DNA from: Thermosynechococcaceae cyanobacterium Okahandja
GTDB taxonomy: Bacteria > Cyanobacteriota > Cyanobacteriia > Thermosynechococcales > Thermosynechococcaceae
Direction of reading: 5' to 3'
DNA length: 64,000 nt
Assembly (NCBI GenBank): GCA_041530395.1
Contig: CP136945.1
Span: 1,302,001 to 1,366,000, forward strand
The notes beneath the pieces are model-generated. The model was not told the DNA's origin, ran no database searches, and saw only the letters and a list, made by a program, of their open reading frames with translations. The position numbers and the translations under genes were made by a program. Shown piece after piece: positions 1 through 64,000 of the stretch (positions are counted from its first letter, which is position 1; each line of letters starts with the position of its first letter).

Positions 1-202
1 TAAAAAGATCGAGGTTAATGAGGGGCAACCCCTTTTCTGCCACATTGATGACAATCGCCGCAAGGGGAATCACTGCAATGACTGCAAACAGACCCGTCAG
101 GCCGGTCATGAATATGCCAAAGAGGTTGCGCATCGATGTCCAGACTTTTTCAAGTTGAACGCTGCTTGGCTCCGGCATCTTTGGCTGGCTTAAACCCGTC
201 AT
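1..202 (-). CDS. pstA: Phosphate ABC transporter permease PstA (partial, N-terminus only)
   Basis: Only the first 67 codons are in the window; the gene runs off the left edge. The product begins MTGLSQPKMPEPSSVQ, then has a hydrophobic first membrane segment (around residues 32-50, FMTGLTGLFAVIAVIPLAAI). It lies 10 bases downstream of pstC on the same strand, the usual pstS-pstC-pstA-pstB order. PstA pairs with PstC to form the inner-membrane channel of the high-affinity phosphate importer. Identification rests mainly on context plus the single membrane segment, so it is an inference, though a strong one. The ATG at 202 is preceded by the end of pstC and no better start is visible. Confidence 0.85.
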   Translation of the reverse strand, partial: MTGLSQPKMPEPSSVQLEKVWTSMRNLFGIFMTGLTGLFAVIAVIPLAAIVINVAEKGLPLINLDLF

Positions 203-212
203 TTTTGGCTAC

Positions 213-1175
213 CTATCGCTCAACATTCTGGAATTTTTTAATGATGATTTCTGCCAAGATATTGACGATGAGCGTCAATATCATCAGCACCAAGCCTGCG
301 TAGAGGAGCGCCGCCACCTGTTCCCGCCCTGCTTCGCCAAATTGAGAGGCAATCAGGGATGCAATGGTGGATCCCGGCTCTAGGATGGAAATGTTAATGC
401 GGTTGGCATTGCCCACCAGCATAGCTGCGGCCATGGTTTCCCCCATCGCTCGGCCAAGTGCCAGCATAATGGACCCAACAATACCGGAGAACCCAGCGGG
501 AATTAGCACCCGCAAAATGGTTTCCCAGCGGGTGGCTCCCAAAGCCATCGCCCCTTGACGCAGATGGGGGGGCAGCGAGACCAAGGTGCCACGGGAAATA
601 GAGGTAATCAGGGGCAAAATCATAAAAGCCAGCACCAGCCCCAAGGTTAGGATACTGTTGCCCCGAGGACTGGAGCTAAAGAGGGGGATCCACCCCAAGT
701 AATTGCTCAGAAATCTATAAAATGGCGCTAAAAAAGGGATCAGCACAAAGATCCCCCACAGACCAATCACAACGCTGGGAATAGCCGCGAGCAATTCAAT
801 GGCAAAGGCAATGGGGGTACTGACAAACGTGGGTAAAAAGTCTTCACTCAGGAAAACCGCAATCCCTAACCCAAGGGGCACCGCCACTAACAGGGCAATG
901 ATGGCACTGACAAGGGTGCCGTAAATTTGCGGCAGTACCCCATAAATATTTCGCACCGGATCCCATGTGGTGCTGGCTAAAAAGCCGAGGCCAAATTTTT
1001 GTATTGCGGGCAGTGCGGTTATGCCAATCTGAATAACAATCCAGCCTAAGGCCACTGCGATCGCAAGGGCAAAGGCCATAGTGATGTAATAGAACGCTTG
1101 ATCGAGGTAGTAGCGTGTATTTTTCTTCGCTTCGATCGCGGTTGAATCGGTAGCCGTAGTGTCCGAGAGAGTCAT
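213..1175 (-). CDS. pstC: Phosphate ABC transporter permease PstC
   Basis: A 320-residue polytopic membrane protein. An N-terminal cytoplasmic stretch of about 35 residues is followed by about six hydrophobic segments and a binding-protein-dependent permease signature, the EAA-type loop GAMALGATRWETILRVLIP near residues 208-226, which in this family contacts the ATPase PstB. Together with PstA it forms the membrane channel that imports phosphate delivered by PstS. Length is normal for PstC. It lies between pstS and pstA on the minus strand. A stable hairpin separates it from pstS, which would let PstS be made in excess over the permease. Expression is probably governed from the Pho-box-like site upstream of pstS. 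Confidence 0.95.
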   Translation of the reverse strand: MTLSDTTATDSTAIEAKKNTRYYLDQAFYYITMAFALAIAVALGWIVIQIGITALPAIQKFGLGFLASTTWDPVRNIYGVLPQIYGTLVSAIIALLVAVPLGLGIAVFLSEDFLPTFVSTPIAFAIELLAAIPSVVIGLWGIFVLIPFLAPFYRFLSNYLGWIPLFSSSPRGNSILTLGLVLAFMILPLITSISRGTLVSLPPHLRQGAMALGATRWETILRVLIPAGFSGIVGSIMLALGRAMGETMAAAMLVGNANRINISILEPGSTIASLIASQFGEAGREQVAALLYAGLVLMILTLIVNILAEIIIKKFQNVER

Positions 1176-1265
1176 AACTCTATCCTAGGGTAGGCGGTTC
1201 GCAATAGAAAGGATTGACATCGTGACATGGTTTAATCCTAGGCTGTTCACTACCTAGATAAGCAT

Positions 1266-1288
1266 GGGGGGAACACAAGATTCCCCCC
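1266..1288 (-). terminator. Hairpin between pstS and pstC (attenuator or mRNA stabiliser)
   Basis: A perfect 8-bp inverted repeat (GGGGGGAA, 7-nt loop, TTCCCCCC) lies 12 bases past the pstS stop and before pstC. No T-run follows on the minus strand, so it is not a classical intrinsic terminator. In binding-protein ABC operons such hairpins commonly protect the 3' end of the binding-protein message or limit read-through, giving more PstS than permease. That role is inferred; the palindrome itself is directly visible. Confidence 0.6.
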
Positions 1289-1299
1289 ACTCTTAAGAA

Positions 1300-2376
1300 T
1301 TACTTGGTTTTGACACCCTCAAGAACGGTTTTGACCCGGGCTACGATGTCTTCCGGCATGGCCACATAGTCCAGTTCCTCGGCAATAGTCTTGCCATCGG
1401 TTAGCGCCCAAAGGAGCACTCCCTTCAGGGCTTCCCACTTCTTGGCATCGCTGTACTCGGGATAGACCATAATCCATGTCAAGCCCGCAATCGGGTAGGC
1501 ATCCGGATTTTCAGGGTCGGGTACCAGCAGGCCAAAGTCTTCGGGAATTTCGGTACCTTCAAAGGCTTTGGAGGCTGCTTCAGGAGAGGGATAGATGAAG
1601 TTGCCAGACTTATTTTCCAGCAAAACGCGGGGAATATTGTTCAGTTTGGCGTAGGCGTATTCAACGTAGCCAATGGTGCCTTCGTTTTGTTGGATCTGGG
1701 CGGCTACCCCTTCGTTCCCTTGACCGCCAACCCCTGTGGGCCAATCAACGGAGGTACCCACACCGGCTGGCCAATCGGGACAGGCGGCATTGATGTGGTT
1801 GACAAAGATGAAAGTGGTACCACTGCCATCGGAGCGGTGCGCCCAAGTAATTTCTTTATCAGGAAGTGTTTTGCCCGGGTTGGCGGCAACAATTTTAGGA
1901 TCGTTCCAGCGGGTAATTTTACCCTCGACGATACCGCAAAGGACTTCCCGGGAGATTCGCAACTCGTCAACTCCCGGTAAGTTGTAGGCAAGGACAACGG
2001 CACCGCCCGCCATGGGCACTTGGATGGGATCGGTGTTGTATTTGGCACGGAAGGCTTCTAGGCGGGCACCGGAGAAGGGAGCGTCCGAAGCACCAAAGTC
2101 AACCGTACCGTTAATGAACTGCTCAAGACCGGCACCACTACCCACCGACTGATAACTTACTTGGACATCGGGGTTAACTTGCTGGGCGTAAGTTTTAAAC
2201 CAGTTTTGGTATAAGGGGGCGGGGAAGGTTGCCCCCGCGCCACTGATGTTAATCACTTCTCCGGTTGATGTGGGGCCTTCCCCTTGGCCGCCGGGAGCAC
2301 AAGCAGCAACGGTGCCTGCTAAGGCTAGGACAGATAGAAGGGGTAAAATTCGACGATGAGAAATTTTAAAAATCAT
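1300..2376 (-). CDS. pstS: Phosphate-binding lipoprotein PstS
   Basis: A 358-residue periplasmic phosphate-binding protein. I start it at the ATG at 2376 because this puts a lipoprotein signal at the N-terminus: a basic stretch (KISHRR), a hydrophobic core, and a lipobox ending AGTVAAC with the cysteine at residue 26. The longer frame would bury this signal. Mature-protein motifs typical of PstS are visible: GAGATFPAPLYQNWF, the phosphate-binding loops SVGSGAGLEQF and DFGASDAPF, and HRSDGSGTTFIF. It captures phosphate outside the inner membrane for PstCAB. First gene of the pst operon; a Pho-box-like repeat lies about 125 bases upstream. Confidence 0.96.
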   Translation of the reverse strand: MIFKISHRRILPLLSVLALAGTVAACAPGGQGEGPTSTGEVINISGAGATFPAPLYQNWFKTYAQQVNPDVQVSYQSVGSGAGLEQFINGTVDFGASDAPFSGARLEAFRAKYNTDPIQVPMAGGAVVLAYNLPGVDELRISREVLCGIVEGKITRWNDPKIVAANPGKTLPDKEITWAHRSDGSGTTFIFVNHINAACPDWPAGVGTSVDWPTGVGGQGNEGVAAQIQQNEGTIGYVEYAYAKLNNIPRVLLENKSGNFIYPSPEAASKAFEGTEIPEDFGLLVPDPENPDAYPIAGLTWIMVYPEYSDAKKWEALKGVLLWALTDGKTIAEELDYVAMPEDIVARVKTVLEGVKTK

Positions 2377-2500
2377 AAGCGCGACGCAAGTAAGAACAAC
2401 GGACAGATGCACGGGGACATCAGCTTCCCTAGGGCGTAATTTACGCAGAGCTAATAGAATGGCAGTTCGCAAAGGAAGCTAGGGAGATACTACAGGAGCT

Positions 2501-2519
2501 TGGTAAAGATTAGGTTAAG
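2501..2519 (-). promoter_or_regulatory. Pho-box-like tandem repeat upstream of pstS
   Basis: Read on the minus strand, two 8-base repeats CTTAACCT and CTTTACCA are separated by exactly 3 bases. This matches the cyanobacterial Pho box as I know it, which is tandem PyTTAAPyPy(T/A) octamers with 3-bp spacing bound by the phosphate-responsive regulator (SphR in Synechocystis). A weaker third octamer (ATTTCACT) precedes them at 2523-2530 with the same 3-base spacing. The location, about 125 bases before the pstS start, fits a promoter-proximal activator site. The sequence is seen; the regulatory role is inferred. Confidence 0.65.
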
Positions 2520-2560
2520 CTCAGTGAAATCTATAAAATTGTTGCTTTATTTGCATTAGT

Positions 2561-2737
2561 ATGCTTAGAAACGAAAATAATGGGATTTTACCTGAATTAA
2601 CTCAGGCACAGACCAAACTTGGCTACGCCCGAAAACTCAACCTTGAACTGTTCCGAGAAGTACTCGGCGTGGAGGGCTTGATAGGGCTGCAACCCGACAG
2701 ACTCAATACGTGGGGCGAGCAACGTCATTCCCGTTGA
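2561..2737 (+). CDS. Small ORF of unknown function (58 aa)
   Basis: An ATG-started frame of 58 codons in the gap between the divergently placed pstS promoter and the katG 3' end. The product begins MLRNENNGILPELTQAQTKL and is hydrophilic, with no signal peptide or membrane segment. The start lies in an A/T-rich stretch with no clear ribosome binding site. I do not recognise it. It could be a small protein gene, the tail of a decayed gene, or chance. The only other content of the 2,377-2,836 gap that I can name is the Pho-box-like repeat. Confidence 0.3.
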   Translation: MLRNENNGILPELTQAQTKLGYARKLNLELFREVLGVEGLIGLQPDRLNTWGEQRHSR

Positions 2738-2836
2738 TTACCATCATTCCGGCAACGTCATGCTGTTGCGATCGCCCCTTCTCTAGCATGGCTCTGAGTA
2801 ACGCTTTACCAAACCCTCTGGCAGCACGGCCACCAA

Positions 2837-5074
<2,238 letters not shown>

Positions 5075-5091
5075 TTAGAGCAAGTTAGAGC
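5075..5091. promoter_or_regulatory. Direct heptamer repeat upstream of katG
   Basis: TTAGAGC occurs twice with start points 10 bases apart (5075 and 5085), one helical turn, about 80 bases upstream of the katG start. This spacing suits side-by-side binding of a regulator on one DNA face. I know of no named cyanobacterial site with this sequence, so function is a guess. The rest of the 5,000-5,270 gap shows nothing else I can name. Confidence 0.25.
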
Positions 5092-5270
5092 GAATTTTTG
5101 ACGGAAAACGATGGCTGCTCCACCACACCAAGGGATAATTGGCTCCACCCTCCATTGACCGCCGGTTTGAAGGGGAGCATGTGTTTATGATAGTCGTAAG
5201 GGTATGTATAGATTGGTTTGTTAAAACCTTCTACATAATTCTGGCGCTGTGATTGAGGACGTTAACTCGT

Positions 5271-5807
5271 ATGGAAGGTGCATTGCCTACCGTCTATTTG
5301 GGGGTGCTCATTGTCTTGTTGGGAGTCTCGGCGTGGTTTGTGGTGCGGCAAATTATTAAAACCCGCCGCATTGAAACCAGCATGGCGCGGCTCCAGCGCA
5401 AACTCAAGCAAGAACCGGGTACAGCGCAAGAGTACTTTGAGCTAGGGAGCATCTATCTCAATAAAAAGTTAGCGAGCCAAGCCATCCCCCTGCTACAGAA
5501 AGCGCTAAAGGCGGCGGAAAACGAAGGGGAAACCTACCTTGCCCCCATTTATAATGCCCTTGGCTATGCCTACTTCATTCAGGAGCAGTACGACTTAGCC
5601 ATTCGCCACTACAAAGAGGCACTCAAAAATCAGCCTGCCTACGTCACTGCCGCCAATAATCTCGGGCACGCCTACGAAAAGAAAAACCTTGCACAGCCTG
5701 CGCTGGAAGCCTACCAGCACACCCTCAAGTACGATGCCAACAATGGGATTGCCCAGCGACGGGTGAGTTCTCTGAAAAAGCGACTGAGCGGTGTTGCAGC
5801 CTCCTAA
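5271..5807 (+). CDS. Membrane-anchored TPR protein, Ycf37-like photosystem I assembly factor
   Basis: A 178-residue protein with one N-terminal membrane anchor (LPTVYLGVLIVLLGVSAWFV), a basic linker (RQIIKTRRIE), and about three tetratricopeptide repeats, for example YFELGSIYLNKKLASQAIPL, YNALGYAYFIQEQYDLAIRH and ANNLGHAYEKKNLAQPALEA. This layout and length match Ycf37, a thylakoid protein known in cyanobacteria and some chloroplast genomes to assist photosystem I assembly or stability. TPR repeats mediate protein-protein contacts. I start at ATG 5271; a TTG at 5253 in the same frame is possible. It ends directly against the convergent kinase gene, with no spacer. Family assignment is likely but made by eye. 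Confidence 0.7.
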   Translation: MEGALPTVYLGVLIVLLGVSAWFVVRQIIKTRRIETSMARLQRKLKQEPGTAQEYFELGSIYLNKKLASQAIPLLQKALKAAENEGETYLAPIYNALGYAYFIQEQYDLAIRHYKEALKNQPAYVTAANNLGHAYEKKNLAQPALEAYQHTLKYDANNGIAQRRVSSLKKRLSGVAAS

Positions 5808-7331
5808 CTACCGCCACTGCCCTATGCCTAGGACAAAGATCACGATCCGTGCCTCTTGGACTGTTGTCAGGCCATGAGCCAGCTTTCGAGCTAAGAAGCG
5901 GAACATCGTATCGAGGCACACCTCCCGCGAGAACTGCCCGGCTCCGGTACCCAGCAACGGGAAGGCGATCGACCGTAGGCCCAGCGTATCCGCGTGGTAG
6001 AAGCAGGACTCCATAATTTCATTGAGCAAGTCGCGGCTCGGGTTGACCCACTCATCTTTCCATTGACCCATTGTGATGCCGTGCAGCACGAAGCGAGCCG
6101 GGAGTGAACCCGCCGGCGTAACCACCGCCCGACCGGGACGAACCGGCGCGTATTGGCGAGCCATCTTACGGTAGTCAGGGCCGGCGACCCTAGACAGTTG
6201 AGCCGAGACACCTCCACCCATCGACAGCCACTCATCGTCAGAACTCACGAGCGCATCCACTCGCTGCTCAACCAAGTTACCAAAACCGATGGTGCAAGTC
6301 CGTCGGTTCATGAAGTGGTATGCATCCGGCTCCGGCAGGTTCTCTGGACGACCCCCGAGGTAGATTGGTTTTCGCGCTCGATACCGTTTCTGATGTCGGG
6401 TCACTTCTGGGTGTTCAGACTGATCCCACGGCGTTTTAGGACTAGGTTGCAGGTGAGTAGCGATGTCGGCAAAACTCTGGAACCGGTCGCGGGGCGACTT
6501 CGCCAAGCACCGCTCAAGGCAGTCGTTTAACCGTTCAGACAATAACGGGTTACGTGACTTCGGTGAGATGAGAGGCTCAGATTTGTGGCTCAGCAAAATG
6601 GAGAACCACGAGTTCCCCGAGAAGGGGGGGTGCTGGGTGAGGATATGGTAGAACGTCGCCCCATAGCTGTAAATATCGGCTCGGGTGTCAACTGTTCGTG
6701 GGTCTTCGGCCTGTTCAGGAGCCATGTAGTGGGGAGTACCCATGAACTCGCCCGTGAGGGTGAGGGGATCGCTATAGTTCGTGCGCGCCAGACCAAAGTC
6801 CGCGACGTATGCCTTGTCTTCCGCATCGATCAGGATATTAGATGGCTTTAGATCGCGGTGAACGATGCCTTGTTCGGCTACGGCCTTCATCCCTTCACAG
6901 ACGTGTAGCATCCAGCGAAGCACGCGCTCTTCGGGGAAAGGTGCCGAAGTCGTGCGCAGTAGCTTGCCCAGATCGCTCCCAGGGATCCAAGACATGACGA
7001 GCATGGCATGACCTGTAGGTAGGATCTCAAAGTCTTGGAGTGAGACCACATGAGGGGAATGGATGCCAGCGAGCACCTGCGCCTCACGTCTAAAGCGGTC
7101 TATGCCATTGCTGAGGGTGTGAAACTTGACCGCAACAATCTGATCGAGCAGGCGGTGCCTTCCACGGAAGACCACACCCATGCTCCCCCGCCCGACTTCT
7201 TCCAACAACTCATACCGTGACGATAGTCCGGTCTGCTCGAAGGCAGATCGAGCAGTGCGAGGATCAGTGACTATTGAGTTTGCCACTGTCTCCGCCTCCA
7301 TGGACGAATGGTTGAACTCCCCTGCCGTCAT
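5808..7331 (-). CDS. Ser/Thr protein kinase fused to a C-terminal macrodomain
   Basis: A 507-residue soluble fusion. Residues about 40-295 are a Hanks-type kinase with every key motif: glycine loop GRGSMG (47-52), VAVK lysine (69), HRDLKPSN (158-165), DFG (178-180) and APE (204-206). After a basic linker (about 300-340), residues about 347-507 look like a macrodomain, the fold that binds or hydrolyses ADP-ribose: a SSDDEWLSMGGGVS loop (363-376) in place of the usual AANxxLxxGGGV, and PLLGTGAGQFSRE (458-470). Catalytic loops of both halves appear intact. There is no membrane segment, unlike many bacterial receptor kinases. It stands alone, convergent with the Ycf37-like gene. Substrate is unknown; a signalling or immunity role in NAD/ADP-ribose sensing is speculative. 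ATG 7301 is an alternative start. Confidence 0.88.
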   Translation of the reverse strand: MTAGEFNHSSMEAETVANSIVTDPRTARSAFEQTGLSSRYELLEEVGRGSMGVVFRGRHRLLDQIVAVKFHTLSNGIDRFRREAQVLAGIHSPHVVSLQDFEILPTGHAMLVMSWIPGSDLGKLLRTTSAPFPEERVLRWMLHVCEGMKAVAEQGIVHRDLKPSNILIDAEDKAYVADFGLARTNYSDPLTLTGEFMGTPHYMAPEQAEDPRTVDTRADIYSYGATFYHILTQHPPFSGNSWFSILLSHKSEPLISPKSRNPLLSERLNDCLERCLAKSPRDRFQSFADIATHLQPSPKTPWDQSEHPEVTRHQKRYRARKPIYLGGRPENLPEPDAYHFMNRRTCTIGFGNLVEQRVDALVSSDDEWLSMGGGVSAQLSRVAGPDYRKMARQYAPVRPGRAVVTPAGSLPARFVLHGITMGQWKDEWVNPSRDLLNEIMESCFYHADTLGLRSIAFPLLGTGAGQFSREVCLDTMFRFLARKLAHGLTTVQEARIVIFVLGIGQWR

Positions 7332-7444
7332 TGACCTTGGATGATGAATAATACAGATAATTTAGCGAATCTGGCCGATAGTCGAGTGCAGCCATTTGAT
7401 TGTATTGTGTAAACTTTTTTGGCGATCGCCCACTCGATGGGTTC

Positions 7445-7609
7445 CTATAATTCTTGATTGCCTTGGGGCGTATCCCGCCACACCAGTAAATGGTGGGGTC
7501 GCCAACCGTTTTGGGGCGTAGCACTACCAGAGACTTCGAGTTGATGGAGCCACTCCCATTCAAAGAACGTCGTTGTCAGGTGGATGGCAATGACATCTAG
7601 GGTGATCAT
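7445..7609 (-). CDS. Small ORF of unknown function (54 aa)
   Basis: An ATG-started 54-codon frame on the minus strand, product starting MITLDVIAIHLTTTFFEWEW. It is rich in aromatic residues and lacks a signal peptide. It could be a small protein or the remnant of a larger gene. The rest of the 7,332-7,879 gap is A/T-rich (notably 7,680-7,760) and I see nothing else in it, so this may be the scar of an insertion beside the kinase gene. Confidence 0.25.
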   Translation of the reverse strand: MITLDVIAIHLTTTFFEWEWLHQLEVSGSATPQNGWRPHHLLVWRDTPQGNQEL

Positions 7610-7879
7610 TCGGTGCCTGATTGTGCACAGCTTTCTTTTTGTCGAGAAATGGGTTGGGCATCAGAAATTAATAGAGATCGAGGAAAAGTTAACTTGTCTT
7701 TCTTCAAAGAAAAATTAAAATTTTATTAAAAAAACTGTTTTATCCTAAATAAGGAAAGACTTAACAAGGAGACTTCTGAGCTTGTAAATTCATTCTCATC
7801 TCATAGTAAAGGGTAAGCCTTTGAGACACTTCGATGGCTGCAAAATTGGCTGTTGATTTTAGCCTAGTTCCTAAAACCC

Positions 7880-9013
7880 TCAATCTGACTCACGGGAAAG
7901 CTCGTCAGACTCTGTCACCTCAGGCTTTGCCTCAAGCTGTTGCTTTGCCTGTTGCCAAAGGGTTTCTAGCTCGGCCAAGTTATAGTCCTTAAGGGGGCGG
8001 TCAATGCTGGCTTCGATGAGTTCTAGGCGCTGGATAAAGCGGCGGTAGGTTTCCTGCAGGGCTTGCACGGGGTCAAGCTGGCACCAGCGGGCAAGGTTAA
8101 TGACGCTAAATAGCAGATCCCCCAACTCGGCGGACTGTTGTTCGGGGTTGCTCTGGAGTAGGGCTTCTTGGAACTCTGCTAGCTCTTCGTAGAATTTTTC
8201 CCACGCGCCACTAATCGTTGGCCAGTCCAAGCCGGAGCGGCTCGCTCGCTCACCAATTTTAATGCCGGCAATTAAGGGCGGCAGGGTTCGGGCATAGTGT
8301 TGCAATGTTTGGCTGAGGGGCGAGGAGGCATCCTCACCTTTTTCGCTGGCTTTAATGTGTTCCCACTGCTCCCGCACTTCTTGGGCGGTGCTTAGCTCTA
8401 CGCTGCCAAAGACATGGGGATGACGGCGAATGAGTTTTTCGGTAATGCCTTGGGCAACCTCTGCTAGGGTGAACTGATCGGCTTCTGCGGCCAGTTGACT
8501 TTGCAAAACGACCTGCAGCAGTAAGTCTCCTAGTTCTTCGGCAATGGCCTGTGACTCCCCTTCCTGTAGGGCATGAACCACTTCGTAGGCTTCTTCCAAG
8601 ATGTAGGGAATCAGGCTGGTAGGGGTTTGCTGCAAGTCCCATGGGCAACCGGTTTCAGGATGGCGAAGCTGCTGCACAACGCTCATCAACCGCTGCATTT
8701 GAGCTAGAGCAGGGGGAAGTGGCGGCGGCAGGTAAAGCTGGAGGGGGCACTCTGCTGTGGTGAGGGTCTCAAGGTCGGCAAGGGAAAGCGCGGTTGCTTG
8801 GTGTTGAGGGTTAATGAGGGTCACGGTGGTGGTTGCTGGCCAGTGGGATTGCAGTTGCTTGCTCAGTTGGTGAGCGATCGCCACGGTAGGAATCTGCGTA
8901 ATTAACCCCCCGTGCGGTAGGGAGGCGACTTCTTCAAGGGCGCTGGCCGCAGTAAGAACACAAAGAGGGCTGGCCATGGCGGACTGATCCGTGATTGCTG
9001 CCCAATTCACCAC
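7880..9013 (-). CDS. mazG: Nucleoside triphosphate pyrophosphohydrolase MazG
   Basis: A 377-residue MazG. Two all-alpha MazG repeats are visible: the first around residues 130-210 with LEEAYEVVHAL and EELGDLLLQVV (the ExxE...ExxD magnesium-binding pattern), the second around 265-320 with EELAEFQEAL and ELGDLLFSVINLAR. MazG cleaves NTPs to NMP and pyrophosphate, removing aberrant nucleotides and, in E. coli, affecting the stringent response. The first ~105 residues are an extra low-complexity segment where some relatives (YabN type) carry a tetrapyrrole methylase domain; I cannot recognise that domain here. The GTG start at 9013 overlaps the stop of the upstream epimerase gene by one base, suggesting co-translation. 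ATG at residue 12 is an alternative. Confidence 0.92.
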   Translation of the reverse strand: MVNWAAITDQSAMASPLCVLTAASALEEVASLPHGGLITQIPTVAIAHQLSKQLQSHWPATTTVTLINPQHQATALSLADLETLTTAECPLQLYLPPPLPPALAQMQRLMSVVQQLRHPETGCPWDLQQTPTSLIPYILEEAYEVVHALQEGESQAIAEELGDLLLQVVLQSQLAAEADQFTLAEVAQGITEKLIRRHPHVFGSVELSTAQEVREQWEHIKASEKGEDASSPLSQTLQHYARTLPPLIAGIKIGERASRSGLDWPTISGAWEKFYEELAEFQEALLQSNPEQQSAELGDLLFSVINLARWCQLDPVQALQETYRRFIQRLELIEASIDRPLKDYNLAELETLWQQAKQQLEAKPEVTESDELSRESD

Positions 9014-9966
9014 TACTCGGTAACCCCATTCCTGTTTGTCCCCCTATTGTAACTTTTGAGCAGGTCCGTCAGCGCTACAGTGGCGTTGGGGTACTGAAAC
9101 TCAAATCCACTGGCGAGGGTGCGCTCCGGGAGCACTCGCTGTCCTTTGAGCACAACGTCTGCCGCTTCCCCTAGGAGTAGCTGCAAGGCCACAGCAGGGA
9201 CGGGCAGCCACGAAGGACGGTGCATGACCTCGCCTAAGACACGGCAGAACTCGGCCATGCGCAGGGGTTCTGGGGCGGTGGCATTATAGACCCCCTGCAT
9301 GGCTGGCTGTTCTATGGCGGTCAAAATGAGCCGGACTAAATCTTGCTGGTGGATCCATGAAAACCACTGCTGTCCTGAACCGAGGGGGCCGCCCATGTAA
9401 AGGGTAAAGGTGGGCAACAGTTTTGCGAGCGCCCCTTGATGCCCTAGCACAATCCCAAACCGCAGGATGACCCGTCGCAAACCAAGGTCTGTTACAGCTT
9501 GGGCGGCGGCTTCCCAGTCTTGGCACACCCGCGCCAGAAAGTCGGATCCTGCGGCGTTAGTTTCCACAAAGGTTGCGGTGTCACTGGTGCCGTAGTAACC
9601 AATGGCCGAGGTGGAGACGAGAACGTTGGGGCGTTCCTTTGCGGTGGCGATCGCCTGTACCAGTTGTTGGGTTCCCAGAACGCGGCTGTCGTAAATTTCT
9701 TGCTTGCGGCTGGCGGTCCAGCGACCGTTGGCGAGGGGTTCCCCTGCCAAGTGAATGACGGCATCCGCCCCATCGACCGCCTGATACCAGTCCCCCGCGA
9801 CTTTGGGGGTGTAGACAACAGTGGTTATCTGGGCATTGCTCAGCCAAGGTTTCGGTACCCGCTGGGGTGTCCGCACTAGGGCAGTGACGTGGTCGTTGCG
9901 GTTCACTAATGCCTGAACCACCTGCTGCCCCACAAAGCCGGTTGCTCCGGTCACCACAACCTTCAT
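9013..9966 (-). CDS. NAD-dependent epimerase-like protein of the YfcH/SulA (TIGR01777) family
   Basis: A 317-residue SDR-fold protein. It begins MKVVVTGATGFVGQQVV, a Rossmann nucleotide-binding glycine motif. Further signatures are ADAVIHLAGEPLANGRWT and VSTSAIGYYG, typical of the TIGR01777/YfcH family, and a C-terminal DUF1731-like part (VPAVALQLLLGEAADVVLKGQ). In cyanobacteria and plants this family includes the so-called SulA/GC1 proteins implicated in cell or chloroplast division; the enzymatic substrate is unknown. The start at 9966 overlaps the upstream ChuX-like gene by ATGA, and its stop overlaps mazG, so the three form an operon. The longer frame upstream is rejected because it lies inside the ChuX-like gene. 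Confidence 0.85.
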   Translation of the reverse strand: MKVVVTGATGFVGQQVVQALVNRNDHVTALVRTPQRVPKPWLSNAQITTVVYTPKVAGDWYQAVDGADAVIHLAGEPLANGRWTASRKQEIYDSRVLGTQQLVQAIATAKERPNVLVSTSAIGYYGTSDTATFVETNAAGSDFLARVCQDWEAAAQAVTDLGLRRVILRFGIVLGHQGALAKLLPTFTLYMGGPLGSGQQWFSWIHQQDLVRLILTAIEQPAMQGVYNATAPEPLRMAEFCRVLGEVMHRPSWLPVPAVALQLLLGEAADVVLKGQRVLPERTLASGFEFQYPNATVALTDLLKSYNRGTNRNGVTE

Positions 9967-10388
9967 AGGGCCTCCACGCTGGGTTGCCATTCTTGTCCGT
10001 ACTGCTCCCGCAGCGCCTGCCAAGCGGCGACCTGTCCGTCGGCATACTCTCCGGGTTTGCCCCACTGCAAAAAGGCACTCAGCACTGATTTATCGTTGGC
10101 ATCGAGGAAACGGATGGCGTAGGTGGGAAAGTTACCGCGCTTGGCTTGGCCTTCTTCAAAGCGGATGGTGGCCACTTGATCCATGTTCAGGTGAAACTCA
10201 AAGTCATCGCTGTGCATATTGGCATAACGACCTTTGGGTAACTCGGCGTAGAAAATCTTTTCTAGGGGCGATCGCACCTCGAGGACGGCAATATCGTTGG
10301 TGACCACCAGACGTAGGAGTCCTAGACTGCCACAGTCGGCTAAAAATTGCTGAAAGGAGTGTTGGGGACGGGTTGATGCTGTGGTCAT
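9963..10388 (-). CDS. ChuX/HutX-like heme-utilisation family protein
   Basis: A 141-residue soluble protein, MTTASTRPQHSFQQFL onward. The central part (FHLNMDQVATIRFEEG, then RGNFPTYAIRFLD and FLQWGKPGEY) looks like the small cyanobacterial proteins annotated as ChuX/HutX heme-like-substrate binders. I recognise the pattern but cannot verify the fold. Such proteins are thought to bind heme or a related tetrapyrrole in the cytosol. It is the first gene of a three-gene minus-strand operon with the epimerase (ATGA overlap) and mazG. The ATG at 10388 is preferred over the longer frame because the extra eight residues are unlike the family. Confidence 0.6.
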   Translation of the reverse strand: MTTASTRPQHSFQQFLADCGSLGLLRLVVTNDIAVLEVRSPLEKIFYAELPKGRYANMHSDDFEFHLNMDQVATIRFEEGQAKRGNFPTYAIRFLDANDKSVLSAFLQWGKPGEYADGQVAAWQALREQYGQEWQPSVEAL

Positions 10389-10484
10389 CGTTAGGATTAA
10401 AAACCTCCACAATACCTCGGCCTAGTCTGGAAATGTTCAAGGGTGACTCACTGTTCTGGCCAAGTATCACTCAGCGCAGTAACC

Positions 10485-10513
10485 TAAAGATTAAAGATCA
10501 AGTAAAGATCAAG
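10485..10513. repeat. Short iterated repeat in a divergent promoter region
   Basis: TAAAGAT is followed directly by two perfect head-to-tail copies of TAAAGATCAAG (10492-10502 and 10503-10513). The array sits between the divergent starts of the ChuX-like gene (10388) and the small membrane protein gene (10555). Such helically phased A/T-rich iterations often are regulator binding sites. No known regulator is assigned. Confidence 0.5.
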
Positions 10514-10554
10514 ACAGCCGCTCCCTAGTTATTTTACCGCTTGCTTTGCTACCG

Positions 10555-10854
10555 ATGCCTCCGACCTCCCCACCCCCCGATGAGCTACGAGAGCGACTGC
10601 GCTCAGAGGCGCAAGCCCCCTATCGCGGTCTGCGGCGGGTTTTTTATGGGGTTTTTGCCGCATCGGGATGCATGGGCGGTTTTATTCTTGGCCTGAAGTG
10701 GCTCGCCGGGACAGCGCCAGCCGATGTGGGCTGGAGTTTAGTATTACAGATGGGGGTGGTGGCCCTGATGGTAGTTCTGTGGCGCTGGGATCAACCGCGA
10801 TCGCCCCGTCGCCCTAGCGGCGCTGCGCCATCAAAAAGCGATCCTGCTGATTGA
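10555..10854 (+). CDS. Small two-pass membrane protein (DUF3493-like)
   Basis: A 99-residue protein with a proline-rich N-terminus, the segment ERLRSEAQAPYRGLRRVFYG, then two hydrophobic helices (about residues 37-55 and 64-82, the latter LVLQMGVVALMVVLWRW). The charged entry sequence followed by two membrane helices resembles the DUF3493 family found in cyanobacteria and plastids; function unknown. ATG 10555 is preferred to an in-frame TTG at 10546. Its last 41 bases overlap the end of the convergent prmC, so the basic C-terminal tail is encoded inside prmC. Confidence 0.55.
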   Translation: MPPTSPPPDELRERLRSEAQAPYRGLRRVFYGVFAASGCMGGFILGLKWLAGTAPADVGWSLVLQMGVVALMVVLWRWDQPRSPRRPSGAAPSKSDPAD

Positions 10855-11737
10855 GATCCGGCAGGATTTGCACGGCCTGATACCCATGGGTGGCCGTCGC
10901 GATCGCCATCGCCGCCTCTCCTTGGCCTGCCATCAGCTCAATAAACAGCCAACCCTGGGGCAGCAGATACTCCGGCGCGGTTTGCACCAAATGACGGACG
11001 GCGGTGAGGCCATCCCTGCCGCCATCGAGGGCAAGGTGTGGTTCATGGTACTGTACTTCCGGTTGTAGGTGAGCCAGCAGGGCCGTAGGAATATAGGGCG
11101 GGTTACTGACAATGCCCTGCACCTGACCTTTGAGGTGGGCGATTGGCTCAAACCAGTTCCCTTGATGGCAGTGAATGCGCTCCACCATTTGGTAGCGCTG
11201 AATGTTGATCTGAGCCACCGCAAGGGCATCAGGACTTTGATCCACCGCGTGTACCTGAACCTGTGGCCAGAGGTGCGCCAACCCTAGGGCGATCGCGCCG
11301 CTGCCGGTACCTAAATCTAACCAGTGTCCCTGCTGCTGCTGCCGTGGTACCCATCGAGCTAGCCAATCCAGCAGCTCCTCCGTTTCGGGGCGGGGAATGA
11401 GCACACCGGGGGTCACCGTTAATTCCAGATGCCGCCAGTAGGCACGCCCGATTAGGTATTGCAGCGGTATTCGTTCTTGCCAGCGTTGGCGCCAGCGATC
11501 GCTGAGTGCCTCAAGGGGTAGCCTCAACGCGACATTGGGCTGACTCTGGTAGGTGTGCAGCGCCAGATCGAGGGGTGTTAAGTCACTCAGGGCAAGCAAA
11601 AACCGTTTGAGTTCAGCGCGACCGGTGTTTTTTTCTGCCTCGGGAATGCACTCACAGGCCCATTGCCACCACTGCCACAGGGCATGACCGCTAACTGAAC
11701 ATAATTGAGACTTGTTTTCTGAGGATACTCGTATCAC
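10814..11737 (-). CDS. prmC: Release factor glutamine methyltransferase PrmC
   Basis: A 307-residue SAM-dependent N5-glutamine methyltransferase that modifies the GGQ motif of peptide chain release factors. The SAM-binding motif DLGTGSGAIALGL and the catalytic NPPYIP motif (VSNPPYIPTALL) are clear, as is the family's IPRPETEELLDWL. The N-terminal release-factor-binding helical domain is present. The start is a GTG at 11737; its first ~25 residues overlap the divergent coiled-coil gene, so the true start may lie a little further in. The 3' end overlaps the convergent membrane gene by 41 bases. Confidence 0.93.
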   Translation of the reverse strand: MIRVSSENKSQLCSVSGHALWQWWQWACECIPEAEKNTGRAELKRFLLALSDLTPLDLALHTYQSQPNVALRLPLEALSDRWRQRWQERIPLQYLIGRAYWRHLELTVTPGVLIPRPETEELLDWLARWVPRQQQQGHWLDLGTGSGAIALGLAHLWPQVQVHAVDQSPDALAVAQINIQRYQMVERIHCHQGNWFEPIAHLKGQVQGIVSNPPYIPTALLAHLQPEVQYHEPHLALDGGRDGLTAVRHLVQTAPEYLLPQGWLFIELMAGQGEAAMAIATATHGYQAVQILPDLNQQDRFLMAQRR

Positions 11738-12149
11738 AATAGCCCTAGATCATTCTGTGCCCTTATTCACTGTGGCAGATTTTCAGGATCAGCTTCAACG
11801 CCTCCAAGAGCAACTGCAAAAGGCGCAGGCGCGAGCCAAAGAGCTAGAGCAGGCGGCCTTGCCCACGGCGGCGGTTGAGTTGCCATCAACCACTGAACCC
11901 CCTGATCTGCCAGACTCTCCTGAGTGGAGCGATGAAGTAGCCCGCATTCAATCTCGGGTGCAAGCCCTGACCTCCGTAACGGAACTGCAACAGCAACTCA
12001 TCGAGGCATTAATCGAAAACCAGCGGTTACAGTTAGCCCTTGAGCAAGAGCGGCAACACCATGCCCGTACCCGCCAAAGCCTAATTACTGCCCTAGGGGA
12101 TGCCCTCGATACCCTTAAGCAACGGCGGCGCTCCCCTAAGTCACCCTAA
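11712..12149 (+). CDS. Coiled-coil protein of unknown function
   Basis: A protein of up to 145 residues dominated by two coiled-coil stretches (about residues 22-50, FQDQLQRLQEQLQKAQARAK, and 85-140, LQQQLIEALIENQRLQLALE) separated by a proline/acidic linker. There is no signal peptide or membrane segment. I do not recognise the family; it looks like the small conserved coiled-coil proteins of unknown role in cyanobacteria. The TTG at 11712 is weak, and GTG codons further in are alternatives. The 5' end overlaps the divergent prmC start, and the 3' end overlaps the convergent exporter gene by nine bases. Confidence 0.6.
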   Translation: MFSEDTRITIALDHSVPLFTVADFQDQLQRLQEQLQKAQARAKELEQAALPTAAVELPSTTEPPDLPDSPEWSDEVARIQSRVQALTSVTELQQQLIEALIENQRLQLALEQERQHHARTRQSLITALGDALDTLKQRRRSPKSP

Positions 12150-13070
12150 ATGGCTGGCCGAGGCCGGCCACAGGGAAATGGTCAGTCCCGCTAGGACAAT
12201 GCCGCCCCCCACCAGAACCGATGGAGCGGGCACTTCGCCAAACAACAGCAGCGCAAACCCACTGGCGGCTAAGGGTTCCGCCAGCACCAGGAGGGTAACC
12301 CAAGTGGGCGAGAGCCAGCGCACCCCCCAATTCAAGCTGGTGTGGCCAACTAACTGGGGAATGAGCGCCAGCAGCAGAATCGCCAGATACAGCCTTGGCG
12401 GCCAACCGACGTACGATACCCCCAGCAGCAGTGGCATGGGCAGTAAAACCACGGCAGCGGTGGAGTAGGCAATGAGGGCGTAGCGATGGATCTGTAGCCC
12501 CGCCGCTTGGGCACACTGGCTCCACAGGAAGTACAGGCTAACTGCCCAAGCAGCGGCCAAGGCTAAGCTATTCCCCAGCAGGGGATGACTGGCGGCGGCA
12601 CTGGTGGGTTCGCCCCAACCAATTATGCCACCCCCGATCAAGGCAATCCCCATGCCGAGTACCGCCCGCGGTTTTAGGGTTTGGCGCTGCCACAGGTAAC
12701 CGATCAGCGCCGACCAGATGGGGGTGGTGGTCACAAGGGTGGTGGAGGCGGCCACTGACGTGTAGCGCAGGGAGGTAAACCAGAGGCTAAAGTGGGCGGC
12801 CAAGGCAACCCCGGCCAAGAGGGCGTAACGCAGGTTGCGATCGCTCAGGTCAGACCAAGGCCAGTAAAACAGTTGGGGGGACAGAAAGATAGCGGCTAAG
12901 GACAGCCGCCCCGCCGCCAACAATATACTAAAACCGAGGGTGGCACCAAAGGAGCCTGTCCCCAGCCCTTGGCTGCCCCAACGCACGAGTACCGCGGCGG
13001 TTGAGACGGCCAGCACTCCCGCTGCCAAGATCAGGGCAATCAACCAAGGGGGTGGCTTATTTGCCAACAT
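12141..13070 (-). CDS. EamA/DMT-family transporter
   Basis: A 309-residue membrane protein with about ten hydrophobic helices arranged as two EamA repeats (first ~20-150, second ~165-305), the drug/metabolite transporter architecture. It shows the end-of-repeat signature [20 protein letters not shown] and in the second half [20 protein letters not shown]. Substrate unknown; relatives export amino acids or metabolites. The ATG at 13070 overlaps the end of lysC by 14 bases, so the two are probably co-transcribed. An exporter right behind aspartokinase could hint at aspartate-family amino acid efflux, but that is inference only. Confidence 0.88.
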
Positions 13071-14862
13071 GGGGAATCGCGATCGGCGCCTCGCCATCTA
13101 AGCCAAAGGCGGTGTGTACGGCTTGGAGGGCACGTACCCCCTCGGCGGCGGCCACAACGCAACTGACGCGGATCTCGGACGTGGCAATCATCTGGATGTT
13201 GATGTTTTCGTGGGCCAAAGCCGCAAACATCCGCGCCGCAATGCCCGGACGGTGAATCATGCCAACACCGACAATGCTTACCTTGGCGATTTCGCGATCC
13301 ACTAAAACGTCTGTATATCCGAGTTTTGCTTGCAGCCCTTGGAGCAACCCTTCGGCGCGATCGGCATCGGCAGCGGCCACTGTAAAGGCAATATCGCGGC
13401 TCATCACCCCGGCCAACGAGCGCGATCGCTGGGATTGAATGATCATATCGACGCTGATACCGGCATCCGCAAGGCTCTGGAAAATGGCTGCCGCCATTCC
13501 GGGGCGATCGGGCACATCGCGAATCGCCAGCCGCGCCTGTTTGGCATCCAGTGCCACCCCCCGTACCGGTGGTGCGGCAATCGGCTCTTGGGGCAGGGCA
13601 GGTTCGGCATCCACCTCAAAGGTTTGTGCCAGCACCGCAATGGCGCGCCCCGCATCCGCTGCCGCCACGGTACAACTGACATTTACTTCTGAGGTGGAGA
13701 TCATTTGCAGGTTAATGCCCGCTGCCGCCAAGGCCGAAAACATTTGCGCTGCCACGCCCGGGCGACCAATCATCCCCGCGCCGGTAATGCTGACTTTGGC
13801 AATATCGCGATCCACGAGCACATCGGTCTCGTGCGCCACTTGGTGGGGGTTCAAGCGCGGATAAAAGGCCGTGGCCACCGCTTCTGCTTGCTTGAGGACA
13901 GCTTTTTGTACTGTAAAGGCAATATCGTTGGTTTGCCCCTCATGGATGGATTGAATAATTAAATCCACATCAAGGTTTTGGCGTGCCAACTCACCAAAAA
14001 GCTGAGCGGCGATCCCGGGGCGATCGGCCACCCGCAGCAGCGCCACTTTAGCCTGATCCGTATCCAAGGCTACCCCATCCACCGGTTTACCCAGTTCGAG
14101 GTTTTCCACCGGCCGGGGCGATCGCGCCGGAGCCACCACCCGCGTACCCGGGTCCTCACTCCAACTGGAGCGCACCACCAAATCAACCCCGTAGTTGCGG
14201 GCAATTTCCACCGCCCGCGGATGCAATACCTTCGCCCCAAGGCTGGCCAACTCCAGCATCTCATCGCAGGTAATTTCACTCATCAGTTGTGCCGTCGGCA
14301 CCAGTCGTGGATCCGTCGTTAAAATGCCCGGCACATCGGTATAAATTTCACAGCAATCGGCTCGTAGGGCTGCCGCTAACGCCACGGCTGAGGTGTCAGA
14401 ACCGCCACGGCCAAGGGTGGTCACCTCAAAGTCAGCATCGGCAGTAATGCCCTGAAACCCGGCCACCACCACTATCTGACCACTTTTGAGATGCCGCTCA
14501 AGCCGTTGGGTTTCAATATGCAGAATCCGCGCCCGGGTATGGGCCGGTTCAGTCACGATCCCCACTTGCGCGCCCGTCAAAGAAATGGCCGACTCACCAA
14601 GGGCATGGAGTGCCATCGTCAGCAGGGCAATGGACACCTGCTCCCCCGTTGACAGCAGCATATCCATTTCCCGCTGGCTGGGGTGTTCGCTAATTTCCCG
14701 CGCCAGTTGCACAAGGGTATCGGTGGTTTTACCCATAGCGGAGACCACCACCACCACTTGGTGCCCCGCTGCCACCGTTGCTTGGACGCGCCGTGCTACC
14801 GCTTGGATGCGCTCTACACTACCGACGGAGGTGCCGCCGTACTTTTGTACAATCAGTCCCAT
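13057..14862 (-). CDS. lysC: Aspartate kinase with four ACT domains
   Basis: A 601-residue aspartokinase catalysing ATP-dependent phosphorylation of aspartate, the entry to lysine, threonine and methionine synthesis. It opens [19 protein letters not shown], the family signature; the kinase domain runs to about residue 245. Two tandem copies of a paired ACT module follow (about 270-425 and 440-595), visible as repeated phrases ([50 protein letters not shown]). The doubled regulatory unit is typical of cyanobacterial enzymes and mediates feedback inhibition by lysine and threonine. Length is normal for that type. The start ATG at 14862 is unambiguous. It shares a 130-bp divergent promoter region with ftsH. 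Confidence 0.97.
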
Positions 14863-14992
14863 GCCTGTGTTGAAACAATGCTTTCGCTATCTTAGTCCAG
14901 CGGTAGGGGCATTGTCCGCCTTGGTATGACCCCTAGGTTGGCGAAAAACCCCTGTTAAAATATTAAGTAATCTTGTTTGATCTCGGTGGCCC

Positions 14993-16909
14993 ATGAAACA
15001 CGGTCAACGTATTTCCCAGCGACTCAGTCAACTCGCCTTAGTGGTGGGCTTATCATTAACCCCGACAAATGTTGGGCTAGCCCAGTCCAGCAATACCGAG
15101 ACCGTGTCCTACAGCCAGTTTATTGCCGAACTGAAGGCAGGGGAAATCAGTTCCGTTGAGCTTTACCAGGAGCAACGCCTTGCCAAGTTTCGCCGTAAGG
15201 ATCAGTCGGAAAAGTCCCCCGCCAGCGAAGTCTTACTCTTTGACCGCAATCCAGAACTGGTAGAGTTGCTGCGGCAAGTGAGTGTTAAATACAACACCAG
15301 TGTGCGGGTGGTGCCCTCCGGGAGTGATAGCGCTGTGGTGGGGGTCATTTCTAACCTGTTGCTGGGGTTCTTCCTGCTGATTTTGTTTCTGATGATTCTG
15401 CGCCGCGCCAGTGGTGGTGTCGGTGGCCCCGGGCAAATTTTGAACTTTGGCAAGTCGCGGGCGCGCTTTCAGATGGAAGCCCAGACGGGGGTTACTTTTG
15501 AGGATGTGGCGGGCATTGAAGAGGCCAAAGAGGAACTGCAAGAGGTCGTCACCTTTTTGAAAAGCGCCGAAAAGTTTACCTCCATTGGTGCCCGCATTCC
15601 CAAGGGGGTGCTCCTGGTTGGGCCGCCCGGAACGGGTAAAACGCTTCTGGCCAAGGCGATCGCTGGCGAAGCGGGGGTGCCCTTCTTTTCCATTTCTGGC
15701 TCTGAATTTGTAGAAATGTTTGTCGGGGTGGGTGCCTCACGGGTGCGGGATCTCTTCAAAAAAGCCAAGGAGAATGCCCCCTGCTTAGTATTTATTGATG
15801 AGATTGATGCGGTGGGTCGCCAGCGCGGTGCCGGGATTGGCGGCGGCAACGATGAGCGGGAGCAAACCCTCAACCAACTGCTGACGGAAATGGATGGCTT
15901 TGAGGGGAATACGGGCATTATTGTGATTGCTGCCACCAACCGCCCCGATGTGTTAGATGCTGCCTTACTGCGCCCGGGGCGCTTTGATCGTCAAATTACG
16001 GTGGATCTGCCCAGTTACAAGGGTCGCTTGCAAATTTTGCAGGTTCACGCCCGCGATAAAAAAATTGCCGCTGATGTCTCCTTGGAGGCGATCGCCCGCC
16101 GTACGCCCGGATTTTCAGGAGCAGAACTGGCCAACCTGCTCAACGAAGCCGCGATCCTCACTGCCCGCCGCCGCAAAAGCGCCATCACCAACACGGAAAT
16201 TGACGATGCCATTGATCGGGTCACGATTGGGATGACCCTGACCCCCCTGCTCGACAGCAAGAAGAAATGGCTCATTGCCTACCACGAAGTGGGACACGCA
16301 TTGCTGATGACCCTACTCAAACATGCCGATCCCCTCAACAAAGTCACCATTATTCCCCGATCTGGCGGTGTGGGGGGCTTTGCCCAGCAGATCTTTGATG
16401 AAGAGCGCGTCGATAGTGGCCTTTATACCCGCGCTTGGCTCCTAGACGAAATTACAATTCTTTTGGGAGGGCGGGCTGCCGAACTCGAAATTTTTGGCGA
16501 TGCCGAAGTGACCATTGGTGCCAGTAGTGATCTGCGGGCTGTGGCCAATTTAGCGCGGGAGATGGTCACCCGCTACGGCATGTCGGACTTGGGGCACCTT
16601 GCCCTTGAAACCTCCGGCAACGAAGTGTTCTTAGGTCGGGATCTGATGCCGCGCTCTGAGTATTCCGAGGCGGTGGCGGTGCAAATTGACCACCAAGTGC
16701 GGGAAATTGTTATGCACTGCTACGATATTGCCCGCAAACTGATCCGCGAGCATCGCGTGGCCATCGACAAACTGGTGGAACTGCTGCTGGAAAAAGAAAC
16801 CATTGATGGGGATGAGTTCCGCGCTCTGGTTCGCCAATATACCCATTTGCCGGTGAAAGAACCCGCTTGGAAGGCCATGGGCTTGACAATGTCCCCCTTC
16901 ATTTTTTAG
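14993..16909 (+). CDS. ftsH: ATP-dependent zinc metalloprotease FtsH
   Basis: A 638-residue membrane-bound AAA protease that degrades damaged membrane proteins, including photosystem II D1 in cyanobacteria. Order: N-terminal membrane/signal segment (about 12-30), lumenal domain, second membrane helix (about 115-137), AAA module with Walker A GPPGTGKT (210-217) and Walker B LVFIDEID (265-272), second region of homology with AATNRPD and RPGRFDR, then the zinc site HEVGH (431-435). Cyanobacteria carry four FtsH paralogues; I cannot say which this is. It is divergent from lysC and followed after 14 bases by a tRNA-Gly gene. Confidence 0.97.
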
Positions 16910-16923
16910 ATTAGAAATCTGTT

Positions 16924-16995
16924 GCGGGTATAGCTCAGTGGTAGAGCGCAACCTTGCCAAGGTTGATGTCGCGCGTTCGAATCGCGTTACCCGCT
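16924..16995 (+). tRNA. tRNA-Gly (anticodon GCC)
   Basis: A complete cloverleaf of 72 bases. The acceptor stem GCGGGTA pairs with TACCCGC, the anticodon arm is CAACC-TTGCCAA-GGTTG with anticodon GCC, and the T arm is GCGCG-TTCGAAT-CGCGT. The CCA end is not encoded. It sits between ftsH and the FUSC transporter gene on the same strand, only 12 bases before the latter's start codon. Confidence 0.97.
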
Positions 16996-17007
16996 TCTCC
17001 TAAGCCA

Positions 17008-19149
17008 ATGCAGTTTTCCTTGGCACCGTGCTGGCTTCTCCCTAGCCGCCTCCAACTTAAGCACGCGGTTAAGGTGGGCATTGCCTCCAGTGTATTGGCT
17101 ACTGTGTGTTGGAATGCCCATCTGAAAATGGTGCACTATCCGGCCATGGGGTTAGTGGCCACAATGCTCTCGTTGAATACGGGTGAAACCCTGAAAAATG
17201 GCTGGGGACGACTGGGGGGCAGCGTCCTAGGGGGGACCTGCGCAGCGCTTTGGATTTCCGGCTTGGGGCTGAACCCTTTGGCGGGAACGCTGGCCTTTAG
17301 TACTGCCCTCTTGCTGTGCGAAACCCTAAAGCTGCCAACGGTCCAAAATCAGGGGGCGGCGGTAACCGCAATGATGGCGGCCAGCAGCGAGTTTGGCCAG
17401 CAACCGTGGGACTATGCCAGTAGTCGGGTCTTTGAGAACTGTATTGGCATTGTCATTGGCATTTTGGTTACCCTTTGCCTGTGGCCAGAGCACCCTGCGC
17501 AAACGCTCAAGCAGATCACAAGCCGCATTTTGACGCAGTTGCGCAATAGTTATGAAGACCTTTGCCAAGGCTGGGTGACGGGCGGTGTCTGTCAGCAGGA
17601 GGACTCCCTAGCTGCTTTGGTCAGTCAACTACAGCAGGCAGAGGCCACCCTCGAAAAATCCCTCTATGGCATTGCGGGTTGGGTGCTTGTGCTGCAAAAC
17701 TGGAGCGATCGCCTGATTGGCCTGCGGCGACTGCGGCGACACTTACGCAGCCTCAGTCATCTAGGGCCTGCCCTCTATCTCAGTGAGTTCAAGCAGGAAT
17801 GTCAGCCGCTTTGGGATCAGCTTTGGCCAGCCTTAGCGGCAAAATTTGCGCAGGTGCACGCGCAATGGCAGGGCACAGCGTCTGTGCTGGCATCACCGCA
17901 ACCATTGCCACTGTTTGGATTACTTCACCAGCGTTTAACCCAACTGCGTCAAGAGCAAATCACGAAAAAATACCCCTTAGATGATGTCATTCACGTCTAT
18001 CAAGCGGTACACATTGCCCAGCACATTGACCAAGATTTGAGCCAGTTGCAGCAGGAGCAACCGCGGCTACCGGTGCAGCGCCGTCCTTGGCACTGGCGCT
18101 TAACACTCCACCCCATCAGCGACGATCGGGTGCGCCGCATCATCAAGGCCAGCCTAGCCGTTGCCATTGGCTTAGTCTTGGTGTCATGGCTGCAACTGCC
18201 CGCTGGCTTCTATGTCACCCTTTCCATTGCTATTTGTTTCCAGTCCACCCTAGGGAACAATATAGAGGCGGCACGGCAGCGCACCTTGGGAACCTTGGTT
18301 GGGTTACTGGTTACGGAGGTGATGATTTACACCCTAGGGGTTAACGCCTTGAGTATTGGCCTAGGAATGGTGCTCATTATTCTGATTGCTGGGATGATCG
18401 GGATTCCCCAAGGCTATAAGCCCGGTGCTTTTTTGCTAATTGTCTCGATGATGGCCTTTGGTGCCACACCCGAAGCCTACATCTGGGATCGCTTTTGGGC
18501 CACTCAGTTGGGCATCCTGATTGTCCTAGTGGTTGATTTGGCCTTCTGGCGCGATACCGCTGCCTCGCGTCTCGATCAAGAACTGCAACAAAATTTCCGC
18601 CGCTTGGCAACCCTTTACGGTGGACTCCTCGCGGATGTTACGGGGGCGCGATCGGTGCAAGAGCGGGATGCCCTCATCGAAGCCATCCGCCATAGCTATC
18701 GCCAACAATTACAACTATGCCGCGTCACGAATTTAGAGGCTGTGGTGGGGTTTGGCTTGGCGGAAAAGCGCCGCCAGTGGAATGTTGGCTTGAGTTATCA
18801 ACTCGCACTCTTTAGTAGCTATCTTTCCCTCGATTTACCCTGTCGTGATCCCGGCAGGGTTGATGGCATCCTCAAGGAATTACAACCCGCCCTTGGTAAC
18901 TTGGTCGAGGCGATCGCCAACCGTTTAGGCCAAGGGTTGGCAGAGGGCATCCACACCGTTGAACCCTCACTACAAGCGCTAGAGGCACAAGTTGTCCGCC
19001 TGCGCCATCAGAACCGTCTCCGTGACTATCCCCTTGCTGCGATTTTGGAAGCCTTCAGTATTCTTGAAGTCCTCAGAGAGGTTGGCGGTGACATCGACCC
19101 AACTGACTCATCTGTGGAGGATCCCCGCTCTGAGCCAAAACCTGCCTAG
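17008..19149 (+). CDS. FUSC-family aromatic acid exporter-like membrane protein
   Basis: A 713-residue inner-membrane protein with two similar hydrophobic blocks of about six helices (about residues 25-165 and 375-525), each followed by a soluble helical region. This is the FUSC/aromatic-acid-exporter layout. Family phrases are ATMLSLNTGETLKNGWGRLGG in the first block and FQSTLGNNIEAARQRTLGTL in the second. Relatives such as PET/AaeB-type proteins move aromatic or other organic acids; the substrate here is unknown. The ATG at 17008 lies just after the tRNA; the longer frame would run through the tRNA gene and is rejected. The C-terminus ends in a hydrophilic tail. Confidence 0.85.
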   Translation: MQFSLAPCWLLPSRLQLKHAVKVGIASSVLATVCWNAHLKMVHYPAMGLVATMLSLNTGETLKNGWGRLGGSVLGGTCAALWISGLGLNPLAGTLAFSTALLLCETLKLPTVQNQGAAVTAMMAASSEFGQQPWDYASSRVFENCIGIVIGILVTLCLWPEHPAQTLKQITSRILTQLRNSYEDLCQGWVTGGVCQQEDSLAALVSQLQQAEATLEKSLYGIAGWVLVLQNWSDRLIGLRRLRRHLRSLSHLGPALYLSEFKQECQPLWDQLWPALAAKFAQVHAQWQGTASVLASPQPLPLFGLLHQRLTQLRQEQITKKYPLDDVIHVYQAVHIAQHIDQDLSQLQQEQPRLPVQRRPWHWRLTLHPISDDRVRRIIKASLAVAIGLVLVSWLQLPAGFYVTLSIAICFQSTLGNNIEAARQRTLGTLVGLLVTEVMIYTLGVNALSIGLGMVLIILIAGMIGIPQGYKPGAFLLIVSMMAFGATPEAYIWDRFWATQLGILIVLVVDLAFWRDTAASRLDQELQQNFRRLATLYGGLLADVTGARSVQERDALIEAIRHSYRQQLQLCRVTNLEAVVGFGLAEKRRQWNVGLSYQLALFSSYLSLDLPCRDPGRVDGILKELQPALGNLVEAIANRLGQGLAEGIHTVEPSLQALEAQVVRLRHQNRLRDYPLAAILEAFSILEVLREVGGDIDPTDSSVEDPRSEPKPA

Positions 19150-19322
19150 GGGAAGACCATCCCTCCCAAAATCTGAGATAGACTGGCCTATAGCCATCGT
19201 GCAAACAACTGGGACAACACACCGCAACCCTATGACTGTTGTTAGGGCAGGATACATTGCAGTCTTGTTCATAGGATGCACGGCCAGTTGGCTAAGCTCA
19301 AACGTGGTCAGGAGAATACAGC

Positions 19323-19868
19323 ATGGGTGAAAGTATCATCGCAGCCGTCGTCCTCGGGGCGATCGCGAGTGGTCAGGGCATGATCAGTCCTTCGCCGCAA
19401 GTGCAGCAACTCTTAACCACTAACGCCTGTCCGGGCTGCGATCTAAGTAATGCCGATCTGCGGGGCTACAACTTAACCCGAGCCAACCTGCGGGGAGCGA
19501 ATCTCCAAGGGGCTAACCTACAGGATGCCACACTCCTGCTGGCAAACCTTGAGGGAGCTAACCTCAGTAATGCCAACTTAACGGCGGCCTACCTCGAACG
19601 TGCGAATGTACAGCAGGCCAACTTAACGGCAGCCACCTTAGTCCTAGCCACCCTCCGCCATGCTCGCTTCCGTGGTGCCAACCTCACCAATGCTAACCTC
19701 AGCGGTGCCGATAGCCGCTATGGAGACTTTCGCCGTGCGAACCTCAGCAATGCAAACTTCGAGCAAACCAACCTGCAATGGGCACGGCTGAACGGTGCTA
19801 ACCTGAGCCAAACCAATTTTGAGGATGCCTACCGCCCACGTATGCCCTACGGTCTTAACCTGTGGTGA
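19323..19868 (+). CDS. Exported pentapeptide-repeat protein
   Basis: A 181-residue protein with a hydrophobic N-terminal segment (IIAAVVLGAIASGQG), probably a signal peptide, then about 25 pentapeptide repeats of A(D/N)LxX type, for example ANLRGANLQGANLQDATLLL and ANLTNANLSGADSRYG. Such repeats fold as a right-handed quadrilateral beta-helix. A short CPGC motif (residues ~37-40) precedes the repeats. Cyanobacteria encode many such proteins, several in the thylakoid lumen; function is generally unknown. A strong ribosome site (AGGAG, nine bases before the ATG) supports the start. Confidence 0.88.
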   Translation: MGESIIAAVVLGAIASGQGMISPSPQVQQLLTTNACPGCDLSNADLRGYNLTRANLRGANLQGANLQDATLLLANLEGANLSNANLTAAYLERANVQQANLTAATLVLATLRHARFRGANLTNANLSGADSRYGDFRRANLSNANFEQTNLQWARLNGANLSQTNFEDAYRPRMPYGLNLW

Positions 19869-19984
19869 ATAGCCGCCGTACCCCCTACACCAACACAGCA
19901 TGAACTTGCCGGAACTTCAGCTACCCTAATATGGATAGCCTGCTGATACCGTGGAAGTGAGAGCTAGTTGACTGGTCTTGATTT

Positions 19985-21685
19985 ATGGCTCGGATTAATC
20001 TGCTAGATACACGCACTACGAGTTTCGGTGACTTAATTAGTAATGGCAAGATTTACCGAGTACCTCTCTTTCAGCGTGATTACTCTTGGCATGAAGAGAA
20101 TTGGGAAGACCTTTGGCAGGATATTCTGGTACTGCATACCAACCCCGATGCCAGTCATTACATGGGAGCAATTGTTCTGCAAAAATCTGCTACTTCAGAC
20201 AAAGAGTTTACAATTATTGATGGACAACAACGACTAGCTACTCTCAGCATTATTGCGATTGCTGTGATTAAAAAGATTCAAAATCTAGTAGAACTAGAAG
20301 AACAAAAAGAAGCCAACCAAGAACGACAAGAAATTTTAAGACGCACCTATCTCAGTGATAGGGATCCGCGTTCTCTTCGTTACTCCAGCAAGATTATTTT
20401 GAATGAAAATAATAACGATTTCTATCAAAGTAATTTAATCAATCTTAGAAAACCTCGAAATATTAACTCTCTTTCAAAATCTAATCAATTGCTCTGGAAA
20501 GCTTTTGAATATTTTTCAGCCCATTTAGAAGAGATTGAAAATGTCGTTCGGAGTGGTGAGCGACTTGCAGAGTTTCTAACAGATACTATCGCTCAACAAC
20601 TACTTTTCATTCAGATTAATGTTGAAGATGAGTTAAATGCTTACACTGTGTTTGAAACATTAAATGCTAGAGGAATAGAGCTAAGCTCAACAGATTTGTT
20701 AAAGAATTACCTATTTTCGCTCTTTCAAGGTCCAGATGAACTACAAGAAGCACAAAGGCAGTGGCGAAGAATCATTAATACAGTTCAAATGGAGAGGTTT
20801 CCCGAATTTCTCCGTTATTATCTTAGCCTTAAACAAACTCGAGTAAGACGAGAGAGATTATTCAAAATAGTTCGTGAATCTGTGAAGAACCGCGAACAAG
20901 CATTTGATTTACTTGATCAACTTGAGAATTACAGTAGCCTTTTTATTGCTCTTGCTAATCCTAATGATGAATTCTGGCGGGATACTCCAGAAAATCAATC
21001 TTATATTCGTGAGCTTGAGTTATTTCGAGTCAAGCAAGCGTATCCTACTTTATTTGCTGCATACGAGAGATTTAAACCCGAAGATTTTACACGCTTGTTA
21101 AAGCTTGTTTGTGTACTTTCTTTTCGCTACATTGTTGTTAGTAGCTTAAATCCCAATGAATTAGAATTACTCTACAATAAGGTTGCAATTGCGATCACTA
21201 ATGGTGAAATTACTAAACCAAAAGAGATATTTGATTATCTCCGCCCAGTATATGTTTCGGATGATAAATTCCTGCAAGACTTTTCTTTGCTCGCAATTTC
21301 CACAAGAAGCCAGAAAAAGAAATTAGTGCGATATATTTTATACAAGATTGAGGCAGATGCATCCCATATAGACGTAAATGAAGATAGTTTCTCTATCGAA
21401 CACATCTTGCCTGAATCACCTAATGATGATTGGAGGCAAAACTTCACCGATACCCAAATAGAAGAAATGGTGTATCGCATTGGAAATTTGACACCTTTAG
21501 AGCCTCATCTCAATCGCCAAGTCGGAAATGAGGCTTATTCAAGAAAGCGAGAAGCATATCAACAGAGCGTGTATAAACTAACACGAGATATATCCGCTGA
21601 AGACTGGAGTCCAGATACACTAGCGACACGGCAGAAGTATCTAGCGCAGAGAGCTATTCACATCTGGAGATCTGATTTCTTGTGA
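19985..21685 (+). CDS. DUF262/DUF1524 protein, GmrSD-like nuclease
   Basis: A 566-residue protein. The N-terminal DUF262 domain has VPLFQRDYSW (26-35) and the NTP-handling motif IDGQQR (78-83). The C-terminal part has a DUF1524-like HNH nuclease motif, SIEHILPE (His473) and IGNLT (Asn501). This combination is that of GmrSD, SspE and BrxU-type proteins, NTP-dependent nucleases that attack modified or unmodified phage DNA. Both motif sets look intact. The gene is markedly richer in A/T than its neighbours (for example 20,280-20,560), suggesting horizontal acquisition. It stands alone with no partner methylase or sulphur-modification genes next to it. Confidence 0.88.
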   Translation: MARINLLDTRTTSFGDLISNGKIYRVPLFQRDYSWHEENWEDLWQDILVLHTNPDASHYMGAIVLQKSATSDKEFTIIDGQQRLATLSIIAIAVIKKIQNLVELEEQKEANQERQEILRRTYLSDRDPRSLRYSSKIILNENNNDFYQSNLINLRKPRNINSLSKSNQLLWKAFEYFSAHLEEIENVVRSGERLAEFLTDTIAQQLLFIQINVEDELNAYTVFETLNARGIELSSTDLLKNYLFSLFQGPDELQEAQRQWRRIINTVQMERFPEFLRYYLSLKQTRVRRERLFKIVRESVKNREQAFDLLDQLENYSSLFIALANPNDEFWRDTPENQSYIRELELFRVKQAYPTLFAAYERFKPEDFTRLLKLVCVLSFRYIVVSSLNPNELELLYNKVAIAITNGEITKPKEIFDYLRPVYVSDDKFLQDFSLLAISTRSQKKKLVRYILYKIEADASHIDVNEDSFSIEHILPESPNDDWRQNFTDTQIEEMVYRIGNLTPLEPHLNRQVGNEAYSRKREAYQQSVYKLTRDISAEDWSPDTLATRQKYLAQRAIHIWRSDFL

Positions 21686-22048
21686 AGATTGGCTAGCTCT
21701 TCTAAGTTTTAAGGTGACTGGTGTAAGATGCAGCGCAGTTTGTCACGGGGTGGCCATGATGGACTTACGCCTTAACCTCCTGCTGAAGGCGAACAAGATC
21801 GCTTTGAGCCAAAATCCCTAAGCACAAGACGACTGCCATTGTACAGGGCTGGCTTGGTGTACCCCTTGTAGAGACTCGAAGATTCCAGTATCCTGACTGC
21901 TATAACACGTCTGGCAGAGGAGCAACCCCTAGAGCATCATGGAGACAGAGATTGGCAGCAGACGCAGCAGTGCCTCCCGCGTCCCTGAGCGCCGACGATG
22001 CCGTAGGACGAGGTTCAAGCTGGTGTTCTCTCGGGAAGAGTAGCTGGG
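21686..22048. other. Intergenic stretch between the DUF262 gene and the CNNM gene, with a possible leader ORF
   Basis: This 363-base gap has no substantial gene. An arginine-rich 34-codon frame (21939-22043, starting METEIGSRRSSASRVPERRR) ends five bases before the next gene's start and could be a leader peptide. An AGGAG lies 5' of it with wide spacing. No tRNA, known sRNA motif or strong terminator is visible. The G/C returns to the genome norm here, marking the right boundary of the A/T-rich DUF262 insert. Confidence 0.3.
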
Positions 22049-23383
22049 ATGTCTGCCACTGGCCTGGAAGTGTTATTTGTGCTGCTGCTCATCATTGCCA
22101 ATGGGGTGTTTGCAGGAGCGGAAATTGCGGTGGTTTCTGCGCGCAAAGTTCGCCTCGAACAGTTGGCAAAGCGGGGGAAGCGCAAAGCCAAGGCTGCCCT
22201 TAAGTTAGCGAACTCTCCCAATAGTTTTTTATCGGCGGTTCAAATTGGCATTACCCTTATTGGCATTCTGAGTGGTGCGGTGGGGGGCGCAACGCTGGCG
22301 CAGCGTCTCCAGGGGGCGCTTGCACCCTTGCCGTGGGTGGGGCAGTACAGTCAGCCGTTGAGTATTGCCATTGTTGTTACGGGTATTACCTATCTTTCCT
22401 TGGTGATTGGTGAGCTTGTGCCCAAGCGTATTGCCATGACCTATCCGGAGGCGATCGCCTGTAACATTGCCAAGCCGATGGTGTGGCTCACCAAGTTAAC
22501 GGCTCCCATTGTCCATCTCCTTAGTGCATCCACCGATGGCATCCTGCAAATGCTCGGCATCTCCACAACGGCAGAGCAAACCGTTACGGAGGATGAAATT
22601 AAGGTGCTGATTGAGCAGGGAGCGCAGGCAGGCTTGTTTGAGGTGGCCGAGCAGGATATGGTGGCGCGGATTTTTAATTTGGGCGATCGCCCCATCCAAT
22701 CCATGATGACACCGCGCACCGATATTGTTTGGCTGGATATTGAGTCGCCCATTGAGGAAATTGAAGCGGAGATTTTGGGAACGTTTCACTCCCGCTTTCC
22801 CGTGGCTGAGGAAACGATTGACCATTGCTTGGGCATTATTTCTGCTAAGGACTTTTTGGCGGCACGGTTGACCCAGCAGGAGGTCAATTTGCGCCAACTG
22901 CTGCAACCGGCCCTCTTTGTGCCGGAAGGTCGGCGCGCTCTCGATGTCTTAGAGTTATTTCGGCAGTCTAGCCAGCACATTGCCCTCATTACCGATGAGT
23001 ACGGTGGCATTGAGGGGTTAGTGACCCTAAATGACTTAATTGAAGCCATTGTTGGCAGTCTCCGCCATGAGGAGGGGGAAGAACCCCAAATTATCCAGCG
23101 GGAAGACGGCTCTTGGCTGCTGGATGGGTTGCTCTCTGTTTATGAACTGAAGGAGTTGCTCAAGCGGGATACGCTGCCGCAGGAGGAGAGTGCTAGCTAT
23201 CACACCTTGGGGGGACTGATCATTACCCTCTTTGGCCGCATTCCCCAGTCGGGCGACTACATCGAGACTGAGGGGCTACGGTTTGAAGTGGTGGACATGG
23301 ACGGCAACCGGGTGGACAAGGTCCTAGTGAGTGAGTTGCCGCCGGAGGATGAGCGGCCAGATCACCTACGCCTGAACGATTAA
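22049..23383 (+). CDS. CNNM/CorC-type membrane protein (hemolysin C family)
   Basis: A 444-residue protein with the standard order: a CNNM (DUF21) membrane domain with four hydrophobic helices (about residues 5-150, including ANGVFAGAEIAVVSARKVRL and SAVQIGITLIGILSGAVGG), a CBS pair (about 205-330, with MMTPRTDIVWLD and ALITDEYGGIEGLVT), and a C-terminal CorC_HlyC domain (about 345-430). Members are implicated in magnesium/cobalt efflux or resistance; the hemolysin label is historical. It converges on the transglutaminase-like gene, with the two stops sharing the tetranucleotide TTAA. Confidence 0.92.
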   Translation: MSATGLEVLFVLLLIIANGVFAGAEIAVVSARKVRLEQLAKRGKRKAKAALKLANSPNSFLSAVQIGITLIGILSGAVGGATLAQRLQGALAPLPWVGQYSQPLSIAIVVTGITYLSLVIGELVPKRIAMTYPEAIACNIAKPMVWLTKLTAPIVHLLSASTDGILQMLGISTTAEQTVTEDEIKVLIEQGAQAGLFEVAEQDMVARIFNLGDRPIQSMMTPRTDIVWLDIESPIEEIEAEILGTFHSRFPVAEETIDHCLGIISAKDFLAARLTQQEVNLRQLLQPALFVPEGRRALDVLELFRQSSQHIALITDEYGGIEGLVTLNDLIEAIVGSLRHEEGEEPQIIQREDGSWLLDGLLSVYELKELLKRDTLPQEESASYHTLGGLIITLFGRIPQSGDYIETEGLRFEVVDMDGNRVDKVLVSELPPEDERPDHLRLND

Positions 23384-25620
23384 CGCCGCCGAAACTGGGC
23401 AGCCGCTTGTTGCAGCGATCGCCAGCGTTGATCCCGCAGTTGACGTAGGGCACGCCGCAACGCCGGTAACGGCAGGGCTGAGCCACCGTAGCGCCACGAC
23501 ACGTAGGCGTGGGTAAGGGTATCAATGGCGCGCTGGCTAAGGGCATCCAATTGGGGCACCCCCCGCAGTTGCTGGGCGTATTCCCAAGGGGTTTGGCTTT
23601 TCCGTTTGGGGAAGCCCTGCTGTGCCAGCCAGTCGAGCATTTGCACGTAGAGTTGTTCAATGGCACTGAGTCGCCGCAGCCGTTGGTAGTAGCGCCAACT
23701 CTGCCACAGGTGGATTCCCAACCAGAGGGCGATCGCCCCGCCACAGAGGAGCAATACACCGCGCAGAATGCCCCCTAGCCCCTGAGAAAACAAATCAAGG
23801 AATTGTCTGAGTACCGAGTCTAAAGCGGCAAGAAGGGCACCCAAAAAGCCGGTCACGGGCGTAGGCAGCCAGCCCGTCACCCAGTTCCAAAATTGTTGCA
23901 GCACGCTAAAGGTTTGATCCACCTCAAGGGTGGCCGGATAGAGATCATGACCGGGAATCGGATCAAATAGAAACCAGCCAAAATCAGGGAAATAGGCTTC
24001 AGTGAGGGCATAGGCATCGGTGTTGCGGACAATGTATAGACCCGTAAAGGGGTTAAATTCCCCCGTACCAAGGCCGGTCACCAGCCGTGCCGGAATGCCA
24101 ATGCTCCGCAGCAGCAGGGTCAAGGCACTAGCAAAGTGATCTGGGTAGCCCCCCTGCCATTCAAACAGAAAGGTGCTGACTAAATCTTGATCCGGCTCTA
24201 GCTCAGGGATTTGCGGTGTCAGACGGTAAGACTGCTTCAGGGCTTGGGTCAGGTAAAGTGCCTGCTCGTAGGGTTCCTCAATCGGACGCTCGGCTTTGGC
24301 CAGCAGGTCTTGGGCAAGGGCTTGCAGCCGCGAGTTTAGGGCCTTAGGCACCTGTAAGTACTGGCGGTAAGCGGCGGGGTTGTGGGTTCTGCCAGCGGTA
24401 CGCAGCACCGAGCGATCGCGCACCGGCACGTGGGAAATCACCGAATAGGTCAACCCCTCCGGCAACGGCACCGGGGAACGCAAGCCCCCCTCGGGATCGC
24501 GGGCAATTTCACGGGTAGGAAAGTACAGTTCGCGGGGGTCGTAGAGGTGCGGAATAAGGTTACTAAATTCAGAGACCACCGTATAGGTTTGAATCACCTC
24601 GCGAGTGGGCAGGCGGGAAGGAAATTGCGGCAGCAAATAGCGAAAACTCCAAGGGGATCGCCGCAGAATTTCGGCATCATCATTACCGCTAATACGCCAG
24701 CCCCGTCCGGTATAGTCATCAAAGGCCAGCACCCGCCAAAAGCCCGGCGCCTGCGATCGCACCCGCATCAGTTCTCGCGGGGTCATCACCCCGCCAAAGG
24801 TTTGATCAATTTCGGAGCCAAAGCCGTAGTAAAAATTACTATCAAACGTTTGGTTGGCGAGGGCATCCCCCACCCCGCCACTACCACGGCCACTCACATA
24901 GCCGGGGTTAATCACTCGGGTTTGGTCAAACGCCTCATCCACCTGAATTTCGGCACTCACCGGCAGCGTCCGGATTTGATACCCCGGAAACCGTGGCAGC
25001 ACCACAAACACCGCCAACCCCAAGCCAAGGATTAACACAAATAGCCCCAACCACTGTCGCCATGAAACCCCTAGGGATTTTACCGTCACCTGCAGCAGCC
25101 CCAAGCGAGAACGGTAGTCCAGCACTAAAACCGGCAGGGCGATCGCCAAAAAGGCCAGTAAAAATAGACCAAAGATCATTGTTTGGCTGAGGGTGGCCGC
25201 CACACTAATTAAAATGAGGGCAATCACCATCGAATACCCCAGATCCTTGCGACGGGGCAGGTCAAAACTATGGAGAATTTGCAGTTGAATCAGCAGCTCC
25301 GTCAGCAGAATGCGCGAGTCTTGGGCAAGCAGCGTTAAACGCCCTAAAAATACTGCAAGAGCCACCACCATCCCCAAAGCAATCCCAAGTTTGGCCGCTA
25401 CATTGCGTTGCCGCCGCGACCACCAACTCCAGCTAAAACCGCAAATTGATAAGGGCACAGCCCAAAGACTGGTTTGGGTTTCAGCCGCCACATCGGTGGC
25501 CACTATCCCCACAATCACCAGAAACAGCACCCCTAACCGCAGCACCAGTGAATCTTCCACCTGCTTGGCCGGTGCCAGCATCGGAGAGGCAGAGAGGGGT
25601 TGCAGCCAACCGCGCAGCAT
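23380..25620 (-). CDS. Transglutaminase-like membrane protein (TgpA type) with altered catalytic residues
   Basis: A 746-residue membrane protein. Residues about 25-215 form several membrane helices (DUF3488/TgpA N-terminal type), a periplasmic transglutaminase-like domain spans about 300-560, one more membrane helix lies near 620-645, and a C-terminal cytoplasmic DUF4129-like helical part ends it. In active relatives the catalytic cysteine lies in GYCxHFA and the histidine in DAHAW. Here the sequences are GYPDHFASA and DAYALTEAYF, so both are missing, while the Asp (FDPIPGH) remains. The domain is probably a non-enzymatic binding module. The start ATG is at 25620. It overlaps the convergent CNNM gene by four bases. 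Confidence 0.85.
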   Translation of the reverse strand: MLRGWLQPLSASPMLAPAKQVEDSLVLRLGVLFLVIVGIVATDVAAETQTSLWAVPLSICGFSWSWWSRRQRNVAAKLGIALGMVVALAVFLGRLTLLAQDSRILLTELLIQLQILHSFDLPRRKDLGYSMVIALILISVAATLSQTMIFGLFLLAFLAIALPVLVLDYRSRLGLLQVTVKSLGVSWRQWLGLFVLILGLGLAVFVVLPRFPGYQIRTLPVSAEIQVDEAFDQTRVINPGYVSGRGSGGVGDALANQTFDSNFYYGFGSEIDQTFGGVMTPRELMRVRSQAPGFWRVLAFDDYTGRGWRISGNDDAEILRRSPWSFRYLLPQFPSRLPTREVIQTYTVVSEFSNLIPHLYDPRELYFPTREIARDPEGGLRSPVPLPEGLTYSVISHVPVRDRSVLRTAGRTHNPAAYRQYLQVPKALNSRLQALAQDLLAKAERPIEEPYEQALYLTQALKQSYRLTPQIPELEPDQDLVSTFLFEWQGGYPDHFASALTLLLRSIGIPARLVTGLGTGEFNPFTGLYIVRNTDAYALTEAYFPDFGWFLFDPIPGHDLYPATLEVDQTFSVLQQFWNWVTGWLPTPVTGFLGALLAALDSVLRQFLDLFSQGLGGILRGVLLLCGGAIALWLGIHLWQSWRYYQRLRRLSAIEQLYVQMLDWLAQQGFPKRKSQTPWEYAQQLRGVPQLDALSQRAIDTLTHAYVSWRYGGSALPLPALRRALRQLRDQRWRSLQQAAAQFRRR

Positions 25621-25750
25621 AACGTCTTTATCCTGAACCTAATTCCGCTAGATCCTAGCAACTCGCTAGAATGACTGTGGCATAAGATAACAGTGCCAAG
25701 ACAAAACCCCTGCCCTACTATTGGCCGTCGCGTCGGAGGTATAGACCGCC

Positions 25751-26053
25751 ATGGCTCAACTCGCTGTGGGCATGATTCAGGTGATGGGCTACCCAGCCGC
25801 CCTTGCGGTTGCCGATACCCTAGTGAAAGCGGCTCCGGTACAACTGGTGAGTTGTGAAGGCATTGGCAGCGGTTACTGGACCGTCGTGATTCGCGGCACG
25901 GTGGCAGACGTAAATGCTGCTGTTCAGGCGGCGCGATCGCTGCGGCAACACTCCATTCTGTCCCACCAAGTTATTGCCCACCCCCAAGGCAATGTCGAAC
26001 AGGTACTACCGATCCGCGTGCCCCACGCCCCCCTTGAGGACTTTTTGCTCTAG
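25751..26053 (+). CDS. Carboxysome shell hexamer protein, CcmK-like (BMC-H)
   Basis: A 100-residue single bacterial-microcompartment domain. It starts MAQLAVGMIQVMGYPAALAV, close to the CcmK opening, and contains ADTLVKAAPVQLV and the pore-loop motif EGIGSG (residues 36-41). In CcmK1/2 the pore carries EKIGSG, so the pore lysine is replaced by glycine. The helix before the last strand is about three residues shorter than in CcmK2. Such proteins tile carboxysome shell facets as hexamers with a central metabolite pore. It sits away from any ccm operon here, next to ispD, like the satellite ccmK genes of other cyanobacteria. The paralogue cannot be assigned. Confidence 0.88.
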   Translation: MAQLAVGMIQVMGYPAALAVADTLVKAAPVQLVSCEGIGSGYWTVVIRGTVADVNAAVQAARSLRQHSILSHQVIAHPQGNVEQVLPIRVPHAPLEDFLL

Positions 26054-26128
26054 CCCGGCAGACCCATCCCCATGGAGCGGAGGCCCATTTGTGGCAAAAT
26101 CAGAAGGCGATGTAGAGGTTGACCATCA

Positions 26129-26836
26129 ATGCACATCCTCATTCCGGCAGCGGGAATGGGCAAGCGTATGGGGGCGAGCCAGAACAAATTACGTCTGAGC
26201 CTGCTGGGGCAACCCCTCTTGGCTTGGACACTGCAAGCAATTGCCGCCGTTCCTGCCATTGAGTGGATGGGGGTCATTGGCCAGCCGGAGGATTTTCCGG
26301 TGTGGCAAGCCTTAATTCAAGACTTAGACCTGCCCCAGGCCGTGACCCTCATCGAAGGGGGCGCGACCCGTCAAGCCTCTGTGTATAGTGGCCTGCGGGC
26401 GCTACCTGCTGAGGCCACCCATGTGCTAATTCACGATGGTGCCCGCTGCTTGGCCACCTCGCACCTAATTGAACGCTGCGTCGATGCCCTAGCCACCCAT
26501 GAAGGATTTGTGGCGGCCATCCCCGTCAAAGACACCATTAAGATCGTCAATGCTGACGGTGTCATCAGCCACACACCGGATCGTCGCTCGCTGTGGGCAG
26601 CACAAACCCCCCAAGGCTTCCGGGTTGACTATCTCCTCAAGGGTCATGCCATGGCCGTCAGCGAAGGGTGGGACGTAACGGATGATGCCGCCCTGTTTGA
26701 ACGCTTAGGGCATCCCGTTCATATTGTGATGGGTGAGGAGACGAACCTCAAAATTACCACTCCCAGCGATCTCCCCCTTGCAGAACGGATCTTGCAGCAT
26801 CGCCGGGAGCATGGCCAAGGGAATAGAATCCCCTAG
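26129..26836 (+). CDS. ispD: 2-C-methyl-D-erythritol 4-phosphate cytidylyltransferase IspD
   Basis: A 235-residue enzyme of the MEP isoprenoid pathway that joins CTP to methylerythritol 4-phosphate. It begins MHILIPAAGMGKRMGASQNK, the nucleotide-binding signature of the family, and contains GGATRQASVYSGL, VLIHDGARCLA, AIPVKDTIK and TDDAALFERLGHPVHIV, all diagnostic. Length is normal. It is 75 bases downstream of the CcmK-like gene on the same strand, and its stop shares CTAG with the convergent hypothetical gene. Confidence 0.96.
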   Translation: MHILIPAAGMGKRMGASQNKLRLSLLGQPLLAWTLQAIAAVPAIEWMGVIGQPEDFPVWQALIQDLDLPQAVTLIEGGATRQASVYSGLRALPAEATHVLIHDGARCLATSHLIERCVDALATHEGFVAAIPVKDTIKIVNADGVISHTPDRRSLWAAQTPQGFRVDYLLKGHAMAVSEGWDVTDDAALFERLGHPVHIVMGEETNLKITTPSDLPLAERILQHRREHGQGNRIP

Positions 26837-27222
26837 GCCAAGGTTTCGGGACAGTAGCCCAAGCCTTGAATAAACTGTTTGCGAAACGCTTCAATGTCAT
26901 CGTAGTTGGGGGTGCCGTGGGAGACAATGGCCACTTGGTAGCGGCGCATTACATCCACCATTGGCTGTCCCGTTTCTAAGGCCCACAGTGCCATTTTTAA
27001 CGAGATCCCCGGTGTATAAGGAAACCCTAACTCGTTTAAGAATGCCCGAAAATTCCCTGCTTGTTCGTCAGACAATGGGGTGTGCATTTTAACTCGCACG
27101 ACCCATCCATCGACTTGATGAATCACTGTGACAAACTGGACTGGTAAATTAGCATATTCATGCAAGAATTGCACAACCCGCAGGGTAAGGCTCGCATTGC
27201 TGAGGTGATAGATGAAATCCAT
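26833..27222 (-). CDS. Conserved-looking soluble protein of unknown function
   Basis: A 129-residue protein starting MDFIYHLSNASLTLRVVQFL. It has mixed helix/strand character with no membrane segment or signal. Notable segments are VDGWVVRVKMHTPLSDEQAG and VSHGTPNYDDIEAFRKQF. I do not recognise the family. Its composition and codon use match the neighbouring core genes, so it is likely a real cyanobacterial gene. It overlaps ispD by four bases at the stop. The 27,223-27,334 gap beside it contains a short hairpin. Confidence 0.65.
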   Translation of the reverse strand: MDFIYHLSNASLTLRVVQFLHEYANLPVQFVTVIHQVDGWVVRVKMHTPLSDEQAGNFRAFLNELGFPYTPGISLKMALWALETGQPMVDVMRRYQVAIVSHGTPNYDDIEAFRKQFIQGLGYCPETLA

Positions 27223-27300
27223 GGTGTTACCCTCTTACCCTTACACTTTCATTGTCGGTGACCACCCCCTTGCCGCCTAGGGGAATTCTCCGCGATCGCG

Positions 27301-27315
27301 TGGGGGAAACCCCCC
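27301..27315. terminator. Short hairpin downstream of the aldo/keto reductase gene
   Basis: GGGGG-AAA-CCCCC lies about 20 bases past the minus-strand aldo/keto reductase stop and before the unknown 129-residue gene. It is symmetrical and lacks a long T-run, so it may be a weak terminator or a message-end stabiliser. Only the palindrome is certain. Confidence 0.35.
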
Positions 27316-27334
27316 ATTATGCCCTCAGCGCTGT

Positions 27335-28516
27335 TCAGGACTCGGATAGTCGTCGTTGAGGCGTGCTGGCAAAACGCTCGTGGGCGGCCTTTAGAATTGC
27401 CGGAATGTGTTGGCGGTGCGGACTCTTGGCCAAGCAGGAGGAGAGGTCTAACTGACCCACCTGAGCCGCGTTCGCCCCCGGAAACCAGTGGCCCCCATTC
27501 CCCAGCAGGTTATAGCGCATACGGGCATAGTCCACTAAATCGTAGGCTTGCGCCAAGTTCCACAACCAGAGAATTGTCGGAATATTGATGTTCCCGGGGG
27601 TGTGGCGATAGTCGGGTAGCCCCTGCTGCCACGTATGGTACCAGTCGGCGCCAAGGCGTTCAATGGCAGCCTGCTCTAGTCGCTCTAGAATGGGCGGCAG
27701 GAGGGTGTCGGCCTGCGCCAAGAGGGTTAAGGCCTCAAGATGAGCATCAAAGTCACTGGGGCGAGCCGCTCCAACGCTGAGGGTGTGTACCTGAGGGTGG
27801 GACAGGCAAAAGAGATCGTTAAAGACCATTGGGCTTAAGGGGGCACATAGCTCCACTAGGCGTGGCGGTGGATTGTAGAGCATCCCCCCCTTATCGGCGG
27901 GGCTAATGATAAAGACCCCCATATCCCGGGCATGGGCATCCAGAATGGCCGGCCAATTTTGCTGATTGATGTAGTACCAGTGCAGGTTCACGTAGTCAAA
28001 TACATCCGTGGCGATCGCCTGGCGGATGACCTCACAACTGCCGTGGGTCGAGAACCCAACAAAGCGAATCTTGCCCTGAGCTTGGAACTGGCGAACCACC
28101 TCCAAACAGCCTCCCGGTCGCAGCACCTGCTCAAGGTGCTCCGGCAGGTTAATACCATGAATGGCCAAGAGGTCAATGTAGTCTAAGCCCAGATTCCGTA
28201 GCGATGTTTCTAGGGTTTCACGAAATTCCTTGGCACTGGGGCGCGGCCCTACCTTGGTTTGGACAATGAGTTTTTCGCGGGGCAGGCGGGGTAAAATGCG
28301 CCCCAACTGCACCTCTGAGGTGCCATAGCCGCGGGCGGTTTCAATGTGGGTAATGCCTAGCTCCAGTGCCCGCTGAATGGTGGCTTCGAGGTTACGCTGG
28401 TTCTCGGCAGGGATGGTACTGGCATTCACATCCTGCCATGAAAACTGATAGCGCATGCCCCCACAGGAAAATACAGGCATGGCTAAATTGGTGCGACCAA
28501 AGCGACGGTAGAGCAT
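27335..28516 (-). CDS. Aldo/keto reductase with a ferredoxin-like C-terminal extension that lost its cysteines
   Basis: A 393-residue protein. Residues about 1-290 are an aldo/keto reductase barrel (MLYRRFGRTNLAMPVFSCGG; catalytic-type positions in HIETARGYGTSE, VQTKVG and LLAIHGIN). Residues about 300-385 correspond to the helical extension that in many relatives holds two [4Fe-4S] clusters (the NIPxILxLxN phrase, here NINIPTILWLWNLAQAYDL). Here the cluster cysteine positions are mostly lost: only one Cys remains (SSCLAKSP). Substrate unknown. The start at ATG 28516 is preferred because the first residues then match the family. It ends upstream of the unknown 129-residue gene and lies 78 bases downstream of ftsQ on the same strand. 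Confidence 0.88.
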   Translation of the reverse strand: MLYRRFGRTNLAMPVFSCGGMRYQFSWQDVNASTIPAENQRNLEATIQRALELGITHIETARGYGTSEVQLGRILPRLPREKLIVQTKVGPRPSAKEFRETLETSLRNLGLDYIDLLAIHGINLPEHLEQVLRPGGCLEVVRQFQAQGKIRFVGFSTHGSCEVIRQAIATDVFDYVNLHWYYINQQNWPAILDAHARDMGVFIISPADKGGMLYNPPPRLVELCAPLSPMVFNDLFCLSHPQVHTLSVGAARPSDFDAHLEALTLLAQADTLLPPILERLEQAAIERLGADWYHTWQQGLPDYRHTPGNINIPTILWLWNLAQAYDLVDYARMRYNLLGNGGHWFPGANAAQVGQLDLSSCLAKSPHRQHIPAILKAAHERFASTPQRRLSES

Positions 28517-28594
28517 TGGCGTGTCCCTAGGTGGCGTGGCAAATGGCGCCAGGTGAAGCACAAGGCACAAACCAGTATAGTATTCTAGCCCGGC

Positions 28595-29506
28595 TTAGGG
28601 GGTTGGCCGCGGTAGTGGCTGCTGGTTGGGCTGATTGCGCATTTGTACCAGCGGCTCCTGGGGGTTGACCAAATCAATAAACACAATTTGCTTGGGGTCA
28701 AGGTACTGGGGAAGCTGCTGTAAATTGGCTAAGGCGATGAGTTGTTGCTCAAGGGCGCGGCTGTTCCACTCTACCGACCCGAGATGAACGGGAGCCAGCG
28801 GCGTTTGCACAATCAGGTTTTGCTCACTGCGCCAGTCGAGCCCAGTAATGGGTAAAGATTGACGTTGCAGCAGGCGATAAATCTGCTGCCAGTGCCGTTG
28901 GCGATCGCGGGACACCACTAGGGTATTGGGGCGTGCTGGCTCGGCCACAAAGTACCCTTGAATTGTCAGGGTAGGGGTCGGATTTAGGGCATTGGCCTGA
29001 TAACTGGTGCTGGGGGCTACTGCGCCTGCGGCATCGATAAACCAGCGGCTGGCCGGCCCTTGGGTTTGCCCCCCCTCACTCATGACCCAGCACTGGCTAC
29101 AGGTGGTTACAGCCACGGGTAAGCGTTCTTGCACCTCAACGATGAGCTTTGGCGGAAACAGTTGGCGGGCAATAGTGACCCGCTGTAGGGGTAGCGTGGC
29201 CTCTAGACGCTGAATCAGGGGCTGGGGCTGTAGCCGCAGCAGCGATTGGGGATAGTCGAGGTTCAATTGGGCTTGAATGGCCGCCGTCTTGAGTAAGTTG
29301 TTGCCACGGATCTGCACCTGATCGGGACGGCGAATAGTCCAGTCGGGCAGGGTTAGCCCCCACACCAAGCTGCCCGTTAACCCCAACAGCACGGTTGTGC
29401 GCCAGAAACCGGCCAGTTGCCGCCAGCGACGCTTGCTTTGTAGTTGCCGTCGCCGTTGGCGGATAGCATCGTTAGCGGCTGCTCCTTGGCGGGAGGGATT
29501 TACCAT
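28595..29506 (-). CDS. ftsQ: Cell division protein FtsQ/DivIB
   Basis: A 303-residue bitopic division protein. A basic cytoplasmic tail (RQRRRQLQSKRRWRQL) precedes a single membrane helix (about residues 37-56, TTVLLGLTGSLVWGLTLPDW). A POTRA domain follows, beginning at DQVQIRGNNLLKTAAIQAQL, with the family phrase LQRVTIARQLFPPKLIVEVQERLPVAV, and then the FtsQ beta domain. FtsQ links early and late divisome proteins at the septum. I start at ATG 29506; the longer frame adds 49 residues with no resemblance to the family. It is divergent from the exported helical protein gene. Confidence 0.85.
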   Translation of the reverse strand: MVNPSRQGAAANDAIRQRRRQLQSKRRWRQLAGFWRTTVLLGLTGSLVWGLTLPDWTIRRPDQVQIRGNNLLKTAAIQAQLNLDYPQSLLRLQPQPLIQRLEATLPLQRVTIARQLFPPKLIVEVQERLPVAVTTCSQCWVMSEGGQTQGPASRWFIDAAGAVAPSTSYQANALNPTPTLTIQGYFVAEPARPNTLVVSRDRQRHWQQIYRLLQRQSLPITGLDWRSEQNLIVQTPLAPVHLGSVEWNSRALEQQLIALANLQQLPQYLDPKQIVFIDLVNPQEPLVQMRNQPNQQPLPRPTP

Positions 29507-29630
29507 ACCCACTGCCCCAAAAATCTTAGGAATTGGAACCTTAAATGTAAACTCTTTGTCATGCTTGGTGATAAGATACCCGTTGTCAATTGTCCTCTTG
29601 ACTGCCTCTATCTTATAAAGGGTCAGCATC

Positions 29631-30224
29631 ATGCCCGTTACCACTTCTGCCAACTGGTCGAGACCATCCCTGCTTCTGGGGGTGCTGCTACTGGGGTTGC
29701 CGACCCGAGCGGTGCTTGCCCAAACCGCCGCTCCGAATGTTGAGGTTGTGACGCCTACTCCCCCTGCGGGTGGGTCTGTCTATACCATTGAGGGGGGACG
29801 GCGGTTAATGGATGAGGCCGCCGCTGCCGTGAGTGGTCGTAACTATCCCTTGGCGGCTCGCAAGCTGTTGGAGGCACGCACGGTGATGAACCAACTCTCC
29901 AACTTTTACCAGTCCCTCAGTTCCAGTTTTCTCGGGATTGATAGCAGTGCTGCCGACAGTAGCCGCCGCCGCGCCCTCGAAACGGCTCAACTGCGGGATC
30001 AGGCGACCTTTCAATTGGCGCTGGTCTATCGTGCCAATAACCAACCGGAACTGGCGGTGCCGCTGCTGGTAGAAATTATCCGCAGTCAGAACCCCACCCG
30101 CGAGTTGGGTCAAAAAGCCTATCAACAGTTGCTAGAATTGGGTTTTGTGGATGTGCCGTTCCCTCGCTCTGGCACAGTTCCGGCGGCAACGGGAACTCCG
30201 GCAACACCAGCACCTAGCAACTAA
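29631..30224 (+). CDS. Exported helical-repeat protein of unknown function
   Basis: A 197-residue protein with a signal peptide ([19 protein letters not shown], likely cleaved after ALA), a mostly helical body with one or two TPR-like units ([20 protein letters not shown] and [20 protein letters not shown]) and a Pro/Thr-rich tail. It probably acts in the periplasm or thylakoid lumen. I know similar uncharacterised cyanobacterial proteins but no function. hisB begins seven bases after its stop, so the two may be co-transcribed. Confidence 0.7.
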
Positions 30225-30231
30225 ACCATCT

Positions 30232-30870
30232 ATGACTCTTTCGGAATCACTCATCAACCACAGGGGCGAGGTGGCCCCCCGCCACGCGGTTGTTGATCGC
30301 CAAACGAAGGAAACCTCTGTTCATGTCGAAGTGCTCTTAGACGGCACTGGCTGTGCCGACAATCACAGCGGCATTCCTTTTTTGGATCACATGTTGGATC
30401 AGCTTTGCTCCCACGGCTTGCTCGATTTGCGGGTGCAGGCAACGGGGGATACCCACATTGACGATCACCATACGAACGAAGATGTGGGCATTACGCTGGG
30501 GATGGCGCTGGACAAAGCGTTGGGCGATCGCCGTGGCATTCAGCGGTTTGGCCATTTTGTTGCGCCCCTCGATGAAAGTTTAGTGGAAGTTGCCCTAGAT
30601 TTTTCGGGTCGCCCCCACCTTACCTATGGTTTGCAGATTCCTACCCAACGGGTGGGCACCTACGACACCCAACTGGTGCGGGAATTTTTTGTGGCGCTGG
30701 TCAACCATAGCCGCATGACCCTGCACCTGCGACAACTAGACGGCATTAACTCCCATCACATCATTGAGGCCACCTTTAAGGCCTTTGCACGGGCACTGCG
30801 GATGGCGATCGCCATTGATCCCCGGCGCATCCACCATATTCCTAGCTCCAAGGGCGTGATTCAGCAGTAA
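30232..30870 (+). CDS. hisB: Imidazoleglycerol-phosphate dehydratase HisB
   Basis: A 212-residue single-function dehydratase for the sixth step of histidine synthesis. Manganese-binding histidine motifs are clear: [27 protein letters not shown] and, in the second half, [21 protein letters not shown]. Length is normal. The ATG at 30232 is used because the longer frame runs through the upstream gene. psbM follows 100 bases later. Confidence 0.97.
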
Positions 30871-30970
30871 GCCCTCGGGTTAAGGCCAACAATTGCGGGA
30901 GGAAAGTGGGTCTAGATTTGATAAAATTGACTCTGTACCTCCACCACTGATCACAAGAGGGCAGGACACT

Positions 30971-31081
30971 ATGGAAGTCAACGATTTGGGTTTAGTGGCA
31001 ACCGCCATGTTTGTACTGGTGCCCACCGTGTTTCTGATTATTTTGTACGTTCAAACCGAGAGTCAGCAGAAAAGCAACTAA
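30971..31081 (+). CDS. psbM: Photosystem II reaction centre protein PsbM
   Basis: A 36-residue single-helix protein, [20 protein letters not shown] followed by [11 protein letters not shown] and a hydrophilic end. It closely matches the thermophilic cyanobacterial PsbM I know, differing at a few positions. PsbM sits at the photosystem II dimer interface in the thylakoid membrane. The ATG at 30971 follows a GAGGGCAGGA ribosome site. A TAAAAT hexamer at about 30,919-30,924 could be a -10 element of its own promoter. The gene is too short for length-based gene calling but is unmistakable. Confidence 0.97.
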
Positions 31082-31154
31082 TATATAGTAGATCTCTATG
31101 GCACTGGCTGACCGCCGTCTATGTGCCACAGTGATTCGATGACTGGATTCGATT

Positions 31155-32288
31155 GTGCCTGTAACTGCTGCTGATCTATTGCCGTTGTGCGTTGCGCCAA
31201 CCCATGTCTATCGCGGTTGGTTCATTCTTACCCAGTGTGGCGAGGCCATTGCCCGACTCGGGCGGCATCCGTTGCTCGTGGTATCGCCATCGCGCTACCC
31301 ATCCCTTGAGTCAGACCTCGGGGCGATCGCCCAAGCCCACGCGCTTCAAGTGGCGGTGGGCAGCTTTAGGGGAGAGTGCAGCGAAGCCACCCTTGCCCAA
31401 CTGCGGCAGGAGGCGTTGGCGCATCAGAGCGATTTAATCATGGGTATTGGTGGCGGTAAAGCCCTAGATACGGCAAAGCTGCTGGCGGATCAGCTTGAGC
31501 TACCGGTGGTCACCATTCCCACCACGGCGGCCACCTGTGCGGCTTGGACGGCTCTGGCCAATATCTATACCGAAGCGGGTGCCTTTGCCTACGATGTGCC
31601 CCTGCGGCGCTGCCCCGACCTGCTGATCCTCGACTATGGGGTGGTGCAGACGGCTCCCAAGCGCACCCTTGTGGCCGGTATTGGCGATGCGTTGGCCAAG
31701 TGGTACGAAGCCTCGGTGAGCAGCGGTCATCGTCAGGAGACGTTGATTGTGGCCGTGGTGCAGCAGGCGCGGGTCTTACGGGATCTCCTATTTCAGCAGT
31801 CCGTTGCCGCCCTCAATGAGGTGGGCAGCGCCGTTTGGCAGAATGTGGTGGATGCCACGACCCTGATGGCGGGGATGATGGGCGGGCTAGGGGGTGCCCA
31901 GTGCCGTACCGTTGCCGCCCATGCCATTCACAATGGCCTGACCCACGTGCCCCAGAGTAAAGGCACACTCCATGGGGAAAAAGTGGCCTACGGCATTTTG
32001 GTGCAACTGCGCCTAGAAGAACTGGTTCAAGGCAGTCAATTGGCCGCCAGTGCCCGTCAGCAACTGTGTCAGTTTTACGAGCAGGTGGGGTTACCCCTGA
32101 ACCTCGCACAGTTGGGCTTGCAACAGGCCAGTTTAGGGCAGCTTCAGCAGGCGGCCACGGTGGCCTGCGCCCCCAATTCCGATATTCATTACCTGCCCTT
32201 TGCCGTGACACCGGAGTTGGTGCTAGAGGCGATGGTCTCCACCCAGGTGGGCTATACCCCTAAAGCCATGGATGGGAGTGCCTGCTAG
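31155..32288 (+). CDS. Iron-containing/glycerol dehydrogenase-like enzyme
   Basis: A 377-residue enzyme of the glycerol dehydrogenase (GldA-like) branch of group III metal-dependent alcohol dehydrogenases. Visible are the NAD-binding IMGIGGGKALDTAKLLAD, the IPTTAATCAAWTAL segment, and the three metal ligands: Asp in VAGIGDALAKWYE, His in AHAIHNGLTH and His in GTLHGEKVAYG. The substrate cannot be deduced. The start is GTG 31155. The stop is immediately followed, with no spacing, by the ATG of an aminotransferase, so the two are translated from one message and may act in one pathway. Confidence 0.9.
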   Translation: MPVTAADLLPLCVAPTHVYRGWFILTQCGEAIARLGRHPLLVVSPSRYPSLESDLGAIAQAHALQVAVGSFRGECSEATLAQLRQEALAHQSDLIMGIGGGKALDTAKLLADQLELPVVTIPTTAATCAAWTALANIYTEAGAFAYDVPLRRCPDLLILDYGVVQTAPKRTLVAGIGDALAKWYEASVSSGHRQETLIVAVVQQARVLRDLLFQQSVAALNEVGSAVWQNVVDATTLMAGMMGGLGGAQCRTVAAHAIHNGLTHVPQSKGTLHGEKVAYGILVQLRLEELVQGSQLAASARQQLCQFYEQVGLPLNLAQLGLQQASLGQLQQAATVACAPNSDIHYLPFAVTPELVLEAMVSTQVGYTPKAMDGSAC

Positions 32289-33485
32289 ATGGCATTGGAT
32301 TGGATTGCCCCCGCCGATCGCCTTGGGGCATTGCCGCCTTATGTCTTTGCCCGTCTTGATGAGCTGAAGCTGCAAGCCCGGCAGCAGGGGTTAGATCTCA
32401 TTGACCTTGGCATGGGTAACCCCGATGGCTCTGCGCCGCGCCCTGTCATCGAGGCGGCGATCGCGGCCTTTGAAGAGCCGAGCTACCACGGCTATCCACC
32501 CTTTGAGGGGACGGCGGTGTTCCGGCAGGCCATTACCCGCTGGTACTACCGTCGCTACAATGTGTCTCTGGATGCCGATGGCGAAGCCCTGCCCCTGTTA
32601 GGCTCCAAAGAAGGCCTCACTCATCTGGCCTTAGCTTACGTGAATCCGGGGGATGTGGTACTTGTGCCCAGTCCCGCTTATCCGGCGCATTTTCGCGGGC
32701 CCGCGATCGCGGGTGCCAGCATCTACCCCCTCATCCTCAAGCCAGAGAAGCAGTGGCTCATTGATGTCAGCGAGATTCCCACAGAAGTCGCGCGCCAAGC
32801 CAAGGTGCTGTACTTTAACTATCCCAGTAACCCAACGGCGGCCACGGCTCCCCGCTCTTTTTTTGAGGAGATTGTTGCCTTTGCGCGGGAGTACCAGATT
32901 CTGCTGGTTCATGACCTGTGCTACGCGGAACTGGCCTTTGATGGTTATCAGCCGACGAGCTTGCTGGAAATTGAGGGTGCCAAAGAGATTGGCGTTGAGT
33001 TTCATACCCTCTCAAAAACCTACAATATGGCGGGTTGGCGGGTTGGCTTTGTGGTAGGCAACCGCCACATTATCCAAGGCCTGCGGACGCTGAAAACCAA
33101 TCTGGACTATGGGGTTTTTTCGGTGCTCCAAAAGGCTGCCGAAGTGGCCCTGAGCTTGCCCGATAGTTACTTAGCGTCTGTGTGCGATCGCTACCGGCAG
33201 CGGCGGGATTTTTTAATTCAGGGGTTAGGGGAGTTGGGTTGGCAGATTCCACCAACGAAAGCCACGATGTACCTGTGGGTGCCAACGCCACCCGGACTAG
33301 GTTCCACCGATTTTGCCCTGAAATTGCTTCAGGAAACAGGCGTGGTGGTCACCCCCGGCAATGCCTTTGGGGAGGGGGGGGAAGGCTACGTGCGCATTAG
33401 CCTCATTGCTAACTGCGATCGCCTTGGCGAAGCCCTGCGGCGTATGGCGGAGGCCAACATTCGCTTTTCAAGTTTGGCGCGCTAA
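32289..33485 (+). CDS. Class I/II aminotransferase, LL-diaminopimelate or alanine aminotransferase type
   Basis: A 398-residue PLP enzyme. Landmarks are DLGMGNPDGSAPRPV, the PLP-ring tyrosine region around VPSPAYPAHF, FNYPSNPTAA, and the Schiff-base lysine in HTLSKTYNMAGWRVGF with an arginine 7 residues later, plus a C-terminal GYVRISL arginine for substrate carboxylate. It resembles the AlaC/MJ1391-type subgroup often annotated as LL-diaminopimelate aminotransferase. Cyanobacteria use such an enzyme for lysine synthesis, but a canonical DapL may be elsewhere in the genome. The start abuts the dehydrogenase stop. Confidence 0.88.
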   Translation: MALDWIAPADRLGALPPYVFARLDELKLQARQQGLDLIDLGMGNPDGSAPRPVIEAAIAAFEEPSYHGYPPFEGTAVFRQAITRWYYRRYNVSLDADGEALPLLGSKEGLTHLALAYVNPGDVVLVPSPAYPAHFRGPAIAGASIYPLILKPEKQWLIDVSEIPTEVARQAKVLYFNYPSNPTAATAPRSFFEEIVAFAREYQILLVHDLCYAELAFDGYQPTSLLEIEGAKEIGVEFHTLSKTYNMAGWRVGFVVGNRHIIQGLRTLKTNLDYGVFSVLQKAAEVALSLPDSYLASVCDRYRQRRDFLIQGLGELGWQIPPTKATMYLWVPTPPGLGSTDFALKLLQETGVVVTPGNAFGEGGEGYVRISLIANCDRLGEALRRMAEANIRFSSLAR

Positions 33486-33554
33486 GGGGGTACAATGCAA
33501 AAGCATTCAGCCACTGTTTTGAATGTGTTGTATTGTTGTCAATTGCACCCTTAA

Positions 33555-34846
<1,292 letters not shown>

Positions 34847-35046
34847 CCGAACCTCCAAGAACTGTCCCTTAACATCTTTACCCCTACCCAAACAATTCGG
34901 ACAACAACAGACCGCTGCGGTGCGCTAAGTTATGGATCAAGGTTTTGCCCCTTTGCTCCCCATGATAGGGTGAGATAACATCACTCAATGCCAGTCCCTT
35001 GTCCTACACTTGAGTGTGCTTGAGAGCCTATTCCGCAGCGTTTGCC

Positions 35047-37698
35047 ATGTCCACCCTTGTTATTGTTGAATCGCCAACCAAAGCCCGTACCATCCGCAAG
35101 TTTCTGCCCCCTGACTACCGCGTTGAAGCCTCGATGGGGCATGTGCGCGACCTCCCCCGCAGTGCTGCCGATGTACCGGCGGAACTCAAGGGAGAAGAGT
35201 GGGCCACCCTAGGGGTAAATGTGGCCGCTGGCTTTGAACCCCTCTACATTGTGCCCAAGGATAAGCAAAAAGTTGTCAAGGAATTAAAAGCTGCCCTTCG
35301 GGAGGCGGATGAATTACTCTTGGCCACGGATGAAGACCGCGAAGGGGAAAGCATTAGTTGGCACCTGTTACAGTTACTGAACCCACGGGTGCCGGTGCGC
35401 CGTATGGTCTTCCACGAAATTACCGATGAAGCCATTCAAGCAGCCCTGCACAATTGCCGTGAGGTGAACCAGCAACTGGTGCGCGCCCAAGAGACGCGGC
35501 GCATCCTCGATCGCTTGGTGGGCTATACCCTATCGCCGCTGCTGTGGCGCAAAATTGCTCCCCATCTGTCGGCAGGTCGCGTACAGTCGGTGGCGGTGCG
35601 CTTACTGGTGCAGCGGGAGCGGGAGCGCCTTGCCTTTCGTAAAGGGCAGTACTGGGACCTCAAAGCAATGCTGGATCAGCAGGGGACTCTGTTTCCGGCA
35701 CGGCTGGTGAGTGTCGGTGGCCAACGGCTGGCAACCGGTCATGATTTTGATCCGGCCACCGGTCAACTGCGCCACCCCAACGCTGTTCTGCTCCTCGATG
35801 AAGCGGCAGCCAATGCCCTGCGCGATCGCCTCTTAACGGAAACATGGACAGTGAGCGAACAGGAGGAGCGCCAACAAACCCGTAAACCCGCCCCCCCCTT
35901 TACCACCTCCACCCTGCAACAGGAGGCCAACCGCAAACTACACCTATCGGCGCGGGACACCATGCGCATTGCCCAAAAGCTTTACGAAGAGGGCTACATT
36001 ACCTATATGCGTACCGACTCGGTGCATCTGTCAGAGCAGGCGATCGCCGCCGCCCGCAGTTGCGTTGAAACCATGTACGGCAAAGCGTTTCTTTCGCCGC
36101 GACCCAAGCAGTACACCACCAAAACCAAGGGGGCACAGGAAGCACACGAAGCCATTCGTCCGGCAGGCAGCCAGTTCCGAACCCCCCAAGAAACCGGCCT
36201 GCGCGATCGCGAACTCGACCTCTACGAACTCATTTGGAAACGCACCATTGCCACCCAAATGGCCGATGCGCGGCTAACCCTCTTAACGGTGTCCATTCGT
36301 GCGGGGGATGCCCTCTTCCGTGCCCATGGCAAACGCATTGATTTTGCTGGCTTTTTTCGTGCCTACGTGGAAGGATCAGATGATCCCGATGCTGCCCTCG
36401 AAAGCCAAGACATTGCCCTGCCCCTGATGCACGTGGGGGATATTCTTCGCTGTCAAGCTCTTGAGAGTGTAGGGCACGAAACCCAACCTCCGGCGCGCTA
36501 CACCGAAGCCAGCTTAGTCAAAGCACTGGAACAGGCAGGGATTGGTCGCCCCAGCACCTATGCCACAATCATTAGCACCATTCAAGATCGCGAGTACGCG
36601 ATTCGGCGGGGCAACACCCTTGAGCCAACCTTTACCGCCTTTGCCGTCACCAGCCTGCTGGAAAAATACTTCCCTGATCTGGTGGATCTAAACTTTACCG
36701 CCCGCATGGAGCAAACCCTAGACGATATTTCCACGGGTGAGGTGCAGTGGCTGCCCTACCTTGAATCCTTTTATTTAGGCGAGCAGGGGCTAGAGCAGCA
36801 GGTAAAAGAGCGGGAGCGCACCATTGAAGCCACCGAAGCACGCGCCATTGCCCTACCGGAACTCAATGCTGAAGTGGTGGTGGGGCGCTTTGGCCCGTTT
36901 GTGGTCTATCAAAACGGCAATGGCAGCGAACCCATCAAAGCGTCGCTACCTCAGGATGCTACCCCCGGCAGCCTAACGCGGGAGCAAATTGAGCAACTGA
37001 TCCGGCAAAAGCTAGAAGGTCCCGATAAGTTGGGCATTCACCCCGAAACCGGCGAACCCGTCTTTTTGCTAACGGGACGGTTTGGCCCCTACGTCCAACT
37101 GGGTGAAGCCACACCGGAAAACCCTAAACCCAAGCGAGCGTCATTGCCCAAAGGGGTTAGCCCAGATGAGGTCACCCTAGACTTGGCCATAACGCTGCTA
37201 TCGCTGCCGCGCACCCTTGGGGTACATCCTGAGTCCGGCAAGATCATTCAGGCCAATCAGGGTCGCTTTGGCCCCTACATTGTTTTGGATCCGGAAGGGG
37301 AGAAGGAATACCGCTCCCTCAAAGCGGAAGATAATGTCTATACGATTACCCTCGAGCGCGCCTTGGAGCTACTGGCGACACCGAAGGCCACACGAGGGCG
37401 GGCGAAAAAGCAAGTCTTGGCGGTGTTGGGCAACCATCCTGAAAGTAATGAGCCGGTGCAAATTTTGGATGGCCCCTACGGCCCTTACGTCAACCACGGC
37501 AAAGTGAATGCTTCGTTGCCCGAGGGGGTGAGCGTTGAGACCATGACCCTTGAGCAGGCGCTGCCCCTGTTGGCGGCCAAGACGCCCAAAAAGACGATGC
37601 GGCGCACGACTGCCGCCAAGAGCACTAAAAGTACCACATCCAAAACCGCCTCTAAAACACCCAGGAAAACGTCGCCGCAGAAGCGGAGTTCTACCTAG
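35047..37698 (+). CDS. topA: DNA topoisomerase I TopA
   Basis: An 883-residue type IA topoisomerase that relaxes negative supercoils. The TOPRIM domain begins [20 protein letters not shown] and contains [15 protein letters not shown]. The catalytic tyrosine is Tyr320 in [14 protein letters not shown]. The active-site region [20 protein letters not shown] is intact. The C-terminus has no zinc-finger cysteines. Instead it has four repeats of about 65-80 residues centred on [30 protein letters not shown] and [10 protein letters not shown], then a Lys/Thr-rich tail likely to bind DNA non-specifically. Start at ATG 35047; the longer frame adds 11 residues. Five bases separate it from the radical SAM gene. 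Confidence 0.97.
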
Positions 37699-37703
37699 CC
37701 CCT

Positions 37704-39314
37704 GTGACTCATCCCTTTGCTGCTGAACGGTACCTGTTTGAGCGATCGCGCCCCCGTAGCGATGCCCTAGGGGTGATTTATGGGTTTCCTAATAGCTACA
37801 GCGTCGGGATTACTAGCTTGGGCTACCAACTGGTGTGGGCCACCTTAGCGAGCCGCTCGGATGTGGCGGTGAGTCGCCTGTTTACCGATGTCTGTGAACC
37901 CCTACCCCGAGATCCTGACCTAGTGGGGTTTTCCCTCTCGTGGGAGCTGGATTACGCCAACCTGCTGGCGCTGCTGGAGCAATTAAACATTCCGATTTGG
38001 CAGCGCGATCGCCATGAGGGGCATCCCCTTGTTTTTGGGGGTGGGCCAGTGCTCACGGCCAATCCTGAACCCTTTGCCGACTTCTTTGATGTCATTCTCC
38101 TCGGCGATGCCGAACCCCTCCTTGATCCGTTTTTAACGGCGGTCGCTCAAGACCGCGGTGCGCCACGAGCCGAGCAACTAGACCGCCTAGCCCAAGTACC
38201 CGGCCTCTACGTCCCCAGCCGTTATACCGTCACCTATGCCAGTCTCAGCGGCCCAATCACGGCCATTGAACCGCGCCAGTCCGGTGTCCCTGCGGTGGTC
38301 AAAAAACAAGTGCATCGGGGCAATGCCCTTGCCGCCTCGACGGTGGTGACCCCCCTAGCCGCATGGCCGAGCATTTACATGGTGGAGGTGGTCCGCAGTT
38401 GTCCGGAACTGTGTCGCTTTTGCTTGGCCAGCTATCTGACGTTGCCCTTTCGCACCCCCAGCGTGGAGACTCTGATTCCAGCAATAGAGCGAGGGTTAAG
38501 CGCAACGAACCGCATTGGCTTGCTAGGAGCCTCCGTCACCCAACACCCAGAATTTGCGGCACTGATGGACTACCTCAGCCAACCCCAATTTGCGGAGGTG
38601 CGGCTTAGTATTGCCTCAGTGCGCACCAATACGGTGACAGAGTCCTTGGCGCGTCTCCTGAGCCAGCGGGGCACCCAGTCCCTCACCATTGCCATTGAAA
38701 CGGGGTCTGACCGGCTGCGGCAGGTGATTAATAAAAAGCTGGAAACAGCAGAGATTCTGGCGGCGGCAACCCATGCCCAAGCGGGGGGACTCAAGGCACT
38801 GAAGTTTTACGGCATGGTGGGGCTACCTACGGAAACCGATGCGGATATAGAGGCCACGGTTGCCTTGTTTGCCGCCCTGAAAAAAACGGCACCGCGGCTG
38901 CGGTTCACCCTTGGCTGTAGTACGTTTGTGCCCAAGGCGCATACCCCCTTCCAGTGGTGTGGGGTCCAACCCCTTGCGGAAAAGCGGCTGAAGGTTCTCA
39001 AAAAGGAACTGGCGAAGTTGGGGGTGGAGTTTCGGCCAGAGTCTTACAGTGATTCGCTGGTGCAGGCGTTGCTTTCGCGGGGCGATCGGCGTTTGGCCCC
39101 CTTGCTCGAGCGCGTCCGCCACTACGGTAGTTCCTTGGGCAGTTATCGCCGTCTCTTTAAGGAATTGCGGGGCGAGTTACCCTCCTTTGAGGACTACGTG
39201 AGTGCCAACTGGTCGCCAACAGCACTGTTACCGTGGCAACACCTTGACAGCGGCTTGCCGCAGCAGACCCTAGAGCGGCACTTAGACACGGCATTGGCAT
39301 CTTCGGGCACCTAA
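37704..39314 (+). CDS. B12-binding-domain radical SAM protein of unknown function
   Basis: A 536-residue protein. The N-terminal part (about 20-180) has a cobalamin-binding-like Rossmann fold with PDLVGFSLSWELDYANL and VFGGGPVLTANPEPFADFFD. The radical SAM core has the cluster motif CPELCRFC (Cys233, Cys237, Cys240) within VEVVRSCPELCRFCLASY, and later IETGSDRLRQVINK. It belongs to the broad B12-binding radical SAM class, whose members methylate or rearrange diverse substrates; this subgroup is uncharacterised to my knowledge. The start is GTG 37704, five bases after topA, so expression is probably coupled. The local presence of cobN shows the organism can make or use corrinoid. Confidence 0.85.
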   Translation: MTHPFAAERYLFERSRPRSDALGVIYGFPNSYSVGITSLGYQLVWATLASRSDVAVSRLFTDVCEPLPRDPDLVGFSLSWELDYANLLALLEQLNIPIWQRDRHEGHPLVFGGGPVLTANPEPFADFFDVILLGDAEPLLDPFLTAVAQDRGAPRAEQLDRLAQVPGLYVPSRYTVTYASLSGPITAIEPRQSGVPAVVKKQVHRGNALAASTVVTPLAAWPSIYMVEVVRSCPELCRFCLASYLTLPFRTPSVETLIPAIERGLSATNRIGLLGASVTQHPEFAALMDYLSQPQFAEVRLSIASVRTNTVTESLARLLSQRGTQSLTIAIETGSDRLRQVINKKLETAEILAAATHAQAGGLKALKFYGMVGLPTETDADIEATVALFAALKKTAPRLRFTLGCSTFVPKAHTPFQWCGVQPLAEKRLKVLKKELAKLGVEFRPESYSDSLVQALLSRGDRRLAPLLERVRHYGSSLGSYRRLFKELRGELPSFEDYVSANWSPTALLPWQHLDSGLPQQTLERHLDTALASSGT

Positions 39315-39410
39315 AAGGTACCGGATTTTTCTGTGATCCCCGCCCGTATTGATGGAACTGGCCAAGTGCTCCCCTAGTCAAAGCAGGTGGTGTAGGGAGA
39401 GAACAGATGC

Positions 39411-40418
39411 ATGGGAGCAGTTCCGGGGCGATCGCTGGCATTTCTTTTTTTCTGGACGGGACTGCTGAGCCTGATCTCTCTCCCGGCTTGGGCAAATCGT
39501 CTGGATTACTGGCGGTTTAATGCCCCCCTCAGTCGCCTTGAAATGGTCACCGAAGACTCTGTACGCCCGCGGGTGCAACTCATTAGCAACCCTACCCGCC
39601 TAGTGGTGGATTTACCGGGGGCGCGCTTTGATCGCCCCTTGACCCAACGCCCTATTGGCCGTTACGTGCGAGAAGTGCGGGTCGGCCAGTTTAACCCCCA
39701 AACCACTCGCATTGTCATTGAACTGGGGCAGGCCTATACGATGTCAGCCCGCCAAGTTCGCGTGCGGGCACTGGCTCCCAATCGCTGGTTTATTCAACTG
39801 CCCAAATTCTTAGCCGTTACGGAGCGTACCCCTAGCCAACCCATTGCCGTAGCGGTGCCGGATCCTCCCCCTTATCCACGGGCACGGGTGGTGATTGCGG
39901 TGGATCCGGGGCATGGTGGCAGGGATCCCGGGGCGGTGGGAATTGGCGGTTTGCGGGAAGCGGATGTCACGCTTGATATTTCTCGCTATTTGGCGCGATC
40001 GCTTGGGCAGCAAGGGGTACAGGCAGTGCTCACCCGCGATGACGATCGCGAACTGGACTTAGCGCCCCGTGTGGCCAGAGCCGAGCAGGTGCGCGCACGC
40101 GCCTTTGTGAGTATTCATGCCAATGCCTTGAGTCTTGCGCGGCCAGATGTGAATGGCTTGGAAACCTATTACTACTCGACGGGGTTACCGCTGGCTCAAG
40201 CGATTCATCGTGCTATTTTGCAGCGGGTGAATGTGCGCGATCGCGGCATTCGCCAAGCCCGCTTTTATGTCCTGCGCCACACCACCATGCCCGCTGTCTT
40301 GGTGGAAGTGGGCTATGTCACTGGGCGCGAGGATGCGGCAAACCTCCGCCAACCTGCTTACCGCCAGCGCATGGCCACCGCCATTGCTGAAGGAATTATG
40401 ACCTACTTCCGGCGCTGA
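39411..40418 (+). CDS. amiC: N-acetylmuramoyl-L-alanine amidase (AmiC type, AMIN + Amidase_3)
   Basis: A 335-residue exported enzyme that cuts the peptide from muramic acid in peptidoglycan, used in daughter-cell separation. It has a signal peptide (FLFFWTGLLSLISLPAWA), an AMIN domain (about 30-115; NPTRLVVDLPGARFD) that targets the septum in relatives, and an Amidase_3 domain (about 160-335). The latter shows zinc ligands in AVDPGHGGRDPGA and VSIHANALS, a glutamate in the GIGGLREADVTLD loop, and VLVEVGYVTGREDAAN with the catalytic Glu. The ATG at 39411 precedes the signal. It ends one base before the convergent alcohol dehydrogenase stop codon. Confidence 0.93.
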   Translation: MGAVPGRSLAFLFFWTGLLSLISLPAWANRLDYWRFNAPLSRLEMVTEDSVRPRVQLISNPTRLVVDLPGARFDRPLTQRPIGRYVREVRVGQFNPQTTRIVIELGQAYTMSARQVRVRALAPNRWFIQLPKFLAVTERTPSQPIAVAVPDPPPYPRARVVIAVDPGHGGRDPGAVGIGGLREADVTLDISRYLARSLGQQGVQAVLTRDDDRELDLAPRVARAEQVRARAFVSIHANALSLARPDVNGLETYYYSTGLPLAQAIHRAILQRVNVRDRGIRQARFYVLRHTTMPAVLVEVGYVTGREDAANLRQPAYRQRMATAIAEGIMTYFRR

Positions 40419-41465
40419 TCAGGGCTGAAGTGCTACTTTAATGACTTGGCGTGCTTTCATAGCCTGCAAAACCTGCTCAATCTCCGTCAGGGGTGCATGG
40501 CCACTCACGAGGTGCTCAAAGGGTAGGGTGCGGCTGGCAATCAGGTGAAGGGCTTGGCGGACAAAGGTGGGGGTATTGTGGAATACGCCCTTCAGGGTGA
40601 GTTCTTCGTAGTGCAAGCGCTCGGTGTCAACGCTAATGCGGGTGTCGCGGGGACAGCCGCCAAACAGGTTAATGGTTGCTCCCGGTCGGCCACAGGCAAT
40701 GGCCACTTCCCAGACTTGGGGCACCCCTGTGGCTTCAACCACAATGTCAGCACCGCGTCCGGCGGTCCAGTCTTTTACCACCGCTGGCATATCCTCGCAG
40801 TGGTGATGGTTGACAACCTGCTCTGCGCCAAAGGTACGGGCGATCGCCAACCGCTGATCCGAACCGCCAAAGCTCAAGACTCGCGCCCCTTGCTGCACCA
40901 AGATACCGACAAACATTAAGCCAATTGCCCCATCGCCAATGACAACCACTTGGGGCGGGCTAGGCCACTGCTGCATCTCTGGCCGCCAACCACAGCGCGC
41001 TACCCCGTGCAGCACACAAGCCAGTGGCTCCGTCAGAGCCGCCATTTCCTCACTCAGGTGCTCAGGAATGGGGAGGAGATTGTGACGAACAATACTGGCG
41101 GGAATTTTCAGGTACTCGGCAAACGTGCCATTGTTAAATTCAAGATTTGGACAGAGGGAAAACTCCTGCCGCTGACAGTAAAAGCACTGGCCACAGGGGG
41201 CAGAATTATTCGCCACGACGCGATCGCCCAGCCGCCAGTCCGTTACCCCCGCCCCCAAGGCAACAATTTCCCCCGCCGCCTCATGACCAAAGAGAATTGG
41301 TGGCGTTAACATGCGGGCATGTCCGCCCCGTCGCCACACCTTCAAGTCGGTGCCACAGGTAGTTGCCGCTTTGACCCGAATGACCACCTCCCCTGCCGCT
41401 GGCGTTGGATCCGCCACGCTCTCAATGCGCACATCTTCTTTGCCGTAGAGAACCGCCGCCTTCAT
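40419..41465 (-). CDS. Zinc-dependent medium-chain alcohol dehydrogenase (sorbitol/threonine dehydrogenase-like)
   Basis: A 348-residue MDR enzyme. The catalytic zinc site is in ATTCGTDLKVW and FGHEAAGEIV; the structural zinc cysteines are in APCGQCFYCQRQEFSLC. The NAD(P) Rossmann motif is VVIGDGAIGLMFVGIL. The closest look is to sorbitol/threonine dehydrogenase-like proteins; the substrate is uncertain. ATG 41465 gives the family start MKAAVLYGKEDVRIE; an ATG three codons earlier is possible. It is divergent from the SDR gene. Confidence 0.92.
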   Translation of the reverse strand: MKAAVLYGKEDVRIESVADPTPAAGEVVIRVKAATTCGTDLKVWRRGGHARMLTPPILFGHEAAGEIVALGAGVTDWRLGDRVVANNSAPCGQCFYCQRQEFSLCPNLEFNNGTFAEYLKIPASIVRHNLLPIPEHLSEEMAALTEPLACVLHGVARCGWRPEMQQWPSPPQVVVIGDGAIGLMFVGILVQQGARVLSFGGSDQRLAIARTFGAEQVVNHHHCEDMPAVVKDWTAGRGADIVVEATGVPQVWEVAIACGRPGATINLFGGCPRDTRISVDTERLHYEELTLKGVFHNTPTFVRQALHLIASRTLPFEHLVSGHAPLTEIEQVLQAMKARQVIKVALQP

Positions 41466-41604
41466 TGAATGCATCGTCCTTATAAATTCGTTAGGGATTG
41501 AGGCCGGTGACCCGCTTGTCTATCCCTTGGTTTTTATACCATGCCCCTTCTGTGGGCTAGCGTTTGCCGCTAGGATAGAAGAAGGATGTAAAGAAATGTA
41601 ACAA

Positions 41605-42324
41605 ATGAGTGTCTTAGGGAATCAAGTGGTGTTGGTGGTGGGTGCCACCGGTGGCATTGGTCGTGCCGTTGTCGAGCGGCTGCAGCAAACAGGGGCAACC
41701 TTAGTCTTAGCGGCTCGCTCTAGGGATCGCCTACAGCAGTTCGCCGCTACGCTTTCCGCTGAAACGAACGTGCAGCTTCAGCCCTGTGACATTACTCAAC
41801 CGGATCAGGTGATGGCGCTGATGCAGGCCATTCAGGAGCAGCAGGGACGCTTAGACGTACTCATTAACGCGGCAGGGGCGGGGTTGCTCAAGCCCTACGC
41901 CAAAATTACGCCCACCGAACTCGATCAGATGCTGGACTTAAACCTGAAGGGGTGCTTCTACACCAGCCAGCAGGCCGCCGAACTCATGAAAGAGCAACAG
42001 CAGGGACACATTTGTACCGTTGTGGGTATTTTGGGGAAACATTCCATGGCCATGGGTGCCGCCTACTGTGCCGCCAAGTTTGGGGTGGTGGGTTTTAGTA
42101 AATGCATGGCCGAAGAACTCAAACGCTACGGCATTAAGTTCAGCCTCTTCTACTTTGGCGGGGTAGATACCCCCTTTTGGGACGCGGTGAGCCTGAAGGT
42201 GGATCGCCAAAAACTACTGCGGCCAGACACCGTCGCGGCGTTGATTCACGCCGCCCTCGAAACCGATCGCCATGCGGTGCCCCTTGAACTGAGTTTAATG
42301 CCGGATAGTCATGTCTTTTTCTAG
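41605..42324 (+). CDS. Short-chain dehydrogenase/reductase
   Basis: A 239-residue classical SDR. The nucleotide site is VVGATGGIGRAVVERL, the NAG motif is INAAGAGLLKP, and the catalytic Tyr and Lys lie in AAYCAAKFGVVG, preceded by the Ser-containing region GILGKHSMAMGA. The arginines after the second strand (AARSRDR) suggest NADPH preference. The substrate is unknown. The ATG at 41605 follows an A/G-rich region (GAAGAAGGATG) with a usable ribosome site. thyX follows 46 bases later. Confidence 0.9.
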   Translation: MSVLGNQVVLVVGATGGIGRAVVERLQQTGATLVLAARSRDRLQQFAATLSAETNVQLQPCDITQPDQVMALMQAIQEQQGRLDVLINAAGAGLLKPYAKITPTELDQMLDLNLKGCFYTSQQAAELMKEQQQGHICTVVGILGKHSMAMGAAYCAAKFGVVGFSKCMAEELKRYGIKFSLFYFGGVDTPFWDAVSLKVDRQKLLRPDTVAALIHAALETDRHAVPLELSLMPDSHVFF

Positions 42325-42370
42325 GCTCCATCCACTAGGCTAGAAAGTGCTGCATTTGGGAAGAGGGTCC

Positions 42371-43195
42371 ATGCAAGAGGGACGGGTGATTGCCGATTCA
42401 CTATCGCCAGCAGGGGTACGGCTGGTCACTCTACAGCTTACCTATCCCCGTTTTATCCACAGTGAGCTACTCACGCACCGCGTCTTTTCCCGTAATTCCG
42501 CCAGTTCCCGTGCCGTTCCGGTACAAAAAATGATGGATCAAGTGGCGCACAATCCGGTTGTCCCTTACCACTGGGGGCAAAACCAGCGGGGGATGCAAGC
42601 GCGCTCAGAAAGTGAACACAAGGAGGCCGCCAAGGAAATTTGGCTGAAAACCCGTCTTGCGGTCTTAGAAGGGGCACGCCAGCTCAATGATCTCGGGATT
42701 CACAAGCAGGTGGTGAACCGGATGCTCGAGCCGTGGATGTGGATGCAAACCGTGGTGAGTAGCACCGAGTGGGCAAATTTTTTACATCTGCGCAACCATC
42801 CCGATGCTCAGCCGGAGATGCAGGCGCTGGCCCAGATGATTCAGGAGTTGCTAGAGACCCATGAACCCACTCCCCTTGCCGTGGGCGAGTGGCACTTACC
42901 CTACATTGATCCGATAGAACGGCAGCAGTACAGCCTTGAGGAGTGCAAGTACATGGCGGTGGCACGCTGTGCGCGGGTGTCCTATTATCTGCGGGATGGC
43001 CAACGCAGCGATCCTGCCTCGGATCTGGCCTTGTATCAGCGGTTGGCGGGGTCAGACCCCAAGCATTTGTCCCCACTTGAACATGTGGCCGAGTGTATGG
43101 GCGATCGCCACCGCTACGCCAATTTTGTCGGTTGGCGGCAACTGCGCTACTTTGAAGAAACCCCTAGAAAGGAATCCTTCCCTTGCCATTCGTAG
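42371..43195 (+). CDS. thyX: FAD-dependent thymidylate synthase ThyX
   Basis: A 274-residue flavin-dependent enzyme that converts dUMP to dTMP using methylenetetrahydrofolate and FAD. The signature region here reads LLTHRVFSRNSASSRAVPVQ, that is THR in place of the usual RHR, with the conserved Ser-rich stretch kept. Downstream substrate-binding patterns include NRMLEPWMWMQTVVSSTEWAN, FLHLRNHPDAQPEMQALA and HLSPLEHVAECMGDRHRYAN. It resembles the subgroup of ThyX seen in cyanobacteria and phages. The ATG at 42371 after GGGAAGAGGG is better than the GTG at 42347. Confidence 0.88.
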   Translation: MQEGRVIADSLSPAGVRLVTLQLTYPRFIHSELLTHRVFSRNSASSRAVPVQKMMDQVAHNPVVPYHWGQNQRGMQARSESEHKEAAKEIWLKTRLAVLEGARQLNDLGIHKQVVNRMLEPWMWMQTVVSSTEWANFLHLRNHPDAQPEMQALAQMIQELLETHEPTPLAVGEWHLPYIDPIERQQYSLEECKYMAVARCARVSYYLRDGQRSDPASDLALYQRLAGSDPKHLSPLEHVAECMGDRHRYANFVGWRQLRYFEETPRKESFPCHS

Positions 43196-43288
43196 TCGCG
43201 AAGGGTGAGCACGTCCCAAAAATAGCGGTAAGATACTTCATGGTTCTCGTACTCGTTCAGTGTACGCCTTGTGCACCAACCCACTCTA

Positions 43289-44047
43289 ATGCCTGCCACT
43301 CCCGCTAAAGTTGCTGTTCTTGGCTTTCCCCTACACTTGGTGGACAATGCCCCGGAGTGGCTATTAATGCAGCAGCGCAGCGGTCGGGGTCAGCACGTAG
43401 TGACCCTTAACTCAGAAATGGTCATGCTGGCGGAGCGTACCCCCCGCTTTGCCGAATTGCTCCATCAGGCCGATTTAGTCATTCCCGATGGCTCGGGTGT
43501 CATCCTTTACCTTAGGCTGCACGGTCTGTCGGTCAAACGCCAACCGGGAATTGAATTTGCTGAAGCGCTATTAGCCCTCGCCAGTGAGTCTGACCACCAC
43601 AACGGCGTGTTTTTCTATGGGGCAGCACCCGGCGTTGCCGAAAAAGTGGCAGAACGCTGGCAAAGGGAACTGCCAACCCTCAAAGTTCTCGGTGTCGAGT
43701 CAGGCTACCACGATGCAGAGACAGGAGCAAAACTTCTGCAGCGGCTAGAAGCGTTACAGCCAAAGATTATTTTTGTGGCCTTGGGGGTGCCCCGCCAAGA
43801 GTACTGGATTCAGGAGCACCGCCACCTATGTCCCCAAGCCATTTGGGTGGGGGTGGGCGGCAGTTTTGACATTTGGGCGGGTCAAAAGCAGCGGGCACCG
43901 AAGATCTTGCGCAAGTTGCACCTTGAATGGCTTTATCGCCTTTACCAAGAGCCATGGCGCTGGCGGCGGATGTTAGCCCTGCCCCAATTTGCATGGAAAG
44001 CGCTGTTGAGCCGTTTTTATTGGCGGCGACGTTATCCCTTGCGATGA
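43289..44047 (+). CDS. WecG/TagA/CpsF-family glycosyltransferase
   Basis: A 252-residue GT26 glycosyltransferase that transfers a sugar (N-acetylmannosamine-type in TagA, ManNAcA in WecG) to a lipid-linked acceptor in surface polysaccharide synthesis. Landmarks are VTLNSEMVMLAERTP, ADLVIPDGSGVILYLRLHG (family Asp), FFYGAAPGVAEKVAERW, FVALGVPRQEYWIQEH and GVGGSFDIWAGQKQRAPK. The C-terminus is amphipathic and basic, as in membrane-associated members. ATG 43289 is chosen; a GTG at 43271 is possible. Its stop overlaps the ftsE start by ATGA. Confidence 0.92.
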   Translation: MPATPAKVAVLGFPLHLVDNAPEWLLMQQRSGRGQHVVTLNSEMVMLAERTPRFAELLHQADLVIPDGSGVILYLRLHGLSVKRQPGIEFAEALLALASESDHHNGVFFYGAAPGVAEKVAERWQRELPTLKVLGVESGYHDAETGAKLLQRLEALQPKIIFVALGVPRQEYWIQEHRHLCPQAIWVGVGGSFDIWAGQKQRAPKILRKLHLEWLYRLYQEPWRWRRMLALPQFAWKALLSRFYWRRRYPLR

Positions 44048-44778
44048 TCCCAACTCCCGTCGGGCCAAAAACGACAACCCCTCAGTCTGCTCCTGCGGTG
44101 ATTGCCGAGTTAAGGCAGGTGACAAAGGGGTTTGTTCCCCATTCTCCCTGTTTGCAGCGGGTCAACTTGCAATTGCGGCAGGGGGACTTCTATTTTTTAA
44201 CGGGTGCCTCTGGGTCGGGCAAGTCCACGCTGCTCAGGTTACTCTCTGGCCAAGCTACACCGGATCAGGGAACGGTGCACCTGTTTGGCACAGCGGTCAA
44301 TCCACGGGACAATCGAGCAATGGTGAGATTGCGGCGGCGGCTGGGGGTCATTTTTCAGGATTTTAAGTTGTTGGGCGATCGCACCGTGGCGGAAAACGTT
44401 GCCTTTACCCTCTTGGTGCGTGGTACCCCTAGGCGAGAACTTCAGCAGCGGGTGCAAACGGCGCTCAAGCTTGTGGGCCTGACGGAGAAAGCAGCCGCCT
44501 ATCCCCAAGCCCTTTCGGGGGGTGAGCAGCAGCGGGTCAGTATTGCCCGTGCCATTGTCGGTGGCCCCGAACTGTTGCTGGCGGATGAACCCACGGGTAA
44601 TTTAGACCCCCAAACCAGTCAGCAAATTCTCTATTTAATCCATCGGTTGCACCAGCACGGTCTCACGGTGGTGTTCACCACGCATGATCTCTCGTTGACC
44701 CAATTGCTTCCCCATCCTGTTTTGCACTTACACCATGGCCAACTTAAACAGCGCGCCACATCCATGGCCCACCCTTGA
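44044..44778 (+). CDS. ftsE: Cell division ATP-binding protein FtsE
   Basis: A 244-residue ABC ATPase. Walker A is GASGSGKST, the Q-loop region is GVIFQDFKLLGDRTVAENV (a FtsE hallmark), the signature is LSGGEQQRVSIARAI, and Walker B is LLADEPTGNLDP. FtsE works with FtsX to activate peptidoglycan hydrolases at the septum. The amiC-type amidase about 4 kb upstream could be a downstream effector, though this is inference. ATG 44044 overlaps the glycosyltransferase stop, and its 3' end overlaps ftsX by 44 bases, so all three are co-translated. The longer frame is rejected because its first 39 residues read through the previous gene. Confidence 0.93.
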   Translation: MIPTPVGPKTTTPQSAPAVIAELRQVTKGFVPHSPCLQRVNLQLRQGDFYFLTGASGSGKSTLLRLLSGQATPDQGTVHLFGTAVNPRDNRAMVRLRRRLGVIFQDFKLLGDRTVAENVAFTLLVRGTPRRELQQRVQTALKLVGLTEKAAAYPQALSGGEQQRVSIARAIVGGPELLLADEPTGNLDPQTSQQILYLIHRLHQHGLTVVFTTHDLSLTQLLPHPVLHLHHGQLKQRATSMAHP

Positions 44779-45655
44779 CTTTCTCATTCCTGAGGTACGA
44801 CGCAGCCTCTGGCGCGGCGGCTGGCTCAATGGCGCTGCCGTGATTGCCGTGGCGGTCACCCTCTTTATCTTTGGTTGGGGGTGGCAGGTTTCCCATGCCT
44901 TGGGGGCCACCGTGGCTGCGTTGGGCAACCGCCTTGAAATTACGGCCTACGTTGCCCCTGACTTGGCCACCCCTGAGATAGATCGCCTGCGGCAGACCTT
45001 AGCCACACTGCCCGGCGTTGACAGCCTGACATGGATTGATCGCGATCGCGCTTGGGCAGAGCTACAGGCAGATTTAGGCCTAGCCACTCAGGAAGGAGAC
45101 TTGCACCTGTTTGAGCGCAATCCCCTCAGTGATGAAGTGAAAATTCGCGCTAAGAGCCTAGAGCAGGTCACTACCCTAGCAACTCAAATTGCCCAGCAGC
45201 AGGGTATTGAATCCGTGCAGTACCTTGAGCGCGCCTTGGATGGTTTGCAACGGCTGCAACGGCTAGTGCGCACCGTAACCATCGGCCTTGTCTTGCTATT
45301 GGGGGTCACCGTTGTTGCTCTAGTCAGTGCCATTTTGCGACTAGTGATTTTAGTGCGTCAACCCGACATCGAGATCATGATCTTGGTGGGAGCCAGCCAA
45401 CGGTGGATTCATACCCCCTTCTTTGTGCAGGCAGGAGCCTTGGGGGGGCTAGGAGGGGCAGCCGCATGGCTGGCGGGCTGGAGTAGCAGCCACCACCTTC
45501 AGTACTGGTTAAGTCACCAGTTCACTGGCGCTGCCATGGTTGACCGTGTGCCCCTAGAGTGGAGTAGCGGCTTTGGCATCAGCCTTGTGATTGCAGGCAT
45601 CCTGCTGGGTGGGTTAAGTACACTGCTAGCCCTTAACACTGCCGCCCAAGGTTAG
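44735..45655 (+). CDS. ftsX: Cell division membrane protein FtsX
   Basis: A 306-residue permease-like protein: cytoplasmic N-terminus, first membrane helix (about 33-60, NGAAVIAVAVTLFIFGWGWQ), periplasmic domain (about 65-180), then three helices (about 185-215, 235-258, 278-302). This is the FtsX four-helix topology. The conserved FtsX_ECD pattern ITAYVAPDLATPEIDRL is present. It pairs with FtsE. The 44-base overlap with ftsE is long but both frames are well supported by homology. Confidence 0.93.
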   Translation: MANLNSAPHPWPTLDFLIPEVRRSLWRGGWLNGAAVIAVAVTLFIFGWGWQVSHALGATVAALGNRLEITAYVAPDLATPEIDRLRQTLATLPGVDSLTWIDRDRAWAELQADLGLATQEGDLHLFERNPLSDEVKIRAKSLEQVTTLATQIAQQQGIESVQYLERALDGLQRLQRLVRTVTIGLVLLLGVTVVALVSAILRLVILVRQPDIEIMILVGASQRWIHTPFFVQAGALGGLGGAAAWLAGWSSSHHLQYWLSHQFTGAAMVDRVPLEWSSGFGISLVIAGILLGGLSTLLALNTAAQG

Positions 45656-45701
45656 TGCTGTGCCATTACACTAGATGCAGTAGCTTCAGCACACACAACC
45701 G

Positions 45702-46106
45702 TTGAAAAAGCGAGTTACCCTGACGTTCCCACGACGCACGATTCAGATGCCGGTCACCTATCGACTGGCCAAGGACTTTAACATTGCGGCCAATATTATC
45801 CGTGCCCAAGTGGCTCCTAACCAAGTGGGCAAGCTTGTCCTAGAGTTGGCAGGCGATATTGACCAAATGGAAGCCGCCCTAGACTGGCTGCGGCAACAAA
45901 ATATTGAGGTATCGTTGGCTAGCCGCGAAATAGTTATTGATGAGCACGCCTGTGTTCACTGTGGCCTATGTACCGGCGTGTGCCCCACCCAAGCCCTAAC
46001 GCTGCACCCGCAAACCTGTCAGCTTCAGTTTAGCCGCTCTCGCTGTATCGTTTGCGAGCAGTGTGTGGCCGCCTGCCCAGTGGAGGCCATTCACACAAAT
46101 TTTTGA
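45702..46106 (+). CDS. NIL-domain ferredoxin (two [4Fe-4S] clusters)
   Basis: A 134-residue soluble protein. Residues about 5-75 form a NIL domain (LTFPRRTIQMPVTYRLAKDF then IAANIIRAQVAPNQVGKLVL). The C-terminal part has two cluster-binding sets, CVHCGLCTGVCP and CIVCEQCVAACP. NIL domains bind small ligands such as methionine in other proteins. Cyanobacteria commonly have this fusion, perhaps linked to homocysteine/methionine metabolism, but the role here is unproven. The start is TTG 45702, following closely on ftsX. The stretch 46,107-46,437 after it holds no gene I can recognise. Confidence 0.9.
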   Translation: MKKRVTLTFPRRTIQMPVTYRLAKDFNIAANIIRAQVAPNQVGKLVLELAGDIDQMEAALDWLRQQNIEVSLASREIVIDEHACVHCGLCTGVCPTQALTLHPQTCQLQFSRSRCIVCEQCVAACPVEAIHTNF

Positions 46107-46437
46107 GGCGCGATCGCCACCACCTACCCACGAAGGATGCATTGCCAGCGCCGATAATGCCAAGCCCATCCTAACCTAGGGAAACACCTCAAAACGGCTT
46201 GGTAGCCTGGTTAGTTTAGTGCGAGGTGGAAAAGCGTTGGGGCAATTTCCAAGGCTCTGATGTTCCAGCCCTTCTCACTAGCCACCACGCCTTGTGTAGC
46301 ATAGTAGGATTGATTTCCCACCCCTCATAATCTCACGACACCCAGTATGAATTCGACGAGCCACTTTATAGGAGGCTGCGTTAGGAAGCCTTACAATCAA
46401 TCAAATCACAGAGCAAGACATCATCTTGAAACCGTAC

Positions 46438-46580
46438 TCAAATATCAATAGTATAGTCTTTACCAATCGTGTAGAGAATACTGTAGGAAAACCTGCGAGC
46501 CATGCACCGTCGAACATCTTCATCAATGGTAGTATAGCGAGGTGGAGATTCTCAAATCCGATAGACTACATCTTCAATTA
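46438..46580 (-). pseudogene. Decayed ParE/RelE-type toxin gene remnant
   Basis: Read on the minus strand, the frame gives PPRYTTIDEDVRRC then MARRFSYSILYTIGKDYTID followed by a stop at 46438. It is preceded, past an in-frame TGA, by IEDVVYRI. The pattern VRRCxxRRFxYSILYxI is the core of ParE/RelE family toxins, where it normally continues into an AVMH-type ending that is missing here. The N-terminal half is also absent. No antitoxin gene is seen beside it. This is therefore a broken toxin-antitoxin remnant; recognition is by pattern only. Confidence 0.7.
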
Positions 46581-46635
46581 CAGTTTATAAACGCTTTCAG
46601 CAGATTTATCAAAATCGCTAAGATTTTCAGCACCC

Positions 46636-47220
46636 CTATGGCCACAATCCTGCTTGTTGAAACACCTGTTGCGCCGTTAATTGCAAATCAGGCAGAACTT
46701 CATCTGTTAATAGTGTCTCGCCTGTAAACGTGCGCGGCGCGGCATCTGGATAAAACACCGTAATACTCTTCGCCTGCGGATCAACCACCCATACCCGCAA
46801 CACCCCAGCCGCTAGATAATCTGTTGCCTTTCCCACTATCGTGCCAAAACTTTGATCCGGCGAAATAATTTCAATTGCCAACTCTGGAGCTATTGGACAC
46901 GGCCCATCTTCCAACCAATCCCGTGGTAGGCGATCGTAGGAAATATACAACACGTCTGGAATCGGCACCCAATCTTGTCCTTGGCGCATTAACGTTACTG
47001 CCCACTCAATCGCGACGTCGCCCCGCTCCTGACACCAATGCTCCAAAATATAAAGTAGAGTTTTCTGGGTTCTTGAATGAAATCGCTTCGGTGACATTTT
47101 CGCAATAGCTTGTCCATCAAGTAACTCGTAGCCCGTCTCACCCTCCGGCAGCGCAAGGTATTCGGCTAGGGTAAGGGGCTTCGCGGGGGGTGCGATACTA
47201 GGTGACAGAGTCATGGTCAT
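46636..47220 (-). CDS. Uma2-family (DUF820) putative endonuclease
   Basis: A 194-residue protein of the Uma2 family, extremely multiplied in cyanobacteria, with a predicted PD-(D/E)XK nuclease fold. Landmarks are LTLAEYLALPEGETGYELLDGQ, WVPIPDVLYISYDRLP, the active-site-like stretch PELAIEIISPDQSFGTIVGKATDYLAAGV (ExI...K) and VWVVDPQAKSITVF. Whether Uma2 proteins cut DNA in the cell is not established; a transposon or defence association is suspected. The start ATG is at 47220 (MTMTLSPSIAPPAKP). It lies inside the accessory region and is preceded by a tandem 12-bp repeat. Confidence 0.88.
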   Translation of the reverse strand: MTMTLSPSIAPPAKPLTLAEYLALPEGETGYELLDGQAIAKMSPKRFHSRTQKTLLYILEHWCQERGDVAIEWAVTLMRQGQDWVPIPDVLYISYDRLPRDWLEDGPCPIAPELAIEIISPDQSFGTIVGKATDYLAAGVLRVWVVDPQAKSITVFYPDAAPRTFTGETLLTDEVLPDLQLTAQQVFQQAGLWP

Positions 47221-47221
47221 C

Positions 47222-47245
47222 GATGCGAGAGAAGATGCGAGAGAA
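47222..47245. repeat. Tandem 12-bp repeat upstream of the Uma2 gene
   Basis: GATGCGAGAGAA occurs twice head to tail directly before the Uma2 start codon. It could be replication slippage or a regulator site. The remaining gap to 47,526 contains only a weak 64-codon minus-strand frame that I do not believe. Confidence 0.6.
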
Positions 47246-47526
47246 TAAGTAAGTGCCGTTAGTTGCAGTCTAGCGGATCGTTCCCATTGCCAGAACGCGA
47301 TCGACCGTTAGGGTGAAGTCCGGCAAGATCGGCGACGCGATCAGTTTCTTGTTAAAGTTAGAGCTTTGTACCAGCCTTTTTCCCACTGCACGTCCACAAG
47401 AGGCTTTAGGGTTACAGCTAAACGAGGTAGAACATTCCAGAGCGCTGCGGGTATCCGCACTAGGGCAATGATTATGTTACAATCTGTACTGTATCTTTGA
47501 TGCCATTGGTGTTCCGGTTGTGGTAA

Positions 47527-47540
47527 GCCTAACAATTAGG
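47527..47540 (+). other. GCCTAAC-type inverted core 5' of the parA-like gene
   Basis: GCCTAACAATTAGG is a near-palindrome carrying GCCTAAC, the same heptamer core found at the restriction-modification gene boundaries (52,669-52,675 and, as GTTAGGC, 50,109-50,115). It lies 35 bases before the parA-like ATG, as cassette boundaries often do. It may be the remnant of a recombination site. The sequence is clear; the role is speculative. Confidence 0.4.
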
Positions 47541-47575
47541 TGGACACAGCATCCCATTGTCAAACTAGGTTGACT

Positions 47576-49060
47576 ATGGCTGCTGGTAAGGACTTAATAC
47601 GTTTGCACTTTCACAAGCAATGGGTGGCTTTGCTGGATCGTGTTGCTGAGTGTAACACTGAGAAATCGCTAGAAGATCAGGTTATTCTGCCCCTCCTAAA
47701 GTTACTCGGTTATGAGCAGGGCGATTTTGTGCAACAGGCTCCGCTAGGCCGGAAACGAGTAGATTTTCTAGTCAAAGCCCAACAAAGGTCACCCTGTCCC
47801 CACTACTTGGTTATCGAGGTCAAGGCTCCTTCCCAGATGCTTCTTTACAAAAGCTGGCAACTGCGGCAGTATTTGCGTGACTCAGGGAGTATTTTTGGTC
47901 TCTTGACCAACGGCAAACAGTTTCAAATTTTCTATAATGACGGTGACACCATTCATGCGCTCTGGGAGTTTACACAAGCACAACTGCGTCAAGACTATCG
48001 GGTTCTAACGGCTCTGCTTCTGCGCCGTAACTGTGATCTAGTTTTGAACGCGTTTAAAATCAGCCATCACCAAATTCACAACCGCCTGCGGCAGTTCATG
48101 GCTCAACTTTCACCTGAGACCACAATTTTATCACTGTCGCAAAGTGTCAATTCGCCATCTACGAAAAACTATCCTAAACGCCCAATGATTATCACTGTTT
48201 TTAATAACAAGGGGGGGGTTGGCAAAACAACCCTAACCATTAACCTAGCTGTCGCCCTTGCCCAACTAGGTAAGCGTGTTTTACTAATCGATATTGATGC
48301 TCAGGCCAATCTGACTACAGGTTTAGGTATTGATCCCCTAGAAGATGTTGAAAAAGCTGGCCGGAAGGATATTACGCACCTTTTGACGGAACCCAGACTG
48401 GTTATTGGTGATGTTATTATGAAGCGCAGGTGGGGTAGCACTAGATTAGATGTCATCCCATCTCATATTCGTCTCAGCTCCATGGAAAATCAATTAATTC
48501 AACTGGTGGATAGTGATCGTCTTCTGGCGAGAAAGCTTAGAGAACATGACTATGATTTCGTCTTTATTGACCCTCCTCCGTCGTTTGGGAAAGTTAACCG
48601 GATTGCCCTGATGGCTTCAGCGGGGGTTTTAATCCCGACTCAACTGTCTCCCTATCCGATTCGAGCACTAGAATTTGTCTTAAGCCAGGTTGAGGAGGTT
48701 AGTCAGTTCCGAGAATCACCACTGCCCATCATTGGTATAGCCGTAAGTATGTACGATCGCCAATCTACAGCACTTAATCTATTGATGAAAGAAGAGCTAT
48801 ATGGTCGTCTGAATAACTTACCCGGAGGGAGTCAAGTTTCGATTTTTCCTGAGTCTAGTTGGATACCACGACTCAATGTGATTTCTAGATCACAGAATCA
48901 GGGCTGTCCTCTTTTGGCATTAACTTCTACAGATTTATCAAATAGTTTGAGTGCTTCTGATCAAACCTCTCTCGAAAATGCCTTACAAGCTTATGATAGA
49001 TTGGCTCAAGAATTTTTGCATATCGTTGCAGCTAAAATTACTTCTTCTGTCGAATCATGA
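47576..49060 (+). CDS. HsdR-N-type nuclease domain fused to a ParA ATPase
   Basis: A 494-residue fusion. Residues about 1-160 resemble the type I restriction HsdR N-terminal nuclease: LEDQVILPLLKLLGYEQGDF, then Asp63 in KRVDFLVKA and Glu81-x-Lys83 in YLVIEVKAPSQ, a complete PD-(D/E)xK pattern, and FGLLTNGKQFQIFYNDG. After a linker, residues about 203-490 are a ParA/Soj ATPase: deviant Walker A NKGGVGKTTL (211-220), DIDAQANLTTGLG, then FVFIDPPPSFGKVNRIALM. The start ATG is 47576. The ParB-like gene follows 62 bases later. A stand-alone ParA in partition systems lacks the nuclease. This could serve plasmid-like segregation, or act as a defence module in which nucleotide-gated ParA controls DNA cleavage; the latter is inference. 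Confidence 0.85.
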   Translation: MAAGKDLIRLHFHKQWVALLDRVAECNTEKSLEDQVILPLLKLLGYEQGDFVQQAPLGRKRVDFLVKAQQRSPCPHYLVIEVKAPSQMLLYKSWQLRQYLRDSGSIFGLLTNGKQFQIFYNDGDTIHALWEFTQAQLRQDYRVLTALLLRRNCDLVLNAFKISHHQIHNRLRQFMAQLSPETTILSLSQSVNSPSTKNYPKRPMIITVFNNKGGVGKTTLTINLAVALAQLGKRVLLIDIDAQANLTTGLGIDPLEDVEKAGRKDITHLLTEPRLVIGDVIMKRRWGSTRLDVIPSHIRLSSMENQLIQLVDSDRLLARKLREHDYDFVFIDPPPSFGKVNRIALMASAGVLIPTQLSPYPIRALEFVLSQVEEVSQFRESPLPIIGIAVSMYDRQSTALNLLMKEELYGRLNNLPGGSQVSIFPESSWIPRLNVISRSQNQGCPLLALTSTDLSNSLSASDQTSLENALQAYDRLAQEFLHIVAAKITSSVES

Positions 49061-49122
49061 ATGAGGTGATAGGCTATTGATCATCATTTAGCCCACTGAT
49101 TAAACCTAATCCATTGATAACT

Positions 49123-49845
49123 ATGGTTGACTATCAAGAGCGCCGTGATCTCATCCGCAAAAGTCTGAAAATTCAGCCTATCAGTCATGGTCAAGTACAT
49201 ACTTGTACTGTTGGCTTCCAAGCGCAACCCCAGATTTCTCAAGGGCGCTACGAAGAACTGCGATCGAGCCTAGAAAACCACGGTAGTAATTTAATTCCGA
49301 TTGTGGTTCGCCGCAGCGAGAGCTTAGGCGATGACAAAGAGTATGAAGTGATCTATGGGGCTGATTGGGTCAAGGTAGCAGAAGATATCGGTATTGAAAT
49401 GCTCTGGGCTTGGGTGTTTGATCTCAGTGATACTGAGGTTGCGGCTACGTGCGAAGAGCTAAGCCGATTACTAGAGGTTCCAATCATTGATCCAATGGAT
49501 CAAACTGGTAACGCCGCCCCACCCCCAACAGCACCAACCGGAGAAATGGGAGCTAGCGCGGTCACAGCCGTGCAGGAAATTGTTGCTGCCTTAGAGCGTT
49601 TCGTGAAGGTTCTGAGTGATACGGTCAATCAAGGAGCCGAAATCACGATTAAGATTCAATCTAAAAGCCAGATCGATCAGGAGAGACAACTCCAGCTTAA
49701 GCGCGAGGCTCTGCAAAGTCGGTATAAATTAATGACAGCTACTCAGCTTAAGAATCAGGCAAAGGAGTTTGGTATGTCTTTCAGTGGGAATGCCAAAAAG
49801 GATGATTTGATTACAGCGCTTGTCGCCCACGAATTAAGTGTCTGA
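49123..49845 (+). CDS. ParB-like protein with C-terminal SAP-like domain
   Basis: A 240-residue protein. The N-terminal ~110 residues look like a ParB/sulfiredoxin-type domain: GRYEELRSSLENHGSNLIPI followed by VVRRSE, then YEVIYGADWVKVAEDIGI in the place of the usual GxRRWxA. A proline-rich linker and a helical segment follow. The last ~40 residues, MTATQLKNQAKEFGMSFSGN followed by AKKDDLITALVAHEL, match a SAP/Rho-N-like DNA-binding helix pair. No helix-turn-helix of classic ParB is evident. ATG 49123 is chosen; TTG 49114 is possible. It partners the nuclease-ParA gene just upstream in one operon. It may give the system DNA site recognition; this is inferred. Confidence 0.7.
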   Translation: MVDYQERRDLIRKSLKIQPISHGQVHTCTVGFQAQPQISQGRYEELRSSLENHGSNLIPIVVRRSESLGDDKEYEVIYGADWVKVAEDIGIEMLWAWVFDLSDTEVAATCEELSRLLEVPIIDPMDQTGNAAPPPTAPTGEMGASAVTAVQEIVAALERFVKVLSDTVNQGAEITIKIQSKSQIDQERQLQLKREALQSRYKLMTATQLKNQAKEFGMSFSGNAKKDDLITALVAHELSV

Positions 49846-50045
49846 TCCTCCCAGCTATGTGGTGATAAGTCCAGCCTATAGCCTGTAACCTAGTCAAAGT
49901 AAACTTTTCAAACACTTGATATCGCAAAATTTTTGCATCTCGTCTTTTCACCCTAAACCCAGAAGAGCCTGTTATGCAAACCCTCCCACCGATGCCAGCG
50001 CCCCTTCACCGACAACCTCGCACACTCACGACCCTAGCACTGGCA

Positions 50046-50115
50046 ACATAACGGCCAGCATCAGCGGCGGCGTGCAGCGCAGCGGAGCGGCGTCAGGTAG
50101 AAGCGCGTGTTAGGC
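50046..50115 (-). other. attC-like integron recombination site
   Basis: Read on the minus strand, a 70-base element starts GCCTAAC (fits the attC R'' consensus RYYYAAC) and ends GTTATGT (R' consensus GTTRRRY, one mismatch). The TAAC/GTTA cores pair perfectly. It begins 8 bases after the stop of the restriction-modification gene, the usual place for a cassette's attC. The middle is very G/C-rich (GACGCCGCTCCGCTGCGC region), but I do not see a strong perfect hairpin, so the site may be degenerate. On the plus strand it reads as an ACATAAC...GTTAGGC element. Confidence 0.6.
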
Positions 50116-50123
50116 CGCGTAAT

Positions 50124-52628
50124 TTACTCATCGTATGGGCCAAGAAAACGTTCACCGTTGAAATGTATCAGATGGCTAGATTCTTCAGCCACCCATACTT
50201 CTGTTTCCCAAGCAATTTCCTGAAGATATTTCATCATCACCTTTCGCGTTGGAAATGCAGTTACAAATACCAAAGGAGCTTTGCTATATCTGAACAACTG
50301 CTTGAGTTCATTGTGGCGTTTAATGTCAATGGGGCCGTGGCTAGTGACTGCTTCGATAAGTACAAGCCATTTTTTGTCTTTGAAATAAACCACTACGTCA
50401 GGCATTTTACTGTGTTCGTCAACAATAACACCTAACTGTGCAAGGATATGTTGCTCATATACCCTGAGTTTATCGCCTGCGTCACCGACGTAAACAACCC
50501 AGCCTTCAGGGGTGAAGCGAGGACAAAACTGTTCGATAATTTGTTTTATTAGAGCATTCTGCCCGCCTGCGGTAATTCTGACTTCTCTACCATCTGGCAG
50601 TTTTACTGGTATGAGAGTCATTTCGCGTTCTTTCTCACGCAATTTGCGCAATTCTTGTGAATTCTTGAGGTAGGCTCTCAGATTCCTGTCCCACTCCCTT
50701 GTTCTGTATGTGCGAATCACCTTGAGAAGACCAGTATCAACTTGATACTTTGTCTTTGGGCTGTTGACGGGTCTTGCAATATCATCTGGATTAGCAATAA
50801 CTAACCCCATTTGCACAAATTGGTGAACTGTAAAACGCCGAACTGTCTCGCGGGTGTTCGGCGCGTAAGAAATTCCGAAGTGATCACGGAAATAATCCAT
50901 CATTTCGGTAATGCCGCGCAAGGGAGCTGAGGCATTACTCCAATCTGTATCGGGCTTCATATCAAGCAAAGCCAGCAAAGTCAACGCAGAACGTTGGTTA
51001 AGTTGTGCTCTTGGTACTTGGAGGGATCGCAGGATATCAAGGGCCTCTTCAATTCTCTTTTTCGCTTTTACGTCAGTATTTGTAGTATCCATTCCTAGTA
51101 TTCCTAAGACTATTTGATCAATTTCTTCTTCTTTAGGAAATTCATCCCCTATTTTCTCGCCTATTGCCATCAACTGGGATAATGATGGGTACCTGAGATT
51201 GCGCAGGTCTGTCGCGTTTACCTGTGTATGTCCACTGAACTGCCTGAAGTATTCATCCACTAAGGTCGAATTGAGAAAAGCGGCCAAGCCTTTTGCTACT
51301 AGAGGGGGCAGCCCTTTCCCGTTTTGATGATAGTAATTTAGATGATTTTCGATGCCTATGAATTCAGCGTTTAGACGAGTAGGATCACATATGGCTGCAA
51401 CGACGCGCCTTTTTTCTTCTTTTGCCGAGAAGCGTTTAACCAAAACATACCAACCAGAAGGCACAAACAGGCTGGTAGTTTCTTCTGCTAATCTTATAGC
51501 AAAGGGTTTTCTATTTTGTCGATTAGGCCAAGCAACATAGCCTTGTAAAAAGTTACTCGGATAAATCAAAGGGATTGTTTCCGCATCTGGGTTTTCTGTC
51601 AGAAAACCAGCGGCGCGAAAGTCAACAACCTTGCCAGTGGAAACAGTGATGCCTAATTCATCAAGCGAGGCAGAGAGGCTACGAGCTTTCTGCCCAATTC
51701 TCTGCCTGAGTCCATCAGTAACGATATGTATAAACGAATTGGGATCATCGGGATAAACAAGTTGATCGTATTCAACTTCACGAACGGTTATGGATGGGTC
51801 ATTGGGATCGGCGCTTGACGAAATTGCCACTTTCTCTTGTTGACGGGCTCTTGTAGCGTGAAGAATTACGTTTTCTTGTAAAACATTATCTTCCTCAAAA
51901 GCCCGATCTCTATAGTCAAAAACGTGGATATGATTTATGGACATCGTTCTTAGAAGCACTTCCCTAAACGGGAGAAAATAGGGGCCGTTGCAAAAGCTTC
52001 TTGGCGTAATTGCAACAAGCTCTCCATTGGACTCTAGCAATCTGATTGTCAGCCAAAGAAACGCCGCATACAGATTAGTGGTCTCAATCCCAACCTTTTG
52101 CAGAAGACGCCGTGTGGTAGAGTGAGCGTTTATCTTTCTGTAGGGAGGATTGAGAATAGCGGCATTAAAAGACTTGCAAGAAGCGAATAGAGTGTTTCCA
52201 CTTAAAGCATCCACAGATGCCCTGATGTAATCATCTTGTATAACTTTATATTCAAAATTAATCTTTTCCTGGCGGCATACTTCTTGGCAATAGCCAAGCG
52301 TTATGTGTAAGTACTCTGTCAAAATCGGATCGATTTCATAGGCAGTTATTGTCATAATTGACGGCTTTGGATTCCATTGACAAGCTTCAGCAATGAATGC
52401 CGCTGATAACGAACCAACACCCGCGCCCGCGTCAAGAAGATTCAGCGTGTGCGGTCTCTTGGCAAACATACTTGCCATAAAACACGCTATCTTCTTGGGA
52501 GTAAAAAACTGCCCTTTTTCTGCACGATCCGCTGTTAATCTCTGGCTAGCTTCCAAGCGCAGAAAATCTACTCGTTCAAGAAGATTGTCACGCTGTATAG
52601 GTTCTACTAACAGGCTTCTAGTTTCCAT
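50124..52628 (-). CDS. N6-adenine methyltransferase fused to a PstI/BsuBI-type restriction endonuclease
   Basis: An 834-residue single-chain restriction-modification enzyme. The methyltransferase half has GQFFTP (39-44), SAM-binding DAGAGVGSL (66-74) and catalytic NPPYRK (160-165), the gamma-class N6-adenine order seen in Eco57I-like enzymes. A middle region is likely target recognition. The last ~145 residues match the BsuBI/PstI endonuclease C-terminal domain: YVGDAGDKLRVYEQ, MPDVVVYFKDKKWLVLIEAV then TSHGPIDIKRHNEL, with the PD...E catalytic pattern intact. The recognition sequence cannot be read off. Codon use is A/T-shifted relative to the core genome. Placed between attC-like and GTTAGGC core sites, with the start 41 nt inside one and the stop 8 nt from the other, it looks like an integron gene cassette. 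No separate methyltransferase or specificity gene accompanies it. Confidence 0.9.
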   Translation of the reverse strand: METRSLLVEPIQRDNLLERVDFLRLEASQRLTADRAEKGQFFTPKKIACFMASMFAKRPHTLNLLDAGAGVGSLSAAFIAEACQWNPKPSIMTITAYEIDPILTEYLHITLGYCQEVCRQEKINFEYKVIQDDYIRASVDALSGNTLFASCKSFNAAILNPPYRKINAHSTTRRLLQKVGIETTNLYAAFLWLTIRLLESNGELVAITPRSFCNGPYFLPFREVLLRTMSINHIHVFDYRDRAFEEDNVLQENVILHATRARQQEKVAISSSADPNDPSITVREVEYDQLVYPDDPNSFIHIVTDGLRQRIGQKARSLSASLDELGITVSTGKVVDFRAAGFLTENPDAETIPLIYPSNFLQGYVAWPNRQNRKPFAIRLAEETTSLFVPSGWYVLVKRFSAKEEKRRVVAAICDPTRLNAEFIGIENHLNYYHQNGKGLPPLVAKGLAAFLNSTLVDEYFRQFSGHTQVNATDLRNLRYPSLSQLMAIGEKIGDEFPKEEEIDQIVLGILGMDTTNTDVKAKKRIEEALDILRSLQVPRAQLNQRSALTLLALLDMKPDTDWSNASAPLRGITEMMDYFRDHFGISYAPNTRETVRRFTVHQFVQMGLVIANPDDIARPVNSPKTKYQVDTGLLKVIRTYRTREWDRNLRAYLKNSQELRKLREKEREMTLIPVKLPDGREVRITAGGQNALIKQIIEQFCPRFTPEGWVVYVGDAGDKLRVYEQHILAQLGVIVDEHSKMPDVVVYFKDKKWLVLIEAVTSHGPIDIKRHNELKQLFRYSKAPLVFVTAFPTRKVMMKYLQEIAWETEVWVAEESSHLIHFNGERFLGPYDE

Positions 52629-52980
52629 CGCCTAAATTTCACTACTTCGTGAAGAGTGGAACACAGCCGCCTAACTAGTAATTAGGCCGCGATTGGCAGC
52701 ATAACGCTTGAACGCTTGACATAAGGCCAAGGCCTTGCCATAACTACTTGCTTGCAGTATGCAATTATAACCCTCAAGGTGTCAAACACGGCTAATCGCT
52801 TGATATACAAATGTTTACGACGGCGGCGTATGCCTTACTGGATAAGACTTTTAGCTTCTGGATAAGCAGTGATTATAAGGAATCTGGCGGGTATGCACTC
52901 CCCCTTAGAAATCCTGAAAGTTAGGTACAGAAAAGCTTTGAGTGCTAAACTTAAAGGGGTGTTATACAGCCAGTTATGAG
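52629..52980. other. Control region between the integrase remnant and the R-M cassette (attI-like, with repeats)
   Basis: This gap between divergent genes has no ORF. It contains GCCTAACTAGTAATTAGGC (52,669-52,687), an inverted repeat that on the minus strand ends GTTAGGC, the presumed cassette boundary. Beyond it lie a near-direct repeat CTTGAACGCTTGAC and a palindrome AAGGCCAAGGCCTT. On the minus strand, TTGACA and TATAAT hexamers occur near 52,767-52,788 but are spaced too closely for a normal promoter. GTTAGGT occurs at about 52,919. The layout (integrase one way, cassette the other, recombination core between) is that of an attI region. Confidence 0.5.
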
Positions 52981-53900
52981 ATGGAACCGTTACCTCCGGA
53001 GCCCCCAAAACGCAAGCTTCTCGACCAAGTGCGAGATGCGATAAGGCTCAAACACTATAGCTCACTATAGCTATCGTACTGAGCAAAGCTATGTGGCTTG
53101 GATTCGTCGTTATATCCTTTTTCATAACAAACGCCACCCTAAGGATATGGGAACATCGGAAGTCGAAGCCTTCCTAACCCATCTTGCGGTTGCTGAAAAC
53201 GTTGCCGCCTCGACCCAAAATCAAGCCCTAAGTGCGCTGCTTTTCCTCTATCGGCATGTGCTCTAGCAACCTCTACTAGGGGACATCGAGGCGATTCGCG
53301 CCAAACGTTCCAAACACCTGCCCACAGTTCTGACAGTTACCGAGGTCAAGGCACTCCTTGGGGCGATGACGGGTACGCCTCAACTAGTCGCTGAATTGCT
53401 TTATGGTGCAGGACTACGCCTCAGTGAAGGGTTGCGCCCACGAGTGAAAGACATTGACATTGGTCAGCAGCAAATTATTGTAAGGGATACCAAGGGTCAC
53501 CAGGATCGGGTAACCATGCTCCCCCAACGAGTCATTGATCGGCTTCAGGCTCATTTAGTGATGGTTAAGCACCAACATCAGCAGGATCTTCAGCAAGGCT
53601 ATGGTCAGGTGTATCTCCCCTATGCCCTTTTTGTTCAAAAGGCAGTCAAGGCTGCTGTCAGACGGATAGAAATTAATAAAATAAATAAAGTCCAGTTGTC
53701 ATACCCTTCGCCACAGCTTCGCAACTCACTTGCTGCAAAATGGCTATGACATTCGCACGGTACAGAAGTTACTGGGTCATCAGGATGTGAGAATAACAAT
53801 GATCTGTCTCCATGTTCTGACTGGTGGCACTGGTGGCGTAAGGAGTCCCTTGGACGATGTAAGGTTGCAACATGACGGATATGCTGGTGAAACTCTATGA
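52981..53900 (+). pseudogene. Decayed integron integrase-like tyrosine recombinase
   Basis: From ATG 52981, conceptual translation after repair gives [51 protein letters not shown], the catalytic-arginine region LLYGAGLRLSEGL, then [20 protein letters not shown] and KLLGHQDV, ending in [13 protein letters not shown]. These phrases are typical of integron IntI/XerCD-type integrases. It is broken by: a 10-bp tandem duplication (53053-53072) that shifts frame; an in-frame TAG at 53264-53266; loss of about 45 residues between LPYAL and VQKAVKAAV, covering the IntI-specific insert; a one-base frameshift near 53,698; and Tyr-to-Cys replacement of the nucleophile (TMICLHV for TMIYTHV). It diverges from the R-M cassette. 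Confidence 0.88.
53053..53072 (+). repeat. 10-bp tandem duplication disrupting the integrase
   Basis: CACTATAGCT is duplicated head to tail. Deleting one copy restores the frame [13 protein letters not shown] expected of the family, so the duplication is a clear inactivating slippage event. Confidence 0.9.
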
Positions 53901-54348
53901 CCTCACAGTGGACTGGCCAGCTATGGCCTCGCACCAGCAGCAGGGGATTGATTATCGTCAGCCGCTTGGTTCGGAAACCGATTTAATTTTGCAGTGGGTG
54001 CAGCAGCGATTTAGTGCGGGCTGGTGCAGTGAGGTCAGGGTTGCCCTTTGTCAACGACCGCCGCGCATGATGATTGCGGTGCGAGAGGGGGAACTGCTGG
54101 GGTTTGCTTGCTATGATGCTGCCGCGCTGGGGCTGTTTGGCCCGATGGCGGTGGCGGAGTCTTACCGGGGACAAGGGATTGGGCGGCTGTTGTTGCAGTT
54201 AACGCTGTGGCAAATGAAGGCGGCAGGTTATGCCTACGCAGTGATTGGTTGGGTCTCCTCAGAAGCCTTTTATACTAAGGCTGTAGGGGCGATCGCCATC
54301 CCGGAGTCCCGCCCCGGACTCTGGCGCACCGCACTGAAGCACCCTTAG
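53872..54348 (+). CDS. GNAT-family N-acetyltransferase
   Basis: A 158-residue acetyltransferase. The acetyl-CoA site is [20 protein letters not shown] (motif R/Q-x-x-G-x-G/A), preceded by [20 protein letters not shown]. The substrate cannot be told; relatives acetylate small amines or protein N-termini. An AAGG ribosome site seven bases before ATG 53872 supports this start, which overlaps the end of the integrase remnant. The gene may have belonged to the mobile region or be the first core gene beyond it. Its stop shares TTAG with the convergent small gene. Confidence 0.85.
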
Positions 54349-54701
54349 CCGGTTAATGCCTTCACCAACAGACCGAGGGCAAAGCCAAGGCCAAAAAAGC
54401 GGACAATGTTCCAGAATCGGTCTTGGCGGAGCACTTCTTGCCAGCACTCACGAGCCGCATCCCCTAAGTTAAACAGCAGGGTAAGGCCAAACTCTGCCTC
54501 TAACTGCCGTAGTTCCTCCTGCAGGCGATCGCCCTCGGCGTGGAGTGCCTTCTCGTTCGCCCGTTTGAGCCGTGCTTGAGTCGCCTGAATCCGTTCGTAG
54601 TCCGCATAGAGTTGGTCAATGCGATCGCGGGTTTCGCGGTAAAATTGGCGCACCTCGTCTGGTGATTCCACAGGTTTAGCCCCCGTGACTGCGCGGATCA
54701 T
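54345..54701 (-). CDS. Small helical membrane-anchored protein of unknown function
   Basis: A 118-residue protein. Residues about 15-85 are strongly charged and helical (FYRETRDRIDQLYADYERIQ, RLQEELRQLEAEFGLTLLFN), and the last ~20 residues are a membrane helix (FWNIVRFFGLGFALGLLVKA). A C-terminal tail anchor with a cytoplasmic coiled-coil is the simplest reading. I do not recognise the family. ATG 54701 overlaps the 3' end of the thioredoxin-like gene by 26 bases, so it is co-translated; the longer frame through that gene is rejected. Confidence 0.7.
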   Translation of the reverse strand: MIRAVTGAKPVESPDEVRQFYRETRDRIDQLYADYERIQATQARLKRANEKALHAEGDRLQEELRQLEAEFGLTLLFNLGDAARECWQEVLRQDRFWNIVRFFGLGFALGLLVKALTG

Positions 54702-55230
54702 CACTGCGCTCTTTCGCAAGGGGACTAGGCAACTCAGACACCTCCCCACTCCGTTGCCCATGGGGCAGCGGCAGACCATGACTGAGGGCTTCAAGGTTTT
54801 TGGCCATAATCTCCTTCGGTTGCAAACCGATCGCCACCCCTTGGGGTTCCTGCTGGGCATTCAAAAAGACAAAGTGGGGGATACCATCCACACCAAACCG
54901 TTCAATTTCCGGTAGCCACTTGCTGTTGTCAACGTTGAGCATGACAAAGTTGAGGCGATCGCGGTAGGTGGCCTTCAGGTCTGCGAGGTCCTTGGCCATT
55001 GCGCGGCAACTGCTACACCAGTTGGCATAAAACTCTAGCAGGGTAGGCTTCCCATTGGTTTGAGCCACCTCCCAAGGGGTTGCCTGACCGGCCTGCTCCG
55101 CTAACGTGAGGGGTTGGTTCCCCCCCCGCACGGCCACCAGCAAAGCCAAACTCAGGAAAATTGCCACCATGGCAATGAGGAAGTTGCGTAGGCGCTGACC
55201 GTCTGCTGCTGTAGATGCCCCCATCGTCAT
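54676..55230 (-). CDS. Membrane-anchored thioredoxin-like protein (TxlA/HCF164 type)
   Basis: A 184-residue protein with one N-terminal membrane helix (about 14-36, NFLIAMVAIFLSLALLVAVR) and a thioredoxin fold. The active site is WCSSC in LLEFYANWCSSCRAMAKDL, and the cis-proline region is GVDGIPHFVFL. It resembles TxlA of cyanobacteria and the plant thylakoid protein HCF164, which carries electrons across the thylakoid membrane for cytochrome b6f maturation. The C-terminus is an unusual hydrophilic tail that overlaps the next gene. ATG 55230 is the likely start. Confidence 0.88.
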   Translation of the reverse strand: MTMGASTAADGQRLRNFLIAMVAIFLSLALLVAVRGGNQPLTLAEQAGQATPWEVAQTNGKPTLLEFYANWCSSCRAMAKDLADLKATYRDRLNFVMLNVDNSKWLPEIERFGVDGIPHFVFLNAQQEPQGVAIGLQPKEIMAKNLEALSHGLPLPHGQRSGEVSELPSPLAKERSDDPRSHGG

Positions 55231-55255
55231 TGTCCAAACTCTGTGCTGCTATCCC

Positions 55256-58200
55256 CTAGGGTAGTCCAGATGCGCCTTCAATTAAACCTTCGGCAGCAAG
55301 AACCACAGATCGTAACCGCTCCAGCATCTTCGGATCGGGGGACTGCCACAGGTGGCGCTGTGCTGCCTCCAAGAGCCGTTCCGCCATATCCCGCAATGCC
55401 CACGGATTATGTTGGGCAACAAAGGCTTGCACGGTCTCATCGAGGAGATAAGCGTTGGCCACGCCCGCAAACACATAATCGGGCACACAGCGAGCCGTGG
55501 CACTGTACCCAAAGAGGTAATCGACCGTGGCCGCCATTTCAAAAGCGCCCTTATAGCCGTGGCGCATAACCCCCGCCAACCATTTCGGGTTAATCACCCG
55601 CGACCGATAGACCCGCAGCAATTCCTCTTGAAGCGTGCGAATTTTCGGTTGCTCGGGTCGGGAGTGATCGCCAAAATAGACCGTCGGTTGTTCCCCCCGC
55701 TGCGATCGCACCGCGACGGTCATGCCGCCATGGAACTGGTAATAGTCATCCGAGTCGAGGAGATCATGCTCGCGATTATCCTGATTGTGCAGGACAACTT
55801 GTAACTGGCGCAGGCGCTGCTGTAGCGCTTCAGCCGCACTATGGCTGTGGGCCTCACCCGTGTAGGCATAGCTACTCCAGTGAATATAGGCTTGGGCTAA
55901 ATCTGCGTCGCTGACCCAATTCTGGGCTTCAATTAAGCCTTGCAGACCCGCGCCGTAGGCCCCCGGCTTCGAGCCAAAGATGCGATAGCGGGAGCGGGCT
56001 TGCGCTTGGTCGGGGGGTAGCCCCTGATGCTTCCAATAGTGGGTTTCTGCCGCGACTTGGGCGGCCAGCGGGTTTTGATCCGGTGGTTCCTCTAGGGCAC
56101 TGACCTGCTCAACGGCGGCATCAAACAGGGCAATGAGGTTGGGAAAGGCATCGCGAAAAAAACCGGAGATGCGCAGCAGCACATCCACCCGCGGTCGGCC
56201 CAACAGGGACAGGGGAATGACTTCTAGCCCCACCACCCGACGCGAGGGGCCATCCCACACCGGACGCACCCCCAACAGGGCGAGGGCTTGGGCAATGTCA
56301 TCGCCGCCGGTGCGCATGGTGGCGGTTCCCCATACGGAAAGCCCGAGGGTGCGCGGGTACTCGCCGTGCTCTTGGCAGTAGCGCTCAATTAAAGCGGCTG
56401 CCGATCGCTCCGCTAAGCTCCACGCCGCTTCGGTGGGCACCGCCCGTAAATCCACGGCATAGAAATTCCGCCCTGTGGGCAGCACATCCGGGCGACCGCG
56501 ACTGGGGGCACCCGCCGCCCCACTGGGCACATAGCCGCCATCAAGACCGTGGAGCAGGTAGCTGAGTTCTTGGGGGGTTTGTTGCAGGGCGGGCCACAGC
56601 ACTGTCTGAATCCATTGCAGCACCTGCTGGGTGGCTCTCCCACAGGGCAGGGTCTCAACAGGGATGCCGCTGAGGAGTTGCTCAACGAGGGTAGCGGCGG
56701 TCTCTTCTAGGGCTGCTTGCCATGCGCCAACGGAGCGATAACCCGCAATTGGGCTGGGGTCGGTGGGGTCTGCGGTCAGCGGATCCACGGTTACTCCTTG
56801 ATCTTGGGCAAGGGCACGGGTGATTCCGGCGTGGGTGGCATGGGGGCTACGGGCGATCGCCACAATTAAATCCCGCAGTTGCCTCCCTTCGGGACAGCAG
56901 CCAAGAATGTGTAGGCCATCGCGGATCTGGGCATCCCGCAGATCGCACAGGTAACCATCGGTACGGGCGAGCCATGCTGTCCAAGATTCCCCCTCGCGCG
57001 GGGCACAAATGTCCTGGGTGAGATCTAACTCCTGCACAAGCGTTTCAATTTGCTGGCGCAGTTGCGGCAGGCGGGGGCGATCGAACTGCTCGGCAGCGTA
57101 ATACTCCTCAATCCAGTGGCTAAGGGTGTCGAGTCCACCGTAGAGTTCGGCACGGGTTAAGGGGGGGGTGAGGTGATCGATAATAACCGCCTGTGCCCGC
57201 CGCTTGGCTTGCGCCCCTTCACCCGGATCATTGACGATAAAGGGGTAAAAGTGGGGCACTGGGCCGAGGGCCATTTCGGGGTAACAGGCCGCACTGAGGG
57301 CAACCCCTTTTCCGGGAAGCCATTCGAGGTTGCCGTGCTTGCCGATGTGGAGAATCGCATCCGCCCGGAACTCATGCCGCAGCCACCAGTAAAACCCGAG
57401 GTACTCAGGGGTGGGTTCTAAATCTGGCGCATGGTAATTGAGGCTAGGGTCGCGATCGTAGCCACGGCTCGGTTGCACGCCCACAAAGATATTGCCCCAT
57501 TGCTCGCCAGCAATCGGAATCGCTGCAGTGGGTTCTGGCCAGCGCTGCCGCAGGGCTGCCTGTACGCTGGCGGGCAGTTGAGCGAAATAGTGGTTGTAAA
57601 CATCAAGGGGCAAACATTGCCGCGCCGATCGCCAGTGGTTCCCTTCTGGGTCATTGGTGCGGTAGCGACTGAGGTGTTGGATCAGGGCATCCCCATCGGC
57701 GGGTAAGGGGGACATACCGAGATCATAGCCTGCCGCCTGTAGGGCTTGCAGCAGAGCCACTGTACTATTGGGGGTATCTAAACCCACGCCATTGGCTAAG
57801 CGGCCATCGCGACAGGGGTAATTGGCTAAAATGAGTGCCAACCGCCGCTGCTGAGGCCGTTTATGTCGTAGTTGCAGCCAATTTTGCGCCAGATCCGCCA
57901 CCCATTCGAGGCGATCGCACTGCGGCTCGTAGGTGGTCACGGTGGCTTCCACACCAGCGTGAATCTGCGCCACCGCCTTAAAGGACACCGCCCGGCTGAG
58001 GATGCGTCCATCCACCTCCGGCAGCACCACGTGCATGGCCAAATCCCGGGGCACTAACCCTTGCGAGTGCTCCTCCCACGTGTCTTTGGTGCTGCTACTG
58101 AGGACAACTTGTAAAACGGGGACATCTAACTGCTGCCAAAAATGGGGCTGGGGAGACCCCTGGCTCAGCGAGGCGATCGCAAACCCCGTGGTATTCAGCA

Positions 58201-58960
58201 CCAGTTCCACGTTCCCTTCCCACGCCGCCAATAGCTCTGCCTGAATCTCTGGGTCTTGCAGAGAAGACACAAAAACGGGCAAAGGAGTGATCTGCCGCTC
58301 TTGTAATGCCTGACAGAGGGCATCGATCACGGCGGTATTGCCCGCCAAGTAATGGGCACGGTAAAAGAGCAGCCCCACCCTTGGCCCCGTTGCGGGCACC
58401 TCGGCAGTCTGGGGATAGACCCCCCAGCGGGGAATCACCTGCGCCGGAGCCGGTTCACTACCGATGCCAAAACCGTGATAGCCGATAAACTCTAGCGCCA
58501 AGCGGATGTTGGCCAAGCCCCCTTCGCGAAAGTACTGCCAGAGGCGATTGACCCGTGCCAACGGCCAACTCGAGAGGCTCATGAGTTCCAGATCGGGGCG
58601 ATCATCGCCGGGGAGAATAATCAACTGCCCACCGCGATCGGCCACCCATTGCTGGGTCACCTCAAGGCCATAGCTCCAGTAGCCCCGCCCCCCCAACAGC
58701 CGAATCACGACAACCTCTGCATGGGCCAGAACGCGATCGCCGTAGTCATCAATAGCTGCTGCCGCCTGTAACTGCAATAGGTGAGCCAAGCGCAGCGCCG
58801 GAAACCCAGCCGCCATCTGGCCATAGGCCTGCGCCAGTAGCGCAATATCGCTATCGGCCGCCGTTAAAATGACAATAGGAGCCGCCGTTTGTTGTAGAAA
58901 TGCAACAGCACCCGGCTCAGACTCTAACGAAATATCACCAAGTGTAAGGATTCGATGCAT
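55256..58960 (-). CDS. cobN: Cobaltochelatase subunit CobN
   Basis: A 1,234-residue CobN/magnesium-chelatase-H-type protein. I favour CobN over ChlH because of the N-terminal region ([20 protein letters not shown]), the size and overall resemblance. Family phrases are [76 protein letters not shown]-like [20 protein letters not shown], and [20 protein letters not shown]. It inserts cobalt into a corrin ring precursor with an AAA partner encoded elsewhere. The start at 58960 ([13 protein letters not shown]) is preferred over the longer frame. It is divergent from cikA. Confidence 0.92.
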   Translation of the reverse strand: [1234 protein letters not shown]

Positions 58961-59163
58961 CAGCGCTCCCCAATTATTAAGCAAACCAGTGAGGTTTAGT
59001 GACCGGCAACGTACCGCCGCTACAACTGGAGTCGAAGAGTCCTGCGTCCGGTATTGTCGGCTCTTTTTCTCCGGTGAAGTCCATTAGGATGCAGGTTAGG
59101 ATCTAGTCTATCCCTGTCGTTCCCTACCCCTATCAACCCCTGTTGCTGCCCGAGCAGTTGTGG

Positions 59164-61350
59164 ATGATGCGCCATTCAGAACCTATGTTTAATCGGATTT
59201 TACCGTCTCTGTTTTACGAACGCATGGCCACGGCTCTGCTGGCGGAAGCGAGTGCCCAAGGGGCGACGGTTCTCACCAATGAAGATTTAGGGCAGCCAGC
59301 CGCACTCTTTACCCTTGTTGTTGGCAACTCCCTCAGTGTTCTGTTGCAAGCCACCAGCACCCCCCACCCGGGTCACTATCGCATTCAACTCACCACTGCC
59401 CCCAGTACAATTGCCCGCTTTTTGCGGCGGTTGCGCGCCCAAACGGCTCCGGCCTACCGTCCCCTAATCAAACCCGTTTTACAGGGTTTAGCACAGCGGG
59501 GGGAAGGTACTGGCAGCACACTACCGACCGGATTGGCCTTTACCCTGATGACGATCCTGAGTGACGAAACGATTGAGCAGTGCCAGACGTGCCAGCCATT
59601 GGTCACAGCAGCCCTTCACGAACGCCAAGCCCAAGAACGGCTGCTGCATCAGGTCACGACCCAAATTCGCCAGAGTTTGGAACTACCGGAATTGCTGAAA
59701 ACCGCCGTGGATCGCATCCGCGAGTTTTTGCGGGTGGATCGCCTGCTGGTAGGGCAGTTTAGTGATACAACGGCAGTGTTACAGGGGCAAGTGACCTACG
59801 AGTCCTGTCGTGATGGCAGTATTAGCTCCGTGTTGGGGCTGTGGGATGAGTGCTGGGCGTGGAGCCGTACGCCTACCCCTACCTACGAGCGGTTGCAGCG
59901 GGGGGACGTGATTGCGGTTGATGACATTGACCGCCGTTATGCCGCCACCCCCTGTTTGCGCGAGTTTGCCGCCCGCTGGCAGATCAAGGCATGGTTAATT
60001 GTGCCGGTGATTGTGCAGGAGACGTTGTGGGGGGTGCTCATTGCCCACCAGTGCGATCGCCCCCGCCAGTGGCAACCCCAAGAAATTGAGTTCCTCGTCC
60101 ACCTCAGCCAGCACCTGAGTATTGCCATCTACCAAGCCGAACTCTATAGCGAGTTGCAGCACCAAAAAGAGACGCTTGAGCAGCGGGTGAATGAGCGCAC
60201 CCAAGCCCTGCGGGAAGCCCTCAGTGCCATGGAGGCGGCCCATCGCATTAAAAATGATTTTCTGGCCACCATGAGCCACGAACTGCGCACCCCCCTCACC
60301 TGCGTCATTGGTGTATCGGCCACCCTCTTGCGCTGGCCCCTCGGCCCCCTGACCGAAAAACAGCGGGAGTACCTTGAAATTATTCACGAAAGCGGCACCC
60401 ACCTCCTAGAACTCATTAACAGCATTCTGGATCTCTCGCAGGCGGAACGCTCCCATCTGCACCGCAGTGCCTTTTCGGTGCGCCAACTGTGTACCGACTG
60501 CCTTGAATTGGTGCAGCCTCAGGCGCAGCGCCATCACGTTAACCTCAGCCATCAACTGGTCATTCCTCCCAGTCGCGATCGCTTTTGGGGGGATTACCGA
60601 CGGCTGCAACAGGTGCTGATTAATTTGCTCAGCAATGCCATTAAGTTTACCCCCGCCATGGGAGAGGTCATTCTGCGGGCTTGGTGGACAGACGATGAAC
60701 TCATCTTCCAAGTGGAAGACAACGGCATTGGTATTCCCGCCCACCTGCAACCCCTGCTGTTTCAAAAGTTTCAGCAACTGGATAGCTCCTTTGGCCGCGC
60801 CTATACCGGTGCTGGGCTAGGCTTAGCCTTAACCAAGCAGTGGGTGGAGTTGCACAATGGTTGGATTGAGGTGGACTCCACCGAAGGTAAAGGCAGTATC
60901 TTTACTGTGGGCTTACCCCAGCCGCGAACTGAGCTAGCGGATGAGGTGGGGGGAGTAACGTTGCCGCCCCTAGCCGCCACAGAACTCCTGACCGCTCCCG
61001 AAGGGCGCATTGTTCTGGTGAGTGAAGATGAATCCACCGCCACGCTCATCTGTTCCATTTTGACCACCGCCGGCTATCAGGTGGTGTGGCTGGTCGATGG
61101 AGAAGTCGATCGCCTTTTAGCCTTGACCCCCTTAGCCGTCATTTTGGCGGAACCCTTTAGCTACGGCGATGTCCAAGAACTGGTCGATCAACTCCGCCGC
61201 CGCTGCACCACGGCTCAGATCAAGATATTTATTCTGGGAGAGCAGGGGAACTATCGCGGTGTGGATCGCTATATTCCTGTGCCCATTAACCCGGAAGGAT
61301 TTTTACAGCAGATCACGATTGGCTTAAGTGCCTTAGCGGTGCCCGTCTAG
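59164..61350 (+). CDS. cikA: Circadian input kinase CikA-type sensor histidine kinase
   Basis: A 728-residue cytoplasmic kinase. Order: N-terminal alpha region (1-170), GAF domain (about 180-330), HisKA/HATPase kinase domain (about 360-600, phospho-acceptor His372 in FLATMSHELRTPLTCVIGVS; ATP lid NLLSNAIKFTP and DNGIGIP), and a C-terminal receiver-like domain (about 615-725) lacking the phospho-acceptor Asp (LAVILAEPFSYGDVQE). This GAF-kinase-pseudoreceiver layout is that of CikA, which senses redox/quinones and feeds the KaiABC clock. The HELRTPLTCVIG region and C-terminus agree with my memory of thermophilic CikA. ATG 59164 gives the family length; 59167 or 59185 are possible. The 3' end overlaps the convergent cyclase gene by 18 bases. 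Confidence 0.87.
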   Translation: MMRHSEPMFNRILPSLFYERMATALLAEASAQGATVLTNEDLGQPAALFTLVVGNSLSVLLQATSTPHPGHYRIQLTTAPSTIARFLRRLRAQTAPAYRPLIKPVLQGLAQRGEGTGSTLPTGLAFTLMTILSDETIEQCQTCQPLVTAALHERQAQERLLHQVTTQIRQSLELPELLKTAVDRIREFLRVDRLLVGQFSDTTAVLQGQVTYESCRDGSISSVLGLWDECWAWSRTPTPTYERLQRGDVIAVDDIDRRYAATPCLREFAARWQIKAWLIVPVIVQETLWGVLIAHQCDRPRQWQPQEIEFLVHLSQHLSIAIYQAELYSELQHQKETLEQRVNERTQALREALSAMEAAHRIKNDFLATMSHELRTPLTCVIGVSATLLRWPLGPLTEKQREYLEIIHESGTHLLELINSILDLSQAERSHLHRSAFSVRQLCTDCLELVQPQAQRHHVNLSHQLVIPPSRDRFWGDYRRLQQVLINLLSNAIKFTPAMGEVILRAWWTDDELIFQVEDNGIGIPAHLQPLLFQKFQQLDSSFGRAYTGAGLGLALTKQWVELHNGWIEVDSTEGKGSIFTVGLPQPRTELADEVGGVTLPPLAATELLTAPEGRIVLVSEDESTATLICSILTTAGYQVVWLVDGEVDRLLALTPLAVILAEPFSYGDVQELVDQLRRRCTTAQIKIFILGEQGNYRGVDRYIPVPINPEGFLQQITIGLSALAVPV

Positions 61351-63303
61351 GCTGGGTGTATCGGGGGGCACGGTCAGCAGGGGGGGACTTTTGTGTACCC
61401 CTAGCACCCGAAACACTTGAATTTTGCGCTCTTTACCCTTGAGTTCAAGCGGCCCCCACGCCTCCACCGCGTAGCGATCGCCCAAGTAGTCAAGGGTTTC
61501 TTGCGCCACCAAAATGCGGCAGGGACTCATTTGCCGATGTTTATCCACACTTTCAAGCCGCGAGGCAGTATTCACGCTATCGCCAATCACACCGTACTCG
61601 AGGCGATTTTTGCTGCCTAAACTCCCCACGACAATGGGGCCGGTATAAATGCCTGCCCGCATCATCACTTGCGGTAACCCCTGGGCTGCCCAGCCCTCAT
61701 TAAGCTGCTCAAGCAGGCGACCTAGGGCAAGGGCACAATCGACGGCATTGCGGGCATCAGCAGCAATCCCTTCGGGAGTGGTGCGGGGAAAGGGCACGCC
61801 AAACACCGCCATAATGCCATCCCCGGTAAACTTGTTAATCACGCCATGGTAGCTTTGCACCACATCCGCCACTTTTTCGAGGTAGGCGTTCAGCCAATCA
61901 AAGAGTTCCTCCGGCTCCATGCCCTCAGAAATAGTGCTAAAGCCCTTTAAGTCCGTAAACAAGAGGGTGGCAACGAGGCGCTGACCCGGTAACTTACCAT
62001 CCTTGAGCAGTTGATCGCGCCGCTCCCACATGGCGGCGGCAATTTCCGGCGACATACTTTGCCCCAGTAGGCGCATCACCATTTGCCGTTGCCGTTGAGC
62101 CTGTTGGGCAGTATAAGTCACCACACTGCCACTCGAGAGCAGCAGCGTTAAGCTAGGCGGCACGAGGGGCACCCAGCCTAACTTCAGGAACAGACCGTAG
62201 CAGGTGGCCAACAGAAGGGTCAGGCTCAGACCAAGGGCGATCGCCAGTCCTAAGGGATGCCGCACCCGCCAAGCCAGTACCGCCCCCACCAACGACCAGA
62301 ACACCATCCAGCCCACTTCCAGCCCATCGGGCCAGAACCAGATCATCGACCGTCGCCCCAGCCCGGCATCAATGAACTGCCCCACCATCTGAGCGTGGAT
62401 AAACACCCCCGCCAACCGCTGATCGTCCTGCAAACTCGAGCTAAAGGGAGTGTAAAAGAAATCTTTACCACTCTCGGCAATATTGCCCACCAGCACGACG
62501 CGATCGCGAATGAGGTCGGGGTTAACCCGTCCCGCCAACACCTCCCCGAGGGGCACCCACGTAATGGCCCGATGATCGCCACGATAGTTGAGCATCACCT
62601 GATAGCCTGCGGTATCGGCTCTAACATAACCCCCATCATTGGGTTGCAGGGGCGTAAAGACCGTCTGCCCCAACTGCATCACGTGGGGATCCGCATCACT
62701 GCCGCGCGGCTCAATACCCTCGTCGGCCAAGTAGCGTAACGCCAAGCGCAGCGAAAACGAGTAGAGGGGATTCCCCTGATCATCCGCTAAAAATAGGATG
62801 TTGCGCCGAACAATCCCACCCGAATCCACCGTGACATCATTAAAGCCCACCTGATCGGCACTCAGGGCAGGGGGGGGTGCAATCGTGGGATGGATGTCAT
62901 CCCCCAACTTGGTCACCGCAAAGAGGCGATCGGAGCTTTGCCAGACCCGATTTAGATCCTTGTGGCCGGGTTCCACCGGAAAATCGCGATAAATATCTAA
63001 GCCAATGGCGCGGGGGTTGTGCTGTAGCAGCTTTTGAAGCAGGTCTGCATACACTTGATCCGGCAAAGACAGGGCGCGATAGCGCTGGATATCGGCTTCG
63101 GTAATGCCCACCACCAGTAGGCGCGGATCTGCCCCCGCAAAAGGGCGCAACTGCATCAGGCGGTCGTAGGCGGCCAACTCTAGGGGCTGTAGCCCCCCCA
63201 AACTGCGAATCCCCACCACAACAGCACTGGCCACGGTGGTGGCCATCAGCACAAGACCCAGATCGGCAAAATAGCGACGAAAGTGGGAAAATAGGGGGGG
63301 CAT
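61333..63303 (-). CDS. CHASE2-domain adenylate/guanylate cyclase
   Basis: A 656-residue membrane cyclase making a cyclic nucleotide. An N-terminal membrane helix (about 15-35) and an extracytoplasmic CHASE2 sensor (about 40-320; LLVVGITEADIQRY, NPRAIGLDIYRDFPVEPGH) are followed by three hydrophobic helices (about 325-400), then a class III cyclase domain (about 445-625; LLFTDLKGFSTISEGMEPEE, the metal Asp in FTDLKGF, INKFTGDGIMAVFG, GVIGDSVNTASRLE). The cyclase fold looks complete. No ligand for CHASE2 can be deduced. ATG 63303 is the first start. Confidence 0.92.
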   Translation of the reverse strand: MPPLFSHFRRYFADLGLVLMATTVASAVVVGIRSLGGLQPLELAAYDRLMQLRPFAGADPRLLVVGITEADIQRYRALSLPDQVYADLLQKLLQHNPRAIGLDIYRDFPVEPGHKDLNRVWQSSDRLFAVTKLGDDIHPTIAPPPALSADQVGFNDVTVDSGGIVRRNILFLADDQGNPLYSFSLRLALRYLADEGIEPRGSDADPHVMQLGQTVFTPLQPNDGGYVRADTAGYQVMLNYRGDHRAITWVPLGEVLAGRVNPDLIRDRVVLVGNIAESGKDFFYTPFSSSLQDDQRLAGVFIHAQMVGQFIDAGLGRRSMIWFWPDGLEVGWMVFWSLVGAVLAWRVRHPLGLAIALGLSLTLLLATCYGLFLKLGWVPLVPPSLTLLLSSGSVVTYTAQQAQRQRQMVMRLLGQSMSPEIAAAMWERRDQLLKDGKLPGQRLVATLLFTDLKGFSTISEGMEPEELFDWLNAYLEKVADVVQSYHGVINKFTGDGIMAVFGVPFPRTTPEGIAADARNAVDCALALGRLLEQLNEGWAAQGLPQVMMRAGIYTGPIVVGSLGSKNRLEYGVIGDSVNTASRLESVDKHRQMSPCRILVAQETLDYLGDRYAVEAWGPLELKGKERKIQVFRVLGVHKSPPLLTVPPDTPSLDGHR

Positions 63304-63339
63304 CGATGGTAGTTTTGTGTTCGTTTCTCTATCCTAGCG

Positions 63340-63852
63340 ATGAAGACTGTCTTGGTCGCAACCTTGGGCGATCGCCTGGGGGCGGAAGCCGTTTATACCC
63401 GCTTAGAAACCGATGGCTTTCCGATGGCGAAGGTCAAGCTGTTGGGGCGGGGCTATAAGCAATGGTCAGATGTGGGGGTAGAAGACCCCTTTGCAACGGC
63501 GCGGCGGCAAATGCAACGGATGCTCCTTTGGCTGGTGCCCTTTGGCTTTTTTGCGGGCTTTACCTTTAACCAAGCCACGCAAATTGATATTCTGCCCACC
63601 TTGAATCGCCTAGACAATAGCTTAATTGGCGGTGTTTTTGGGGCGATCGCGGGTGCCTTGGGCAGTTTAACCGTGGGGGGGGGCCTTAAAGTTGTGATTG
63701 CTGGTTCCTCCGGCACGCCGTTTCAGGTGCGCCTACAACGGGGCAAGTACCTCGTCGTGATTCAGGGGAGCGATAACGAAATTCGCCGCGCCGAGCGCCT
63801 CCTGAAGGTGCAGCCCCTTGAGAATCTTCAAACCTACACGTTAGATGAATAG
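63340..63852 (+). CDS. Conserved-looking membrane protein of unknown function
   Basis: A 170-residue protein. The first ~45 residues look like a small alpha/beta stress-type domain (MKTVLVATLGDRLGAEAVYT, then RLETDGFPMAKVKLLGRGYK). Two hydrophobic segments follow (about 65-80, LLWLVPFGFFAGFTFNQ, and about 98-125, GGVFGAIAGALGSLTVGGGL). A soluble tail closes it (FQVRLQRGKYLVVIQGSDNE). Function is unknown; the overall pattern recalls general-stress membrane proteins. The start is ATG 63340. It is only 37 bases past the divergent cyclase start, and the next gene starts three bases after its stop. Confidence 0.75.
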   Translation: MKTVLVATLGDRLGAEAVYTRLETDGFPMAKVKLLGRGYKQWSDVGVEDPFATARRQMQRMLLWLVPFGFFAGFTFNQATQIDILPTLNRLDNSLIGGVFGAIAGALGSLTVGGGLKVVIAGSSGTPFQVRLQRGKYLVVIQGSDNEIRRAERLLKVQPLENLQTYTLDE

Positions 63853-63854
63853 CC

Positions 63855-64000
63855 ATGCTGCTGCCCATTCCAGACTTTTTTGAGCCAGATCGCGTAGGGG
63901 CAGTGTGGCGGGTACCCTACCAAGAACGCGCCACTCAAGCCCAAGCATGGGCACACCAACACCAGATTCCACCCGCTTGCAACGATTCGCAGCGCATTGG
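63855..64000 (+). CDS. Isochorismatase-like cysteine hydrolase (partial, N-terminus only)
   Basis: The first 48 codons of a gene that runs off the right edge. It begins MLLPIPDFFEPDRVGAVWRV then PYQERATQAQAWAHQHQIPP, a pattern I associate with cyanobacterial isochorismatase/nicotinamidase-type hydrolases. The catalytic residues lie beyond the window, so this is tentative. The ATG at 63855 is close behind the unknown membrane gene and likely co-transcribed with it. Confidence 0.55.
   Translation, partial: MLLPIPDFFEPDRVGAVWRVPYQERATQAQAWAHQHQIPPACNDSQRI

Follow-up and report, generated by a model that had tools for sequence, protein, structure and literature searches.

The ParABS systems (Soj/Spo0J, chromosomal and of plasmid type Ia) are close described counterparts of the two-gene locus analysed here, as in both a gene for a Soj-like ParA is followed by a gene encoding a ParB N-terminal domain. 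The locus differs from them in that its ParA bears a nuclease, the partner has neither the GERR box nor a helix-turn-helix and ends in a swappable helix-hairpin-helix (HhH) or SAP tail, and no parS was found. With GERR, helix-turn-helix and parS all missing, we rejected canonical ParABS partition as a reading of the locus. PadC of Myxococcus, which links ParA to bactofilins, likewise has a ParB_N fold that lacks a DNA-reading helix-turn-helix, and its structure (6ryk) is among the Foldseek matches of the partner; however, there is no nuclease-ParA fusion in the PadC system, and the tail of the partner described here is probably a DNA binder.

The nuclease resembles that at the N-terminus of HsdR from type I restriction systems (PF13588/PF04313) in its fold, its D...ExK residues and a QxxxY-type motif. 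Unlike HsdR, it is fused to ParA, and the pair includes no SF2 translocase, HsdM or HsdS. It also differs from restriction-modification systems at large, since there is no cognate methyltransferase in the operon and the restriction-modification gene found nearby is separate and on the other strand. A chromosome-segregation ATPase family is combined with a nuclease in Wadjet/MksBEFG plasmid defence too, as described in an excerpt of PMC10123090, but the likeness is by analogy only: Wadjet is SMC-type, with four genes and unrelated proteins, Pfam gave no SMC, kleisin or TOPRIM match in either gene of the pair, and carriers of the pair show no shortage of plasmid ParB genes. DndB and other ParB/Srx-fold proteins of defence loci share the ParB superfamily with the partner and may, like it, belong to conflict systems (PMC10853773, in excerpt); their partners are different, however, and no ParA-nuclease chain was found in that excerpt.

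PADLOC returned only weak P-loop or nuclease-like matches for gene 1 and none for gene 2, and neither PADLOC nor NCBIfam holds a model for the pair as a unit, in keeping with an earlier note on this DNA that had put the pair forward as a candidate undescribed system. All of the domains are known; the nuclease-ParA chain, together with a ParB_N partner that lacks a helix-turn-helix and has swappable tails, is undescribed in these libraries and in the open-access full-text papers searched. We regard the pair as kin of the two-protein modules of ParA/ParB type and see a real possibility that it represents a new class of nuclease control.

Gene 1 joins a predicted nuclease to a ParA ATPase

The stretch of DNA analysed (the window) covers 64,000 nucleotides of the cyanobacterium Okahandja and is part of a single 2.82-Mb contig, and the pair is chromosomal. 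Gene 1 lies on the plus strand at 47576-49060 (ATG at 47576; open frame 47540/47576-49060) and encodes a single chain of 494 amino acids, in which a nuclease domain is followed by a helical segment and linker and then by a Soj-type ParA. The HsdR_N-type PD-(D/E)xK domain spans residues ~28-121 (47657-47938), as delimited by Pfam, residue conservation and the fold order of a model. HSDR_N_2 matched residues 41-121 with 27.4 bits for the isolated domain and 24.5 bits for the full protein, the Pfam cut-off being 25 bits; when the nuclease domains of 35 members were isolated, 34 matched HSDR_N_2 (PF13588), 30 matched HSDR_N (PF04313) and a few matched VRR_NUC. The codons of the predicted catalytic residues begin at 47660 (E29), 47762 (D63), 47816 (E81), 47822 (K83) and 47870 (Y99). 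The ParA core occupies residues 205-378 (48188-48709), where AAA_31 matches with an E value of 2e-44, and carries the Walker A sequence NKGGVGKTT, with K212 and K217, at about residues 211-219. The earlier note had described an HsdR-type domain with Asp63, Glu81 and Lys83 joined to a complete ParA in one chain, and in each respect it was correct.

The architecture is kept across 34 aligned orthologues, and none of them varies at E29, D63, E81, K83, Q95 or Y99 or in the NKGGVGK motif. A wider set of 93 full-length cyanobacterial fusions (74 distinct sequences, drawn from three subfamilies: subfamily 1, subfamily 2 and a plasmid-type form) retains E29, D63, E81, K83, Y99, K212, K217, D239 and D241 without exception. 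The N-terminal region has the fold, the conserved aspartate, the ExK motif and the helix-1 glutamate of an HsdR_N-type PD-(D/E)xK enzyme, and the ParA signature is complete, comprising a deviant Walker A motif (KGGVGKT), the catalytic aspartates and a Soj fold.

An AlphaFold model of the gene 1 product (mean pLDDT 84.7) places a helix at residues 29-43, strands at 51-57, 60-66 and 78-82, a helix at 90-103 and a strand at 107-111. This helix-strand-strand-strand-helix-strand arrangement is the PD-(D/E)xK core order, so that the structure prediction suggested by the earlier note came out in favour of a nuclease, with the acidic residues kept in homologues. The second half of the chain matched Soj/ParA folds in Foldseek with E values down to 1e-15. 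Since the whole-chain Foldseek search returned ParA folds only, assignment of the nuclease fold rests on the order of secondary structure elements, the Pfam matches and the residues; a comparison of the nuclease domain with PDB sequences gave a single weak match, to the restriction enzyme BpuSI (E 0.04), with D and ExK aligned. The conserved architecture, the invariant residues and the core order of the model together argue that the fusion is not a chance reading. In close pairs the dN/dS of the nuclease was 0.04-0.21 in 10 of 11 informative comparisons and 0.63 in the other, with values of 0.17-0.82 for the linker and 0.02-0.21 for ParA. We conclude from the low nuclease ratios and the invariant residues that the predicted nuclease is under selection as an enzyme-like domain.

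The partner has a ParB N-terminal fold and an exchangeable tail

A same-strand gene starts no more than 350 bp downstream of the fusion in 91 of 93 cases, with a median gap of 2 bp, and the two genes, already treated as a pair in the earlier note, form a conserved unit. In the window this is gene 2 (49123-49845, plus strand, ATG at 49123), which encodes a ParB_N-like protein of 240 amino acids. Residues 32-108 (49216-49446) constitute a ParB N-terminal (Srx-type) domain that scores 27.3 bits against ParB_N (cut-off 26.3 bits) and has the fold of ParB, Noc, KorB and PadC in Foldseek, although only ~100 residues of ParB are aligned. Residues 200-236 (49720-49830) form a tail of SAP/Rho_N type, matching SAP with 23.8 bits, just below the cut-off of 23.9 bits, and Rho_N with 17.4 bits. 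The GERR-type CTP-binding box is absent from the partner alignment, which has GADW (as here) or similar instead; subfamily 2 partners have GxxEYYAA at this position, and Pfam found no helix-turn-helix family in the partners. Thus the coupling of a ParB-like domain to a SAP-like tail, as first described, stands, but the sequence of gene 2 is not that of a working ParB.

The C-terminus of the partner is of three kinds (assigned by sequence and partly by eye): SAP/Rho_N, ComEA-like or related HhH, and a form with a TWENL motif that ends hairpin-like. All are probably small DNA-binding domains. At least 12 changes of tail are required on the fusion tree, and at two Nostoc loci (L028 and L029) the fusions share 96% and the ParB_N domains 93% identity, but the partner has a ComEA-like tail at one locus and a SAP tail at the other, with 24% identity over the last 60 residues. 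A switch between such similar fusions suggests that generic DNA tethers are interchangeable among partners, a turnover that would be analogous to that seen at recognition modules.

The pair behaves as a mobile accessory cassette

The pair shares a low-GC, HIP1-poor island (46107-53800) with a Uma2 gene, a restriction-modification fusion and an integrase fragment. The GC content of the island is 0.45-0.49 as against 0.547, one HIP1 site is present in its 7.7 kb as against 54 in 46 kb, and the congeners examined have other genes after ftsX and lack the pair there. Pfam and PADLOC searches identified the restriction-modification gene (50124-52628, minus strand) as a BsuBI/PstI-type methylase-endonuclease fusion, an 834-residue single chain separate from the pair; the integrase fragment adjoining the pair is at 53366-53749. 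The chromosomal setting beside a restriction-modification gene and a recombinase, reported in the earlier note, is thus confirmed. Chromosomal sites across carriers also bear out its view that the pair is not tied to rep genes, and neither a non-nuclease N-terminus nor a constant association with rep genes and parS was found.

Neighbouring genes across loci are mostly housekeeping genes, and no methyltransferase or other third gene is conserved beside the pair at 37 loci. Enrichment in defence islands, which the earlier note had proposed to check, was rejected, because PADLOC families near the pair showed no excess over genes at least 4.5 kb away.

The search beyond cyanobacteria covered a pattern scan of one genome per species together with plasmid and viral collections; the scan gave ~36 close relatives, all of them cyanobacterial. 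Among 390 genomes sampled from the class, 42 contain a fusion of subfamily 1 or a fragment of one and 94 a subfamily 2 partner, the union being ~130 genomes, or about one third; some of the subfamily 2 pairs lack the nuclease. Most carriers have one copy. Nine of the 11 genomes of the genus carry the fusion, at three different sites, and the fusions of congeners, at the two other sites, are 42-44% identical to the window copy, the nearest relatives of which are in other families (62-69% identical). The GC content of the fusion is below that of its flanks in 59 of 59 loci, by a mean of 7 points, and in 24 of 50 it has the lowest GC content of any gene.

Depending on the genome, one and the same chromosomal site can hold subfamily 1 or subfamily 2, between flanking genes that are 60-96% identical, which is cassette replacement. 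It is seen at a zinc-ribbon/glycosyltransferase site (L028-L030 with subfamily 1, L095 and L214 with subfamily 2; flanks 86-96%), a desaturase site (L020, L024, L042 and L054 versus L088 and L089), a ParA/exonuclease-FtsK site (L026, L027, L031 and L032 versus L092, L099, L206-L208 and L213) and an ilvD site (L014 versus L090). We conclude that the pair behaves as a mobile accessory cassette, and there is a strong case that it is an accessory, fast-turning, DNA-acting system.

A second, unpaired partner of subfamily 1 type lies downstream of a complete pair in L024 (8304-9386), L088 (10896-11981) and L089 (10841-11932), and in L088 and L089 it adjoins a subfamily 2 pair. These unpaired partners are likely to be relics of a replaced cassette. 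Strict mutual exclusion of the two subfamilies, suggested by one match per genome, was withdrawn because a fusion of subfamily 1 and a partner of subfamily 2 type occur together in G024, G207, G327 and others.

A proposed DNA-surveillance nuclease switched by ParA

The reading that we prefer, with a probability of roughly 0.4, is that the two genes form an accessory cassette in which a nuclease carried by ParA and a DNA-tethered ParB-like partner act as a DNA-surveillance (innate immune) nuclease. As in the Soj/ParA family, ATP-bound ParA dimers would lie on DNA irrespective of its sequence. The partner, anchored to DNA by an HhH or SAP tail that can be swapped, would touch ParA through the ParB_N domain and a conserved N-terminal peptide. 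This contact, along with ATP turnover, would set the cutting state of the paired nuclease domains; partner-stimulated ATPase activity is expected from the ParA/ParB families, and metal-dependent cleavage from the HsdR family. Only DNA in an abnormal state, whether incoming, replicating phage or damaged, would be cut, the trigger for cutting and the foreign target being guesses.

Several features favour such a surveillance nuclease, namely the invariant catalytic set and ParA lysines, the low nuclease dN/dS, the presence of the partner beside almost every fusion, the mobility, cassette replacement and tail turnover, and the AT-rich island with its restriction-modification gene. In one genome a nuclease-helicase takes the place of the nuclease ahead of a ParA and a partner of this kind, as would suit an effector slot. 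Against it count the housekeeping neighbours without PADLOC excess, the lack of a modification gene to spare self DNA, and a 13-row clade that has ParA-ParB without the nuclease (see below). Of 73 carriers, 40 have canonical ParB genes, used as a proxy for plasmids, as do 31 of 80 non-carriers; the comparison is rough, as the non-carriers include small picocyanobacterial genomes. Carriers are thus not depleted in plasmid-type ParB, which speaks against surveillance and against a simple plasmid killer, and the suggestion in the earlier note that the pair destroys incoming plasmids finds no support in co-occurrence. With no plasmid depletion, no excess of defence families and sister pairs devoid of the nuclease, we treat immunity as a plausible hypothesis.

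More tentatively, it may be ParA, in place of a translocating helicase or SMC ring, that carries and licenses the nuclease, with a ParB-like adaptor picking the site by means of interchangeable tails, so that segregation machinery would have become an immune or quality-control nuclease. If the state of ParA does license cutting, a DNA nuclease would be governed by a diffusion-ratchet ATPase of the kind that normally positions DNA and organelles; we know of no nuclease that is controlled in this way. The system is widespread, usually single-copy and only two genes in size, and its natural variants, with tails swapped, the nuclease lost or a nuclease-helicase in its place, make the role of each part testable.

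The frame-split subfamily 1 pair of L212 (G327, 5045-11948) is in tandem with a subfamily 2 ParA that is followed by an HhH-tailed partner. This subfamily 2 ParA has at its N-terminus the last part of an SF1 helicase, the N-terminal domain of which is nuclease-like (ORFs 7321-8937 and 5740-7308, minus strand). The gene is broken, and its N-terminal effector appears to have been exchanged.

Nuclease loss, plasmid-borne pairs and alternative functions

Partition or DNA positioning is a serious rival, if a somewhat doubtful one: ParA and a DNA-bound partner would move or hold DNA or cargo, and the nuclease, since lost from some lineages, would be an aid, for example in separating linked copies. 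Apart from the ParA and ParB folds, this explanation draws on the ParA-ParB pairs without nuclease that are nested in nuclease-bearing groups. They arose about six times (five losses are forced by starred branches, and one case may be a start-site artefact), and one such loss led to a clade, now diversified, that accounts for 13 sampled rows with ParA-ParB kept. The nuclease is also missing once in subfamily 1, where the ParA and partner of L039 (7998-9608) directly follow an ileS-type gene. Repeated loss of the nuclease with the pair kept indicates that the ParA-partner core can be useful by itself, so that positioning or partition stays in contention as its role. Partition alone, however, leaves the strict conservation of catalytic residues unexplained, and no conserved parS-like site or other common palindrome was found in the upstream regions of relatives, where the earlier note had advised looking for parS-like repeats; the partner, moreover, has no helix-turn-helix or GERR box.

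Plasmid-borne forms bear on the same question. The best 5000 matching plasmid records contained no match to a subfamily 1 or 2 fusion that spanned more than 80% of its length; distant nuclease-ParA pairs, with D and ExK kept, are present on plasmids of Nostoc, Leptolyngbya and Pseudanabaena (L076, L201-L205). The smallest of these plasmids, ABRG53g (12.6 kb), has no annotated ATPase of this kind other than the fusion, and a CyRepA1 replication gene is aboard, as would suit a partition function. Some of the plasmids nevertheless carry other partition genes, those of Nostoc having ParM or a regular ParA-ParB. The closed one-contig carriers lack canonical ParB, which again would suit partition; but ParB above the curated cut-off was found in none of the 11 genomes of the genus, and two of these lack the pair as well, from which it follows that the pair is not needed for chromosome segregation.

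DNA repair or recombination, the other serious rival, we consider unlikely. The HhH or SAP tail and ParA would bring a structure-selective nuclease to sites of DNA damage or branching, which would be useful in polyploid cells. Tails of the HhH, SAP and Rho_N types bind DNA in a generic way, the E29-D63-E81-K83 set is also that of Holliday-junction resolvases of the PD-(D/E)xK superfamily, and the VRR_NUC matches, the stable residence beside housekeeping genes within lineages and the proximity of some loci to an exonuclease-PDDEXK-FtsK protein are all compatible with repair. Patchy presence, an AT-rich make-up and turnover of sites and tails are nonetheless unlike core repair genes, and the pairs that persist after losing their nuclease also speak against repair.

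Far less probable is an addiction-like device that enforces inheritance of a mobile element, with the nuclease harming cells or DNA that are without the element. The pair is indeed mobile, AT-rich, sometimes plasmid-borne and mostly present in one copy per genome, but it has no antidote gene and persists alone at chromosomal sites with no surrounding element, the three sites within the genus having no element genes in common. It is hardly credible that the fusion works as an ordinary ParA whose nuclease-like domain is dead and serves for DNA binding, since, even if the domain can be lost, its five key residues are kept in 93 of 93 fusions and D and ExK persist in the distant plasmid-borne forms.

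Pairs of ParA and a ParB_N-HhH protein without nuclease were seen in L245, L246, L248, L249, L251, L253-L256 and L258. A DUF262-like gene (named by eye) is directly upstream in L248 and adjoins the pair, on the other strand, in L246.

Repeats at the locus and recurrent neighbours

A 26-bp imperfect palindrome, CCATTGTCAAACTAGGTTGACTATGG, lies over the start codon of gene 1 (47554-47579). It is the sole copy in the genome and is missing from relatives, and it is a possible candidate for an autoregulatory operator. Related 24-nt sequences (75% identical) are present at both gene starts (47554-47577 and 49111-49134), the first within the palindrome. A 16-nt direct repeat, AATTTTTGCATMTCGT, occurs near the end of gene 1 (49011-49026) and, 917 bp away, just past gene 2 (49928-49943), and may be due to chance or be an insertion scar.

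At L026 (11519-17077) the pair is accompanied by genes for a ~860-residue protein with 3'-5' exonuclease, PDDEXK_1 and FtsK parts, which matches the C-terminus of SspH in PADLOC, a ~680-residue KAP-type ATPase and a winged-helix-like protein. Parts of this set recur in L011, L021, L023, L031, L036, L042, L092, L099, L207 and L213, and it is possibly a separate, undescribed DNA-processing system.
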